Positions 1-52,922 of a DNA stretch of 52,922 nucleotides are shown in pieces. The stretch covers positions 1 through 52,922 of the forward strand of contig CAIOPO010000100.1 of NCBI GenBank assembly GCA_903860195.1, in the 5' to 3' direction. The notes beneath the pieces are model-generated. The model saw only the letters and a list, made by a program, of their open reading frames with translations. It made no database searches and was not told where the DNA came from. This DNA is from an uncultured Opitutia bacterium. Lineage in GTDB: Bacteria; Verrucomicrobiota; Verrucomicrobiia; Opitutales; UBA953. Numbering within the stretch: position 1 is the first letter of the stretch; each line of letters starts with the position of its first letter. The position numbers were made by a program, and so were the translations under genes.

Positions 1-1233
1 CCGATTGAGCGCGGCTTCGCCCATTATTTCGGTTTCCGGAAGATGGATTCGCATTCCGAGGACCAGTGGGACCCGTCCCTCTACGCCCGGCTGCCTGAAG
101 GCGTTAAGCCCGAGCTGCCCGCCGAGGCCGGCCGGTTCTACGCCACCGACGTCTTCACCGACTATGCGCTGGAGTTCATGCGGCAGGCCCGGACGAAGGG
201 CGCGCCGTGGTTCGTTTACCTCGCGCATTCCTCGCCGCATTTCCCGATCCAGGCGCCCAAGGAGTCGGTCGAGCGCCATCTGGCGACCTACCGTCGCGGC
301 TGGGACGTCCTCCGCGAGGAAAGGTTCGCCCGGATGAAGCGTCTCGGCCTGCTGCCGCCGGACATGGCTTTGCCGCCCCGCTCCGAGGTGCCTGTCGACC
401 GCGATGACATCGCGAACGGATTTTCCGGCCGGGCCAACCCCGCCTGGGAGTCGTTGCCGGCGGAGCGGAGGGAGGACCTCGCCCGCCGCATGGCCGTCTT
501 CGCCGCCATGGTCGAGCACGTCGACCGCGGCGTCGGCCGGATCCTGTCCGACCTGGAGCGCGCCGGCGAACTTGAGCGCACGATCATCGTCTTCACCAGC
601 GACAACGGCGCCTGCTACGAGTGGGGTCCTTTCGGATTCGACGGCGTCTCGCGCCGCGGACGCAACGACCTGCACCGGGGTGAGGAGCTCGCGCGCATGG
701 GGCAGGCGGGCACGCACAGTTCCTACGGCTCGGGCTGGGCGATGCTCGGCAACACGCCCCTCGCGATGTACAAGCACTTCTGCCACGAGGGCGGCGTGAG
801 CGTCCCGCTCGTCGTCAGCTGGCCCGCGGGCTTCGCCGCCCGTGAAGGATGGGTGCGCTCTCCCGCGCACGTGATGGACCTGCTCCCCACGTTGGCGGAG
901 GCCTGCGGCGCGCCGCTCCTCCGGGAGCGCGCCGGCGTCAAAGTGCCGCCGCCTTCGGGCGTCTCGCTCCTGCCGGCGATGAAGGGACGGGAGCTGCCGC
1001 CGCGTCCCATCCCGACCGCCCACCAGGGCGCCCGGGGCCTGCGGCTCGGAGACTGGAAGGCCGTCTGGGGCAAGCGGCAGAACGACCCCGTGCGCTGGGA
1101 GCTCTACGACCTCTCCAAGGATCCCGGCGAAACCGTCGACCTCGCCGACCGGCATCCGGCTAAGCTCAGGGAGCTGACGGACGCCTGGGACGACTGGGCC
1201 GGCCGCGTGGGCGTCGACGTCAAAGCCCGTTAA
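1..1233 (+). CDS. Sulfatase (arylsulfatase-like), 5'-truncated by window edge
   Basis: Frame 1 is open from base 1 (PIERGFAHYFGFRKMDSH...), so the listed start at 43 is internal; FTSDNGACYEWGPFGFDG and C-terminal sulfatase-type layout (LRLGDWKAVW..WELYDLSKDPGETVDLA). Confidence 0.9.
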   Translation, partial: PIERGFAHYFGFRKMDSHSEDQWDPSLYARLPEGVKPELPAEAGRFYATDVFTDYALEFMRQARTKGAPWFVYLAHSSPHFPIQAPKESVERHLATYRRGWDVLREERFARMKRLGLLPPDMALPPRSEVPVDRDDIANGFSGRANPAWESLPAERREDLARRMAVFAAMVEHVDRGVGRILSDLERAGELERTIIVFTSDNGACYEWGPFGFDGVSRRGRNDLHRGEELARMGQAGTHSSYGSGWAMLGNTPLAMYKHFCHEGGVSVPLVVSWPAGFAAREGWVRSPAHVMDLLPTLAEACGAPLLRERAGVKVPPPSGVSLLPAMKGRELPPRPIPTAHQGARGLRLGDWKAVWGKRQNDPVRWELYDLSKDPGETVDLADRHPAKLRELTDAWDDWAGRVGVDVKAR

Positions 1234-1266
1234 GTCCCCGGCACCAGCCCCAGCCCTGGCCCCGAT

Positions 1267-2376
1267 CTACTTGGCCCAGCCGGCGAGCACCGCGCCGCGG
1301 TAGAAGAGGTAGCCGAGCGTCAGAGTGATCGGAATCGTCAGCACCCAGGCCCAGACGATCCTTCCGACCAGGCCCCATTTCACCGCGTCGAAACGCTTGG
1401 TCGCGCCCACGCCGAGGATCGAGGTGGAGATGACGTGGGTCGTGGAGAGCGGGATGCCCATCTCCGAAGCGCCGTGGATCGTGATGGCCGCGGCCGTCTC
1501 CGCCGCGAAGCCGTGCACCGGCTGCAGCTTCACCATCTTGTGGCCCATCGTGCGGATGATCTTCCAGCCGCCGGCGGCCGTGCCCAGCGCCATCGTGATC
1601 GCGCAAATGACGATCACCCAGTAGGGCGCGTGGTCGACCACGCCCTTGGCGTTGAGTTCGGGCTTCATGAAGCCCGCCCATTCGGGGTGGCCCTCGAAGG
1701 CGCCCGACGTCGTCCCGACGATCAGCGCGAAGGTGATGATGCCCACCGTCTTCTGCGCGTCATTGGAGCCGTGGGAGAAGCCCATCATGCCGGCGGAGAC
1801 CAGCTGCAGCCGTCCGAAGCGGCGCTGGACCACGCTCGGCCGGGCCATCAGACGCACGATGAGGGCCGTCAGCAGCGCCATGAAGACCACCCCCAGCGCG
1901 AAGCCGACGAACGGCGAGATGAACATCGGCTTGATGAGCTTGGGCCAGAGTCCGGCGGTCTTGCCGCCTTCCGAGGCGGACCAGAGCAGCCTGCCCCATT
2001 CGAGGTGCGTCTGCCCGAGCACGCCGCCGCAGAGTCCGCCGATCAGCGCGTGGGAGGAGCTGGACGGGATGCCGAACCACCAGGTGACGAGGTTCCAGAC
2101 GATCCCGCCGAGGAGTCCGCAGGCGATGGCCAGCTGCTGGACCTGGAAGCCGCCCGAGACGTCGATGTAGCCGGAGTAGATGGTCTTGGCGACCGCGGTG
2201 CCCCAGAAGGCCCCGACGAGGTTGGTCAGCGCCGCGAGGAGGATCGCCTGCCGCGGGGTGAGCACCCGCGTGGAGACCACCGTGGCGATGGCGTTGGCGG
2301 CGTCGTGGAAGCCGTTGATGTATTCGAACACCAGGGCGACCACGATGACCGCCAGCATCAGGACGAAGGGGTCCAT
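1267..2376 (-). CDS. pit: Inorganic phosphate transporter, PiT family
   Basis: FEYINGFHDAANAIATVVSTRVL and GFSHGSNDAQKTVGII motifs, multi-TM protein. Confidence 0.95.
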   Translation of the reverse strand: MDPFVLMLAVIVVALVFEYINGFHDAANAIATVVSTRVLTPRQAILLAALTNLVGAFWGTAVAKTIYSGYIDVSGGFQVQQLAIACGLLGGIVWNLVTWWFGIPSSSSHALIGGLCGGVLGQTHLEWGRLLWSASEGGKTAGLWPKLIKPMFISPFVGFALGVVFMALLTALIVRLMARPSVVQRRFGRLQLVSAGMMGFSHGSNDAQKTVGIITFALIVGTTSGAFEGHPEWAGFMKPELNAKGVVDHAPYWVIVICAITMALGTAAGGWKIIRTMGHKMVKLQPVHGFAAETAAAITIHGASEMGIPLSTTHVISTSILGVGATKRFDAVKWGLVGRIVWAWVLTIPITLTLGYLFYRGAVLAGWAK

Positions 2377-2394
2377 GGGTCCGCTTCGTCGTGA

Positions 2395-3036
2395 TCAGGC
2401 GTACTTGAGGGCGATCTGGAACACGACCTTGCCCGCGTCGCGGCAGTGGTCGATGGCGCGCTCCAGCAGCTCGTAGATGTCCTTGAGCACCACGACCTCC
2501 TTGGCGTCCACGTTGCCTTGGTAGAGGTCGCGCAGCAGCCCGACCATCAGCCGGTCCGCGTCGCCCTCGATGGTCTGGAGCGTCTCGTAATGGTCCTGGA
2601 TCTCCTCGACGTTGGAGAGCTTGCGGAGCTTGCGGACGAGGGCGGCCGTGACTTCGGTGGCCTGCTCGAGCATGCGCACCTGCTTGTCCACGATGTCGGT
2701 GGAGAACTGCGAAGGGCAGATCGCCAGGCGTTCACCGACCTTCTCGCAGGTCTTGGGGATCTTGTAGAGCGCGTTGGCGAGGGCCTCGATGTCCTCGCGT
2801 TCCAGCGGGGTCACGAAGGTCCGGCAGAGCTCCTGGGTGATGCTGAGGCCGATGCGCTTGTCGTTGCGTCGCGCGACGACCAGTTCGGTGAAGCTGCGGT
2901 CGAAGTCCGGCTTGCCGAGCTGCGAGCAGAGGCGCGAAACCGCCTTGGCGCTCTTGGCCGCCTCGTCGGCGCTGGCCTCCAGCAGCTCGTAGAACTTCTC
3001 ATCTTTGCCCAGGGCCTTTTTCAGGAAGTCTTTCAT
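2395..3036 (-). CDS. DUF47/PhoU-like phosphate transport accessory protein
   Basis: MKDFLKKALGKDEKFYELLEASADEAAKSAKAV...; first gene of the pit operon; start trimmed from 3099 to the ATG at 3036. Confidence 0.88.
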   Translation of the reverse strand: MKDFLKKALGKDEKFYELLEASADEAAKSAKAVSRLCSQLGKPDFDRSFTELVVARRNDKRIGLSITQELCRTFVTPLEREDIEALANALYKIPKTCEKVGERLAICPSQFSTDIVDKQVRMLEQATEVTAALVRKLRKLSNVEEIQDHYETLQTIEGDADRLMVGLLRDLYQGNVDAKEVVVLKDIYELLERAIDHCRDAGKVVFQIALKYA

Positions 3037-3100
3037 GGTATGGGGTGCGATTGGCGGATGTTTTGAACGGCGTGTCGGAAGGGGGGCGCAATACCGCATC

Positions 3101-3158
3101 GTAACACCCCCGTAACAAACGACACATCATAAGGTTACGATTGTTACAATCGTGTTAC
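3101..3158. promoter_or_regulatory. Candidate Pho-box-like double operator (TGTTAC-N5-TGTTAC on each strand)
   Basis: GTAACA at 3101-3106 and 3112-3117 (= TGTTAC-N5-TGTTAC on minus strand); TGTTAC at 3142-3147 and 3153-3158 on plus strand; an extra GGTTAC at 3133. Confidence 0.6.
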
Positions 3159-3235
3159 CCGACCGGGCCTCGTTTAACCCTACTGCTCCCGTCCTGACAC
3201 GGAAAGGAAGCGGGTGGCGGGGATAATCTTTTTCC

Positions 3236-4090
3236 ATGGTGAACACAGAACGGCCGGTCCCTCCTCACAAGGTCCTGTTCCGCACCCTGGTGCTGTCGGA
3301 CCTCCACCTCGGCACGAAAGACTCGCAGGCGCGTGAGCTCCTCGAGGTGCTCCGCGGCGTGCGCTGCGAGAAGCTGATCCTCAACGGCGACATCATCGAC
3401 CTCTGGTCGTTGCGCCGGAAGAACCATTGGAACCCGGCCCATACGGCCGTCGTCCGCCGCATCATGAAGATGGCGGAGAAGGACGGCACCAAGGTGGTGT
3501 ACCTCCGCGGCAATCACGACGACTTCCTCCGGCGTCTCATCCCCATCGCCCTCGACCGCATCGAGCTGGCCGAAGAGCACGTGCACGTGGGCGCGGACGG
3601 CCGCCGCTACCTGTGCATCCACGGGGACGCGTTCGACGCGGTGACCGCCAAGATGCGCTGGCTGGCGGTCCTCGGCGACGTCAGCTACCAGCTCCTGCTG
3701 GACATCAACCGCTTCTACAACCGCTGGCGCGCCTGGCGGGGCAAGGAGTACTTCTCGCTGTCCCAGGCCATCAAGGGGCGGGTCAAGGAGGCCGTCAGCT
3801 TCATCTCCCGCTTCGAGGAGCACATCCAGACCCTGGCGGCGCGGCGCGGCTGCGAGGGCGTGATGTGCGGCCACATCCACAAGGCGGAGGACCGCATGAT
3901 CGGCGGAGTCCGCTACCTGAACTCCGGCGACTGGGTCGAGTCCCTCACCGCGGTGGTGGAGGAGACGGATGGCCGCCTCCGCGTCGTCGGACGTGACGAG
4001 CTGCGCGCGCGCATCGCCGAGCGGCGGGCGCTGGCCGCGGCCGCCGAAGCCGCCCCGGTCCGCGCCGCGGAGACGGCGCCGGCCCGATGA
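3236..4090 (+). CDS. Calcineurin-like metallophosphoesterase, PlcP/LpxH-type (candidate phosphate-starvation phospholipase C)
   Basis: LSDLHLGTK, NGDIIDLW, GNHDDFLRR, IHGDAFD, CGHIHKAE, NSGDWVES metallophosphatase motifs. Confidence 0.88.
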   Translation: MVNTERPVPPHKVLFRTLVLSDLHLGTKDSQARELLEVLRGVRCEKLILNGDIIDLWSLRRKNHWNPAHTAVVRRIMKMAEKDGTKVVYLRGNHDDFLRRLIPIALDRIELAEEHVHVGADGRRYLCIHGDAFDAVTAKMRWLAVLGDVSYQLLLDINRFYNRWRAWRGKEYFSLSQAIKGRVKEAVSFISRFEEHIQTLAARRGCEGVMCGHIHKAEDRMIGGVRYLNSGDWVESLTAVVEETDGRLRVVGRDELRARIAERRALAAAAEAAPVRAAETAPAR

Positions 4091-5190
4091 GCCGGGTCCC
4101 GGTGCTCTCCGCCGGCTTCGGCGAAGGGCACAACGCCGCCGCGCGCGCCGTGGCCGAAGCCCTGGGCGCGCATCCCGCGGGGTCGGTCGTCGCCGAAGTG
4201 CACGACCTGTTCATCGAGGCCTACGGACCCGACCGCGCGCGGCGGCAGCGCGACGGCTACATCCGGGTCGCCAACCGTTTCCCCCGGCTGTGGGGATGCC
4301 TCTACGCCGGCCTCGACCGGATGCCGCTCGTGCGCGCCTCGCTGCCCTTCGTCCGGCCGGTGGAGCGCCGGCTCAACGCGCTGCTGGACGAGGCCTCGCC
4401 CCGGGTCGTGGTCTCGGCCTATCCGCTTTACAATTACATGATGGCCCGCCGGTGGCGCGTCGACGACCCCGCCCGGCCGAGGCTGATCACGGTCGTGACG
4501 GACTCGATCTCGGTGAACCGTGCCTGGCATCGCGCCCATTCGGACTGGTACGTCACCCCGAACCGCGCCACCGCCGACGTGATGGTGCGCCAAGGCGTGC
4601 CCGCGGAAAAAGTGCTTCCGTACGGTTTCCCGGTGCCCGCGCGTCTCGCCGGGCGTTCGACCGCCACGCCGGGCGGCCGCCCGCGGGTCCTTCTCATGCT
4701 CAATCCCGGACGGCGTGACGCCGTCGCGATGGCCGCCGCCCTCGCCTCGCTCGACATCGCCCTCACGGTCACGGTCGGCCGTGACGCCGGCTTCAAGGAG
4801 GCGGTGGAGCGCGCGGTCGGCGGCCGGGCCGAGGTGCTCGGCTGGACCGACCGCATTCCGGAACTGATGCTCTCGAGCCACCTGGTGGTGAGCAAGGCCG
4901 GCGGGGCGACGACGCACGAATGCGTGGCGGCCGGCGTGCCGATGGTCATCACGCAGGTCATCCCCGGCCAGGAGGCGGGCAACGCGCGGCTGATCACCGC
5001 CCACGGTGCCGGCGCGCTAGGCCTCGACCCCGTCCGGGCGCGTGACGCGGTGGCGGCGGCCTTCGCGGACGACTGGCGCGTCTGGCGCGGCTGGAAGTCG
5101 GCGGTGGAGCGGCTGGGCGACGCGGGCGGGGCGGCCCGGGTGGCCGACCTGGTCGTCAGGGAGCTGGTCGCGGCGGGCGTCGGCGCCTAA
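4087..5190 (+). CDS. Glycosyltransferase of the MGDG synthase/UgtP (GT28) type
   Basis: LSAGFGEGHNAAARAVAEAL N-terminus and SKAGGATTHECVAAGVPMVITQVIPGQEAGNARLI C-terminal motif; ATGA overlap with the upstream gene. Confidence 0.88.
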   Translation: MSRVPVLSAGFGEGHNAAARAVAEALGAHPAGSVVAEVHDLFIEAYGPDRARRQRDGYIRVANRFPRLWGCLYAGLDRMPLVRASLPFVRPVERRLNALLDEASPRVVVSAYPLYNYMMARRWRVDDPARPRLITVVTDSISVNRAWHRAHSDWYVTPNRATADVMVRQGVPAEKVLPYGFPVPARLAGRSTATPGGRPRVLLMLNPGRRDAVAMAAALASLDIALTVTVGRDAGFKEAVERAVGGRAEVLGWTDRIPELMLSSHLVVSKAGGATTHECVAAGVPMVITQVIPGQEAGNARLITAHGAGALGLDPVRARDAVAAAFADDWRVWRGWKSAVERLGDAGGAARVADLVVRELVAAGVGA

Positions 5191-6689
5191 GGCGCGTCCG
5201 CCGGTTCCTCGCCGGCGCCGCGCGTGCGCGAATCGAGGAAACGCCGGAGCCTGCCCGCCGTCGCGGTCCCGAATCCGGGCACCGCGGCGATCTCCGCCTC
5301 GCCCGCCTTGCGCAGCGCCTGGATGCTGCCGAAGGCCGCGAGCAGCGCCTTCCGACGGGCGGGCCCCAGGCCCGGCATCTCGTCGAGCACCGACTCGCGC
5401 AGCCTGCGGCTGCGCAGTTCGGCGTTGAAGTCGTTGGCGAAGCGGTGTGCCTCGTCACGCAGGCGCATGAGCAGCGCGAGGCCGGCGTCGTGCCGCGGCA
5501 GCCTGAGTTCCCGTCCGTCGGGGAAGACGACCGTCTCCTCGCGCTTGGCGAGGCCGATGAGCGGCGGCGGCGGCAGTCCCTGGTCCTTGAACGCGTCGAG
5601 CGCGGCGCCCACCTGTCCGAGGCCTCCGTCGATCACCACCAGGTCCGGGAACGCGCGCCCCTCGCGGCTGAGGCGCAGGTAGCGGCGTCCCACCACCTCG
5701 CGCATCGCCCGGAAGTCGTCGTTGCCCTCGAAGGATTTCACGCGGAAGCGGCGGTAGCCCGACTTGTCGGGCCGGCCTCCGGCGACGCGCACCATCGAGG
5801 CGACCGCCAGCGTGCCCGAGATGTGCGAGATGTCGAAGCACTCCATCGTTTCCGGCGGCCGGGCGAGGCCCAGCGCCTCCGCGAGCCGCGCGGATCCCGC
5901 CGACTCATCGCGACGGGGCAGGGGGTTCTCCCGCAGGAAGCGGCGCGACTTCTCCGTCGTCCGTCGCAGCGCCTCGAGCAGGTCGCGCATGTCCGCGGCC
6001 TTCTCGTAGTCCTTCGCCGCGGCCGCCGCGCGCATCTCCCTTTCGACCTCCTCCGCCCATTCGGCCGCCTTGCCGTCGAGGAAGGCGCAGGCCTCCTCCA
6101 CGCGGCGGCGGTAATCCTGCTCCGTCACCTCGTTCTCGTGACGTTGGATCTGGGCCCTTGCGCCGGAATAGAGGCGCCAACGTCCGTCCGGCATCCGTTC
6201 CGGCGCCGCGTCACCCAGCAGGACGCCGAACTTGGAGCGCATCTCGTTGAGCGCCCGCCGGACGGCCCGCTGGTGGGGGAAGGGGCCGTAGTGACGCGCC
6301 GTCTCCGAGGTGCGTTGCCGGACGATGCGGAACCGGGGGATGGGGTCCTGCAGGTCCACCCTGATCTGCGGGAACTGCTTGTCGTCCCGGAAGAGGATGT
6401 TCCAGCGGGGCCGCCAGCGCTTGATCAGCCGTCCCTCGAGGAGCAGGGATTCGGTCTCCGAGCGCACTTCGTGCCACTCCAGGTCCCGGACGGTGTCCAT
6501 CATGGCCGCCACCTTGGGGGTGAGCCTCGTCCGGGGGGCGAAATAGCTGGCCAGCCTCCGTTTCAGGTCCTTCGCCTTGCCCACGTAGACCACCAGTCCG
6601 GCCGCGTCCCGCATCAGGTAGACCCCGGGAGCCCGGGGCGCCCTCCGCGCCCTCGCCTTGGGCGAAAGTTCTTCCCGGCCGGTTTGCAT
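5187..6689 (-). CDS. uvrC: Excinuclease ABC subunit C
   Basis: GIY-YIG domain (PGVYLMRDAAGLVVYVGKAKDLKRRLASYF), UVR region, FDISHISG and VVIDGGLGQVGAAL RNase H-like region, C-terminal HhH; start set at ATG 6689, the rest of the 965-aa ORF is antisense to cinA. Confidence 0.93.
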   Translation of the reverse strand: MQTGREELSPKARARRAPRAPGVYLMRDAAGLVVYVGKAKDLKRRLASYFAPRTRLTPKVAAMMDTVRDLEWHEVRSETESLLLEGRLIKRWRPRWNILFRDDKQFPQIRVDLQDPIPRFRIVRQRTSETARHYGPFPHQRAVRRALNEMRSKFGVLLGDAAPERMPDGRWRLYSGARAQIQRHENEVTEQDYRRRVEEACAFLDGKAAEWAEEVEREMRAAAAAKDYEKAADMRDLLEALRRTTEKSRRFLRENPLPRRDESAGSARLAEALGLARPPETMECFDISHISGTLAVASMVRVAGGRPDKSGYRRFRVKSFEGNDDFRAMREVVGRRYLRLSREGRAFPDLVVIDGGLGQVGAALDAFKDQGLPPPPLIGLAKREETVVFPDGRELRLPRHDAGLALLMRLRDEAHRFANDFNAELRSRRLRESVLDEMPGLGPARRKALLAAFGSIQALRKAGEAEIAAVPGFGTATAGRLRRFLDSRTRGAGEEPADAP

Positions 6690-6734
6690 TTTGGAGGTCT
6701 TCCCCAAACGTGCGGGGGTCAGCCAGTCCCGCAA

Positions 6735-8018
6735 ATGGATTCCTGCCGTTCCGACCGCCCCCGCGAAGTCCTCGTCATCAACGTGGGGGACGAGCTGCTG
6801 GACGGCCTGCGCGGCAACACCCATCTGGTCTGGCTCGGCGAGCAGCTCGCCCGGCGCGGCCTGCCCGTGACCCGCGCGGTGACGGTGCGAGACGATTCGG
6901 ACGCCATCGCCCGGGAGGTCGGTTCCGCCTGGGGCGCTTACGACGTCATCGTCACCACCGGCGGCATCGGTCCGACTTCCGACGACCGCACCCGCGAGGC
7001 CGTGTCCGCCGCCCTGGGAGTGGGGCTCGCCCACGCTCCGGCCGCCGAGGCGGCCTTGCGCGACCGTTTCACCCGCATCGGCCGCAAGGTCTCCGACGCC
7101 GATCTCCGTCAGTGCCGCGTGCCCGAGGGCGGCTGCGAGCTGCCCAATCCCCGGGGCACCGCTCCCGGCGTCTGGTTCAGCCGTGAGGGACGCGCGCTCG
7201 TCATGCTGCCCGGACCCGGTCTTGAGCTCCGTCCGATGTTCGACGAGGAGGTGGTGCCGCGCCTGCGCGACCTCGGCTGCGCCTGCCGGGGCGAGGCCTA
7301 CGTGCAGGTTCGCACCTACGGCATCGGCGCCGCTCCGCTCGAACGGCTCATCCGTCCGCTCGTCCCCGCCAGCCTGACCCTGACCTTCGGCACCCACACC
7401 GGCATCGTGGACGCGCGCATCTCCTCGGGCCGCAGCGGCGCCTCCGCCGACGACCTCTGCGATGTCGCCCGTCGCGTGCGGGACGCCGTCGGCGAGGACT
7501 TCATCTGCACCGGTCACGCCTGCCTCGCCTCCATCGTCATCGAGCAGCTGCGTTCGCTCGAGAAGAGCGTCGCCCTGGCGGAGTCGTGCACCGGCGGCCT
7601 GCTGGCCGACGCCTTCGCCAGCGTGCCCGGCGCCTCGCGTGTCTTCGCCGGCTCCGCCGTCTGCTATTCCAACGACGCCAAGATGAACCTGCTCGGCGTG
7701 CCCGAGGCGCTCATCGCCCAGCATGGAGCCGTGTCCGCGGAGGCCGCCGCCGCGATGGCTTCCGGCGCCGCGGACAAGTTCGGCTCGGATTACGCGCTTT
7801 CCGTGACCGGATTCGCGGGCCCTGAGGGCGGCACTGACGCCGATCCGGTCGGGACCGTCTACCTCGGCTACTCTTCGCCCACGGGCGTCTGGTCCATGCG
7901 GCTCTCGGTCGTCGGCGACCGGGCCCAGGTGCGACGCCGGGCGGTGAACACCGCGCTCGACTGGATGCGGCGCAAGCTCAACCGGTACCGGGTCGAGGAT
8001 CTCATCCACGGAGCCTGA
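6735..8018 (+). CDS. cinA: CinA family protein (competence/damage-inducible; nicotinamide-nucleotide amidohydrolase C-terminal domain)
   Basis: VINVGDELLDG, TTGGIGPTSDDRTREAV, SVALAESCTGGLLADAFASVPGASRVF, FAGPEGGTDADPVGTVYLG. Confidence 0.93.
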   Translation: MDSCRSDRPREVLVINVGDELLDGLRGNTHLVWLGEQLARRGLPVTRAVTVRDDSDAIAREVGSAWGAYDVIVTTGGIGPTSDDRTREAVSAALGVGLAHAPAAEAALRDRFTRIGRKVSDADLRQCRVPEGGCELPNPRGTAPGVWFSREGRALVMLPGPGLELRPMFDEEVVPRLRDLGCACRGEAYVQVRTYGIGAAPLERLIRPLVPASLTLTFGTHTGIVDARISSGRSGASADDLCDVARRVRDAVGEDFICTGHACLASIVIEQLRSLEKSVALAESCTGGLLADAFASVPGASRVFAGSAVCYSNDAKMNLLGVPEALIAQHGAVSAEAAAAMASGAADKFGSDYALSVTGFAGPEGGTDADPVGTVYLGYSSPTGVWSMRLSVVGDRAQVRRRAVNTALDWMRRKLNRYRVEDLIHGA

Positions 8019-8124
8019 AGCCGGCCGGAGTCCGCCGGGGGGCGCCCCGTCCCTTCCGCCGCACGCGGCTCGGCTCGTTCGCACTAAGGATTGCCACCGG
8101 GGGTCCGCGGGGAAGATTAGCCCT

Positions 8125-9249
8125 GTGCCGGCCTATCTAGCCATCGTCGCGGGGAAGGACGAGTTTCTCGTCGACCGGGACGCCCGCGCGTTCTTCGAAG
8201 CCGCCAAGAAGAAGGCGGGGCAGGGGGCCGACGCCGAGATCGTCGACGGCGCGCTGATCCGCGTGGAGGACGCCCGCGGGATCGAGACGCGCTTCATCGA
8301 GTCCCTCCGTACGATGTCGATGTTCGGCGGGGCGCGCGTGCTCTGGCTGCGGAACCTCAACTGGGTGACCGACTCCCAGCAGGGGAAGTCCGAGGAGGTG
8401 AAGGAGCGTCTCACGGCGATGATTGCGGCCGTGCCGTCCGCGCCGGACGACGTCCATCTGGTCATCTCCGCGACTCCTTACGACGGACGACGCAAGGACC
8501 TCGTCGCGCTCAAGGACGCCGCCGATGAGTTCGTCGTGCATTCGGCGGGGAAGGGCGCGCCGTTCGGGCCCGACCCCGCGGCGGAGCAGCAGGCCGAGAT
8601 GGCGGCGGCCCATCTGAAGTCGCACGGCGTGAAGTTCGAACGCGGCGTTCCCGAGGCCATCGTCGGCCGCGTCGGGCAGTCCACGCGGCTCGTCCTCGGC
8701 GAATGCGACAAGCTGGTCACCTACGCCGGCAAGGGCGGTTCCCTCAGGGAATCCGACGTGCACCTCCTGGTGCCCGTCTTCGGCGACGGCGATTTCTTCG
8801 AGCCCATCGAGGCCTTCGCCGCGCGTGACCTGCCTTGGGCGCTCGCGGCGCTCGACCGTTACTTCTTCAACGAATCTTCCGCGCGTCCGCTGCTCACGGC
8901 CCTCCAGAACCGGATCCGCCTGCTCATCCAGATCCGCGCCCTCGCCGATTCGGGCGACGTGCGCCTGACCGAGTCCGGCCTCCCCAAGGGCGCCTTCGAG
9001 ACCGCCTCCGCCCGTCACGGCCCGACCTTCGGTTCGGCGGCCAAGTCCAGCGCCAACGTCTTCTCCCAGAATCCCTGGTATGTCTCGACCAAGGTCGCGC
9101 CCGCCGCGGCCCGGTACACCCTCGCTGAACTCGTCGACGTCCAGCTGGCCTGCGGAGAATGCTTCGACGCCTCCAACCGGGGGGGCGATGACGAGCAGGC
9201 CCTGCGCGCCCTCTTCCTGCGTGCGCTTGCCGTGCGTCGCCAACCCTGA
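8125..9249 (+). CDS. holA: DNA polymerase III delta subunit
   Basis: GTG start; VAGKDEFLVDRDARAFFE..., RVGQSTRLVLGECDKLVTYAG, C-terminal helical collar (ALDRYFFNESSARPLLTALQNRIRLLIQIRAL). Confidence 0.85.
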   Translation: MPAYLAIVAGKDEFLVDRDARAFFEAAKKKAGQGADAEIVDGALIRVEDARGIETRFIESLRTMSMFGGARVLWLRNLNWVTDSQQGKSEEVKERLTAMIAAVPSAPDDVHLVISATPYDGRRKDLVALKDAADEFVVHSAGKGAPFGPDPAAEQQAEMAAAHLKSHGVKFERGVPEAIVGRVGQSTRLVLGECDKLVTYAGKGGSLRESDVHLLVPVFGDGDFFEPIEAFAARDLPWALAALDRYFFNESSARPLLTALQNRIRLLIQIRALADSGDVRLTESGLPKGAFETASARHGPTFGSAAKSSANVFSQNPWYVSTKVAPAAARYTLAELVDVQLACGECFDASNRGGDDEQALRALFLRALAVRRQP

Positions 9250-9273
9250 TAGAAACATCCCCTCAGTTCCAAG

Positions 9274-10704
9274 ATGTCCCAAGACCACGTCCCCAACGTC
9301 CTCGCCGACCGTTACGCCTCTCCGGCGATGAAGGCGGTGTGGTCCACCCGCGGGCGCGTGGTGCTCGAGCGGGAGTATTGGATCGCCGTGATGAAGGCCC
9401 AGCGGGACCTCGGCCTGGACGTGCCCGCCGAGGCCCTGGCCTCCTATGAGCGCGTCAAGGACCAGGTCGACTTCGAGTCCATCCGTCGTCGCGAGGAGGA
9501 GACCCGCCACGACGTCAAGGCGCGCATCGACGAGTTCTGCGCCCTCGCCGGCCATCAGCACGTGCACAAGGGGCTGACCAGCCGCGACCTCACCGAGTCC
9601 GTCGAGCAGCTGCAGGTCTTCCGCTCCCTCCGGATCGTCCGCGCCAAGTCCGTCGCCGCGCTCGCCGCCCTCGCCCGCCGGGCCCGGACCGACCGCGACG
9701 TCCTCATCGCCGCGCGCACGCACAATGTCGCGGCCCAGCCGACCACCGTCGGCAAGCGCTGGGCCATGTTCGGCGAGGAATGCCTGCGCGGGGCGGCCCA
9801 GCTGGACGCCGCCCTCTCCGCCTTCGCCGCCCGCGGACTCAAGGGCGCCGTCGGCACCCAGCTCGACCAGCTGACGCTCTTCGGCGGTGACGCCGCCAAG
9901 GTCGCGCGTCTCGAGGAGCGCGTGCTCGCGCACCTCGGCATCCCGCGTTCCCTCGGGGCCGTCGGCCAGGTCTACCCGCGCTCGATGGACCTCGAGGTCG
10001 TGTCCGCCCTGCTTTCCGCCGCCTCCGGGCCCTCGTCCTTCGCCCGCACCCTGCGGCTCATGGCGGGCCATGAGCTGGCCAGCGAGGGCTTCCTGCCCGG
10101 CCAGGTCGGATCTTCCGCGATGCCGCACAAGATGAACGCCCGCACCTGCGAGCGCATCAACGGCTTCCACGTCATCCTGCGCGGCCATCTCGCCATGGCG
10201 GCCTCCCTCGCCGGCGACCAGTGGAACGAGGGCGACGTCTCCTGTTCGGTCGTCCGACGCGTCCTGCTTCCGGACGCCTTCATGGCCCTGGACGGACTCT
10301 TCGAGGCGTTCCTCACCGTGCTCGCGCAGATGGAGGTCAACCGTCCCGTCGTGGACCGCGAGTCGGCGCATTACCTGCCGTTCCTGCTGACGACCACCTT
10401 CCTGATGGAGGCCGTCAAGGCCGGAGCCGGTCGTGAGGCCGCGCACGAGGCGATCAAGGAGCACGCCGTGGCCGTGGCCCGCGACCTGCGCTCCGGCCGC
10501 AGCGAGCGCAACGACCTGGTCGAGCGTCTGGCCGCCGACCGCCGCGTGGGCCTCACGCTGGAGACGCTGCGTTCCGCCGTCGCCCGCGCCGGAGAGCTCA
10601 CCGGCGCGGCGGGCGACCAGGTGGACGCTTTCGCACGGCAGGCCGCCGAGTGGACCGCCCGGGTTCCGGAATCGTCGGAAGTGCGTCCCGGCCGCATTTT
10701 GTAA
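9274..10704 (+). CDS. purB: Adenylosuccinate lyase
   Basis: RTHNVAAQPTTVGKRWAMFGEE and GSSAMPHKMNARTCERI fumarase/ASL signature. Confidence 0.92.
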   Translation: MSQDHVPNVLADRYASPAMKAVWSTRGRVVLEREYWIAVMKAQRDLGLDVPAEALASYERVKDQVDFESIRRREEETRHDVKARIDEFCALAGHQHVHKGLTSRDLTESVEQLQVFRSLRIVRAKSVAALAALARRARTDRDVLIAARTHNVAAQPTTVGKRWAMFGEECLRGAAQLDAALSAFAARGLKGAVGTQLDQLTLFGGDAAKVARLEERVLAHLGIPRSLGAVGQVYPRSMDLEVVSALLSAASGPSSFARTLRLMAGHELASEGFLPGQVGSSAMPHKMNARTCERINGFHVILRGHLAMAASLAGDQWNEGDVSCSVVRRVLLPDAFMALDGLFEAFLTVLAQMEVNRPVVDRESAHYLPFLLTTTFLMEAVKAGAGREAAHEAIKEHAVAVARDLRSGRSERNDLVERLAADRRVGLTLETLRSAVARAGELTGAAGDQVDAFARQAAEWTARVPESSEVRPGRIL

Positions 10705-10795
10705 GGGTTCGCGCGACCTCGCGGGGGGGCGGGGTTTTCCGTGTTGCCAAGGGGCAGGGGCGTTCCCACAACCCACCTTTCAAACGTTCCCTCCC

Positions 10796-12094
10796 ATGTC
10801 CTCACTCATCGGCAACCTTCTCGTCGCGCAGAGCGGCGGCCCCACCCCGGTCATCAACGCCAGCCTTGCCGGAGTCATCTCCGAGGCCCTGAAGCATGAG
10901 GACGAGATTCCCGAGATCTACGGCGGACTCAACGGCATCCAGGGCGTGCTCAACGAGGAGATCGTCGACCTCGCGGCCCAGTCCCAGCAGACCCTCCGCG
11001 CCCTCCGTCACACCCCCGGCGCCGCCCTCGGCACCTGCCGCTACAAGGTCAAGAAGCAGGAGGACTTCGACCGCATCCTGGAGGTCTTCGCGGCCCACAA
11101 CATCCGCTACTTCCACTACATCGGAGGCAACGACTCCCAGGACACCGCCGCCAAGATCGACGCGCTCGCCAAGGAGCGCGGCTATGAGCTCCGCGTCATC
11201 GGCGTGCCCAAGACCATCGACAACGACCTTCCCCTGACCGACCACTGCCCCGGCTTCGGCTCCGTCGCCAAGCACATCGGAGTGACCATCCGCGAGACGG
11301 CCCTCGACAACGCCGCCATGGGCCAGAACGACTTCGTCTCGATCCTCGAGGTGATGGGACGCAACGCCGGATGGCTGGCCGCCTCCTCGGTGCTGGCCCA
11401 CCGCCGCGACAAGACCGACGACCGCGTGAAGTCCAACACGCACTACAACTGCACGGCGCCGCACATCGTCCTGCTCCCCGAGGTCCCCTTCAATCCCGAC
11501 GCCTTCATCACCCGCGTCCAGGAAGTGCTCAAGGCCGAGAAGCACTGCTTCGTCGTGGTGTCCGAGGGCGTCCAGGACGCCGCCGGCAACTATCTCGGCG
11601 CCGACACCTCCAGCACCGACGCCTTCGGTCACGCCGTGCTCGGCGGAGCCGGCGAATACCTCCGCAACCTGGTCGAGGACCGTTTCAGCGGCGTGAAGGC
11701 CCGCGCCTCCAAGCTCGGCATCACCCAGCGCGCCGCTTCCCATAACGCCTCCAAGACCGACGTCGAAGAGGCCGAACTCTGCGGCGCCGCCGCCGTCCGT
11801 GCCGCGTTGGCGGGCGAGTCAGGCCAGATGGTCACCATGGTGCGCTCCGGCAAGGAGGCCTATGCCGTCGAGACCCGCCTGGCCCCGCTCACCGAAATCG
11901 CCAACGGGGTTAAGGCCTTCCCGCCCGAGTGGATCGGCGAGGACCGCATGTCGGTCAGCCCTGATTTCGTGAAATACGCCCTGCCTCTCATCCAGGGTGA
12001 GATGCAACTGCCTTTCGAACAGGGACTTCCGCGCTACGCCCAGATTTCCCTCTTCAAGGTCCAGCGGCGTCTGGAGCCGCATAACCGCGGCTGA
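10796..12094 (+). CDS. 6-phosphofructokinase, predicted pyrophosphate-dependent
   Basis: AQSGGPTPVINASLAG, YIGGNDSQDTAAKI, PKTIDNDLPLTDHCPGFGS; start ATG 10796 (ORF track start is upstream). Confidence 0.92.
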   Translation: MSSLIGNLLVAQSGGPTPVINASLAGVISEALKHEDEIPEIYGGLNGIQGVLNEEIVDLAAQSQQTLRALRHTPGAALGTCRYKVKKQEDFDRILEVFAAHNIRYFHYIGGNDSQDTAAKIDALAKERGYELRVIGVPKTIDNDLPLTDHCPGFGSVAKHIGVTIRETALDNAAMGQNDFVSILEVMGRNAGWLAASSVLAHRRDKTDDRVKSNTHYNCTAPHIVLLPEVPFNPDAFITRVQEVLKAEKHCFVVVSEGVQDAAGNYLGADTSSTDAFGHAVLGGAGEYLRNLVEDRFSGVKARASKLGITQRAASHNASKTDVEEAELCGAAAVRAALAGESGQMVTMVRSGKEAYAVETRLAPLTEIANGVKAFPPEWIGEDRMSVSPDFVKYALPLIQGEMQLPFEQGLPRYAQISLFKVQRRLEPHNRG

Positions 12095-12112
12095 AAAAGC
12101 GGCTGACTGAGG

Positions 12113-12145
12113 AAGGCCTCCGGTCCAGGGACTGGAGGCCTTTTT
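12113..12145 (+). terminator. Rho-independent terminator after the phosphofructokinase gene
   Basis: AAGGCCTCC-g-GTCC-ag-GGAC-t-GGAGGCCTT followed by TTT. Confidence 0.9.
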
Positions 12146-12218
12146 CGTATTGTGAGGGTGCTTTAAGGGGTTGCCTCCGCCCCCTTGGCACTTAAGTTCA
12201 AGTGACCCCAATCTGCAC

Positions 12219-13304
12219 ATGAGCAGCCTACGCCAACGCGTCTCCCTTATTCTCGGACTCCTGCTCCTGCCGGTCCTGTCCTCCGCCGCCCTTCAGGACG
12301 GCAAGGTCCTCGTGGGCAACCTCACCGGCAAGGCCTCCTCCATCGACGCCAAGAAGGTGCGCAAGCCGCTCGTCTCGGGATTCCTCTTCTCCCCTGCCGA
12401 GGGCTACCACATCGAGACCGCCGCCGCTTCCACCGCCGAGCTCATCCTCTCCAACGGCTCCACTCTGATCGTCAGCCCCGACTCCCTCATCGAGGTGAAG
12501 ACCTTCCGCCAGGTCGCTTCGCCCGCCATCGCCGAGGGCTCCTACCAGAAGTTCGAGAAGGAGCCTTCTCCTTCCGTCACGGAAATCGAGGTCAAGCGCG
12601 GCAAGGTCGTCGGCGAAGTCCGCAAGCTCAGCCCTCTTTCGTCTTACGTCATCAAGACGCCCGTCGGCATGGCCCGCATCCGCGGCACCGTGTTCACCGT
12701 GGGCTTCACGCGCAATGCCAACGGCACCGTCTCGATGAGCATCGCCTGCGCCCGCGGCTCCGTCGAGGGGCTCGTCTATGACGCCAACACCGGACCCATC
12801 ACCGTCGCTCCGGGCAAGCAGCTCGACGTGACCACCAAGGACCCCGGTGACTCCGCGGCCGCCAACACCGCCGTGGTCGGCTCCACCGGCGGCGGCGGAA
12901 CCGCTGCCGGCGGCAGCGGATCCTCAGGATCCACCGCGCCCGCGCCTTCCCCGGTCGCCGTCATCGAGCTCGGTGACATGAACTCCGCCCAGCTCTTGGA
13001 GCTCGCCTCCGTGCTCCAGGCCTCCGGCGTCCCGGCCAACATCGTCGAGGCCATCCGTGATCAGGCCTCACTGGCTCCCCCTCCGCCTCCTCCCGGCGAG
13101 AAGGCTCCCGTGACCGTCATCGAGGACACGCCGCCCAAGCCCTCGCTCGCCTCTAACGTCCTTCCTCCCACTCCCGCCATGAGCACCTCTTCGGGCGGAG
13201 GCGGCGGAACTGCCGCCATCGCGGACCGCATCGCCCAGACCCTGCAGCGTCTGGTCGAGCAGGAGGTGGTCGATCCGCCCGTGAATCCGACGCCCACGAT
13301 GTGA
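12219..13304 (+). CDS. Secreted FecR-domain protein with low-complexity C-terminus
   Basis: Signal peptide (RVSLILGLLLLPVLSSAAL), FecR core (SSYVIKTPVGMARIRGTVFTVGF), Gly/Ser/Pro-rich tail. Confidence 0.8.
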   Translation: MSSLRQRVSLILGLLLLPVLSSAALQDGKVLVGNLTGKASSIDAKKVRKPLVSGFLFSPAEGYHIETAAASTAELILSNGSTLIVSPDSLIEVKTFRQVASPAIAEGSYQKFEKEPSPSVTEIEVKRGKVVGEVRKLSPLSSYVIKTPVGMARIRGTVFTVGFTRNANGTVSMSIACARGSVEGLVYDANTGPITVAPGKQLDVTTKDPGDSAAANTAVVGSTGGGGTAAGGSGSSGSTAPAPSPVAVIELGDMNSAQLLELASVLQASGVPANIVEAIRDQASLAPPPPPPGEKAPVTVIEDTPPKPSLASNVLPPTPAMSTSSGGGGGTAAIADRIAQTLQRLVEQEVVDPPVNPTPTM

Positions 13305-13323
13305 CGGCGGCCCAGCCTGCCAG

Positions 13324-13353
13324 AAGAAGCCCGGAACCCCGGGCTTCTTTTTT
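13324..13353 (+). terminator. Rho-independent terminator after the FecR gene
   Basis: Perfect 11-bp stem AAGAAGCCCGG / CCGGGCTTCTT, loop AACC, followed by TTTT. Confidence 0.92.
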
Positions 13354-13408
13354 GAACGCGTCTTTCTCCTCTCGCCAACCGACCTCGCGCCGACATCTTG
13401 GCCGTCGC

Positions 13409-14038
13409 ATGCCGATCGTCGGAAAGTTCATCACCTTCGAGGGCGGAGAGGGCGCCGGCAAGTCCACCCAGATCGGCCTGTTGGCGGACAGACTTTCCGC
13501 TTCCGGGAGTTCTGTCCTGAAGCTGCGTGAACCCGGAGGCACCCCTCTGGGTGAGCGCCTGCGCGAGGCTCTGAAGCGGCCCGGCGAGTCCATCGCTCCC
13601 GCCGCCGAGGCGCTCCTTTTCGCCGCCTGTCGTGCCCAGCTCGTCGCGGAGGCGGTCGGACCCGCCCTCGCCCGCGGCCAGGTGGTCCTCTGCGACCGCT
13701 TCGCCGATTCGACCGTCGCCTACCAGTCGGGCGGCCGCGGCCTTGACCGCACGTTGGTCGACTCGGTCAATCGTCTCGCCTGCGGCGAGCTGCGTCCCCA
13801 TCTCACCGTGCTCCTGGATCTCGATCCTTCGCGCGGGCTCGGCCGCGCCGCGGAGAGGGACCAGGGCCGTTCCGACCGTTTTGAAGCCCTCGACGCCGAG
13901 TTCCACCGTCGGGTCCGCTCCGCCTACCTCTCGCTCGCCCGGGCCGAGCCCGCCCGCTTCCTCGTGCTCGACGCGTCGAGGTCCCCCGCATCCCTCTCCG
14001 AGGAAATCTGGAATGAAGTCTCGCGCCGCTGCAGCTGA
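13409..14038 (+). CDS. tmk: Thymidylate kinase
   Basis: KFITFEGGEGAGKSTQIGLLADRL P-loop, REPGGTPLGERLREAL, CDRFADSTVAYQSGGRGLD. Confidence 0.95.
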   Translation: MPIVGKFITFEGGEGAGKSTQIGLLADRLSASGSSVLKLREPGGTPLGERLREALKRPGESIAPAAEALLFAACRAQLVAEAVGPALARGQVVLCDRFADSTVAYQSGGRGLDRTLVDSVNRLACGELRPHLTVLLDLDPSRGLGRAAERDQGRSDRFEALDAEFHRRVRSAYLSLARAEPARFLVLDASRSPASLSEEIWNEVSRRCS

Positions 14039-14954
14039 CCCCGCGGAACTTCCCGCGCTGAAGGTGCTCCTGCGCGCCCGTGCCGAGGGACGCATGCCTC
14101 ACGCCGTGCTGCTCACCGGGCCCGACCCCGAGACCCTGGAGCGGGCGGCCTTGCGCCTGGCTTCCGTCCATCTGGCCTGCGAGGATCCGGTGGCGCATCC
14201 CGACTGCGCCGTGCTCCGTCCCACCAAGAAGTCCCGGCGCATCTCGATGGAGGCCGTCCAGGACGTCGTGGCCTCGCTGCGTCTGACCGCCGCCGGACCG
14301 TCCCGCGCCGTGATCGTCAACGAGCCGGACCGTTTCCAGGCCGAGGCCGCCAACGCCTTCCTCAAGTCGCTCGAGGAGCCGCCGCCCGGAACCCTGATCG
14401 TCCTGCAGACCGCGAACTATTACCGCGTCCTCCCCACGGTGCTGAGCCGATGCCTCAGGTTCCACATCGCCGGCGAGGCCCCGCAGGAGAACGATCCGGC
14501 CTGGGGCGACTGGCTGAGGGACTTCGACCGCCTCCTCGCCAAGGCCGCCTCTTCCGGTCCGGTCCGCCTGACGGAGACCTTCATTCCGGCTTACGCGCTT
14601 TGCGCCCGCTTCGAGTCCTTGCTGGAAAAGCTCACCGAAGACGCCCTCGAGCGGTTTCCGGTCCCGCCCGGGGATGACGACCCGGAGGAGGCCGCTGATG
14701 CCCATGAGGAGTCGTTGCGACGCGCCGTACGGGCCCGCCTCCTCTCCGCGGTCGAGGAGAGACTGCGCGTCTTCGGCCGCGCCCGCCCGGATTGCGCCGT
14801 GCAGACCGCGGCCTCCGTCGTGATGCTGGAGGGGGCGCGCGTGCGGCTTGAGCTCAACTACCAGGTTCTCGCCGCGCTTGAGCAGTTCATGCTGCAGATG
14901 CTGCGGACCTTCGCCCGTCGCCATCTGGCAACTTCCGGCCCCGTCCGGGGTTGA
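14013..14954 (+). CDS. holB: DNA polymerase III delta' subunit
   Basis: MPHAVLLTGPDPETLERAALRLA, NEPDRFQAEAANAFLKSLEEPPPGTLIVLQTANYYRVLPTVLSRCLRF; overlaps tmk 3' end. Confidence 0.9.
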   Translation: MKSRAAAADPAELPALKVLLRARAEGRMPHAVLLTGPDPETLERAALRLASVHLACEDPVAHPDCAVLRPTKKSRRISMEAVQDVVASLRLTAAGPSRAVIVNEPDRFQAEAANAFLKSLEEPPPGTLIVLQTANYYRVLPTVLSRCLRFHIAGEAPQENDPAWGDWLRDFDRLLAKAASSGPVRLTETFIPAYALCARFESLLEKLTEDALERFPVPPGDDDPEEAADAHEESLRRAVRARLLSAVEERLRVFGRARPDCAVQTAASVVMLEGARVRLELNYQVLAALEQFMLQMLRTFARRHLATSGPVRG

Positions 14955-14962
14955 ACTTCAGG

Positions 14963-15538
14963 ATGTCCGAGGAGAGCACACCCTTGGCGGACGAGGAGGA
15001 GGACCGTCGGCTGATGGCGCTGGTCGCGGACGGCGACGACGACGCCCTGCGCCTGCTCGTGCACCGCCACCATGGCAGGCTGGTCGGCTATCTGCGGTCC
15101 GAAGTCGGCTCGCAGGCGACCGCCGAGGAGCTGGCGATGGAGGTCTTCATCCGGCTGCATCGGGCCGCCGGCCGCTGGCGGCCGGACGCCAAGCTAAGCA
15201 CCTATCTGATCCACATCGCCCGCAATCTGGTGCTGAACGAATGGCGACGCCGGAGCCGCAAGCCGACCTCCGCCCTGGAGTCCGCGCCTGAACCCGGCGA
15301 CTCCGCCCCGGAGTCGGGTCGGAGGGTGCTCGAACTGGAGGAGGCCTTCGCCCGGGCCGTGGCCCAGCTGCCCGACGAGCAGCGCACGGCCATCCTGCTG
15401 CTCGTGCAGCAGGAGATGCCCTATGAGGAGATCGCCGCCGCCATGGGCTGCCCGGTCTCCTCCGTGAAGACATGGATCCACCGGGCGCGCAGCCGCCTCA
15501 AGGAGCTGATGAGCGACTTTTATGGCCCAGAAACATAA
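14963..15538 (+). CDS. ECF-type RNA polymerase sigma factor
   Basis: Sigma-70 region 2 (DDALRLLVHRHHGRLVGYLRSEVG..AEELAMEVFIRLHRA) and region 4 (LPDEQRTAILLLVQQEMPYEEIAAAMGCPVSSVKTWIHRARSRLKEL). Confidence 0.93.
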   Translation: MSEESTPLADEEEDRRLMALVADGDDDALRLLVHRHHGRLVGYLRSEVGSQATAEELAMEVFIRLHRAAGRWRPDAKLSTYLIHIARNLVLNEWRRRSRKPTSALESAPEPGDSAPESGRRVLELEEAFARAVAQLPDEQRTAILLLVQQEMPYEEIAAAMGCPVSSVKTWIHRARSRLKELMSDFYGPET

Positions 15539-15582
15539 CCGAAACTTGCCGCCTCCGGCGGTGTTACATTCCTTGAACTGAC

Positions 15583-15945
15583 ATGGAACGCCGACCCGCA
15601 GAGCACTTCGACCGCGACCTTTCGGCCGCGCTCGTCCGCGGACGCAGCGTGTCCGTGCCCGGCTTCGCCGACCGGACCGTGTCGGCCGTTCGCGCCGACC
15701 GGCTGCGCCGGACCGTCATCCGCTGGGGTTCCGGCCTCTCGGCCGCCGCGGCCTGCCTCGTGGCGGTCCTGGTCCTCGGTGACCCTTCGGAGGAATCCCT
15801 GATCGTCGAGGCCCGCTCGGTCGTCGCGGCCGAGGAGTCCGCCCAGTTCCAGGAGCTGCTCTCCCTGGCCGATGACCTGGCGCTCCTGAAGCCCGTGATC
15901 GAACGCCCCGCCCTTGTCGACGACCTCGCGGGAGGAGGCTCCTGA
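15583..15945 (+). CDS. Small single-TM protein, candidate anti-sigma factor
   Basis: 120 aa; TM segment WGSGLSAAAACLVAVLVLG; directly downstream of the ECF sigma gene. Confidence 0.6.
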   Translation: MERRPAEHFDRDLSAALVRGRSVSVPGFADRTVSAVRADRLRRTVIRWGSGLSAAAACLVAVLVLGDPSEESLIVEARSVVAAEESAQFQELLSLADDLALLKPVIERPALVDDLAGGGS

Positions 15946-15947
15946 CC

Positions 15948-16481
15948 ATGAGCCGCCTCTTCGCCCTTCTGTTCGTCGCCGTGGGCGTCCTGTACGCCGC
16001 CGACGAGAAGTCCGCACCGCCGCCTTCCGCCGAGCCCTCCCTGGAGGAGATCCAGATGCTGCGCCGCATCCTCGAGCTCCCTCCCGAGCGGCTGTCCCGC
16101 ATCCGCGGGGCGATCGAGAAGATGGAACGCATGCCCCGCGAAGCCCGTCGCGATTTTGCGGAACGCCTCGCCAAGTTTGAGAAAGCCACTCCCGACGAGC
16201 GCCGCGCCCTGTCCCGTGACATGCGGGAGAAGGGCGGATTCGGCGGCCGCGTCCTGGAGCACCACCTCCGGTCGCTCGGCGCCGATCAGGCCAAGTCCGA
16301 GAGGGAGCGCGTCATGGCCATGAGTCCCGAGGCGCGCATGGAGTACATCCGGACCCTCGCCGCACGCTATCCGGAGTTCGCGCAGGATCGCGGGCCCGAC
16401 GGCAAGGACGGAGCGAAGGACGGCAAGCCCCCCAAGCGCCGCCCTCCCGGGCCTCCTGCGCCGCCCGTCCCGCCCCAGTGA
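15948..16481 (+). CDS. Secreted charged helical protein (DUF3106/CpxP-like character)
   Basis: Signal peptide then Arg/Glu-rich helices (LPPERLSRIRGAIEKMERMPREARRDFAERLAKFEKATPDERRALSRDM). Confidence 0.6.
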   Translation: MSRLFALLFVAVGVLYAADEKSAPPPSAEPSLEEIQMLRRILELPPERLSRIRGAIEKMERMPREARRDFAERLAKFEKATPDERRALSRDMREKGGFGGRVLEHHLRSLGADQAKSERERVMAMSPEARMEYIRTLAARYPEFAQDRGPDGKDGAKDGKPPKRRPPGPPAPPVPPQ

Positions 16482-16487
16482 CCGGGC

Positions 16488-17207
16488 TCAGGCGCGGCCT
16501 TCCGCCTTGAGCGCCTGAGCGATGTCGGGGACGACGATCCTTCTTCGCCCCAGTTCGTCGCGCGCGAAATATTTGTCGGGCTGACGCACCAGGTCGAAGG
16601 GCTCGTCCGGCAGGTTGTCCTCGTCGAACTCCATCTCGTCGACCGGATCGATGTCGTCGAAGATGTGGCTCATCCGGAGCGGGTCGCCTTCCAGCGCCTG
16701 CGCCGGATTCGCCAGGCGTCCGACCTTCGTGAAGTTGAGGAACAGGCAGGGGAAGAACTCCTTCTCGTAGGGTTCGAGGAGGCGTGAGACCCATTGTCCG
16801 GGCACGTCCCATCGCCGGTTGAGGATCACGACGTCGGAGAAATGGACGCAGGGCGCGTACCATTCCGCGACCTCGGGGCGGCGGTGCGCCAGCGGACAGT
16901 CCACTACCGTGACGATGCGTTTGACGCGGCGGCTTCCTTCACGCGACAGCGCGGCGTGCAGCGCCTCCATCTGGTCGACCTGCGAGAGCGAGCCGCAGGT
17001 GATCAGCACCTCGGCCTCCGTGCCTTCCGGAGGGGGCAGGGCGGCGCGGCCTTCCTTGAAGGACCAGGCGTCCCCTCCGGCGGCCTCGCGCGACTCCCGC
17101 AGGATCCGCACGCGGGCGCCTTCGGGCCAGCCGGCTCCGACCAGCTCCTTGACGACCTCGGTCCTTCCCGAGCCGACGGCTCCGAGCACGATGACGACGT
17201 CCGTCAT
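16488..17207 (-). CDS. P-loop protein, possibly CobW/COG0523-like GTPase
   Basis: Walker A-like [25 protein letters not shown] and DVVILNRRW resemble G3E-family segments; acidic C-terminal region. Confidence 0.55.
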
Positions 17208-18313
17208 GCCTTCCTGCCGCAGCGTCCGAAGGGCGCGTTCTGTCCCCGGTCACGGATCCAATGGTCGGCCGCGACCAGCGCCGCCATCGCCTCGACGATG
17301 GGCACGGCCCTGGGCAGCACGCAGGGGTCGTGCCGCCCGCGGGCGGTGAGCTGCTTCGCCTTGCCGTCCGGCCCCACCGTGCGCTGGGCGCGGAGGACCG
17401 TGGCGGTAGGCTTGAAGGCGACGCGGAAGACGACCGTCTCGCCGTTGGTGATGCCGCCCTGCGTGCCGCCGGAACGGTTCGTCTCCGTGCGGATGCGTCC
17501 GCCGCGCCTGACGAACACGTCGTTGTGCGCCGAGCCGCGCATGAGCGTGCCGGCGAAGCCGCTGCCGATCTCGAACCCCTTGGTGGCCGGCAGTGAGAGC
17601 ATCGCCTTGGCCAGGTCGGCCTCGAAACGGTCGAAGACGGGCGAGCCCAGTCCGACCGGCAGGTTCTCGATCGCGCAGCAGATCACGCCGCCGACCGAAT
17701 CTCCGTCGGCGCGGGCGGACTTGATCAGCTCCTCGATGCGGCGGGCCGTGGCGGGATGGGGGCAGCGGGTCGGCGAGGCCTCGACCTGACGCAGCGTCGG
17801 CGTGCGGGTCGCGTCGGGCATGCGGACGTCCGACACCGACTCGACCCAGGCGGTGATGCGGGCTCCGCAGGCGTGGCGGAGGACCGTCTTCGCGACCGCG
17901 CCGGCGGCGACGCGGGCGGCCGTCTCACGCGCGGAGGACCTGCCGCCGCCTTCGACGGCCCGCACGCCGTATTTGGCGTCGTAGGTGTAGTCGGCGTGCG
18001 AAGGGCGGTAGGCCGTGCGCATCTCGGCGTAGGCGGAGGACCGCTGGTCGGCGTTCCTGATCACGATCGCGATCGGCGTGCCCAGCGTGAGGCCGTCGGA
18101 GGAGACGCCGGAGAGTATCTCGGGCTCGTCGCCCTCCTTGCGCTGCGTCGTGAGGGCGCTCTGCCCCGGCCGGCGGCGGGCGAGCTCGGAGCGCAGGAAG
18201 CCGGGGTCCAGCGGCACGCGGGGCGGACAGCCGTCAATCACCACGCCGATCGCGGGACCATGGCTCTCGCCGAAGGTCGCGATGCGGAAGCTGTGCCCGT
18301 GGATGTTGCCCAT
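17204..18313 (-). CDS. aroC: Chorismate synthase
   Basis: [70 protein letters not shown]. Confidence 0.97.
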
Positions 18314-18394
18314 GCGTTTCGGTTTCGGTTCAAAAAGATGACGCCGCCTGGCCTGGGGCCGGGCGGCGTCCGTCTGGCGGTACCGCCCGGGCGC

Positions 18395-18829
18395 TCAGCG
18401 GCGCAGGTTGGAGGAGATGCGGGAGATGAGCTTCTGGCTCTCCGGCAGGTTGCCGAAAGCGCCGTACTTGATGGACACGGCGGTGTAGGTCTCGTTCTTC
18501 TCCTTGTCCTCGGTCTTGACGATTTCGACGGTGACGAGGAGGTCGCCGACCGAGCGCGCGAACACTTTGACGCCGACCTTGTCCTGGGCTCCGCCGGATC
18601 CGGTGATGTCGGATTCGCCCGTGCGCATCATGCCGGGGGTCTGGTCGAGGGAGCGGTTGACCGCGTTGAAGACATTTTCCACCGGCGCGTTGTAGCGGGT
18701 GGTGACCACTCCTGAGATCTGGCTGGCGGTGGCCTCACGGCTGTCCGGATTGTCGACGCCGACGTTGGTGTTGCAGCCGGTGAAGGCGACGGCGGAGGCA
18801 AGGAGTGCGGTGGCGAGGGCGTGCTTCAT
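18395..18829 (-). CDS. Putative lipoprotein
   Basis: MKHALATALLASAVAFTGCNTN signal with lipobox-like TGC; start trimmed to ATG 18829. Confidence 0.7.
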   Translation of the reverse strand: MKHALATALLASAVAFTGCNTNVGVDNPDSREATASQISGVVTTRYNAPVENVFNAVNRSLDQTPGMMRTGESDITGSGGAQDKVGVKVFARSVGDLLVTVEIVKTEDKEKNETYTAVSIKYGAFGNLPESQKLISRISSNLRR

Positions 18830-19087
18830 GGTGTCGGTGGAGGATGGGGTGGAGAAAGCACAGGCCGGGAGGATTGGCAAACGATTTCGCCCCCGGCCGA
18901 AGGCCCCGGGCGCGACCATTTGTAGTTAAAAAACAACTACATACGGCCCGACTCTCCGGCCGCCCCGCCGCCGGATCCGCGCTTCTGTCGGCCGCCAGGA
19001 GGGGCTGCTTGCTGATCTTGGCGGTAAGCGGAGTCACAAATATCTGATAAACAATACTTTGAGTATTAAAATGACTGTTTACACTCA

Positions 19088-19093
19088 TATAAT
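19088..19093 (+). promoter_or_regulatory. Candidate -10 element (TATAAT) for the dcw operon
   Basis: Perfect TATAAT in an AT-rich gap upstream of mraZ; no good -35 at 17 bp. Confidence 0.4.
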
Positions 19094-19123
19094 TGGAAAT
19101 ACCTGGATCTGTGAACAAGAAAA

Positions 19124-19189
19124 TGGGCGAACTTGGGGCTAAAACCTTGACCAGTGGGGGAGTGTGGGGAAAAGTGGGCGAACTGGGGG
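19124..19189 (+). promoter_or_regulatory. Candidate MraZ operator array (TGGG boxes at helical spacing)
   Basis: TGGG at 19124, 19134, 19155, 19165, 19175, with a sixth G-tract (TGGGGG) at 19184/19185. Confidence 0.72.
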
Positions 19190-19203
19190 CTTCCTCCCAT
19201 TCC

Positions 19204-19662
19204 ATGTCCATTGGCGCTAACAACCTTCTCTTCACCGGCATCCACAACGGAAAGCTGGATGAGAAGAACCGCGTCACCATCCCGGCCTCCTGGCGTTCGG
19301 ACGGCGCCGGCGACCTCAATTTCCTGGCGATGTTCCACCCGGCGCTCGGCACCGTCGTCGTGTTCCCTCCTTCCATGGTGCAGCGGATCCGCGACGCCTC
19401 GTCGCAGGTCACGGTGAGCGATCCGGACAAGATGAACGCGCTCCGCACGCTCGGCGAGAACAGCCTGCAGGTCGTCTGCGACAAGGCCGGTCGCATCACG
19501 CTCAACGAGCACGTCGTCCGCCAGGCGAAGCTCGAGCGCGACGTCGTGTTCAGCGGCTCGTTCAGCACGTTCCAGATCGCCTCGCCGACGCCGCCGCGCG
19601 CCGACCGCGACTCGGAGTCCGCCCGCACCATCCTCCGCGCGCTGCGCGAACTGGGACTCTGA
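19204..19662 (+). CDS. mraZ: Transcriptional regulator MraZ
   Basis: NLLFTGIHNGKLDEKNRVTIPASWR SpoVT-AbrB-type core; start chosen at 19204 rather than 19093 because the upstream segment is the TGGG array. Confidence 0.88.
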   Translation: MSIGANNLLFTGIHNGKLDEKNRVTIPASWRSDGAGDLNFLAMFHPALGTVVVFPPSMVQRIRDASSQVTVSDPDKMNALRTLGENSLQVVCDKAGRITLNEHVVRQAKLERDVVFSGSFSTFQIASPTPPRADRDSESARTILRALRELGL

Positions 19663-19713
19663 CTTGTATCCACTTTTTATTTACACTGCTCACAGTTTGT
19701 TCACAGACCGCCG

Positions 19714-20631
19714 ATGACCAGCCACGTGCCAGTCCTGCTGGAGGAGTGCATGACGCTCCTCGCCCCCGCGGAGGGGCGCGCCTACCTGGACTGCACCTAC
19801 GGCGGCGGCGGCCACACGGAGGCGATGCTCGCGCGCGGCGCGAGGGTGGACGCCATGGACCGTGACCCTGAGGCGGCGGAGCGCGCGCGCGCGACCTCGG
19901 TCCGGCATCCGGACCGCTTCCGCTTCCATCCGGAGGATTTCCGGCACCTTGACCGCGTTCCGGGACGGTATGATGGCGTACTGATGGACATTGGGGTGTC
20001 CTCGTATCAGCTCGACGTCCCGGAACGCGGCTTCGCCTTCAGGCATGACGGCCCGCTCGACATGCGCATGGACACCGCCCGCGGTCGGACCGCCGCCGAA
20101 TTCCTCGAGCGGGGCGGCCGTGATGAGATCGTCCGGGCCGTCCGTGATTACGGCGAGGAGCCGCGCTGGCGCCGCGTCGTCGACGCGATCCTGGCCGCGC
20201 GCGGCACGGGACGCCTCGCGCGCACCGCGTCCTTCGCCGAACTGGTGGCCGAGGCGGCCCCGCCGCCTCCGGGACCCCGCGGCGCCCATCCCGCCACGCG
20301 CACCTTCCAAGGGGTGCGCATCGCGGTGAACGACGAGCTGGGCGCGCTCGAGGAGGCGCTGCCCTCGGCCTTCGGCAAGCTTCTGGACGGCGGCGTGCTC
20401 GCCGTCATCTCCTTCCACTCCCTCGAGGACCGCATGGTGAAGCGTTACATGAACGGCCTGGCCGGACGGCCGGTCGACCGTGACGACGCGACCCCGCAGG
20501 ACGAGCGGGTGCGGCGCGCCGAACTGCTCACGCGCCGAGCCGTCAAGCCGTCCGACGAGGAGCAGGTCCGCAACCCCCGCAGCCGGTCCGCCCGGCTCCG
20601 CGCCGTGAGGAGGCTCGCCGAACCGCGATGA
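19714..20631 (+). CDS. rsmH: 16S rRNA (cytosine1402-N4)-methyltransferase
   Basis: SHVPVLLEECMTLL, DCTYGGGGHTEAML, DIGVSSYQLD, RTFQGVRIAVNDELG, SFHSLEDRMVK. Confidence 0.97.
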   Translation: MTSHVPVLLEECMTLLAPAEGRAYLDCTYGGGGHTEAMLARGARVDAMDRDPEAAERARATSVRHPDRFRFHPEDFRHLDRVPGRYDGVLMDIGVSSYQLDVPERGFAFRHDGPLDMRMDTARGRTAAEFLERGGRDEIVRAVRDYGEEPRWRRVVDAILAARGTGRLARTASFAELVAEAAPPPPGPRGAHPATRTFQGVRIAVNDELGALEEALPSAFGKLLDGGVLAVISFHSLEDRMVKRYMNGLAGRPVDRDDATPQDERVRRAELLTRRAVKPSDEEQVRNPRSRSARLRAVRRLAEPR

Positions 20632-21020
20632 GGCCCGTCCGCGCGCTCACCTGGATGGCCGGCGCCGCCAGCCTCATCGTCTTCTTCGCCGGCACCATCA
20701 GCATCATGAGCCTGCGGATCGCCGCCGACGAGGTGGGCAGCCGCATCGTGAGGCTCGAACGCAGCGCCGCCGAGGCCCAGAAGGAGCTCGAGCGGCTGAG
20801 GCGCGACCGCGACCAGACCCTCGACACCATCCAGCTGCAGGAGCGGGTGGGGGAGAATTTCCGTCCGCCGCCTCCTGAGCAGGTGGTCTGGATTCCTCGC
20901 ATCCCCTACGCCCCGCCGCCCCCCGCGGCGGGCGCCATCAACGCGCCGGGCCCGCGCATGACGGCCCGCGAAGTCGCCTTCCGTCCGATGACGGGGCAGG
21001 GAGGAACGGCCCTGCGATGA
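20628..21020 (+). CDS. ftsL: FtsL-like small membrane division protein
   Basis: N-terminal TM plus coiled coil (VGSRIVRLERSAAEAQKELERLRRDRDQTLDTIQ), located between rsmH and ftsI. Confidence 0.65.
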   Translation: MRPVRALTWMAGAASLIVFFAGTISIMSLRIAADEVGSRIVRLERSAAEAQKELERLRRDRDQTLDTIQLQERVGENFRPPPPEQVVWIPRIPYAPPPPAAGAINAPGPRMTAREVAFRPMTGQGGTALR

Positions 21021-22810
21021 CCCTTCCCCACGCCAGGCGAATGCGTTTCCGTTCGCTGGCCTGGGTCGTGTCCGCCTGCTTCCTGGCCGTGCTGCTCCGG
21101 CTGGTGCAGCTGCACTGGGTGGACGCGCCCGAGCTGCGCGCCGAGGCCTACCAGGCCCGGCGCCACGTCGAGACGCGCCCCTGCCGTCGCGGGGAGATCC
21201 GGGACGTCCAGGACAACCTGCTGGCCGTCTCCGAGGACGTGTGGGACATCGGCGTCGATCCCGAGTCGCTGCGGCCCGGCGAGGAGGCGCGCGTCCCCGA
21301 GGTGGCCGCGGCCCTCGGCCTTTCCGCCGCCAAGGTCCGCGAGGCCTTCGCCGCGCGCACCCGCACCGACGCCGAGGGGGTCGAGCGCAAGGTGCGCTGG
21401 ACCGTCCTCCTCAAGGAGGTCGGCGAGCCGGTCATGCGCAAGGTGCAGGCGCTGCGCATCAAGGCGCTCCGCGCGGAGCTCAAGTACCGCCGGAGCTACC
21501 CCAAGGGCAGCCTCGCCGCCCACGTCGTGGGCTACGTCAACAAGGAGGGCGTGCCGGCCGCGGGCATCGAACGCGTGATGGACTCGCTCCTCGCCGGTCA
21601 GAACGGATGGATCGAGTCGGAGCGGGACGGCCGCCGCCGTGAGATCGCGAGCAACCGTCTCCGCGAGGTCGATCCGGTGCCCGGCAGCACGGTCGTGCTG
21701 ACGGTCCACGGGCAGGTGCAGAAGGCCTGCGAGGACGCGCTGGAGGCCGCCGCCGCCCGCTACCGCCCGAAGGGCGGGGTCATCATCGTGAGCGAGCCGA
21801 AGACCGGCCGCATCCTCGGCCTCGCCAACTGGCCGACGTTCGACCTCAACCGCTTCTTCGACGAGAAGGAGGCGCCCATGGACAGCCAGCGCAACCGCGC
21901 GGTCTCCGACGTCTATGAGCCCGGCTCGGTCTTCAAGATCGTCTCGGTCGGCGGCGCGCTGCAGGAAGGGCTGGTCACGCCCAACTCCGTGTACGACTGC
22001 GGCGCGGCGCAGGTGCCCTACCGCGGCCGCATGGTCTCGATGCCCGCGGACTCCCACGCCATGGGCGTCGCGGACCTCAGGCGCATCGTCCGCGAATCCT
22101 CCAACCGTGGCACGGTCCAGGTGGGCATGCTCTACGCGGAACGTCTCGGTGAGGACCGTTTCTTCAGCCTCGTGAAGTCCTTCGGCTTCGGCGCGTCCAG
22201 CGGCCTCATCACGGGCGCCGAAGTCCCGGGACTGCTCATTCCGCCGAAGGCCTGGGACGGCCTCACGATCTCGCGCATGCCGATGGGCCACTCCGTCAGC
22301 GTGACCGCGATCCAGATGCACATGGCGATGTCGGTCGTGGCCGCCGACGGACTCCTCATGCATCCGCAGCTCGTGCTCCGGGTGGAGGATCCCGACACCC
22401 GAGAGCCCGTGCTCAGCTATCCGCCCCGCAGCCGCGGCCGCGCGCTCTCCTCCGCCACCGCCCGTCAGCTCGCCGGCATGCTCCGCGAGGTCTGCGGCAA
22501 GGGAGGGACCGCGCCGGTCGCCGACATCGCGGGCTACGAGGTCGCGGGCAAGACCGGCACGACGCAGAAGATCGTCGGCGGACGTTACTCGAGCGCGCAC
22601 CACGTGGCCTCCTTCAGCGGCTTCTTCCCCGCGCAGGACCCGCGACTCGCCGTCACGGTCATCATCGACGAGCCCCAGGGCGAGGGCGTCGGTTACGGCG
22701 GCAAGGTCTCGGCCCCGATCTTCCGCGAGGTCGCGGAGAAGTGCATCCGCTGGCTCGACATCCCGCCCGTCACCTCCGTCCGCGGCCCCCTGGCCGAAGC
22801 ACGCCGATGA
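21017..22810 (+). CDS. ftsI: Division-specific transpeptidase (FtsI/PBP)
   Basis: SxxK in YEPGSVFKIVS, SxN in RESSNRGT, KTG in VAGKTGTTQK. Confidence 0.94.
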   Translation: MTLPHARRMRFRSLAWVVSACFLAVLLRLVQLHWVDAPELRAEAYQARRHVETRPCRRGEIRDVQDNLLAVSEDVWDIGVDPESLRPGEEARVPEVAAALGLSAAKVREAFAARTRTDAEGVERKVRWTVLLKEVGEPVMRKVQALRIKALRAELKYRRSYPKGSLAAHVVGYVNKEGVPAAGIERVMDSLLAGQNGWIESERDGRRREIASNRLREVDPVPGSTVVLTVHGQVQKACEDALEAAAARYRPKGGVIIVSEPKTGRILGLANWPTFDLNRFFDEKEAPMDSQRNRAVSDVYEPGSVFKIVSVGGALQEGLVTPNSVYDCGAAQVPYRGRMVSMPADSHAMGVADLRRIVRESSNRGTVQVGMLYAERLGEDRFFSLVKSFGFGASSGLITGAEVPGLLIPPKAWDGLTISRMPMGHSVSVTAIQMHMAMSVVAADGLLMHPQLVLRVEDPDTREPVLSYPPRSRGRALSSATARQLAGMLREVCGKGGTAPVADIAGYEVAGKTGTTQKIVGGRYSSAHHVASFSGFFPAQDPRLAVTVIIDEPQGEGVGYGGKVSAPIFREVAEKCIRWLDIPPVTSVRGPLAEARR

Positions 22811-24327
22811 ACGCCGCCGGAGCCTCATCCGCCCGCTCGACGGAAAAGCCGACCTTCCAGGAGCTCATGGAGGGCCTGCCGGTGCTCGGCCGTTGCGGGG
22901 ACTGGACGGTCCGGGTCTCGGGCCTCTCGACGGACAGCCGCCGCGTGCTGCCGGGCTCCCTGTTCTTCGCGCTGCCGGGACTCCGGAGCGACGGGCACGC
23001 CTTCGTCGACGAGGCCGTCGGACGCGGCGCCGCCGCCGTCGTCTCCTGGTCTCCGGTCGCCGGCATCCCCGCCGTCGCCGCCGCCCAGGTCGCCGAGCCC
23101 CGCAAGGTGCTCGCCGAAGTGGCCCGCCGGTTCCACGGACATCCCGAGCGCGCCCTCCTGCTCGCGGGCGTGACGGGGACCAACGGCAAGACGACCGTCT
23201 CCACCCTGCTGCGGCACCTGCTGCAGTCCGACGGCTCCTCCTGGGGGCTGATCGGCACGGTGCGCTACCATCTCGGCCGGCGCTCGGTGCCCTCCTACAA
23301 GACCACCCCCGAGTCGGCCGACCTGGCGGGCTTCTTCCGCCAGATGGCCGACGCCGGCTGCGCCGGAGCCTGCCTCGAGGTGAGTTCGCACGCGCTGGAC
23401 CAGGACCGCGTCCACGGCTTCCGCTTCGCCGTCGCCGGGTTCACGAACCTCACGCGCGACCACATCGACTACCACGGCGACCTGCAGGCCTACTTCGCCG
23501 CCAAGCGCAAGCTCTTCGACGGCGGCACGGGCGCTTCGCCCGGCGTCTGCGCGGTGAACGTCGATGACGAGCACGGGCGCGCCCTCGCCGCGGCCTGCCG
23601 CGAGCATGCCGCCGTCATCTCCTACGGCCGTGCGGCCGAGGCCGACCTGCGGGCCGAGGACGTCACGCTCGATCCCCTCGGGGCGGCTTTCAACGTCCGC
23701 TGGCGCGGCGCCACGGCGCGCTTCGTCAGTTCGCTGCCCGGCGCCTACAACGTGGAGAACGTGCTCTGCGCTCTGGCCATGGCCGCGGGGCTCGGGCGCG
23801 ACCCGCTGGCGCTGGCGCCCGCCGTGGCGGACTTCCCCGGCGTGCCCGGCCGCATGGAGCGGGTGGCGAACGGGCAGGACTACCATGTCTACGTCGACTA
23901 CGCGCACACCGACGACGCCCTCCGCAACGCGCTCGGCATGCTCCGCGCGATCACGCCCGGACGCGTGCTCTGCGTCTTCGGCTGCGGCGGCAACCGGGAC
24001 CGTGGCAAGCGCCCCGCGATGACCGCGGCGGTCGCGCAGCTCGCGCACCGCGCCTGGGCCACCGCGGACAATCCCCGCCGCGAACGGATCGAGGACATCT
24101 TCGCCGACATGCGGACGGCGCCCGGCGGCGTCGCCAACGTCGAGTTCGTGCCCGACCGCCGCGAGGCCATCGCCCTCGCCGTGGCCGAAGCGCGCCCCGG
24201 AGACTGCCTGCTCGTCGCCGGCAAGGGGCATGAGACCACCCAGGAGTTCGCCGACACGGTCGTCCCCTTCGACGACCGTCAGGTCGCCCGCGAGCTCATC
24301 GCCCTGCGGAGGGGGCGCGCCTCCTGA
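22807..24327 (+). CDS. murE: UDP-N-acetylmuramoyl-tripeptide synthetase MurE, predicted meso-DAP type
   Basis: GVTGTNGKTTVSTLLRHLL, VDYAHTDDALRNAL, GNRDRGKRPAM, TADNPRRERIEDI (DNPR). Confidence 0.95.
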   Translation: MNAAGASSARSTEKPTFQELMEGLPVLGRCGDWTVRVSGLSTDSRRVLPGSLFFALPGLRSDGHAFVDEAVGRGAAAVVSWSPVAGIPAVAAAQVAEPRKVLAEVARRFHGHPERALLLAGVTGTNGKTTVSTLLRHLLQSDGSSWGLIGTVRYHLGRRSVPSYKTTPESADLAGFFRQMADAGCAGACLEVSSHALDQDRVHGFRFAVAGFTNLTRDHIDYHGDLQAYFAAKRKLFDGGTGASPGVCAVNVDDEHGRALAAACREHAAVISYGRAAEADLRAEDVTLDPLGAAFNVRWRGATARFVSSLPGAYNVENVLCALAMAAGLGRDPLALAPAVADFPGVPGRMERVANGQDYHVYVDYAHTDDALRNALGMLRAITPGRVLCVFGCGGNRDRGKRPAMTAAVAQLAHRAWATADNPRRERIEDIFADMRTAPGGVANVEFVPDRREAIALAVAEARPGDCLLVAGKGHETTQEFADTVVPFDDRQVARELIALRRGRAS

Positions 24328-25697
24328 TGCCGACCTTCGCTCCGGGACGTCTCGCGGCCTGGTCCTGCGGCCGCTGGACCGCCGAACCTTCGTCGCCCAT
24401 CACGGGCTTCGGCACCGACACGCGCACGCTCGCCAGCGGCGAGGCCTTCGTCGCGGTCCGCACGGGCCGGCGTGACGGCCATGACTACCTCGGTGACGCG
24501 CGCGCCCGCGGCGCCTCCTGCGCGGTCGTTTCGCGGCCCGTCGCGGACGCGCTGCCGCAGCTGGTCGTCGATGACACGCAGGCCGCGCTGCGCCGTCTCG
24601 CGGCCTCCTGGCGCGACCTCTTCCCCGGACCGGTGATCGGAGTCACGGGCAGCGTCGGCAAGACCTCCACCAAGGACCTGCTCGGCGCGCTGCTCGGTCC
24701 GGCCGCCTTCGTCACCGAGGCCAACCTCAACAACCTGCTCGGCGTCCCGTTGATGCTGCTCCGCGCCGATCCTTCCGTCCACCGGTGGGCCGTCATCGAG
24801 GCCGGCATGAGCGTGCCGGGCGAGCTGGGGGTCTCGGCCCGGGTGCTCCGTCCTGACGTGGCCGTCGTCACGGCCGTCGCCGCGGTGCACCTTGAGGGGG
24901 TGGGGGACCTTGCCGGCGTCGCCCGTGAGAAGTCCGAGCTGGTCGCCGCGCTGCGTGAAGGCGGCCGCGCGGTGCTGCCGGCCTCGCTCCTTTCGTGGCC
25001 GCCCTTCGCCGCCCTCGCCTCGCGCTGCACCGCGGTGCGTTTCGCCGGCGAGCCCGCTCCCGCCGTGCCGCCGGCGGCCCTCGTCGAGGCGGAACTCGGC
25101 GACGACGGCGCCGGTCGCCGCACCCTTCGCGTGGGCGGACGCACCCTGGTCCTCGGCCCCGTCTCCGACGGACTCGCCCGGAACGCCGCACTGGCCGTGG
25201 TCGCCGCCGACCTGGTGGGCGCCGAACCCGGCGCGGTGGCCGCGGCGCTCGCAGCCTGGACGCCTCCCGCCGGGCGCGGCAGTCTCCACGCCGACGGCGG
25301 ACGTTCCTGGTACGTCGACTGCTACAACAGCAGTCCGGCCTCCCTGGCCGATTCCGCCGCCTGCTTCGACCGTCTCAGCCGCGGCTCTCCGGAGCCGCGC
25401 CTCTGGATCGTCGGCGGCATGGCCGAGCTCGGACCCGAATCCCCGCGGCTCCACCGCGAAGCCCTCGCCAAGCTGCCCGTGCGTTCCGGCGACTCCGTCA
25501 TCCTCTTCGGCGGCGATGCGCCGGCCGCGCTGGCGGCGCTGCCGGCCGCGGCGCAAGGAGCCGTCGCCGCCACGCACGCGGAGCTCGCCGCATTCGCCGC
25601 CGCCCGCCGCGGATTCGTCTTCCTCAAGGGCAGCCGGGCCCACGCCTTGGAGAAGGCCCTCCCCGCCTCCGTCCTTTCCACCCTTCCTTTCCACTAG
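24327..25697 (+). CDS. murF: UDP-N-acetylmuramoyl-tripeptide--D-alanyl-D-alanine ligase
   Basis: VIGVTGSVGKTSTKDLLGALL, DCYNSSPASLADSAACF, IVGGMAELGPESPRLH. Confidence 0.93.
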   Translation: MPTFAPGRLAAWSCGRWTAEPSSPITGFGTDTRTLASGEAFVAVRTGRRDGHDYLGDARARGASCAVVSRPVADALPQLVVDDTQAALRRLAASWRDLFPGPVIGVTGSVGKTSTKDLLGALLGPAAFVTEANLNNLLGVPLMLLRADPSVHRWAVIEAGMSVPGELGVSARVLRPDVAVVTAVAAVHLEGVGDLAGVAREKSELVAALREGGRAVLPASLLSWPPFAALASRCTAVRFAGEPAPAVPPAALVEAELGDDGAGRRTLRVGGRTLVLGPVSDGLARNAALAVVAADLVGAEPGAVAAALAAWTPPAGRGSLHADGGRSWYVDCYNSSPASLADSAACFDRLSRGSPEPRLWIVGGMAELGPESPRLHREALAKLPVRSGDSVILFGGDAPAALAALPAAAQGAVAATHAELAAFAAARRGFVFLKGSRAHALEKALPASVLSTLPFH

Positions 25698-25701
25698 GAG
25701 C

Positions 25702-26814
25702 ATGCTTCACCGTCTCAGCGAATTCGAATCCCTCTGGGGGCCTTTCCGGCTTTTCGACTACCAGACCGTCCGGGCCATCCTCGCCTTCTGCACCTCGCTC
25801 GCCTTCGGACTGGCGCTCGCGGGGCCCTTCATCCGCCGGCTTGCCGCCCTCCGGCAGCCGGAGCGATCCGCCGCGCTGATGGGCGACCTCGCCAAGGAGG
25901 GGGGCAAGGTCCCCACCATGGGCGGTCTGCTCATCGCGGCGGCGGTCATCCCTTCCGTGCTGCTTTGGACCAAGCCCAACGTCCTCGTCTGGTCCTGTCT
26001 CGTCTGCTTCATCGGCATGGGCGCGGTCGGATTCTATGACGACTGGCTGAAGGTGCGCAGCGGCAGTTCGGACGGCATCGCGCCGCGCACCAAGCTCGCC
26101 GGGCAGGCGTTCTTCGCCCTGCTCGCCCTCGGCGTGCTCCTGCTCGACCCCTCCCGTCGCGAGGCGGCGGCGCAGATCTGGCTTCCGGTCCTGAACGGGC
26201 CCGTCTGGTCGGCGTCGTCGTTCGGCCTGCCCTTGGCGGCCTGCCTCGCCGTGGCCGGCTCCTTCTTCGTGCTGGTCTGCGTGGGCTGCTCCAACGCCGT
26301 CAATCTGACCGACGGACTCGACGGGCTGGCCATCGGCTGCGTCATCATCGCGACCCTGGTCCTGGGGGGCGTGGCCTATCTGGCCGGGCACCGCGAGCTC
26401 GCCGAGTACCTCCGCATCTCGCACGTGCCCGGCGCCGGCGAGCTCGCCGTGCTCTGCGCCGCGCTCGTCGGCGGCGGCCTCGTGTTCCTCTGGCACAACG
26501 CGGCGCCGGCCGAGCTTTACATGGGCGACGTCGGCGCGCTCGGCATCGGCGGCGCGCTCGGCGCGGTCGCCTGCCTGATGCACCAGCCGTTCCTCCTGGC
26601 GATCGTGGGCGGCGTCTTCCTCGTCGAAGCCCTTTCGGTGATCGTCCAGGTCGCCTACTTCCGCCGCACCGGCGGCCGTCGCATCTTCCTCATGACCCCG
26701 ATCCATCACCACTTCCAGAAGAAGGGGTGGCCCGCGACGAAGGTCGTCACGCGTTTCTGGATCCTCTCGTTCCTCTGCGGCCTGCTCGGCCTGCTCAGCC
26801 TGAAGCTGCGATGA
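25702..26814 (+). CDS. mraY: Phospho-N-acetylmuramoyl-pentapeptide-transferase
   Basis: GKVPTMGGLL, GFYDDWLKV, NLTDGLDGLA, YMGDVGALGIGG, MTPIHHHFQKKGW; start at ATG 25702. Confidence 0.97.
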   Translation: MLHRLSEFESLWGPFRLFDYQTVRAILAFCTSLAFGLALAGPFIRRLAALRQPERSAALMGDLAKEGGKVPTMGGLLIAAAVIPSVLLWTKPNVLVWSCLVCFIGMGAVGFYDDWLKVRSGSSDGIAPRTKLAGQAFFALLALGVLLLDPSRREAAAQIWLPVLNGPVWSASSFGLPLAACLAVAGSFFVLVCVGCSNAVNLTDGLDGLAIGCVIIATLVLGGVAYLAGHRELAEYLRISHVPGAGELAVLCAALVGGGLVFLWHNAAPAELYMGDVGALGIGGALGAVACLMHQPFLLAIVGGVFLVEALSVIVQVAYFRRTGGRRIFLMTPIHHHFQKKGWPATKVVTRFWILSFLCGLLGLLSLKLR

Positions 26815-28082
26815 CCGACTTCCCCGAGTCCCTCCGCCGCCGCCTCGTCCGCCCCGCCGCCGTGCTCGGCGCCGGCATCAGCGGCGCCGCGGTCGTGGAG
26901 GCGCTCGCGGCCGGCGGCTTCGCTTCGGTGGTCTACGACGAGAAGGGGGAGAACCGTGACTTCGGGCCGGAGGAGGCCTCGCGCCATGACCTCCTCGTCT
27001 ACAGTCCCGGCTTCCCGCAGTCCCATCCTTGGCTGCTCGCGGCCCGCCGCGCGGGCCTGCCCTGCCTGTGCGAGCTGGATTTCGGCTCCCTGCTCTGGAC
27101 CGGGCCGGCCGTCGCCGTGACGGGCACCAACGGCAAGACGACGCTCACGGAATTCCTCTCCTTCGCTTTCAAGCGCGCCTCGCTCGACGCCGTGGCCTGC
27201 GGCAACGTCGGCCTCCCCCTCACCGCGCTCCATCGCACCGCCTCGAGCGGCTCCTTCCTCGCCGTCGTGGAAGTGAGCTCCTTCCAGTCCGAGGACCTGC
27301 GGCACTTCACTCCCGAGGCCGTGCTCTGGACCAACTTCGACGAGGACCATCTCGACCGGCACGGCGACCTCGAGACCTACTTCCGGGCCAAGTTCAAGCT
27401 CATCGAGCGCATGATGCCGGGCGGCATCCTGGTCGTCGGCGAGTCGGTCGCCGAGCACGCGCGGACCTTCGGGATCGAGCTGCCCGAGTCCGCGGTCGTG
27501 GCGAAGCGCGCGGACGCCGCCCCGACCGTGCCCGAGGGGTCGGCCTTCGACAGCTGGCCCCAGCTGGAGAACTGGGCGGTCGCGGCCGCCTACTGGCGCG
27601 CCCGCGGACTTCCCCTGCGCGTCCTCGAGGAATCCGCGCGCATCTTCCGTCTCGCCCCGCACCGTCTGCGCAAGGTGGCGGAGGCCGCGGGCGTCGAGTT
27701 CTGGAACGACTCCAAGGGCACCAATTTCCATGCGGTGCTCGCCGCGCTGGCCCAGTTCAGCGTGCCGGTGCGCTGGATCGGCGGCGGCAAGTGGAAGGGC
27801 GGGGACCTGGGCCGCTTCGCCGGCAAGGTCGCGCCGCTCATCGATTCCGCCTGGCTCATCGGCGAGACCGCCCCCGAACTGCACCGACAGTTCGCCGCGC
27901 TCGGCCGTCAGAGCCGGTGCTTCCCTTCGTTGCAGGACGCCGTCGTGGCCGCCGCCAAGGACGCGCCCGCGCCCTCGGTCATCCTGCTCAGCCCCGGCTT
28001 CTCGAGCTTCGACATGTTCCGCGGCTACGCGGAACGCGGCGTCGTCTTCGAGCGGGCCGCCGCCGCGCTCGCCCGCCGCTGA
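26811..28082 (+). CDS. murD: UDP-N-acetylmuramoylalanine--D-glutamate ligase
   Basis: AVTGTNGKTTLTEFLSF, EVSSFQSEDL, WTNFDEDHLDRHG, NDSKGTNFHAVLAAL. Confidence 0.95.
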   Translation: MTDFPESLRRRLVRPAAVLGAGISGAAVVEALAAGGFASVVYDEKGENRDFGPEEASRHDLLVYSPGFPQSHPWLLAARRAGLPCLCELDFGSLLWTGPAVAVTGTNGKTTLTEFLSFAFKRASLDAVACGNVGLPLTALHRTASSGSFLAVVEVSSFQSEDLRHFTPEAVLWTNFDEDHLDRHGDLETYFRAKFKLIERMMPGGILVVGESVAEHARTFGIELPESAVVAKRADAAPTVPEGSAFDSWPQLENWAVAAAYWRARGLPLRVLEESARIFRLAPHRLRKVAEAAGVEFWNDSKGTNFHAVLAALAQFSVPVRWIGGGKWKGGDLGRFAGKVAPLIDSAWLIGETAPELHRQFAALGRQSRCFPSLQDAVVAAAKDAPAPSVILLSPGFSSFDMFRGYAERGVVFERAAAALARR

Positions 28083-28125
28083 CTTTTCCAACCCACCCAC
28101 CGAACCCAGCCAAAACCACCCAGCC

Positions 28126-28758
28126 ATGAGACCCCTGATCACAGTATCCGCCGTCGTCATCCTGCACCTCTGCGTGCTCGCCGTCCTCGTCGGCGTCAAC
28201 GGATGCCGCAGCACCTCCGGACACGAGGTCGAGTCACCGGCCGACCTCGCCGCCTTCTCCGGCGGCCTCCGTCGCGCACCGCTCCCGACCAAGCCCGGCT
28301 CCGCGCCGGCCGCCTCGGCGGTCGTCGTCCCGCCCGCGCCCGCCCCGGCCGTGCCGAACCTCCCGACGCCTCCGCCCGCCCCGGTCGTGAGCGACGTCAA
28401 GGTCGCCCCCGGCGAGACCATCACCGTCCTCAAGGGCGAAGGCATGTTCGCCGTCGCGCGCCGTCAGGGCATCCCCGTGCAGGAGCTCGCCGCCGCCAAC
28501 GGACTGCCGATCAACGCCCAGCTCCGCGAAGGCCAGCGCATCAAGATCCCGTCGGGCGTGAAGCCGGCTTCTGCACCCGCGCCGAAGTCCGCACCCAAGT
28601 CGGCTCCGAAGGCCGCTCCCAAGGCCGCTCCCGCCGCGCCGACGCCGCAGTTCGAACCCCTCCAGCTGCGGCCCCTCGGCGCTCCGGCCGCGGCCAAGCC
28701 CGCCCCGGCGGCCGAACCTGCTCCCGCTCCGGCCCCGGCCCCGAAGGCCGCCAACTGA
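28126..28758 (+). CDS. LysM-domain (lipo)protein embedded in the dcw cluster
   Basis: TM/lipobox-like N-terminus (AVLVGVNGC), LysM-like ITVLKGEGMFAVARRQGIPVQELAAANGLPINAQLREGQRIKIPSG, Ala/Pro/Lys-rich tail. Confidence 0.82.
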   Translation: MRPLITVSAVVILHLCVLAVLVGVNGCRSTSGHEVESPADLAAFSGGLRRAPLPTKPGSAPAASAVVVPPAPAPAVPNLPTPPPAPVVSDVKVAPGETITVLKGEGMFAVARRQGIPVQELAAANGLPINAQLREGQRIKIPSGVKPASAPAPKSAPKSAPKAAPKAAPAAPTPQFEPLQLRPLGAPAAAKPAPAAEPAPAPAPAPKAAN

Positions 28759-28780
28759 TTCCTGAAGTCCCGCCGCCGCG

Positions 28781-29995
28781 ATGGTGATCAAGGTGAGGAG
28801 TGACGCCCCGGAGTCCCTGGCTGGGTACTCCGTCGGCATCCTCCTCATCGCCCTCGCGCTCGCGGCGTTCGGGCTGATGGTGCAGTACAGCGCGGGCATC
28901 TCGCTGTCATCGAGCAACCGGCTGGTGGCGTTCGAGCGTCAGCTCATGTACCTGCCCGCCGCCCTGCTCGCGGGGTGGCTCATCTACCGGATCGACCTCG
29001 ACGCCGTCCGCCGACACCGCGTCTGGATCTTCTCGGTCGCGATGGTCGCCCTCGTCGCCGCCCGCATCCCCGGCATCGGCGTCTCCGTCAACGGCTCCTG
29101 GCGCTGGATCGACCTCGGCTTCATCCGGCTGCAGGCCTCGGACCTGGGCAAGGTGGCGCTGGTGGTCATGCTCGCGCACTACCTGGCCGGCTCCCAGCGA
29201 CGCACGCTGAGGCCCGACTTCCCGCTCCTCAGGTTCAGTTCGCGCAGTCCTTATCTGATGACCGCCGCCGGCTGGGATGACCTCCGCGAGGGATATCTCT
29301 GGCCGGCCGGAGTCATCGTCTTCATCTGCGGCGGAATCGCCCTGGGTCCCGACCTGGGCACGATCCTGCTGTGCTGCGCCGTCGGCGGCACGATGATGCT
29401 CATGTCGGGAGCCCGCTGGCGCTACGTCATCCCGACCTTCCTCGTCGGAGCCGCGGTCTTCGCGGCGGTCGTCCTGAACTGGGAGAACCGCATGCGCCGC
29501 TTCCTCTCCTTCACCGATCCGTGGGGAAGACGCGGTGACGAGGCCTACCAGCTGTTCGAGGGGATGGTCGCCTTCGGCGTCGGCGGGCTCACCGGACAGG
29601 GGGCGGCGCAAGGGCTGCAGGGGCGCGCCTTCCTGCCGGAGGCCCACACCGACTTCGTCTTCTCCGTGATCGGGGAGGAATACGGGCTGTTCGCCACCGC
29701 GTCCGTGGCCACGGCCTATCTGGTCATCTTCCTGCTCGCCCACCGGGCGATGCGGCGTTCCACCGACCTGTACCGTTTCAACCTCTGCCTGGGGGCCACG
29801 CTCTTCCTCGTCATGCAGGCGCTCGTCAACATGGGCGTCGTGACCGGTCTCCTGCCGACCAAGGGGATTTCCCTGCCGTTCCTCAGCTACGGCGGCACCA
29901 ACCTCGTGGTCATGGCCTGCATGGTCGGCCTGACGCTCAACTGCCTGCGGGACGCGCAGGCGCCGGCGTTCGTGCCCGGGGAGGCCAGGGCATGA
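28781..29995 (+). CDS. ftsW: SEDS peptidoglycan polymerase FtsW
   Basis: Multi-TM; VSVNGSWRWIDLGFIRLQASDLGKVALV, LPEAHTDFVFSVIGEEYGL, LLPTKGISLPFLSYGGTNL. Confidence 0.95.
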   Translation: MVIKVRSDAPESLAGYSVGILLIALALAAFGLMVQYSAGISLSSSNRLVAFERQLMYLPAALLAGWLIYRIDLDAVRRHRVWIFSVAMVALVAARIPGIGVSVNGSWRWIDLGFIRLQASDLGKVALVVMLAHYLAGSQRRTLRPDFPLLRFSSRSPYLMTAAGWDDLREGYLWPAGVIVFICGGIALGPDLGTILLCCAVGGTMMLMSGARWRYVIPTFLVGAAVFAAVVLNWENRMRRFLSFTDPWGRRGDEAYQLFEGMVAFGVGGLTGQGAAQGLQGRAFLPEAHTDFVFSVIGEEYGLFATASVATAYLVIFLLAHRAMRRSTDLYRFNLCLGATLFLVMQALVNMGVVTGLLPTKGISLPFLSYGGTNLVVMACMVGLTLNCLRDAQAPAFVPGEARA

Positions 29996-31077
29996 GGCGC
30001 ATCCTGCTCGCCTGCGGCGGCACCGGCGGCCACCTGGCTCCGGGCATCGCGCTGGCGCAGAGGCTGACGGCGGAGGGCGACGCCTGCCTGCTCATCGTGA
30101 GCCGCAAGGCCGTCGACGCCAGGATGACCGCGAAGTACCCGTCGCTCCGTTTCGAGCCCGGCAGGGGCAGGGGCTTCGGCCCCGGTCTGCTCGGCAAGGC
30201 GCTGTTCTTCCCCTCTTTCCTGGGAGCGGTGTGGTCCTCCTGGCGCACCTTGCGTAGCTTCCGCGCGGACGCGGTGGTCTGCTTCGGCGGGTTCATGAGC
30301 CTCGGTCCGGCCGTGGCCGCCGCGCTCTCCGGCGTGCCCGTCATCGTCCACGAGGCCAATCGCAGGCCCGGCAAGGCCGTGCGGCTCATCGCACGCTTCG
30401 CCCGTGCGGTCCATCTCCCGCCCGGCGTGCGCATCCCGGGCGTGGCGGCGGAAAAGCAGTTCGATTCAGGTTTCCCGGTGCGGGAGGAGATCAGGGCGCT
30501 GCCTCGCGCGGAGTCACGTCGCGCGCTGGGCATGCCTGCGGAAGGACCGATGGTCCTGGTGCTCGGAGGCAGTCAGGGCGCCTCGGCGCTCACGCGCTGG
30601 GCCGGCTCCGCGATTCCCGAGCTCGCCGCCCGCGGCGCGCATCTGCTCTGCCTCACCGGACCCGCCGGGCGCGAAGGCGAGGAACGTCACGGAACGGTGA
30701 CCGCGCGGTTCCTGCCTTTCTGCGACCGCATGGCCGAGGCTTATTCGGCGGCCGATCTCGCGGTGTCCCGTGCCGGAGCGGGTTCGCTCGCCGAGCTCGC
30801 GGCCTGCCGCACTCCCTCGGTCCTCGTCCCCCTGCCAGGTTCGGCCGACGACCATCAGACGGCCAATGCGGCGCATCTCGCCGCCGCGGGCGGAGGCTTG
30901 CTCGTGCCCGAGGCCGAGATCGCGCGCCTCACGGCCGAGGTCGTCGGGTTGCTCTCCGATGCGCCGGGGCTGGACCGCATGCGCCGCTCACTGGAACCGG
31001 TGGCCGCCGCCAACCGCTGGGAGGATCTCTCCCGTCACGTCACCGCCTTCGCCGGGGAGGGCGTCGCCGTCCCATGA
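29992..31077 (+). CDS. murG: UDP-GlcNAc:lipid I GlcNAc transferase
   Basis: LACGGTGGHLAPGIALAQRL, VIVHEANRRPGKAVRLIARF, VLGGSQGASALTRW, VSRAGAGSLAELAACRTPSVLVPLPGSADDHQTANAAHL. Confidence 0.96.
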   Translation: MRRILLACGGTGGHLAPGIALAQRLTAEGDACLLIVSRKAVDARMTAKYPSLRFEPGRGRGFGPGLLGKALFFPSFLGAVWSSWRTLRSFRADAVVCFGGFMSLGPAVAAALSGVPVIVHEANRRPGKAVRLIARFARAVHLPPGVRIPGVAAEKQFDSGFPVREEIRALPRAESRRALGMPAEGPMVLVLGGSQGASALTRWAGSAIPELAARGAHLLCLTGPAGREGEERHGTVTARFLPFCDRMAEAYSAADLAVSRAGAGSLAELAACRTPSVLVPLPGSADDHQTANAAHLAAAGGGLLVPEAEIARLTAEVVGLLSDAPGLDRMRRSLEPVAAANRWEDLSRHVTAFAGEGVAVP

Positions 31078-33350
31078 GCGCCGGTTCCGTCTGGATGCTG
31101 GGTGCCTGCGGCATGGGCGTCGGGCCGCTGGCGATCTTCCTGCGCGGCGAGGGCTGGGAGGTTTCCGGCTGGGATGACTCCACCGGCAGCCCGATGGAGC
31201 TGCAGCTGGCCGACGCCGAGATCCCGCTGCTGCGCGACCCTTGGGCCGCCGGACGTTCGCCCGGACTCGTCGGCCGTTCGAGCGCCGTGAAGCCGGGTCA
31301 TCCCGCCCTCGCCTTGGCCGAGAGCAGGGGGGCGCGCGTGCTGCGACGCGGGGAGCTGCTCGCCGAGCGGGTCGCGGCCCGGCGTTTCGTCGCAGTCTGC
31401 GGCAGCCATGGCAAGACCACGACCTGCGGCATGATCGTGGCGGCGCTGACCGGCGCCGGCGCGGACTTCGGCTACGTGCTCGGCGGACTTTTCCGTGACC
31501 CCGCGATGCCGCCCGCGCGCGCCTCCGCCTCCTCGCCCTGGGTGGTGGCCGAAGTTGACGAAAGCGACGGCACCATCGGCGCCTTCTCGCCTGACGTCAC
31601 CGTGGCGGTGAACCTCGACTGGGACCATCCCGACTACTATCGCGACGAGGCGGATCTTGAGGCCGTCTTCCGGCGTCTCTTCGAGCGCACGCGCACCGCG
31701 GTGATCATCCCCGCGGGCAACGCGCGGCTCGAACGGCTCACGGCGGGACTCCGCGTGCCCGTGCTGCGCGTGGGCGCCGAGGGCGACTACCGCGTCCGGC
31801 CCGTCGCCGGCGACCATGCGACTTCCGTCCTGGAACTGGGCGGCGCCTTCCCCGCGACCCAGGTGACGGTGCCCGTCGCAGGCACCTTCAATCGTGCCAA
31901 CGCCGCGATGGCCCTGGCCGCGGCGCACGTCGTCACGGGTTCCGTGGCGGCCGATCCGCTGGGGCGCTGGCGCGGCATCCGGCGCCGTCAGGACGTCCTT
32001 TTCGAACGGCCCGGCCTGCGCGTGCTCGCCGATTACGCGCATCATCCCACGGAGATTGCGGCGCTGCTGCGCTGGCTGCGCGAGACGCATTCCGGACGCG
32101 TCATCGTCGTGTTCCAGCCCCACCGTCACACCCGCACGCGCCAGTACGCCGCCGAGTTCCGTCAGGCGCTGTCGGCCGCCGATCACGCGCTGGTGATGCC
32201 CGTCTACTCCGCCGGGGAGGCCGCGGTCGAGGGCGGCGGGTCGGAGTCGGTGGTGGCCGGATCGGCGCACCGGCTCATCGAGGACCGTCGCGCCTTGCCC
32301 GAGGCCCTTGACGCGCTCGTCGCGGGCCAGGAGGCCGTGGTGGCCTTCGTGGGCGCGGGTGACATCGAGCGCGACGCCGAGGCTTACGCGAAGCGTCAGC
32401 GCCGCGTCGGCGCCGCCGTGACGCCCGACCTCCCGGACCTCGTCGCGGGCCGGCTTTCCCCCGAGTGCGCGCTGCGCGCCAATGAGCCGCTGGCCCGTCG
32501 CACCACCCTCGGCCTCGGCGGCAACGCGCGCTGGTACGCCGAGCCCGCCACGGTCGACGACGTCGTCACGCTGCTGCGCGCCTGCGCGGAGCTCGACCTG
32601 CGCTGGTTCGTCGTCGGCCGCGGCAGCAACCTGCTGGTGCCGGACGACGGTTACGACGGACTGGTGCTCCATCTGGATTCCTCCCGCTGGGGCGAAGTCA
32701 CGCCGCTCGGCGAAGGCCGCCTGCGGGTCGGAGGCGGGGCGAGGCTCAAGGAGCTCTGCGGCGTCGCGGCCCGCGAGGGACTTGCCGGATTCGAATTCCT
32801 GGAGGGCATCCCCGGGACGCTCGGCGGCTCCCTGCGCATGAACGCCGGCGCCATGGGCGGCTGGATCTTCGACGTCGTCGAGTCGGTGGAGTGGCTTTCC
32901 CCGCAGGGCAGGGTGCGCGCCGCCCGTCGTGACTCCTTCGACGCGCTCTACCGCGACTGTCCGCAGCTTCACGGCTCCGTCGTGCTGTCGGCGGTCCTGC
33001 GCGCCGCGGGCCGCGACGAGCCGGCGGCCATCCGCGCCCGCATGGAGGACATGGCGCGCCGTCGTCGCGAGACGCAGCCGCGCGAATCCAGTGCGGGCTG
33101 CGTTTTCCGTAATCCCGATTCCGCCAAGGCGGGGATGCTCGTCGACCAGGCCGGTCTCAAGGGGCTGGCGTGCGGCGACGCGGAGGTCTCCGCCCTGCAC
33201 GCCAACTTCATCGTCAACCGCGGCACGGCCAGCGCCGCGCAGTTCGTCGAGGTGATGCGCCGCGTCCGGGCGGGGGTGAAGGAGAGCCGGGGCGTGGAGC
33301 TCCAGCCCGAGATCATCGCGCTCGGCCGCGAATGGAGGGACCTCCTGTGA
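31074..33350 (+). CDS. murC-murB: Fused UDP-N-acetylmuramate--alanine ligase / UDP-N-acetylenolpyruvoylglucosamine reductase
   Basis: MurC: VCGSHGKTTTCGMIVAAL, EVDESDGTIG, LADYAHHPTEIAALLRWL; MurB: RTTLGLGGNARWYAEP, GRGSNLLVPDDGYDGLVLHL, GIPGTLGGSLRMNAGAMGG, SAGCVFRNPD. Confidence 0.95.
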   Translation: MSAGSVWMLGACGMGVGPLAIFLRGEGWEVSGWDDSTGSPMELQLADAEIPLLRDPWAAGRSPGLVGRSSAVKPGHPALALAESRGARVLRRGELLAERVAARRFVAVCGSHGKTTTCGMIVAALTGAGADFGYVLGGLFRDPAMPPARASASSPWVVAEVDESDGTIGAFSPDVTVAVNLDWDHPDYYRDEADLEAVFRRLFERTRTAVIIPAGNARLERLTAGLRVPVLRVGAEGDYRVRPVAGDHATSVLELGGAFPATQVTVPVAGTFNRANAAMALAAAHVVTGSVAADPLGRWRGIRRRQDVLFERPGLRVLADYAHHPTEIAALLRWLRETHSGRVIVVFQPHRHTRTRQYAAEFRQALSAADHALVMPVYSAGEAAVEGGGSESVVAGSAHRLIEDRRALPEALDALVAGQEAVVAFVGAGDIERDAEAYAKRQRRVGAAVTPDLPDLVAGRLSPECALRANEPLARRTTLGLGGNARWYAEPATVDDVVTLLRACAELDLRWFVVGRGSNLLVPDDGYDGLVLHLDSSRWGEVTPLGEGRLRVGGGARLKELCGVAAREGLAGFEFLEGIPGTLGGSLRMNAGAMGGWIFDVVESVEWLSPQGRVRAARRDSFDALYRDCPQLHGSVVLSAVLRAAGRDEPAAIRARMEDMARRRRETQPRESSAGCVFRNPDSAKAGMLVDQAGLKGLACGDAEVSALHANFIVNRGTASAAQFVEVMRRVRAGVKESRGVELQPEIIALGREWRDLL

Positions 33351-34267
33351 GCGCCGTCCCCGAAATCGTGGTCCTCTCCGGCGGATCCTCCTCCGAGCGC
33401 GAAGTCTCGCTGAGGTCAGGGCGCTCCGTGGCGGCGGCGCTGCCGGAAGCGCGTCTCGTGGAGCTGCCGGGGGACGACCTTCCCGGGTGGCTGGACGGCT
33501 CCCGTCACGTCGTGCTGCCGGTCACGCACGGAGGGTGGGGGGAGGACGGCCGCATGCAGGCCCGGCTCGAGTCCCGCGGGATCGAGTTCGCCGGCTGCGG
33601 CTCGGAGGCGAGCGCTCTCTGCATGGACAAGGTGCGCACCAAGGCGGTCATGCGTCAGGCCGGAGTGCCCGCGGCGCCCGAGACCGGTTTCGACGCGTCC
33701 GCGCCTCCCGCCGCGGAACGGCTGATCGCCCTCCTGGGGGAGTCCCTGGTCATCAAGCCCTCCGATCAGGGAAGCAGCGTCGGACTGCTGATGCCCCGGG
33801 GCAGGGCGGAGGTGGCGTCCGCCCTGGCCTCCCTCAAGTCCGGCCGATGGATGGCCGAGCCGCGGCTCGTCGGTCGGGAACTGTCGATCGGCGTGCTGGA
33901 CGGCGAGCCGCTCGGGCTGGTGGAGATCGTGCCGCTTTCGGGCGTTTACGACTTCACGACCAAATACACCAAGGGGGCTTCGGAGTACCGTTATCCCGCC
34001 GAGGTCCCTCCCGCCGTGGGCGCCGCCGCCGCGGAGGCCGCCGCCCGGCTCTTCCGGGCCTGCGGCTGCAGGGATTTCGCCCGCGCCGACCTCATCCTTG
34101 AGTCCGACGGCCGTTTCCACTTCCTTGAGATCAACACCCTGCCCGGCATGACCGAGACCAGCCTCCTTCCCAAGAGCGCCTCGTGCAAGGGCGTCGACTA
34201 TCCGGGGCTCGTCAGGCGCATGGTCGCGCCCGCGCTCAGCAGGTTCCACCGGAGGGCCGCGCGCTGA
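33347..34267 (+). CDS. ddl: D-alanine--D-alanine ligase
   Basis: GTG start at 33347 (GTGA overlap with the murCB stop); VLSGGSSSEREVSLRSG, KPSDQGSSVG, FLEINTLPGMTETSLLPKSA. Confidence 0.94.
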   Translation: MSAVPEIVVLSGGSSSEREVSLRSGRSVAAALPEARLVELPGDDLPGWLDGSRHVVLPVTHGGWGEDGRMQARLESRGIEFAGCGSEASALCMDKVRTKAVMRQAGVPAAPETGFDASAPPAAERLIALLGESLVIKPSDQGSSVGLLMPRGRAEVASALASLKSGRWMAEPRLVGRELSIGVLDGEPLGLVEIVPLSGVYDFTTKYTKGASEYRYPAEVPPAVGAAAAEAAARLFRACGCRDFARADLILESDGRFHFLEINTLPGMTETSLLPKSASCKGVDYPGLVRRMVAPALSRFHRRAAR

Positions 34268-34268
34268 C

Positions 34269-35237
34269 ATGGGCCTCTTCGACCGGATCTTCGGACGACG
34301 TCGTGATTCTTATCTCGGCCCCACGGACCGTGACTGGCGCAACCTCGTCCCGCAGGAGGTCAACCGCGTGCCGGCCGACGAGGTCGGCCGCCGTCGCGCC
34401 GTCCGGTCCCGGCTGCCCGCCGTTTTCGGCGCGGTGCTGTTCGCCCTGATGGGCTATCTTCTCTGGGTCGCGCTGGAGGACTCCACGCCCACCGGCAGGG
34501 TCGCGCTCCGTTACAAGACCGACGGATTCCTGCCCGAGTCCTTCCTCCGCCAGGTCGTCGGCTCCTCGCCCGACGGCGCGGCGCGCGACGTGCGCGCCAT
34601 CAAGGCCGACCTCGAGTCGGACAACCAGGTCATGTCCGCCGACGTCCGTCGGCGCGCGGACGGCAGTCTCGACGTCTCCGTCCGGGAGCGCGTGGCCGTG
34701 GCCCGCGTCGCGCTCGCCGAGGGCGGCCCGATCGTCGTCCGGCTCGTCAGCCCCGACGGCCGCACTTTCGCCGGACTGGGCTACCCCGAGGCGACCGTCA
34801 GGGCGCTGCCGGAGATCCGTGACTTCCGCATGACCGGAGAAGGCGACCGTCTGTCCGTCGAAGGCCTCGAGGTCGTGGGACCGTTCCTGCTGACGGCGCG
34901 GCAGGACCACGAGCGCCATTACCGCCAGTGGGCCTCCGTCTCCCTGCGCGACTGCTTCGGGGCCCAGGACGACGCCCCGGGTTCCAACCTCAACGTCACC
35001 GTGCGCGCGGCCTCCCAGCCTTCGGACCGGCCGGCCCTGGTGGGCATCGTCTTCTCGACGGCCAACTGGAGGCAGGAGCTCGCGATGCTGCCCCGGATCG
35101 ACGTCGACGCGCTGCTCCGCCGCCCCGGCGTCACCTCGCAGTCCTACGTCCTCAAGCTTTCCATCCGCAACCGCACTTACAATCCTCCCGTGCCCGAACC
35201 GCGCCTGGTGCCCGTCACCGCCTCCGTCATCCGATGA
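34269..35237 (+). CDS. ftsQ: FtsQ-like division protein
   Basis: Cytoplasmic N-terminus, single TM (LPAVFGAVLFALMGYLLWVAL), position between ddl and ftsA; weak sequence motifs. Confidence 0.65.
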   Translation: MGLFDRIFGRRRDSYLGPTDRDWRNLVPQEVNRVPADEVGRRRAVRSRLPAVFGAVLFALMGYLLWVALEDSTPTGRVALRYKTDGFLPESFLRQVVGSSPDGAARDVRAIKADLESDNQVMSADVRRRADGSLDVSVRERVAVARVALAEGGPIVVRLVSPDGRTFAGLGYPEATVRALPEIRDFRMTGEGDRLSVEGLEVVGPFLLTARQDHERHYRQWASVSLRDCFGAQDDAPGSNLNVTVRAASQPSDRPALVGIVFSTANWRQELAMLPRIDVDALLRRPGVTSQSYVLKLSIRNRTYNPPVPEPRLVPVTASVIR

Positions 35238-36469
35238 CTCCCAAGCCGCTCCCCTCGCTCATCGCCGTCATCGACATCGGCACCTCGAAGACCGCGAGCC
35301 TCGTCGGACAGATGATCGGCGGCCAGGCGCGCATGCTCAGCTTCAGCGAGCGTCGCACCGAGGGCGTGGTGAAGGGCGTCGTCACCGACCTCGAGAAGCT
35401 GCACGCCTGCGTCCACGAGGTGGTGCATGACGTCGAGCGGGGCTCCGGCCGCGGCGTCTCCGAGGTCTACCTCTCGCTCGGCGGACCGGCCGCCGAAGGC
35501 GAGCGCGTGAAGGGCCTCGTCATGGTGCCCGCCCGCGACGGCCGGGTCACGCTGAAGGACCTCCAGGACGCCGTGGCCTCCGCCCGACGCCAGGAGCCGC
35601 CGGCGGGACGGACCACCATCCTCTACATGCGCCAGCCCACCATGCTGGACGGGAAGCCCGTCGCCAGCCCCGTGGGCATGACCGGCAAGCGCCTGGAGGT
35701 CAGCTTCTGGCGCGTCACGATGGAGGAGGCGCTCGTGCGCCTGCGCGTCGGCATGGTCAACGGCATGAGCATCCGCGTGCGGGACTTCATCCTCGCCTCC
35801 CATGCGGCGGCCTGCGCGGTCGCGCAGGACGCGGACAAGCACGGCGGGGTGCTGGTGGTCGACATGGGCGCCGGCACGACCGACTGGATCCTCTATTTCA
35901 AGGACCACATCCTCTGCGCCGGCTCGCTGCCCGTCGGCGGGGAGCATCTCACCAACGACCTCAGCGTGGCCCTGCGGGTCAGCCGTGAGACCGCGGAGGA
36001 CCTGAAGTGCAGGTTCGGTTCGGCCGTGCACCGTGAGGCCGACGTCAACCAGACCATCTGGAAGGACGGCGACCGCGGGCTCGGGGACCAGCAGTTCAAC
36101 CGCGGCACCATCACCCGGGTGCTCTCCCTGCGCTATCAGGAGACGCTCGACCTCGTCCGCAAGGACGCGCTGCGTCAGCTCGAGGGGATCTTCCCGGGTC
36201 ATGCCGTGCGGCTGGACCAGCACATGCTGCCCTCGGGCGTCATCCTCACGGGCGGTTCCGCCAACCTCGCGGACGCCTGCGAGGCCGTGCAGCAGACGAT
36301 GGGGCTGACCGCGCGGGTGGGCATGCCCGTCTTCGACAACGATTCGCTGCGGAAGCCCGAGTATGCGGGCGTCGTGGGGCTCATGCGCGCCGCCATCACC
36401 GACGCCCCGCCCGCCGCCCGTCGTCCGCGCGGGCTCTGGGAGCAGCTCAAGGCGCTGTTCCGCCTCTAA
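35234..36469 (+). CDS. ftsA: Cell division protein FtsA
   Basis: IAVIDIGTSKTASLVGQ, VVDMGAGTTDWILY, LPSGVILTGGSANL, C-terminal amphipathic GLWEQLKALFRL. Confidence 0.93.
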   Translation: MTPKPLPSLIAVIDIGTSKTASLVGQMIGGQARMLSFSERRTEGVVKGVVTDLEKLHACVHEVVHDVERGSGRGVSEVYLSLGGPAAEGERVKGLVMVPARDGRVTLKDLQDAVASARRQEPPAGRTTILYMRQPTMLDGKPVASPVGMTGKRLEVSFWRVTMEEALVRLRVGMVNGMSIRVRDFILASHAAACAVAQDADKHGGVLVVDMGAGTTDWILYFKDHILCAGSLPVGGEHLTNDLSVALRVSRETAEDLKCRFGSAVHREADVNQTIWKDGDRGLGDQQFNRGTITRVLSLRYQETLDLVRKDALRQLEGIFPGHAVRLDQHMLPSGVILTGGSANLADACEAVQQTMGLTARVGMPVFDNDSLRKPEYAGVVGLMRAAITDAPPAARRPRGLWEQLKALFRL

Positions 36470-36470
36470 G

Positions 36471-37598
36471 ATGGAACGCGCGCCCTCGATCCTCCTTCTC
36501 GGACTGGGCGGCGCCGGTTGCTCGATGGTGGCGCGCCTCTCGGCCGCCTTGCCGGCGGAGGTCGGGGCGCTGTTCCTCGACACCGACGAGCGTTCGCTGC
36601 CGGCGGACGCGCGGACGATCCAACTCGGCCGGCAGCAGACGCGCGGCATGGGCACCGGCGGTGAGACGGGGGCCGGCCTGGCCGCCGCGGAGTCCGAGGA
36701 GGTGGCCTTGCGCCGCGCGCTGGCGGGCGCGCCGGTCGTCGTGATCGTCACCGGACTGGGCGGAGGCACGGGCAGCGGGGCCGGACCTTTCGTCGCCGGA
36801 CTCGCCGCCGACTCCGGCGCCACGGTCCTGTGTTTCGCGACGATGCCCTTCTCGCACGAAGGGGAGCGTCGTCAGCGCGAAGCCGACCAGGCCGCGACCG
36901 CGCTGGCGGCGCGCTGCCATGGATTCGTCGCCGTGCACAACGACCTGCTCCTGCAGCAGGTGCCGGCCGATTCCGCGCTGCCCGCGACCTTCGCCGCGGC
37001 CGACGCCTGGGTCGGAGGCGCCATCCGCGGCCTCGCGGCCGCCTTCGCGCCGGGAGCGCTGGTGCCCGCCGATCCGGCGGCCATCCGTTCGATCCTCTCG
37101 ACTCCCGGGTCGCCCACGCTCTGCGCCTTCGGCGCGGGCGAAGGGCCGCGCGCCGCGATGACGGCCGCCCGGGCGGCCGTCGAATGCCCCCTCGCCCACG
37201 GTCCGGGAGCGGTGACCAAGGTCGCCTCGATCTTCGTGCACGTCTCCGGCGGCCCCGAGCTGACCTCGACCGACGCGTTCGACGCCGTGGCCATGGTCCG
37301 CCAAAAGTTCGGCGGCAACACGGCCACGGTGCTGTGCGCGCGCACCGATCCCGGGATGGCCGGCCGGGCCGAAGTCTCCGTGCTCGGAGCCTCGCTGCCC
37401 GAACCGAAGCCGGCCAAGGCGCGCAAGGGGGGCAAGGGGGCCAAGGACGACCAGTCGCAGACGGTGTTCCCCTTCGCCACCGATGACGCGGTGCGGCGCG
37501 GCTTCTTCGGCGGCGCCCCCCTCACGATCGTCGACGGACAGGACATCGACGTGCCCACCTACATCCGCAGGGCGGTGCGGCTGCCCGCGGGCCCCTGA
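36471..37598 (+). CDS. ftsZ: Divergent cell division protein FtsZ
   Basis: Tubulin signature GGGTGSGAGP, ATMPFSHEGERR, GFVAVHNDLLL, C-terminal DIDVPTYIRR peptide; T7 loop is atypical. Confidence 0.88.
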   Translation: MERAPSILLLGLGGAGCSMVARLSAALPAEVGALFLDTDERSLPADARTIQLGRQQTRGMGTGGETGAGLAAAESEEVALRRALAGAPVVVIVTGLGGGTGSGAGPFVAGLAADSGATVLCFATMPFSHEGERRQREADQAATALAARCHGFVAVHNDLLLQQVPADSALPATFAAADAWVGGAIRGLAAAFAPGALVPADPAAIRSILSTPGSPTLCAFGAGEGPRAAMTAARAAVECPLAHGPGAVTKVASIFVHVSGGPELTSTDAFDAVAMVRQKFGGNTATVLCARTDPGMAGRAEVSVLGASLPEPKPAKARKGGKGAKDDQSQTVFPFATDDAVRRGFFGGAPLTIVDGQDIDVPTYIRRAVRLPAGP

Positions 37599-37646
37599 GT
37601 CCGCTTCCCGGTTGCGCCCGTCCCCCGTGCTCCTACGGTGGATGCG

Positions 37647-38867
37647 ATGCCCGCCTTTGACGTCGCCGCCGTCCGCCGCGATTTCCCGATCCTCGGGACT
37701 TCGGTGCGGGGCCGTCCGCTCGTCTACCTGGACAACGCCGCGACCTCCCAGAAGCCGCTCGCGGTCATCCGCCGGCTGGAGCGCTATTACGCTCAGGAGA
37801 ACGCCAACGTCCACCGCGGCGTCCACCTGCTCAGCGAGCAGGCCACCGCGGCCTATGAGTCCGCCCGCGGCACGGTCGCGGCCTTCCTCGGACTGAAGGA
37901 CGCGCGCGGCTGCGTGTTCGTCCGGGGCGCGACCGAGGGCATCAATCTCGTCGCCGAGTCCTGGGGGCGGGCCCATCTCCGGGCCGGGGATGAGATCCTG
38001 CTCACGCACCTGGAGCATCATGCCAACATCGTGCCCTGGCAGGTCGCCGCGGAGCGCGCCGGCGCCCGGGTGGTCGTCGCGCCGGTCACGCCGCGCGGCG
38101 AGGTCGACCTGCCCGCGTTCCGGTCGCTCCTCTCTCCGCGCACGCGGATCGCGGCCTTCTCGCACGTCTCCAACGCGCTCGGCACGGTGAATCCCGCCGC
38201 CGAGATGACGCGCCTGGCCAAGGCCGCCGGCGCCGCCGTGCTCATCGACGGATGCCAGGCGGCCGCGCACTTCAAGGTGGACGTCCCCGCGCTCGGCTGC
38301 GACTTCTACGTCTTCTCGGGCCACAAGACCTTCGGGCCCACCGGCATCGGGGTGCTCTGGGGCCGGCCCGAGCTGCTGGACGCCATGCCGCCCTACCAGA
38401 GCGGAGGCGACATGATCCGGAAGGTCGATTTCGCGGGCACCACTTTCCGCGAGGCTCCGGAGCGTTTCGAGGCGGGCACGCCCGACATCTCCGGCGCCAT
38501 CGGCCTCGCCGCGGCGCTCGACTACTTCATGCCCCTGCAGGCGGCCGCGCACGCCCATGAGCAGGAGTTGCTCGCCGCCGCCACGGAGCGGCTGAAAGGC
38601 GTCAAGGGGCTGACGATCGTCGGTCAGGCGCCCGAGAAGGTCGCCGTACTCTCCTTCACCCTGGAGGGCGCGCACCCGCACGACGTCGGCACGCTGCTCG
38701 ACGCGGACGGCGTCGCCATCCGCACCGGCCACCACTGCTGCATGCCGTTGATGAAGAGCTTCGGGCTCGCCGGCACCGCGCGCGCCTCCTTCGCCTTCTA
38801 CAACACGCTGGAGGAAGTCGAGGTCCTGGCGCGTTCCCTTGAGCGCGTCAGGAAGATGACCGCCTAG
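37647..38867 (+). CDS. sufS: Cysteine desulfurase, SufS type
   Basis: DFPILGTSVRGRPLVYLDNAATSQKPLAVI, THLEHHANIVPWQ, VFSGHKTFGPTGIGVLWG, RTGHHCCMPLM. Confidence 0.94.
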   Translation: MPAFDVAAVRRDFPILGTSVRGRPLVYLDNAATSQKPLAVIRRLERYYAQENANVHRGVHLLSEQATAAYESARGTVAAFLGLKDARGCVFVRGATEGINLVAESWGRAHLRAGDEILLTHLEHHANIVPWQVAAERAGARVVVAPVTPRGEVDLPAFRSLLSPRTRIAAFSHVSNALGTVNPAAEMTRLAKAAGAAVLIDGCQAAAHFKVDVPALGCDFYVFSGHKTFGPTGIGVLWGRPELLDAMPPYQSGGDMIRKVDFAGTTFREAPERFEAGTPDISGAIGLAAALDYFMPLQAAAHAHEQELLAAATERLKGVKGLTIVGQAPEKVAVLSFTLEGAHPHDVGTLLDADGVAIRTGHHCCMPLMKSFGLAGTARASFAFYNTLEEVEVLARSLERVRKMTA

Positions 38868-39979
38868 GCGGCCGAGGTCTCACGCATCAGTCCGAGCAGC
38901 CCCTGCACTTCCCAGTTGCTGGCGCGTGCGGGCAGTCCGAGCAGGCGCCTCGCCTCCTCCACTTCGTCCGGCCGGTTGCCCGGCGGCCATTCCATCCAGG
39001 GCCGCTCGAAGGGCCGGCCGGTCGCGTGCAGGAGCGGCAGCAGGGCGTCGACCGCGACCGTGTCGGCGCGGCCTTCCGGCAGCGCGTGCGCCAGCACTTC
39101 CTGATGGAGCTCCCGGCGGGCCGCATTGACGGACGCATGCGGGCGGTCCGCCCACCGCAGCAGCGACTCACGCCAGGCAGGGTGGGTCCGGTTGAGGTCG
39201 AGATACTGGGCCAGCCGGCGGTAGGGATGTCCCGACGGGCGCAGTCCGCGCAGACGCCACCTTCCGCACTTGCGCATGTAGACGGCGTCAAGGCCGATGA
39301 GCGTCATGGACTCGGGAGTCAGGTCCGCGGCGAGCTCCGACATCGGCGCGCGGTTGCCGCCGGAGCCCAGCGATTCGACCACGAGGGCGTGGCAGGCCGC
39401 AACCCAGCCGCGCTCCTTGAGTCTGGCGGAGGCGTGCGCGGCCTTGCGGACGAAACGGGCCGCGGCCTGCTTGCGGAGGCGGTCCGCGACGTCCTCGCCG
39501 TCTTCCCTCAGGCGGCGGGCGACCGCGTGCGCGCGGCCGCGCAGCTCCAGCAGGGCGTCCTCTTCGGCGAGGTCCTCGAGGTCGCGGGGCAGGTGCGGGA
39601 GCAGGAGCGCGGCTTCGGGGACGCGTCCGGAGGACGTCCTGACCGGCCTGAGGTCCGGCAGCAGCACCGCGTGCAGGACCACGCTTTCGTAAGCGGGGTC
39701 CGTGCCGTGCCCGTGGGCCTCCCAGTCGCCGCAACGCAGGTGGATCTCGACGTCGCCCCGCGTCCGTGCGCCGTCGACGCGCAGTTCTGCGCCCAGGAAG
39801 TCGGGTCCCGCGCCGCGGTTCCAGGCGCCCGGCCGCACGACTTCGATGAGCGCGCCCGAGAGGGCGGGGAGGGGACCGCGCACTTCGCCCGCGGCCCACA
39901 GGCGCTGGATCGCGCGCTCCGCCAGCGTGAACGGGCCGTAAGGCCCCGTGAGTTCCTCGACTTCGTCGTCACGGCTCAT
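38864..39979 (-). CDS. DUF2851 family protein
   Basis: GAGPDFLGAELRVDGARTRGDVEIHLRCGDWEAHGHGTDPAYESVVLHAVL pattern. Confidence 0.8.
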   Translation of the reverse strand: MSRDDEVEELTGPYGPFTLAERAIQRLWAAGEVRGPLPALSGALIEVVRPGAWNRGAGPDFLGAELRVDGARTRGDVEIHLRCGDWEAHGHGTDPAYESVVLHAVLLPDLRPVRTSSGRVPEAALLLPHLPRDLEDLAEEDALLELRGRAHAVARRLREDGEDVADRLRKQAAARFVRKAAHASARLKERGWVAACHALVVESLGSGGNRAPMSELAADLTPESMTLIGLDAVYMRKCGRWRLRGLRPSGHPYRRLAQYLDLNRTHPAWRESLLRWADRPHASVNAARRELHQEVLAHALPEGRADTVAVDALLPLLHATGRPFERPWMEWPPGNRPDEVEEARRLLGLPARASNWEVQGLLGLMRETSAA

Positions 39980-40089
39980 GCCGCAACTTCAACGCCTGCG
40001 GTCGGAGCCGGAAACCCGGACATCGCCCAAGGGTGATGGAGGGGAATGGACTTGAGGGAAGCCCCCAGCCCGCCATCGTCCCTTCTCAG

Positions 40090-40174
40090 GGAGAGGTGGC
40101 AGAGTGGTCGATTGCACCTGACTTGAAATCAGGCGAACCGCAAGGTTCCGGGGGTTCGAATCCCTCCCTCTCCG
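40090..40174 (+). tRNA. tRNA-Ser (anticodon TGA)
   Basis: Acceptor GGAGAGG/CCTCTCC, anticodon arm CCTGA-CTTGAAA-TCAGG, variable arm, T-arm GGGGGTTCGAATCCCTC; CCA not encoded. Confidence 0.95.
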
Positions 40175-40184
40175 CCCCCTTCGC

Positions 40185-41141
40185 ATGAAAGCCCGCCGCA
40201 TCGTCGTCCTGGACGGATACACGCTCAACCCCGGGGACCTGGACTGGACTCCGCTGTCGGAGCTCGGACCGCTCGAGGTTCACGAATGGACCGCCCCCGC
40301 GGACGTGGCGGCGCGCATCGCCGGCGCCGACGTGGTCTTCACGAACAAGACGCCGCTCACCGCTGAGACCCTGTCCGCGGCCCGCGGCCTGCGGTTCGTC
40401 GGCGTGCTGGCCACGGGCTACAACATCGTGGACGTCAAGGCCGCCGAGACTTCGGGCGTGCGGGTGGCCAATGTCCCCGGTTACGGCACGGCGGCGGTCG
40501 CCCAGCACGTTTTCGCGCTGCTGCTCGACCTGACGAATCACGCCGCGCTCGAGGGCGCGGCCGTCGCCGCGGGCGAATGGACCCGTTCCCGCGACTTCTG
40601 CTTCCTGCGGCGGCCGATCGCCGACCTCGAAGGGCGCACCCTGGGCGTGGTGGGGTGGGGCGAGATCGGCCGCGCTGTCGGTCGCATCGGGGCCGCCTTC
40701 GGCATGAAGGTCATCGCCGCGGCCCGGACGCCCAAGTCCGATCCGGCGGCGGAGTTCGTGGGCGTCGAGGAGCTGTTCGCCCGCGCCGACGTCATCAGCC
40801 TGCACTGCCCCCTGACGGACGCCACGCGCGGCCTCGTCTCCGCCGCCATGCTGCGCCGGATGAAGCCGACCGCTTACCTGATCAACACCGCCCGCGGTCC
40901 GCTCGTGGACGAGGCCGCGCTGGCCGCGGCGTTGCGCGACGGTCGCATCGCGGGCGCCGGGCTGGACGTCGTGTGCGTGGAGCCGATGCGGGCGGACTGT
41001 CCTCTGCTCGGAGCGCCGCGCTGCGTCATCACTCCGCACGTGGCGTGGGCCTCGCCCGACGCCCGCCGGAGGCTCATGGACGAGACCGTGGCCAATCTGC
41101 GCGCCTTCCTTGCGGGAGAGCGGCGCAACGCCGTCGTCTGA
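40185..41141 (+). CDS. D-2-hydroxyacid dehydrogenase (glycerate dehydrogenase-like)
   Basis: GVLATGYNIVDVKAAETSGVRVANVPGYGTAAVAQHVFALLL, LGVVGWGEIGRAVGRIGAAFGMKV, NTARGPLVDEAALAAALRDGRIAGAGLDVV. Confidence 0.9.
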   Translation: MKARRIVVLDGYTLNPGDLDWTPLSELGPLEVHEWTAPADVAARIAGADVVFTNKTPLTAETLSAARGLRFVGVLATGYNIVDVKAAETSGVRVANVPGYGTAAVAQHVFALLLDLTNHAALEGAAVAAGEWTRSRDFCFLRRPIADLEGRTLGVVGWGEIGRAVGRIGAAFGMKVIAAARTPKSDPAAEFVGVEELFARADVISLHCPLTDATRGLVSAAMLRRMKPTAYLINTARGPLVDEAALAAALRDGRIAGAGLDVVCVEPMRADCPLLGAPRCVITPHVAWASPDARRRLMDETVANLRAFLAGERRNAVV

Positions 41142-41147
41142 GATCGC

Positions 41148-41957
41148 TCACTTCTTCCGTCCGACCTCGCTGAACTCGCCGCTCAGCTCGAGGTCGGCGG
41201 ACGTCACCCGCACGGGGGCGCCGCCCTCCGGGACTTCGGCCTTCAGCGTCCAGAGGATGCCGTTGACGATGAGCCGGCGGAAGGGCTCCTCGGCGAAGTT
41301 GTCATGGAAGTGCGCGCCCACGAAGCCGAAGGAACGTCCGCCGTCGGGACGTTCAAAAGTCCAGGCCACGGGGTGATCCTCCCCTGCGACCGTGACGCGG
41401 GCGGACGCTTTCGCCGCGGGCAGGAATCTCAGCCGGTAATACCATTCGTCGCGGCAGCTGAAGTCGCTCCAGCCTCGGCCCACGGGATGGCCTTCGGCCA
41501 CGTCACGGACCTTCGCGGTCTCGACCTTGTAGCGGGAGAAGCCTCCCTTCTGCGCGTTGAACCATCCGCCCATCGCGTTGAGCCAGAGTCCGGAAGCCTC
41601 GGGATCGGCGGAGCCGGTGCCCCAGTGGATGGCCGTCAGTCCCACCCCTTCGGCGACCATCCGCGACATGGCTGCGCGCCGCTCCCGGGAGAAGAGGAGG
41701 TCTCCGCCCAGCTTCGTGTGCACGACCACGGCGGAGACGCCCTTCAGGGCGGACTCGTCGGCGGGCCAGCCGCGCGAGACGACGGCCTCCAGTCCCGGCG
41801 TCTGCCGCAGGCATCGGGCGAGCAGCTCGCAGTCGTCCATGTAAGTGTGCGTGCGATAGGGGTGATCCGGCTGCTGTCCGATGAGCAGCACCTTCCTGGG
41901 CTCGGCGCCCGCCAGCGCGGCGAGCAGGAGGGGCAGGGCGGTCAGTGCGGCTTTCAT
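41148..41957 (-). CDS. ThuA-domain protein (secreted)
   Basis: Signal peptide; KVLLIGQQPDHPYRTHTYMDDCELLARCL, GLTAIHWGTG, DEWYYRLRF, HPVAWTFERPDGGRSFGFVGAHFHDNF. Confidence 0.82.
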   Translation of the reverse strand: MKAALTALPLLLAALAGAEPRKVLLIGQQPDHPYRTHTYMDDCELLARCLRQTPGLEAVVSRGWPADESALKGVSAVVVHTKLGGDLLFSRERRAAMSRMVAEGVGLTAIHWGTGSADPEASGLWLNAMGGWFNAQKGGFSRYKVETAKVRDVAEGHPVGRGWSDFSCRDEWYYRLRFLPAAKASARVTVAGEDHPVAWTFERPDGGRSFGFVGAHFHDNFAEEPFRRLIVNGILWTLKAEVPEGGAPVRVTSADLELSGEFSEVGRKK

Positions 41958-42703
41958 CGGTTCTGTTTGCTGGGTTTGAATTCACGGACCTCCCGTTCGA
42001 CTTCCGCCGCCTGCGCCGCGGAGAGCATCCTGTTGGCCACGAGTTCGGCCAGGAGCTTTTTCGTCGGCGAGCGCGGCACGCGCCGAAGGGCGGCGAAGCG
42101 GGGCGGCAGGGCCTGTTCCGCGGCGTCGGCGTGAAGCTCCGCCAGCAAGGTCCATTTGGCGTATTCCCGGTAGTCGGGCTTCAGCGAGCCACTGGAGCCG
42201 GGCGGTGACAACGAAGCCTGGGCGAGCCCCGACATGCCGTAGGCATTGCCCTGGAGCGCGGAGCGCCGGAACCAGTCCGGAAAGCTCGCCACCTCCGACC
42301 GCATGCAGTCCCTTCCGACGATGTGGTATTCGGCCATCACGCGGTCGTAGTCGGGGCCGATGAGGAGCCGTCCGACCGTCTCGTACTCGTGCCGCAGCTG
42401 GTATCGGTTCTGCTCGGCGTCGCGCAGGACCACGGCGAAGGCGGCCTGGGCGTAAGAGTCGCCCCCCTGGGCCTGCCTCTGCAGGGCGTTCGCCACGGAG
42501 TCCAGGTAGTAACGCGGACGCCGCATCTCCTCCTCCCGGTTGCGTCGGTTCTGTTCCGCGGCGGCGATTCTCTGCGCGATTTCGGCGCGACGGCGCTCTT
42601 CCTCGGCATGTTCGCGCTCCCACGCCGACAGCATCAGGCGCCCGAGGAGGCCTGCGACCAGCAGCAGCACCATGATGATGGTGCCTCCCGTCAGCGGCTT
42701 CAT
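41954..42703 (-). CDS. Membrane-anchored Sel1-like repeat protein (paralog A)
   Basis: MKPLTGGTIIMVLLLVAGLLGR TM, charged coiled coil, A-rich Sel1-like helices (SVANALQRQAQGGDSYAQAAFAVVL, FRRSALQGNAYGMSGLAQA). Confidence 0.6.
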   Translation of the reverse strand: MKPLTGGTIIMVLLLVAGLLGRLMLSAWEREHAEEERRRAEIAQRIAAAEQNRRNREEEMRRPRYYLDSVANALQRQAQGGDSYAQAAFAVVLRDAEQNRYQLRHEYETVGRLLIGPDYDRVMAEYHIVGRDCMRSEVASFPDWFRRSALQGNAYGMSGLAQASLSPPGSSGSLKPDYREYAKWTLLAELHADAAEQALPPRFAALRRVPRSPTKKLLAELVANRMLSAAQAAEVEREVREFKPSKQNR

Positions 42704-42844
42704 GGGGTCTTTGGGCATCTTCCCACCATTCAGGCGGACTCCATTCCCGGGTCGAACCTTAAGACTCCGAGGGCCCGTGAATGCCCGCCCGCGGCCCCGC
42801 TTTTACTTGAGGCCTGCGGCGGGGATGGAAACATCTGGGCACGG

Positions 42845-45800
42845 ATGCGCCCCCTCCGAACATGCTTCCTGTTGCCGTTGGCCGCGCTGGCCTTCGCCGG
42901 AAGTCCGCAGGGGGCCGATGAGTTCCGCACCAAGGTCCTGCCGGTGCTGAAGGAGGCCTGTCTGGGCTGCCATTCGACGGAGAAGCAGAAGGGCGACCTC
43001 GATCTCGAGGCATTTGGCGACGCCGCCGCGGTGCGGCGCAATCCCCGCGTCTGGGAGCAGGTGTTCGAGCAAGTCTCCACCGGGGAGATGCCTCCCAAGA
43101 AGGAGCGGCAGCTGTCGTCCGCCGAACGCGCCTTGCTGCTCGAGTGGACCCGCCGCGAGCTGGAGGCGGCCGCGCTCGCCTCGGCCGGCGACCCCGGGCC
43201 GGTGGTCGTGCGCCGTCTCTCGAACTCCGAATACGCCCACACCCTGCGGGACCTCACCGGCGTGCCCTCGCTCGATCCGGGACGGGAGTTCCCGGTGGAC
43301 GGAGCCGCGGGGGAGGGCTTCACGAACGTCGGCGCGGCCCTGGTGATGTCGCCCGCGCTTCTCACCAAGTACCTCGACGCGGCCAAGGAGGTCAGCGAGC
43401 ACCTCGTCCCGCTTCCCGACGGCGTACGGTTCTCCTCCGGCGTCTCGTCGCGCGACTGGACCGACGAGGCCTTGGCCAAGATCCGGAACTTCTACGCCAG
43501 GTACACGGTCACCGCGGCGACCTCGGATGCGGCCGCCACCGTGGACGGCATCAAACTGGACAAGGGCACGGGCGGGGGCCGTGTGCCGCTTGACGCTTAC
43601 TTGGCCGCCCTGCGCGGCGGGAGCAATCGCGAGGGGCTCAGCCCGCGTTATCTGGCCACGCTCAGGTCGGCCTTGGAGTCCTCTTCTCCCTCGCCGCTCA
43701 TGGCTCCTCTGCAGCGCCGGCATCGCGAGGGCGTCCTCAATCAGGCGGACATCGCGCCTTGGCAGTCGGCCCTCTGGCGCTTTTCGACCGTAGGCCAGAT
43801 CGGCAAGAAGGAAGGCGGCAGGGCCTGGCAGGAACCGGTCGAAAGCGTCGCCGGGTCGGTCCAGTTCCGCGAGAAACTCTCCGGCGACGTCACAGTGCGC
43901 CTCGTCGCCGGAGACGCCGGCGACGGCGCGGTCGGCGACCAGGTCGTGTGGGAGCGGCCGCGGCTCAGGGTCGCCGGACGTCCGGAGGTGCCGCTGGACG
44001 ACTTGGCCGGTCTGTTGGCCCATCTTGAATCCAGCATCGGCCGTCACGCCGCCCTGACTCCGCAAGTCTTGCGCGCAGCTTCAGCGGTCGAGGCCGGCGC
44101 CCCTGCCGAACGTGCCGCTGTCGATGCCGGGGTCGACCCCGCGCTGTTGTCCGCCTGGCTCGACTACCTCGGCATCGGTCGTGTGAAGCTCGAACCCCTG
44201 CTGACCAAGAAGGTGCTTTCCGTCCCGGGCCATCCGAAGGTGAGGGGGTGGCAGGGCGACACCGCTCTCAGTGTTCTTGCCAACGCAGGCTACGAGGACG
44301 CGCTCACGCCCGGACTGATACGGCGCGGCGGCGTGGCGGTGCATCCCGCGCCGGACCGTTCGGTCGTGGTCGCCTGGCGCAGCCCCGCGGGCGGAGAGGC
44401 GGTGGTGACCGGGTCGGTGACCGATGCTCACACTGTCTGCGGCAACGGCGTGGCCTGGCAGCTGGAGGCGCGCCGGGGCATGCGCCGCGACGTGCTGGCG
44501 AAGGGCTTGAGCCGGCACGCCCAGCCCTCGTCATTCGGCAAGCTGGCCCCGTTCAGACTTTCGTCCGGCGACGTGATCGCCCTGGTCGTCAGTCCGCGTG
44601 ACCGCAATCACGCCTGTGACCTGACCGCCGTCGACTTCAAGGTCAGCATGAACGGACGTTCCTGGGACCTCTCCCCCGAAGTGTCGCCTGACATCCTGTC
44701 CGGCAATCCGAACGGACCTTGGCATTTCCTGAGTCAGCCCGATGACGGAGAGGACGTGCCCGGCATCCCGAAGGGATCCCTGCTCGCCCAGTGGCGTGAT
44801 GCGACCGATGCCGACACCAGGGAGACGCTCGCCCTGAAAGTGGCCGCTTTGCTGAAGGACGGCGCCGGTGCGGCGCCCTCCGATCAGGCCCTACGGCAGC
44901 AGATGCTGCGTGCATCGGGGCCTTTCCTGGCCGCGTCCCTGGCGTCCTTCAAGCCCGCCACTCCGCGTCGCGAAATCGTCACCTCGGCTCCGTCGGTCCT
45001 CGAACTCAAGCTGCCTGCCTCCCTTGCTGACGGTGCCGAGTTCCTCGTCACCGGCCGGCTTGCCGCCGGTTCGGGCGGGTCCGTGCAGCTGCGCGCAGGC
45101 GTCGCCGCCGAGCGCCTGCCGGCAGGTTCGGTGCCCGGCGCGACCGTGGTCGTCGAGCCCGGATCCGCCGCTGAAGCCCGTTGGCAGGCCGCCTTCGCCG
45201 AGTTCCGCGACCTCTTTCCTCAGGCCCTCTGTTACACCCGCATCGTCCCCGTGGACGAGGGCGTCACGCTGACCCTTTTCTATCGTGAGGATCATCATCT
45301 TCGGCGCCTCATGCTGAACGACGCCGAGGCCGCGGAACTCGACCGCCTCTGGGACGAGCTCCATTTCGTCAGCCAGTCGGCCATCCGGCAGATCGACGCC
45401 TACGAGCAGCTGCATCAGTTCGCCAGCCAGGGGGTCCTGAAGGACACCTTCGTCTCCCTGCGCGAGGGCGTCTACCGGGCGGCCGACGAATTCCGTGCGA
45501 AGATGGTCGCGTCCGAGCCGGCCCAGGTGTCGGCCGTCATCGATTTCGCCGGCCGCGCGTGGCGACGTCCGCTGACCGCCGCCGACCGCGACGGCCTCCG
45601 CCTCCTGTATGACCGCCTCCGCAAGGACGGCCTCGCGCACGACCGTGCGCTGCGTTCCCTGCTGGTGCGGGTGCTGACCTCCTCCGACTTCCTCTACCGC
45701 GGTGAGACCGCGCCGCCCGGCGCCGGCCCCGCTCCGCTCGACGACTGGGAGCTCGCCTCACGCCTCAGCTACTTCCTGTGGTCGTCCGCTCCGGACGACG

Positions 45801-46768
45801 AGCTGCGTTCGCTGGCCGCCGCGGGCCGGCTTCGGGATCCAGCGGCGCTTGCCGCCCAGACGCGGCGCATGCTGCGCGATCCCAAGGTCGTCCGCCTCTC
45901 CCGTGAATTCGGCTGCCAGTGGCTGCACGTGCGCGACGTCGCGGAGCTCGATGAGAAGAGCGAGCGTCACTTCCCGGAATTCGTCTCCCTGCGTGGCGCG
46001 ATGCAGGAGGAGGTCGAACGGTTCTTCACCGACCTCTTCACCGGGGACCGGGCCGTGCTCTCCCTGCTCGACGCCGACCACACCTTCGTGAACGGGCCGC
46101 TCGCCCGTTTCTACGGACTCAAGGTCGAAGGCGAAGACTGGAGGCGCGTCGACGGCCTGCGCGCCGCCGGCCGTGGCGGCGTGCTGGGCATGGGCGCAAC
46201 CCTCGCCAAGCAGTCGGGCGCCTCCCGCACCAGTCCGATCCTGCGCGGCAACTGGCTCAGCGAGGTCGTCCTGGGCGAGAAGCTGCCGCGTCCGCCCAAG
46301 GGCGTGCCGGTCCTGCCGGAAGAGGCTCCGGCGGGCCTGACCGAGCGTCAGCTCATCGAGCGCCACAGCTCCGATCCCGCCTGCGCCCGTTGTCACCAGC
46401 GCATCGACCCTTACGGCTTTTCCTTGGAGGGCTTCGACGCCATCGGCCGTCGGCGCGACCGGGACGCGGCCGGGCTCCCCGTCGTGACCGCGACGACCCT
46501 CCCGGGCGGCGTTGCCGTCGACGGACTGGACGGGCTGCGCGGTCATCTCGCCACGGCGAGAGCCGACGACTTCCGCCGCCAGTTCTGCCGCAAACTGCTC
46601 GGTTACGCCCTGGGCCGTGCCGTGCAGCTTTCCGACCGCCCCCTGGTCGACGCGATGATTGCGAAGTTGAAGGCGGAGGAGGACCGCGTAGGATCCGTGG
46701 TCGAAGCCATTGTCCTTAGCCGTCAGTTCCGCGAGATTCGCGGACGCGACCACGAATCCCAGCGATGA
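42845..46768 (+). CDS. Large PSCyt1/DUF1587/DUF1595/DUF1592/DUF1588/DUF1585 protein
   Basis: CLGCHSTEKQKGDLDLEAF heme site, VVRRLSNSEYAHTLRDLTG, RAWRRPLTAADRDGL, SRLSYFLWSSAPDDEL, SRTSPILRGNWLSEVVLGEKLPRPP, CARCHQRIDPYGFSLEGFDAIG, FCRKLLGYALGRAVQLSDR. Confidence 0.9.
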   Translation: MRPLRTCFLLPLAALAFAGSPQGADEFRTKVLPVLKEACLGCHSTEKQKGDLDLEAFGDAAAVRRNPRVWEQVFEQVSTGEMPPKKERQLSSAERALLLEWTRRELEAAALASAGDPGPVVVRRLSNSEYAHTLRDLTGVPSLDPGREFPVDGAAGEGFTNVGAALVMSPALLTKYLDAAKEVSEHLVPLPDGVRFSSGVSSRDWTDEALAKIRNFYARYTVTAATSDAAATVDGIKLDKGTGGGRVPLDAYLAALRGGSNREGLSPRYLATLRSALESSSPSPLMAPLQRRHREGVLNQADIAPWQSALWRFSTVGQIGKKEGGRAWQEPVESVAGSVQFREKLSGDVTVRLVAGDAGDGAVGDQVVWERPRLRVAGRPEVPLDDLAGLLAHLESSIGRHAALTPQVLRAASAVEAGAPAERAAVDAGVDPALLSAWLDYLGIGRVKLEPLLTKKVLSVPGHPKVRGWQGDTALSVLANAGYEDALTPGLIRRGGVAVHPAPDRSVVVAWRSPAGGEAVVTGSVTDAHTVCGNGVAWQLEARRGMRRDVLAKGLSRHAQPSSFGKLAPFRLSSGDVIALVVSPRDRNHACDLTAVDFKVSMNGRSWDLSPEVSPDILSGNPNGPWHFLSQPDDGEDVPGIPKGSLLAQWRDATDADTRETLALKVAALLKDGAGAAPSDQALRQQMLRASGPFLAASLASFKPATPRREIVTSAPSVLELKLPASLADGAEFLVTGRLAAGSGGSVQLRAGVAAERLPAGSVPGATVVVEPGSAAEARWQAAFAEFRDLFPQALCYTRIVPVDEGVTLTLFYREDHHLRRLMLNDAEAAELDRLWDELHFVSQSAIRQIDAYEQLHQFASQGVLKDTFVSLREGVYRAADEFRAKMVASEPAQVSAVIDFAGRAWRRPLTAADRDGLRLLYDRLRKDGLAHDRALRSLLVRVLTSSDFLYRGETAPPGAGPAPLDDWELASRLSYFLWSSAPDDELRSLAAAGRLRDPAALAAQTRRMLRDPKVVRLSREFGCQWLHVRDVAELDEKSERHFPEFVSLRGAMQEEVERFFTDLFTGDRAVLSLLDADHTFVNGPLARFYGLKVEGEDWRRVDGLRAAGRGGVLGMGATLAKQSGASRTSPILRGNWLSEVVLGEKLPRPPKGVPVLPEEAPAGLTERQLIERHSSDPACARCHQRIDPYGFSLEGFDAIGRRRDRDAAGLPVVTATTLPGGVAVDGLDGLRGHLATARADDFRRQFCRKLLGYALGRAVQLSDRPLVDAMIAKLKAEEDRVGSVVEAIVLSRQFREIRGRDHESQR

Positions 46769-48108
46769 GCACCCCCTCGCCCCATCAGTTCAGCCGCCGC
46801 ACCTTCCTGCGGGGGGTGGGCGTCACCATGGCGCTTCCTTGGCTCGAGTCCGCCGCCGTCTGGGGTGACGAGCCCGGTCGCGCGAGCCGTCCCGCCAGCG
46901 AGGCGCCCGTCAGGGTGGCGGTCGTCTTCTCCGGCAACGGCTTCCATTCCAAGGAGTGGTGGGCGAAAGGGGAGGGCGCCGGCATGGAGCTGGGCAAGGT
47001 GCTCCTGCCGCTCGCCGATTTCCGCAGCCGGCTCACCTTCATCAAGGGCCTCTACCATGAGGAGGCGCGGAAGGGTAACATCCACAGCTCTCAGACCGGC
47101 AACCTCCTTTCCGGCGCGCCCATCTCCTCCGGCGGAGAAATCCGTTCCGGCACCAGCTTCGACCAGCTCATCGCGCAGTCCTACGGGCGATCGACCAAGG
47201 TGCCCAGCCTCGTCCTGGGCTGTGAGCGGTCCAATCCCTCCGTCCACAAGAACTACTCGATGCTCTACAGCTCCCACGTCTCGTGGAGCTCGCCGACCAC
47301 GCCGACGCCCCTGGAGCTCTATCCTGCGCTGGCCTTCGACCGGCTGTTCAAGGACGAGGCCTCGCCGGGCGACCGCAGCGTCCTCGACGCCGTGCTCGGC
47401 GATGCCGGCGACCTGCGTCGCCGCGTGAGCGCCGCGGACCGCGGCAAGATCGACGAATACCTCGAGTCCGTGCGCGACGTCGAGCGCCGCATCGAGTCCG
47501 CCGGACGGCGCGGCGAGCTGCAGGGCTGGCGTCCCACGCTCGACAAGCCCGACAGGAAGCGGCCCGCCGACGGCATCCCGCAGGACGTGGCCGAGCACAT
47601 GCGCCTCATGTGCGACATCATCGTGCTCGGCTTCCAGACCGACACCACCCGCGTCGCCTCCCTCAAGCTGAACAACGACCACAGCGCCCTGCGCTTCCCG
47701 CTCCTGCCTTCGGTCGAGCAGGCCGGCCACGGCATCGACTACATGATCCACCATCTGCTGTCCCACTCCGACGGCGCCGACTGGCTGCGCGTGAACCAGT
47801 TCTTCATGGAGCAGATCGCCTACCTCTGCCGCCGTCTGGATTCCGTGAAGGAGGGCTCCCGCACGCTGCTGGACAACACCATGGTGCTTTCCTGCTCCAG
47901 CATGATGGCCGGAGCCCGCCACGACAACGACCAGCTCCCGATCGCCCTCGTGGGCGGCGGGGGAGGGCGCATCCGCGGCGGACGCGTGCTGGACTATTCC
48001 GGCAAGCCGGACCGCCAGCTCTGCCGCCTTTTCCTTTCGATGATGGACAAGGTGGACGTCCGTCCGAAGACCTTCGGCGACGGGCGCAAGATGCTCGAGG
48101 AGGTCTGA
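46765..48108 (+). CDS. DUF1552 family protein (Tat-exported)
   Basis: Tat-like SRRTFLRGVGVTMALPWLES; FSGNGFHSKEWW; ATGA overlap with the upstream DUF1592 gene. Confidence 0.9.
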   Translation: MSTPSPHQFSRRTFLRGVGVTMALPWLESAAVWGDEPGRASRPASEAPVRVAVVFSGNGFHSKEWWAKGEGAGMELGKVLLPLADFRSRLTFIKGLYHEEARKGNIHSSQTGNLLSGAPISSGGEIRSGTSFDQLIAQSYGRSTKVPSLVLGCERSNPSVHKNYSMLYSSHVSWSSPTTPTPLELYPALAFDRLFKDEASPGDRSVLDAVLGDAGDLRRRVSAADRGKIDEYLESVRDVERRIESAGRRGELQGWRPTLDKPDRKRPADGIPQDVAEHMRLMCDIIVLGFQTDTTRVASLKLNNDHSALRFPLLPSVEQAGHGIDYMIHHLLSHSDGADWLRVNQFFMEQIAYLCRRLDSVKEGSRTLLDNTMVLSCSSMMAGARHDNDQLPIALVGGGGGRIRGGRVLDYSGKPDRQLCRLFLSMMDKVDVRPKTFGDGRKMLEEV

Positions 48109-48111
48109 ACC

Positions 48112-48825
48112 TCAGCGCGCCGGCCGCTCGGGCACGGGCCTGAAGGCGTCCGCGCGTCGGCGGGCCTCGGCTTCATCTTTGTCCGAAAGCTGCCGCTGGA
48201 AGATGTCCCGCAGGTTGTTCCGCCATGCGGTGTAAGTATGATAATCCAACATCGTCGGCTTTGTCCCGGTCTCTCGGTTGCGGTCGGCGATCAGGATCCA
48301 GGTGAGGCCCTCCTGGTGCCTGCCCTTGTCGGCCAGGTCATCGGCCAGCCGCACCTGGGCCTCCGCATGCCCTTGGCGTGCGGCGCGTTCATACCATCTC
48401 ACGCTGGCCGGCGGGTCGGCGGGAACGGCGGGAATGTTGACGATGTTCACCGTCTGCAGATCGGGCATCGGCTCCCCGATCAGGGCGGGGAAGTGCACCG
48501 AGAACATCATCGCGCCCGCATCACCCGACACCAGGTCTTCCATGCCTTTCGTCAGGATGACGCCCATCAGGAACTGCGCGTCGGGGTCGCCGGCCTCGGC
48601 GTTTTTGCGCAGGGTGTCGTAAAGCGCGCCGACGTCGATCTTCCTCCGGGCAAGCCGCGCACGTTCCTGCTCCTCGTCGTATCGTCTCTGGTTCTCCTGG
48701 GCCGCGCGCAGGGCCGCCTCCTGTCTTTCTGCGGCGGTCTCGCGCATGGTGACGCAGCCCCGGACCGCGAGGCCGAAGACGCAAAAGAGCAGCATCCCGG
48801 TCAATCCGACGGTCAGCGGCCTCAT
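48112..48825 (-). CDS. Membrane-anchored Sel1-like repeat protein (paralog B)
   Basis: MRPLTVGLTGMLLFCVFGLAVRG N-terminus resembles paralog A; NAEAGDPDAQFLMGVIL and YERAARQGHAEAQVRLADDL Sel1-like repeats. Confidence 0.65.
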   Translation of the reverse strand: MRPLTVGLTGMLLFCVFGLAVRGCVTMRETAAERQEAALRAAQENQRRYDEEQERARLARRKIDVGALYDTLRKNAEAGDPDAQFLMGVILTKGMEDLVSGDAGAMMFSVHFPALIGEPMPDLQTVNIVNIPAVPADPPASVRWYERAARQGHAEAQVRLADDLADKGRHQEGLTWILIADRNRETGTKPTMLDYHTYTAWRNNLRDIFQRQLSDKDEAEARRRADAFRPVPERPAR

Positions 48826-48958
48826 GTCCGGTCCCTGCATGGGGCGCATACTCATCGGCCGGCCCGAAAAAGGCGAGGGATTAAGCCGTCCCGACCGAAG
48901 CCGGCCTGCGCACCGAGGCTTGCCGCCCGCCTTGGATCGTGGAGAGTCACTTCCCCCC

Positions 48959-50500
48959 ATGCGCTCCCTGCTCCTGCTCGCCCTGCTTGCCGTCTGTCTC
49001 CCTCTTTCCGCAGCGGAAGGACGGCGCAACGTCCTCTTCATCATCTCCGACGACCTCAACAACTACCTCGGCTGCTACGGGGATCCGCGGGCACGCACCC
49101 CCAATCTCGACCGCCTCGCCGGACGCGGCGTGCGTTTCGACCGCGCCTACTGCGCCTACCCCCTGTGCGGTCCCAGCCGCAACTCCCTCCTGACCGGCCT
49201 CTATCCCAACAGCACCGGCATCCACCAGAACGCCCTGATCTTCCGGCAGAGCATCCCCGCGCAGCTCAGCCTGCCGCAGGCGTTCCGTCTGCAGGGCTAT
49301 TTCGCCGCCCGTCTCGGCAAGCTCTACCATTACAACGTGCCTAACTCCGTCGGCACCGACGGACATGACGACCCCGCCTCGTGGGAGCTGGAGATGAACC
49401 CCGCCGGCGTGGACCGCATGGAGGAGCTCGACGTCGCCTTCAGCGTCACGCCGAAGCAGTTCGGCGGCACCCTCAGCTGGCATCCTTCCGAAAAGTCCGA
49501 CGAGCATCATACCGACGGCATGCTGGCCCGCGACGCCGAGTGGGTGCTCGAGCGCTGCGCCCGCGACCGCTCGCGGCCGTTCTTCCTCGCCGTGGGGTTC
49601 TTCCGTCCGCACACGCCTTACATCTCGCCCAAGGCCCCGTATTGGGGGCAGTACGACCCCGACCAGATGCCGCTCTTCCCCAAGGTGGGCGAGCAGCCCG
49701 CCGGCGTACCCAAGGCGGCCTTCCTGGGCTCCAAGAAGGACCAGGAGGATCTCCCCGATGACGTCCGCCGGAAGGCCGTGCAGGCCTACTATGCCAGCAT
49801 CAGCTTCATGGACGCCCAGGTCGGACGCGTGATTTCGGCGCTCGACCGTCTCGGTCTCGCCGAAAGCACCGTGGTGGTCTTCACGAGCGACCACGGCTAT
49901 CACATGGGTGAGCACGGGCTCTACCAGAAGATGAGTCTCTTCGAGAACGCCGCCCGCGTGCCGCTGCTCGTCGTCGCTCCGGGCGTCGCCGGCGCCGGCA
50001 CCGTAGTGCGCACGCCCGTCAGCCATGTCGACCTGTTCCGCACCCTCACCGAACTGGCCGGCATCACCCCTCCTGCCAATGTCCAGGGCCAGAGTTTGGT
50101 TCCGATCCTCAAGGACCCTTCCGCCGTGGGACGGGGCTGGGCCGTGACCCAGGTGATCCGTGGCGGCGTCGGCCGCGTGGCCGCCTCCACCGCCGCGAGC
50201 CAGGTCACCGCGTCGAAGAAGAAGAACGCGCCCAAGTCCTTCTTCGGCTACAGCCTGCGCACCGACCGCTGGCGCTACACCGAGTGGGACGAGGGCAGGG
50301 AAGGGCGCGAGCTGTATGATCATGAGTCGGATCCGGGCGAACTCATCAATCTTGCCGACAAGTCGGAGCATGCCCGCACGGTGGCGGCCCTTTCGACCCA
50401 GCTGAAGGAGGCCGTGAAGACCACCTTCCCGGCGGACGGCAAGACGCCCGAGGTGAAGGAGGTCCTGTGGTCCCCCTTGATCAAGGACGCCCCTCGCTGA
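48959..50500 (+). CDS. Sulfatase (iduronate-2-sulfatase-like), secreted
   Basis: Signal peptide; NVLFIISDDLNNYLGCYGDP, CGPSRNSLLTGLYPNSTGI (CxPSR active site), FFRPHTPYISPKAPYW, FTSDHGYHMGEHGLY. Confidence 0.94.
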   Translation: MRSLLLLALLAVCLPLSAAEGRRNVLFIISDDLNNYLGCYGDPRARTPNLDRLAGRGVRFDRAYCAYPLCGPSRNSLLTGLYPNSTGIHQNALIFRQSIPAQLSLPQAFRLQGYFAARLGKLYHYNVPNSVGTDGHDDPASWELEMNPAGVDRMEELDVAFSVTPKQFGGTLSWHPSEKSDEHHTDGMLARDAEWVLERCARDRSRPFFLAVGFFRPHTPYISPKAPYWGQYDPDQMPLFPKVGEQPAGVPKAAFLGSKKDQEDLPDDVRRKAVQAYYASISFMDAQVGRVISALDRLGLAESTVVVFTSDHGYHMGEHGLYQKMSLFENAARVPLLVVAPGVAGAGTVVRTPVSHVDLFRTLTELAGITPPANVQGQSLVPILKDPSAVGRGWAVTQVIRGGVGRVAASTAASQVTASKKKNAPKSFFGYSLRTDRWRYTEWDEGREGRELYDHESDPGELINLADKSEHARTVAALSTQLKEAVKTTFPADGKTPEVKEVLWSPLIKDAPR

Positions 50501-50645
50501 ACCGGCCCCTGCAAACGCTCAAAACGGACACCAAGTGAGCGTGTTCGTTCATTACTTGATGGCTGAACCGCCGGGCCGTTCGGATTCGATTCGGTATTGG
50601 AACATCTTGCGCCACCGTCAGTCTCCATTCCTCACACTTCACCCC

Positions 50646-52922
50646 ATGAAGCACCCCGCAATCACCGCCCTCGCGCTGCTGCTGGCCGTCTCCGGTCTCG
50701 CGCAGTCCAAGCCGGCGGTCCCCAAGATCGTTCTGCCGCCTGAACCCCCGGCGCAGACCGTCACCCAGAAAATCGACCTGCTCGAACTCTTCCGCAAGGG
50801 CGAGGCCGAGCTGTTCGTCAATCCCAAGGCGGACATCGCCGGCGATCCTAAGTCCGTGTTCAAGTTCGGATCGGACGGCAACTTCGTCGTCAGCGGCGAA
50901 GGCTACGGCGCCATCACCACCCTCGGCGCCTACCGGGACTACCATCTCGTGATCGAGTTCAAGTGGGGTCAGAAGACCTGGGGTAAGCGCGAGTCCCGCT
51001 CGCGCGACAGCGGGATCCTCGTCCACTGCTTCGGCCCGCAGGGCACCGTTGGCGGCAACTGGATGGCGAGCATCGAGGCGCAGATCATCGAGGGCGGCGT
51101 GGGCGACATCCTCGTCCTCGCCCCCAAGCTCGCGGACGGCACCGTCCTCGAGACCTCGCTCAGCGCCGAGGTCGGCCGCGACCGCGACAAGGAGAAGGTC
51201 TGGACCCCGGGCGCGCCGCGCGAGACCATGAAGGGCGGCCGGCTCAACTGGTCCAAGCGCGACCCGGATTGGAAGGACGTCGTCGGTTTCCGCGGCAAGG
51301 ACGACGTCGAGTCGCCCTTCGGCCAGTGGACCCGTTTCGAGGTGATCGCCAAGGGCGACACGCTCGTCTATCTCGTCAACGGCGTGAAGGTGAACGAGGC
51401 CTTCGACGTGAAGCCCAGCCAGGGACGGCTGCAGCTGCAGACCGAGGCCGCCGAAATGCACGTGCGCCGTTACGAGCTGCATCCGTTGGGCGGATTCACC
51501 GAGAAGTGGGCGCCGGCCAAGGCCGCGGCCGCCGGCTCCCACCCGGCTTCGGACGACGTGAAGGCGCAGGCCGCCTTCGCGGCCAAGCACGGCGACGCCC
51601 AGGAGATCCCGGGCTACGCCATGCGCCCGGCCAGGATCGATTTCGAGAAGGACCAGGCGAAGAACGCCGCCCTGCCTCACAAGCTTCCCGTGGGTTTTGA
51701 GATGGTCGTCGCCGCCGCCTCTCCGATGGTGGCCAATCCCACGATGGGATGCGTCGACGACCGGGGCCGCCTGTTCGTGGGCGACTCCATCGGCGTCAAT
51801 TGGAGCACGAAGAAGTTCGAGCGCGAGACGCCCGGACGCGTCGTGATGCTGGAGGACCGCGACGGAGACGGCGTGTTCGACCGGAGCGTCGTCTTCGCGG
51901 ACAGGCTGACCGTCCCCAAGGGCGGCTGCTGGGCCGACGGCAGCCTGTTCGTGGCCTCGCCGCCGGGCATCTGGAAGTTCACCGACGCGGACGATGACGG
52001 CGTGGCCGAGAAGCGCGAACTGGTGGTGGGCGGCTTCGAATGGACGGCCAACGGCGCCGACTGCCACGGCCCGCGCCTGCACCCCGACGGCCGGCTCTAC
52101 TGGACCCACGGCCGCAAGGGGCACACCGTGAAGCAGAAGGACGGCACGCTCGTGCACGCGGGCCTCAACAGCGGCGTCTGGTCGATGAAGACCGACGGCA
52201 CTGACATCCGCTGGCATGCGCTGGGCTGCGCCGACAATCCGGCCAGCATCGACTTCACCCCGACCGGCGAGATCGTGGGCACCGTCGACCTCTATTTCGG
52301 CAGCCCGCGCGTCGACACCCTCATGCAGTGGCAGCTCGGCGGCGTCTACGAGCGCCCCGACTTCCTGCGCATCATCGCCGACCTGCCGCGCACGCACGAG
52401 CGCATGCCCATCCTCCGCGAGCTCGGACACGTCGTCCCCAGCGGTTGCTCCTTCTGGAAGAACGCCGACCGCGTGGCGCCCGCCGACCACCCCCTTTCCT
52501 CCGGCCCCGACAGCCTCCATCTCCTCGTCGCCTTCTACAACTCCCAGAAGATCGTCCGCTTCGAGCTCAAGCCCGACGGCTCGACTTATCAGGCCGCCGA
52601 GCACGAATTCTTCACCGTGGACCGCAAGGGTTCGCACCTTTCCGACGTGATCGAGGCTCCGGACGGCTCGCTGCTCGTCGTCGACACCGGCACCTGGTAT
52701 TCGCACTGTCCGTCCAGCCTGAAGGGAGTGGAAAACGTGCCCGGCGCGATCTACCGCGTGCGCCGGACCGGAGAAGGGAAAGCCGCGCACGCGGCCGTCG
52801 CCAAGGCGCACCGGCCCTTTGCGCCGGCCCCGGTCAGGACCGACGCCGAACTGCTCACCCAGCTTTCCTCCGTCGATCAGGCGGTCGTCCGACGCGGGTT
52901 GGAAGGACTGACTTTCCGTGAG
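50646..52922 (+). CDS. DUF1080 + PVC-type membrane-bound dehydrogenase-like fusion, 3'-truncated by window edge
   Basis: Own translation of the frame from ATG 50646, open to the window end: YHLVIEFKWGQKTWGKRESRSRDSGILVHCFG (DUF1080), then LPVGFEMVVAAASPMVANPTMGCVDDRGRLFVGDS and DGVFDRSVVFADRLTVPKG (propeller). Absent from the ORF track for lack of a stop. Confidence 0.85.
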   Translation, partial: MKHPAITALALLLAVSGLAQSKPAVPKIVLPPEPPAQTVTQKIDLLELFRKGEAELFVNPKADIAGDPKSVFKFGSDGNFVVSGEGYGAITTLGAYRDYHLVIEFKWGQKTWGKRESRSRDSGILVHCFGPQGTVGGNWMASIEAQIIEGGVGDILVLAPKLADGTVLETSLSAEVGRDRDKEKVWTPGAPRETMKGGRLNWSKRDPDWKDVVGFRGKDDVESPFGQWTRFEVIAKGDTLVYLVNGVKVNEAFDVKPSQGRLQLQTEAAEMHVRRYELHPLGGFTEKWAPAKAAAAGSHPASDDVKAQAAFAAKHGDAQEIPGYAMRPARIDFEKDQAKNAALPHKLPVGFEMVVAAASPMVANPTMGCVDDRGRLFVGDSIGVNWSTKKFERETPGRVVMLEDRDGDGVFDRSVVFADRLTVPKGGCWADGSLFVASPPGIWKFTDADDDGVAEKRELVVGGFEWTANGADCHGPRLHPDGRLYWTHGRKGHTVKQKDGTLVHAGLNSGVWSMKTDGTDIRWHALGCADNPASIDFTPTGEIVGTVDLYFGSPRVDTLMQWQLGGVYERPDFLRIIADLPRTHERMPILRELGHVVPSGCSFWKNADRVAPADHPLSSGPDSLHLLVAFYNSQKIVRFELKPDGSTYQAAEHEFFTVDRKGSHLSDVIEAPDGSLLVVDTGTWYSHCPSSLKGVENVPGAIYRVRRTGEGKAAHAAVAKAHRPFAPAPVRTDAELLTQLSSVDQAVVRRGLEGLTFRE

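Follow-up and report, generated by a model that had tools for sequence, protein, structure and literature searches.

Genes and half-sites between DUF47-pit and plcP

The window, that is, the whole stretch of DNA analysed (52.9 kb, G+C 70%), stems from an Opitutae lineage represented mostly by metagenome assemblies. Two divergent gene pairs flank the intergenic region considered here:

1267..2376, minus strand: Pit-type phosphate transporter gene (PF01384, 315 bits)
2395..3036, minus strand: DUF47 (PhoU_div) gene (PF01865); probable start at 3036, where similarity to relatives begins
3236..4090, plus strand: plcP-like calcineurin-type phosphoesterase gene (PF12850 and PF00149)
4087..5190, plus strand: GT28 glycolipid synthase-like gene of the MGDG-synthase type (PF06925 and PF04101), overlapping the stop of the plcP-like gene

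The gene initially annotated as 'phoU-like' is DUF47 (PhoU_div) according to PF01865. Equally, the initial 'metallophosphoesterase' can be specified as a PlcP-like candidate phospholipase C, behind which a glycolipid synthase gene is located. A calcineurin-type phosphoesterase beside a lipid glycosyltransferase gene, the arrangement by which PlcP is recognized, is found at 3236-4090, and from their sequences the genes at 3236-5190 look like a lipid-remodelling pair of PlcP phospholipase C and GT28 glycolipid synthase. LpxH (UDP-2,3-diacylglucosamine diphosphatase) was rejected as an identity for gene 3236-4090 with 23 bits for a cut-off of 190 and 36 bits for one of 134; database relatives at approximately 49% identity are nonetheless annotated as UDP-2,3-diacylglucosamine diphosphatase. 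The GT28 gene scores below the cut-off of the diglucosyl diacylglycerol synthase model. PlcP lipid-remodelling clusters with predicted Pho boxes are known from marine heterotrophs, and PlcP has been noted in Verrucomicrobia (PMC4796936). Common to the marine clusters and the present locus are plcP beside a lipid glycosyltransferase gene and the predicted Pho box (PMC4796936), whereas the GT28 type of the glycosyltransferase and the divergence of the cluster from DUF47-pit across a mirrored box are different here.

Read directly from the window, the minus strand at 3117-3101 is TGTTACGGGGGTGTTAC and the plus strand at 3142-3158 is TGTTACAATCGTGTTAC, and the two TGTTAC-N5-TGTTAC repeats described initially are indeed present. 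These tandem repeats are exact and far from chance: they are the sole matches in the window even with up to two mismatches (shuffles average 0.18), four of the seven TGTTAC occurrences on both strands of the window fall within this 58-bp stretch, and the number of tandem pairs expected from the hexamer frequency is 0.0005. The 2.1-Mb genome has only three exact matches, two of them at 3101-3158; the third precedes a PF07396 phosphate-selective (OprP-type) porin gene, where a second pair, GTGACG-N5-GTGACA, is located further on in the same 11-bp phase. A scan of 56 genomes of the genus yielded 24 exact matches to TGTYAC-N5-TGTYAC and none to the reversed control pattern. Since many of the genus matches outside the locus lie within coding sequence, this strict pattern was abandoned as a gauge of regulon breadth and a profile was used instead.

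On the coding strand the half-site reads CGTMACA, of which TGTTAC is the reverse. The directions given in the initial annotation, by which the left repeat pointed at DUF47-pit and the right repeat at the phosphoesterase gene, have to be inverted: the coding strands of pstS and porin genes carry GTMACA and not TGTTAC, therefore the left arm reads toward plcP and the right arm toward DUF47-pit, each arm pointing at the far gene. The slip is readily made because GTWAC is palindromic. Together with two weaker half-sites absent from the initial annotation, GACACA at 3121-3126 and GGTTAC at 3133-3138, the repeats form a mirror of six half-sites with its centre at 3129.5, in which the third half-site of each box stands 9 bp off as compared with 11 bp between the first two:

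3101..3126, plus strand: left-arm box, a probable PHO box reading toward plcP, with fixed spacing in 26 relatives
3101-3106, 3112-3117 and 3121-3126, plus strand: left-arm half-sites H1 (GTAACA), H2 (GTAACA) and H3 (GACACA)
3133..3158, minus strand: right-arm box, a probable PHO box reading toward DUF47-pit, with fixed spacing in 26 relatives
3158-3153, 3147-3142 and 3138-3133, minus strand: right-arm half-sites H6 (GTAACA), H5 (GTAACA) and H4 (GTAACC)
3136..3141, plus strand: candidate -10 element TACGAT for plcP, 9 bp past H3
3126..3131, minus strand: candidate -10 element TATGAT for DUF47-pit, 10 bp past H5

Both promoter assignments are candidates, proposed for plcP by analogy with the GTAACA-N9-(-10) arrangement at pstS and porin genes, and both elements are weaker than those at pstS. 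In relatives, the plcP candidate is mostly TACAAT or TACGAT, while in the DUF47-pit candidate the final TGAT is invariant in 26 relatives and the first two letters vary. An outward promoter using an invariant TTGC to the left of the left arm was dismissed, with neither a fitting pstS-type -10 element nor a clear -35/-10 pair. All 26 relatives share GCAA at 3088-3091, 10 bp to the left of the left arm.

Occurrence of the box in the genus and the order

In 26 of 30 loci of the genus the region aligns gap-free over approximately 78 bp. Relative to the fifth half-site, the half-sites start at -41, -30, -21, -9, 0 and +11, positions identical in 26 species, with mirror steps of 11, 9, 12, 9 and 11 between them. 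The initial annotation had made its reading dependent on conservation of the repeats in orthologous intergenic regions and on enrichment of the motif upstream of phosphate genes; the former is evident from the six half-sites found gap-free in 26 species, and the 11-bp period described there holds for H1-H2 and H5-H6 in 26 relatives. Among the aligned relatives GTAACA at -30 is invariant, while GTAACA, GTCACA and GACACA alternate as outer half-sites. In the genomes G040 and G050, where the plcP pair is located elsewhere without DUF47, the box is retained and reads toward plcP. In the genera g2 and g4, where no adjacent plcP was found, no such element was observed before DUF47.

Upstream of pstS in approximately 20 relatives, a box of the type GACACG-N5-GTAACA-N9-GATGAT is present on the coding strand, and the same element, for example GCCACG-N5-GTAACA-N9-GAGGAT, precedes OprP-type porin genes. 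A sequence-only profile, R1, was built from 28 of these pstS and porin upstream boxes with the plcP/DUF47 locus deliberately excluded. In the window, its top match is the right arm (3151-3136, minus strand; E 0.032, runner-up 1.9, the E-values being rough); a profile built without the locus thus ranks the right arm first, which strongly supports the Pho-box reading put forward initially. All 101 matches with E<0.2 in 56 genomes of the genus are situated at pstS, porin or plcP genes, with classes assigned from gene positions, doubtful ones checked by gene content or synteny and two contig-end matches (G072 pstS, G049 porin) classified from synteny alone. The enrichment upstream of phosphate genes is thereby found, and the same element stands before pstS and other phosphate genes as is characteristic of a PHO box. 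Sixteen of the genus matches are at plcP, 13 of them in the DUF47/plcP interval, and both arms are detected on opposite strands in three genomes (G067, G042 and G047). Matches around the pstC start were dropped as a probable coding coincidence. Upstream of the porin gene of the source genome (L001 1502-1551, G000:C48), the box near the -10 element of most relatives has been lost, and four half-sites occur further upstream instead (GTAACA-11-GTAACA-22-GTGACG-11-GTGACA).

Extending the search to 194 genomes of the Opitutales gave matches in 26. Boxes are located before PstS-type genes (L315, L317, L319, L330, L333), before PF07396 or PF16930 porin genes (L316, L322, L323, L324), before two further porin homologues identified by tblastn (L326, L328) and before an ABC-transporter ATPase gene resembling pstB (L334); the gene behind the L327 box is without a Pfam match, and no evident phosphate gene was found at L320, L321, L325, L329, L331, L332 and L335. 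Half-site matches across the order form sharp peaks at -11 and -22, of which the -11 peak is partly built into profile R1, while the -22 peak is independent since this position lies outside the profile. Direct half-sites at 11 bp, the hallmark of a PHO box, are consequently found in H1-H2 and H5-H6 of 26 relatives as well as in these order-wide peaks. The interpretation as a Pho box thus stands, but the restriction to a small lineage suggested initially does not, with the element occurring across the order.

Nine bp after GTAACA, the order-wide boxes carry TATTAT, TAGGAT, CATGAT, CATAGT, GATGGT and similar sequences. In E. coli, phoA and pstS display GTCAC-N10-TATAGT and GTCAC-N10-TATTTT, which agree in strand and register with the GTAAC-A-N9 of the Opitutales. 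A -10 element at fixed spacing with the box in place of a -35 element is accordingly found at pstS and porin genes, while 3101-3158 has the weaker candidates. Shared with the E. coli PHO box of phoA and pstS are therefore the direct half-sites at 11 bp, a coding-strand GTNAC core, the site before pstS and a distance of 10 bp between GTNAC and the -10 element. On the other hand, the half-site is CGTMACA here and CTGTCAT there, and two facing boxes, with an additional half-site 9 bp off, are packed into the 58 bp of the present locus.

Proposed phosphate control and its alternatives

The stretch 3101-3158 very probably represents two facing, mirror-image PHO boxes bound by the PhoB-like regulator of the source genome when phosphate is scarce. 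As this is the same PHO box as at the main phosphate-starvation genes of many Opitutales, both the DUF47-pit and the plcP operons are probably under phosphate-starvation control. Upon low phosphate, the putative PhoB would occupy both arms, each box being a run of CGTMACA half-sites, of which two show the same 11-bp distance as at pstS and the third follows at 9 bp. PhoB bound head to tail on the left box would recruit RNA polymerase to transcribe plcP and the gene for the glycolipid synthase. Their predicted products would swap phospholipids for sugar lipids and free phosphate. PhoB on the right box would control the divergent DUF47-pit uptake operon, either activating or repressing it. The relocated plcP that keeps its box in G040 and G050 supports this explanation; the third half-site at 9 and not 11 bp, the weaker -10 candidates and the lack of a clear copy upstream of phoB speak against it.

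The sign of control at pit gives rise to a variant of the same explanation, differing solely in this respect. PhoB on the shared mirror might activate the pair of plcP and glycolipid synthase genes and simultaneously repress DUF47-pit by covering its promoter, such that recycling of lipid phosphate would coincide with a shutdown of low-affinity uptake. The possibility is a serious one, towards which the balance nevertheless does not tip. Interleaved facing boxes would be expected to hinder polymerase from using both directions together; yet the right arm is shaped like the pstS boxes and has, in the source genome, a good -10 sequence (TATGAT) 10 bp on, a layout that looks activating. A comparison is offered by the orfA-pit operon of S. 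meliloti, the orfA gene of which is of the DUF47 type and beside which, to our knowledge, no divergent plcP has been described. It likewise contains pit and has a PHO box near its beginning, just before the putative translation start, and it is repressed on phosphate starvation (PMC3131613). At the present locus, DUF47-pit could be activated or repressed.

Alternatively, the 58-bp mirror might contain two complete PHO promoters with half-sites and -10 elements interleaved, so that polymerase could use only one direction at a time and PhoB would act as an either/or switch. This arrangement is unlikely; if true, the switch would decide between phosphate import (DUF47-pit) and phosphate sparing by lipid exchange (plcP).

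With respect to the regulator, direct repeats of 11 bp are usual for the OmpR/PhoB family as a whole. The PhoB-like regulator of the source genome is the best match to TIGR02154, with 234 bits under the cut-off of 296, and one of six PhoB-model matches, the other five being regulators of the broad family; in view of this score and these relatives, a different regulator could bind. That another OmpR/PhoB-family response regulator answering to a different signal occupies the boxes is nonetheless improbable: the targets pstS, phosphate-type porin, pit and plcP are phosphate-starvation genes, and the best PhoB match adjoins a PstS-like gene, located on the opposite strand. The PhoB-like gene (G000:C130) is followed side by side by a PAS/HisKA/HATPase kinase gene. 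The recognition helix of the encoded regulator, RTVDtHvRRLR, is similar to the one seen for E. coli PhoB in 1GXP.

Upstream of phoB, no clear copy of the box was found. A conserved element, CGTAACC...TTGACACCTAA(A)TCTGGCGC, is present there (L179, relatives L180-L199); it matches the box poorly, is a different or degenerate element, and may be an autoregulatory site.

Hardly credible is the competing reading of the initial annotation, by which a dimeric repressor operates at a dyad at 3137-3153 and the tandem repeats are incidental: the perfect 7+7 dyad ACGATTG-TTA-CAATCGT exists in the source genome but is kept in 3 of 26 aligned relatives while half-sites and spacing persist, and the reading was rejected for this lack of conservation.

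A working consensus and additional sites

PHO boxes vary by species in sequence and arrangement (PMC4415409). In the open-licence literature, neither an earlier description of a PHO box in Verrucomicrobiota nor a published PHO-box consensus for Opitutales was found. A mirrored PHO box as such is an ordinary kind of switch; what is new is a consensus for the whole order, along with the mirrored arrangement of two boxes. The working consensus for Opitutales, CGNCACR-N4-CGTAACA-N9-(-10), covers uncultured lake members and lets phosphate-starvation genes be predicted from metagenome-assembled genomes. Furthermore, the probable phosphate control of a putative lipid-remodelling gene pair in freshwater Verrucomicrobiota bears on life in phosphate-poor lakes, and the mirrored layout provides a compact, naturally occurring test case for the way in which a directional regulator acts on two operons that diverge.

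A few sites were observed beyond the genes discussed so far. The sequence TGTCACCGAGATGTTAC occurs upstream of a DHH-family inorganic pyrophosphatase-like gene in two relatives without an identified DUF47 gene (L071 426-442 and L073 1501-1517; G028 and G040), a possible further phosphate-regulated gene. In the source genome, the one-mismatch site TGTTACGGACCTGTGAC (L004 1501-1517, G000:C10) between a DUF1501 gene and the start of an RND-efflux-like gene is possibly due to chance. Weak boxes at L305 ~1443 (G027) and L080 1148-1164 (G059) precede similar small secreted proteins (MKHILPI.../MKQILPI...).

Follow-up and report, generated by a model that had tools for sequence, protein, structure and literature searches.

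The phased TGGG boxes at positions 19124 to 19189 of the window, by which we mean the whole stretch of 52,922 nucleotides that was analysed, probably form an autoregulatory MraZ operator that is built into the mraZ/dcw promoter and represses by occlusion. There is good support for taking the array as a MraZ operator: it lies directly upstream of an mraZ gene that heads the dcw cluster, it has at least three repeats at 10-bp steps, it is kept in relatives, and MraZ itself is encoded in the genome. TTGAC stands directly before four core boxes at 10-bp steps, and an extra box lies 21 bp upstream of the first of them. The first-pass annotation of this DNA had proposed an expanded MraZ operator upstream of mraZ; the phased, conserved operator stands, but its position after a TATAAT and its doubled size do not. 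Most bacteria have MraZ at the front of the cluster for division and the cell wall, but work on MraZ operators covers few lineages. Here the array appears to be built into the promoter across the order, to reach past the -35 in the family, and to have evolved by whole helical turns in the genus.

The box array and its locus

On direct reading of the window, TGGG starts at 19124, 19134, 19155, 19165 and 19175 and GGGGG runs from 19185, giving steps of 10, 21, 10, 10 and 10 (or 9) bp. We designate these, all on the + strand, as MraZ boxes A (TGGGC, 19124-19128), B (TGGGG, 19134-19138), 1 (TGGGG, 19155-19159), 2 (TGGGG, 19165-19169) and 3 (TGGGC, 19175-19179), and degenerate box 4 (GGGGG, 19185-19189). 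This sixth tract comprises T19184 and the GGGGG of 19185-19189, and is in exact 10-bp phase if counted from 19185, where G replaces the T of the box. The best cluster of TGGG in a single register (10 bp, ±1) within 62 bp has six members in the window, while 200 dinucleotide shuffles of the window gave a maximum of four, reached once, and never six. The starts and the steps of 10, 21, 10, 10 and 9-10 bp that the first-pass annotation had listed were thus all correct, and its placing of the array on one helix face holds, with six TGGG in register against a shuffle maximum of four and with box A behaving as a whole-turn unit (see below).

A search of the 2.1 Mb genome for TGGGN6TGGGN6TGGG gave the array as its single match, with none in the control, and allowing one mismatch across the same 2.1 Mb added only an overlapping match inside the array. 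In its own genome the MraZ operator appears to serve the mraZ locus only, and a wider MraZ regulon was rejected for want of any further genome site with at most one mismatch. The 17-bp near-identical repeat that had been pointed out at 19124 and 19175, TGGGCGAACT[T/G]GGGGCT, is real, and these are the only two copies in the window at up to two mismatches (0.10 expected). It was rejected as a functional unit, since relatives do not conserve it as a repeat, and is probably a by-product of the box motif.

The mraZ coding sequence (19204-19662, + strand, 152 aa) scores 36.6 bits against PF02381 (cut-off 23), while the NCBIfam MraZ models match its product below their cut-offs. The two DxxxR DNA-binding motifs, D19/R23 and D93/R97, do not vary across 31 proteins, E. 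coli MraZ among them, and the predicted product is a divergent MraZ with both motifs intact. A six-frame PF02381 search of the own genome gave no match at 0.001, although the translated protein clears the cut-off in hmmscan, so family searches under-report this divergent MraZ. From its ATG at 19204, mraZ is followed by rsmH (mraW; 19714-20631, + strand; TIGR00006, 265 bits; PF01795), a small ORF at the ftsL position, an FtsI-type transpeptidase (PBP) and murE; judged by this gene order, mraZ is the head of a canonical dcw cluster.

The mraZ frame is open from a TTG at 19093 through the array, which is the one point in favour of regarding the boxes as coding sequence of a longer MraZ. That reading, together with a chance G-rich stretch, can be given next to no probability. 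In-frame stops lie at most 29 codons upstream of the conserved ATG in 49 of 52 congeners, so the array is non-coding, the start ATGTC[TC]A is conserved among congeners, and the strong conservation in 10-bp steps is of a non-coding kind. Translation from 19093, which the annotation had named as one case that would undo its reading, is ruled out by the same stops, and this start was rejected.

Conservation in the genus, family and order

The upstream regions of 52 congeneric genomes were aligned; these sequences are related, so that 52 of 52 does not mean 52 independent events. Relatives throughout are Opitutae and Verrucomicrobiota genomes, nearly all metagenome-assembled and many of them draft bins. 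Boxes 1 and 2 read TGG, and box 3 TGGG, in all 52 congeners. The third G is missing from box 1 in 19 and from box 2 in 11 of them, which makes the affinity of each box uncertain. Box 4 reads NGGG in 46/52 and TGGG in 2/52. Box B is NGGG in 48/52 congeners and TGGG in 12 of 20 anchored family members of other genera. In the turn skipped between boxes B and 1 nothing box-like occurs in any of the 52; it is occupied by a probable -35, TTGACC (19147-19152, + strand). In all 52 congeners TTGAC (TTGCC in one) is separated from box 1 by exactly 3 bp, and the 3-bp gap holds in 19 of the 20 anchored family members of other genera. The annotation had suggested looking in related Verrucomicrobia for conserved TGGG phasing and a conserved skipped turn, and both are kept in the congeners, with similar arrays across the order. 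Its picture of two clusters separated by a skipped turn is right as to the conserved spacing, yet the turn holds the invariant TTGAC, and the B box is present as NGGG in 48/52.

Box A is a clade-specific extra unit, with TGGG in 14/52 congeners and the 10-bp unit missing in 20/52. A TGTG element (loosely TGT[GT]NANAA) is present just upstream of the boxes in all 52 congeners; 20 genomes have it 14 bp from box B, 30 have it at 24 bp and two at 25 bp. The 14-bp genomes are without box A, and the longer ones have an extra box position; of the 30 with a distance of 24 bp, 14 have an intact TGGG there. Since the distances differ by one turn and box A is absent from the shorter form, box A is a one-turn unit gained or lost. 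This supports the view that helical face matters, and whole-turn evolution within the genus would in turn support a ring-shaped MraZ that reads one face of the DNA. By this comparison the operator in the window is the long form, with a four-box core of the usual size. The earlier estimate of roughly double the E. coli set is right in that boxes B and A are extra, but the four core boxes are normal for MraZ: with three TGGG and a degenerate fourth in E. coli K-12 and four repeats in Burkholderia cenocepacia (PMC7761207), the core is not expanded.

Outside the family but within the order, the core boxes are kept, the TTGAC gap varies from 2 to 5 bp, and box B is found in 1 of 16 anchored members. 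Of 132 order genomes, 35 contain the pattern TTGACN3TGGN7TGGN7TGG, where the reversed pattern gave 6. On re-scanning 29 of the order loci with the forward pattern, mraZ was found on 28. One order member (L137, G144:C117) carries a second TTGACCAGTGGGGCGCAATGGG site away from mraZ, close to a PrmA-like methyltransferase gene and an HTH-domain gene on the opposite strand; it is possibly a second MraZ target or a chance match. Among more distant Verrucomicrobiota, many mraZ genes have, by eye, TTGAC beside 10-bp-phased GTG/TGG repeats. In other lineages of the phylum (L200, L201, L205, L224, L231, L234), TAGGG-type 10-bp-phased repeats replace TGGG before mraZ, suggesting that MraZ specificity may have shifted within the phylum.

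One turn past box 4 is CCCA on the + strand (19196-19199; TGGG on the - strand), which could be an inverted box or a stem partner. Its CCC is invariant in 30 distinct sequences and its A is kept in 29. Box 4 and this CCCA (19184-19199; centre exactly 10 bp later) are able to pair in every congener. Pair counts among the congeners gave no covariation above shuffles, and in 9 of the 30 distinct sequences the A is kept where its partner no longer pairs. The element may be part of an mRNA 5' hairpin or an inverted fifth box. An Rfam search of 18700-20000 gave no match.

Promoter position and mode of control

With TTGAC taken as the -35, TATAAT matches were scored over spacers; genus, family and order all give the best match at 17 bp. 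The A at -11 and the T at -7 are present in 100% of distinct genus sequences and in 82% of family ones. In the window the form is TTGACC-17-AAAAGT, with the probable -10 (AAAAGT, 19170-19175, + strand; 3/6 match) overlapping box 3, whose T is its last T. The same bases also resemble the AAAGTG MraZ consensus, and since they are MraZ-box context as well, the promoter call depends on the operator. TTGACC/AAAAGT as an embedded promoter is thus suggestive, and it is most likely that the operator overlaps the promoter. An E. coli-type layout, in which boxes follow a conserved -10, was not found, as far as the putative promoter is relied upon.

The window also holds TTAAAA-16-TATAAT (19066-19093; TATAAT at 19088), a 10/12 match to the sigma-70 consensus that is better than the embedded promoter. 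If transcription started from this pair, the operator would lie downstream of the promoter and MraZ would act as a road-block, as the first-pass annotation had favoured. In E. coli the boxes do follow TTGACA and GTAAACT, and in B. cenocepacia the repeats overlap the start site (PMC7761207). We nevertheless consider this arrangement unlikely. The TATAAT is found in the upstream stretch of only 4/52 congeners, unaligned, and promoter-like matches there occur in 6/52 against 5.6 expected, which is chance level; the invariant TTGAC would moreover stay unexplained. TATAAT 19088 was accordingly rejected as a conserved promoter, though it is possibly a species-specific second start, and the road-block argument drawn from it finds no support, the invariant TTGAC filling the skipped turn and having its best -10 match at 17 bp, within the array. 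With an operator that most likely overlaps the promoter and a TATAAT at 19088 that lacks conservation, occlusion fits better than road-block. Between the divergent DUF3568 gene and mraZ, most congeners have a loosely conserved dyad around GACTGA-NN-TCAGTC (19065-19095), perfect in 5/52, which is possibly an operator or divergent promoter.

For repression by occlusion, TTGACC (19147) would serve as the -35 and AAAAGT (19170) as the -10. Adjacent subunits of a ring-shaped MraZ would contact adjacent boxes on one DNA face, and the ring would cover the -35, spacer, -10 and start, shutting off its own promoter; box B, and A where present, would extend the MraZ clamp beyond the -35. This agrees with the repressor role that PMC8475190 describes for MraZ of E. 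coli and of M. genitalium, and with MraZ as the dcw regulator on four repeats in B. cenocepacia (PMC7761207). MraZ could instead be an activator or dual regulator, with boxes A and B, about 46-58 bp upstream of the putative start, recruiting RNA polymerase while the core tunes expression. In favour of this, the -35 has box B directly before it and the putative -10 is of the weak kind seen at activated promoters; but core boxes over the spacer, -10 and start would block polymerase, few order members outside the family have box B (1/16, as above), and an M. genitalium mraZ mutant shows raised transcription of the division cluster (PMC8475190), so that we regard activation as improbable. Still less is to be expected of a DNA or RNA G-quadruplex controlling mraZ, which is very unlikely even though boxes 1-4 fit G3+N1-7 four times and a G-quadruplex has been reported in S. 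aureus PmraZ (PMC11796246). The four-tract G3+ motif is present in 33/52 congeners, 5/24 other family members and 3/17 order members, that is, it is missing from 19, 19 and 14 of them, while TGG spacing is kept in 52/52. What is conserved in the genus is box spacing and not G4 potential, and the G-quadruplex was rejected as a conserved constraint.

DnaA-box-like sites and comparison with known systems

A DnaA-box-like 9-mer, TTGTTCACA (19110-19118, - strand; it reads TGTGAACAA on the + strand), lies upstream of the boxes, in congeners at 14, 24 or 25 bp from box B. Four more such 9-mers make up a block between mraZ and rsmH, GTATCCANAAGTTACTTACACTACTCACACCTTATTCACA (19666-19705, 40 bp, + strand), with starts at 19666, 19677, 19686 and 19697, the last being TTGTTCACA again. 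The block is near-invariant in 42/42 congeners examined, with start spacings of 11/9/11, and a further genus of the family (L134, L135) has related TCCACA/TTATTCACA repeats. The DnaA box consensus is TTATCCACA (PMC8203912). Both copies of TTGTTCACA (19110 - and 19697 +) are one letter from TTATNCACA, and congeners often carry TTATTCACA or TTATCCACA in their places; in most genomes the TGTG element reads TTGTTCACA, TTATTCACA or TTATCCACA on its other strand.

TTRTNCACA has 17 matches in the 2.1 Mb genome (control 5), among which those at 19110 and 19697 flank mraZ and one precedes dnaA. Within 200 bp upstream of mraZ, 41/52 congeners have the strict motif, as do 10/24 other family members and 27/67 order loci, against shuffle expectations of 1.2, 1.0 and 2.4; there is overlap between the two order sets, and the second of them takes in some congeners. 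One TTGTTCACA stands in front of dnaA, and no oriC cluster was seen in the incomplete genome. A replication origin at the mraZ-rsmH cluster was rejected, there being no GC skew minimum there, as was contig C52 as oriC, which carries lpxC/fabZ-like and anthranilate-synthase-like genes and no DnaA-box cluster.

We infer DnaA binding at the 9-mers flanking mraZ, and the site one or two turns upstream would probably provide a replication-linked input. That the locus is a composite switch, with a MraZ operator over the dcw promoter and a box beyond its -35, a DnaA site phased with box B at 14 or 24-25 bp and a second DnaA-box cluster between mraZ and rsmH, is a tentative proposal that we hold to be possible rather than probable. 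If this is true, the two proteins DnaA and MraZ would in Opitutales jointly couple the expression of genes for division and the cell wall to the initiation of replication.

The E. coli Pmra promoter and its MraZ operator were reportedly described by Eraso et al. in 2014. Re-read from the K-12 sequence, this operator has three TGGG and a degenerate fourth G-tract (AAGGGG) at 10-bp steps. Like the present array it consists of TGGGN direct repeats at 10-bp steps upstream of mraZ in dcw, with a degenerate fourth repeat, which is GGGGG here. In E. coli, however, the boxes follow the -10 and none lies upstream of the -35, whereas here they begin 3 bp after TTGAC, overlap the spacer and the putative -10, and are joined upstream by boxes B and A. 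MraZ of B. cenocepacia binds, by EMSA, a fragment with four 7-nt repeats separated by 3-nt spacers (PMC7761207). PmraBc resembles the present layout in these repeats and spacers and in being one promoter for the dcw operon (PMC7761207), but its repeats lie downstream of the -10 over a start 100 bp before mraZ, whereas about 20 bp separate the ATG from the putative start in the present case.

For Mollicutes, in the account of Fisunov et al. 2016 given in PMC8475190, the MraZ site consists of AAAGTG[T/G] repeats, and the M. genitalium chromosome has just one such site. The direct repeats with a GTG core and the lone M. genitalium site upstream of mraZ are similar to what is found here; the AAAGTG[T/G] consensus belongs to AT-rich genomes, and a bipartite layout is not described in that account. 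DnaA boxes are known at division genes, namely at the B. subtilis ftsL promoter, C. crescentus ftsZ and E. coli ftsQA (PMC8203912). The 9-mers described here are likewise DnaA-box-like sites at a division promoter, and differ from ftsL, ftsZ and ftsQA in that the predicted sites flank mraZ, are phased with the MraZ boxes and are kept in the genus.

Follow-up and report, generated by a model that had tools for sequence, protein, structure and literature searches.

By the usual description, both aspartates of the FtsZ T7 loop are conserved and take part in catalysis, and mutation of either one is harmful in the model species. What, then, becomes of GTP hydrolysis in an FtsZ that has kept one of them? 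The question is raised by a stretch of 52,922 nucleotides from an uncultured Opitutia bacterium (contig CAIOPO010000100.1, referred to below as the window; order taken as Opitutales), in which the FtsZ departs from the canonical T7 pattern NxDxxD and carries proline, aspartate and alanine at the positions of E. coli N207, D209 and D212.

The gene lies in a dcw cluster, with ftsA directly before it (ftsZ starts 1 base past the ftsA stop codon) and murG and a murC-murB fusion upstream (Table 1); the same fusion was reported for V. spinosum (PMC12283558). The encoded FtsA ends in the amphipathic tail GLWEQLKALFRL, read directly from the translation, as the sequence-only reading of this locus had noticed. 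The ftsZ product matches PF00091 (Tubulin/FtsZ GTPase domain) with E 9.6e-27 and 94.9 bits against a cut-off of 33, while for PF12327 (FtsZ_C) it reaches 26.6 bits against a cut-off of 27 (E 7.4e-6). Its sole NCBIfam match, near full-length, is to the FtsZ equivalog TIGR00065 (E 2e-50). Its score of 172.1 bits is below the curated cut-off of 295.2, which places the protein outside the curated range of that model, while homology and locus identify it as an FtsZ orthologue. The best phmmer match among FtsZ structures in PDB has E 6e-37 and covers query residues 7-310. When the AlphaFold2 monomer (pLDDT 91) was submitted to Foldseek, all 50 of the 50 matches listed were FtsZ (best E 1.6e-30), with TM normalised by target of 0.82-0.92 and one exception among these 50; on the basis of this model the protein is predicted, with high confidence, to fold as FtsZ.

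Table 1. Features of the ftsZ locus, with positions in the window and equivalent residues of E. coli and S. aureus FtsZ.
Feature	Position	Strand	Remarks
murG	29992..31077	+	PF04101/PF03033
murC-murB fusion	31074..33350	+	Mur ligase domains and MurB_C
ORF at the ftsQ position, just upstream of ftsA	34269..35237	+	no Pfam match
ftsA	35234..36469	+	411 aa; PF14450 (E 3.8e-28), PF02491
ftsZ, non-canonical	36471..37598	+	375 aa, ATG to TGA; PF00091, TIGR00065, PDB matches, AlphaFold2, Foldseek
T2 loop D37-T38-D39-E40-R41	36579..36593	+	E. coli N43D, D45 kept, Q47R; docking face for T7 of the next subunit
E65 in T3 loop	36663..36665	+	E. coli N73; acid gained phylum-wide; loop faces the gamma-phosphate
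T4 tubulin signature GGGTGSGAGP	36759..36788	+	retained
R134	36870..36872	+	E. coli R142, catalytic arginine R143 of S. aureus; retained; role from PMC8936486
T7 loop/H8 start VPADPAAI (V198-P199-A200-D201-P202-A203-A204-I205)	37062..37085	+	ungapped alignment; N207P, D209 kept, D212A
P199	37065..37067	+	E. coli N207, K+-coordinating N208 of S. aureus; lost; genus: Ala 25, Pro 12, Ser 1
D201	37071..37073	+	E. coli D209, S. aureus D210; remaining T7 acid; Asp in 38/38 genus sequences, GAT/GAC
A204	37080..37082	+	E. coli D212, S. aureus D213; acid lost; genus: Ala 36, Ser 1, Val 1
C-terminal peptide DIDVPTYIRR	37542..37571	+	FtsA-binding type; P362 and R366 invariant in 42 verrucomicrobial FtsZ

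The pairing of P199, D201 and A204 with N207, D209 and D212, at first made by eye, was recovered by two programs. In phmmer against solved FtsZ structures the T7 stretch runs gap-free against LMNVDFADVRTV (P199 under N207, A200 under V208, D201 under D209 and A204 under D212), window GALVPADPAAIRSI lying beneath FtsZ GLMNVDFADVRTV without a gap, and MAFFT, run independently of phmmer on slightly more than 200 FtsZ sequences from genomes at the levels of genus, order, class and phylum, gives identical columns. Misalignment was ruled out by this agreement, and the predicted structure agrees with canonical FtsZ in having D201 where T7 ends and A204 in the opening turn of H8. Of a broader artefact, including sequencing error or a mis-binned contig, there is hardly any prospect: the source MAG is 85% complete, but dozens of genomes and contigs independently carry the motif, the alignment is gapless and the gene sits in a dcw cluster.

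All 38 sequences of the genus-level group that cover T7 keep D209 and have lost both D212 and N207, and the opening turns of H8 show no compensating acid gained in the genus. The named matches within the genus are freshwater Opitutae MAGs, which is the ground for assigning the order to Opitutales. In relatives the codons vary (GAT/GAC for D201; GCC/GCG/GCT for A204) with the amino acids unchanged, which, together with the fixation of D209 and non-D212 in the genus, sets the T7 pattern beyond chance. The window ftsZ is under purifying selection, with dN/dS of about 0.12-0.19 against its two nearest relatives. The search for a canonical second FtsZ that could do the work, proposed along with the initial observation, returned a single match in the own MAG and exactly one in each genus genome with a match, so that none was found in the genomes searched.

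Outside T7, the P-loop-like GTP face had been described as retained, and this description holds: in E. coli numbering G105-G109, E138, R142, N165, D166 and D45 are kept, and N24S, N43D, Q47R, N73E and T110S are changed. The alteration noticed in T1 is real at N24, now serine, but mild, since G20 and G22 are kept. The resemblance of the C-terminus to the FtsA-binding peptide was confirmed by the conservation given in Table 1. A longer block, QxxFxFxxExxxRGxFxxT...GxDLDVPTYLRR (window 37458-37571), which ends in this peptide, is conserved in aligned verrucomicrobial FtsZ. The window protein has in common with canonical FtsZ (E. coli, S. aureus; NxDFxD) the fold, GTP signature, E138, R142, D45, D209, position after ftsA and C-terminal peptide, and differs from it in N207P, D212A, N43D, Q47R, N73E and the TIGR00065 score (172 vs 295 bits).

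What these replacements may mean for catalysis can be read against well-studied proteins. The swinging residue in filaments of S. aureus FtsZ is D210 (E. coli D209), which places the attacking water, while D213 (D212) together with a T3 glycine shapes the surroundings of this water, R143 helps, and K+ binding and contact with T2 fall to N208 (N207); either substitution, D213N or N208L, is enough to abolish assembly (PMC8936486). Judged by alignment, the window FtsZ still has this swinging acid as well as the arginine, and has no equivalent of D213 or N208. In E. coli D212A leaves about 7% of GTPase activity (cited in PMC8142252) and D212G complements only in the presence of suppressors (PMC5405962), yet extra FtsZ(D212A) supplied with FtsA to cells with wild-type FtsZ results in extra septa that are completed (PMC4383033). 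Like the window FtsZ, these mutants lack D212 and keep D209, but they are crippled or suppressor-needing laboratory alleles, whereas the loss described here is a fixed trait of an order, with N207 gone as well. Slow GTP hydrolysis, anticipated from the sequence at the outset, may reasonably be expected by analogy with D212A of E. coli and with the two S. aureus mutants that block assembly.

We judge it fairly probable that the window encodes a working division FtsZ, whose composite GTPase site is reduced to one T7 acid and whose GTP turnover is probably slow. Filaments would form, T7 of one subunit docking onto a T2 face of its neighbour that has evolved with it; D201 alone would place the attacking water, and GTP would be hydrolysed slowly, yet fast enough for turnover of the Z-ring. 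That a slow single-acid GTPase could support division is suggested by the residual activity and completed septa of FtsZ(D212A). For V. spinosum, TraDIS found FtsZ to be essential (PMC12283558); the species should belong to the family with bacterial tubulin genes, whose FtsZ lacks D209, and provided that its T7 is of that family type, this essentiality suggests that FtsZ can function on a single acid. The defects of D213N, N208L and D212G may also mean that losing D212 and N207 abolishes hydrolysis. The protein would then be a static or very slow scaffold that assembles on GTP binding, with turnover left to FtsA, regulators and constriction, and the same low D212A activity and extra septa, as well as lost pocket residues in a sister genus, would fit such a scaffold. 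We regard it as unlikely, if a serious contender, because a dead site would require neither the invariance of D209 nor the disfavoured loss of the second acid across the phylum, described below, and because R142 and E138 are retained.

Another place for the missing acid could be the T3 loop. The N73 position, E65 in the window, is acidic in 37/37 genus sequences and in about 90% of verrucomicrobial FtsZ (asparagine in 4/5 references), and a neighbouring loop glycine contacts the catalytic water. It is nonetheless improbable that catalysis has shifted from D201 to E65, or to some other genus-specific acid, as the T3 acid is also present (28 of 29) in families with both T7 acids and missing from some single-acid lineages. 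Being phylum-wide and common to families with both acids, it does not track T7 acid loss. In the slow single-acid enzyme that we favour, E65 may rather be a permissive change that made the loss of either T7 acid tolerable, a guess from its position.

The replacement of D212 is not peculiar to the source organism. Among 99 sequences of the order, from 25 family groups, D212 is acidic in 4 (non-acid in 95) and D209 in 92, which makes the loss old and order-wide; comparison outside Verrucomicrobiota was made with E. coli, four Bacillota loci and the literature. We infer from these sequences that D212 was lost in an ancestor of nearly all of the order and that loss of N207 came later and marks the family of the window, although N207 is gone in other families too. 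An association of D212 loss with R142 loss across the order was weak (Fisher p 0.012, in a test that ignores phylogeny) and was set aside. One order genome (G093) contains a second FtsZ of the other T7 type (L133, LINVGLDD), which was set aside as possible contamination; transfer is also possible.

In many other families of the class the picture is reversed, with D212 kept and D209 replaced by G, T, S or N. One family that has bacterial tubulin genes, apparently the Prosthecobacter/Verrucomicrobium group, has FtsZ without D209 and with D212: it shares with the window protein the single T7 acid, the verrucomicrobial C-terminal extension and the T3 acid, and is its mirror image in the acid retained. 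Among 119 dereplicated FtsZs 52 have D209 only, 37 D212 only, 24 both and 6 neither. Individual FtsZ of f8 (NxNxxT), f4, f26, f35, f51, f63 and f81 apparently lack both acids, some of the alignments being uncertain.

On a tree of the 119 sequences built without the T7 columns, the D209-only and D212-only states account for at least 9 and at least 8 changes, respectively, on starred branches. An independent-pairs test of D209 against D212 agreed in direction, and because its starred pairs were too few, a likelihood test of dependent evolution was used, which gave LR 14.0 (p 0.007) with a root that has both acids. Without ambiguous and poorly aligned families, on a mixture-model tree that also omits the T2 columns, LR rose to 18.3 (p 0.001). 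The rate of D209 loss was 0.55 with D212 present and 0.04 with it absent, about 14 times slower. These results support, short of proof given approximate trees with long branches, the notion that losing one T7 acid slows the loss of the other. Changes at N207 and N43 are also correlated on the tree (p 0.0015, against 0.78 and 0.27 for two control pairs), and as N43 belongs to the T2 loop where T7 of the next subunit docks, this suggests that the filament interface is still under selection. The sequence-only reading had called the T7 loop degenerate, which is a fair word; however, the invariance of D209 in the genus, the early loss of D212 and the reciprocal, constrained acid losses look like a maintained single-acid site and not like decay. 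We put forward tentatively, at slightly less than an even chance, that FtsZ of Verrucomicrobiota repeatedly lost one T7 aspartate, that lineages keep opposite ones and that selection blocks the double loss. In that case the two-aspartate mechanism would be dispensable, the T3 acid could be what permitted the loss, and the phylum would retain intermediate stages toward FtsZ-less division.

An acid at the D212 position is likewise absent from the non-exchangeable site of beta-tubulin. There the non-hydrolysing contact lies within the alpha/beta heterodimer, whereas in the window FtsZ it would be every contact of a homopolymer. A natural FtsZ with low GTPase was described in Ca. Thiosymbion oneisti, but its catalytic residues are conserved (PMC8953583). 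Verrucomicrobial FtsZ is known to be very divergent (PMC9871819, PMC12283558) and changed positions of the V. spinosum protein were listed (PMC1845146); no earlier mention of lost T7 acids in verrucomicrobial FtsZ was found in the literature searched. An order that divides with one T7 acid, beside sister groups that have the other, would amount to a natural experiment on the requirements of FtsZ catalysis, from which one could learn the indispensable part of the mechanism and the rate of GTP turnover that suffices for a Z-ring.

Planctomycetes and Chlamydiae, which belong to the same superphylum as Verrucomicrobiota, divide without FtsZ, and the locus bears on the origin of this mode of division. 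One may ask if the order itself is losing FtsZ, selection on the protein being relaxed as division turns FtsZ-independent. Graded losses are seen, beginning with D212, continuing with N207 and reaching pocket residues in g15; families of small genome have no detectable FtsZ. For the genus of the window such decay is very improbable, in view of its low dN/dS, fixed D201 and P202, intact FtsA and C-terminal peptide; decay toward FtsZ-less division suits g15 and the small-genome families better. In the sister genus g15 (L101, L102, L103, L105) the FtsZ pocket is altered as well, by G106R/H, D45S, R142S/P and N207R in most, with D209 kept.

The small genomes are 11 MAGs of 0.8-1.0 Mb in families f7, f25, f27 and f28 (G030, G049, G053, G058, G067, G085, G098, G100, G110, G111, G121), in which neither Pfam nor an order-level profile found FtsZ. 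Each has two FtsW/RodA genes, FtsA-family matches are absent, weak or of MreB length only, and independent loss of FtsZ within Verrucomicrobiota is likely here. In a further genome, G104 of f17 (one contig, 2.3 Mb, 95% complete), FtsZ, FtsA, FtsW/RodA and Mur ligase were not found, and it is possibly a wall-less relative; six of its congeners have at least 6 Mur ligase matches each and a divergent FtsZ, and the congener G060 has just two.
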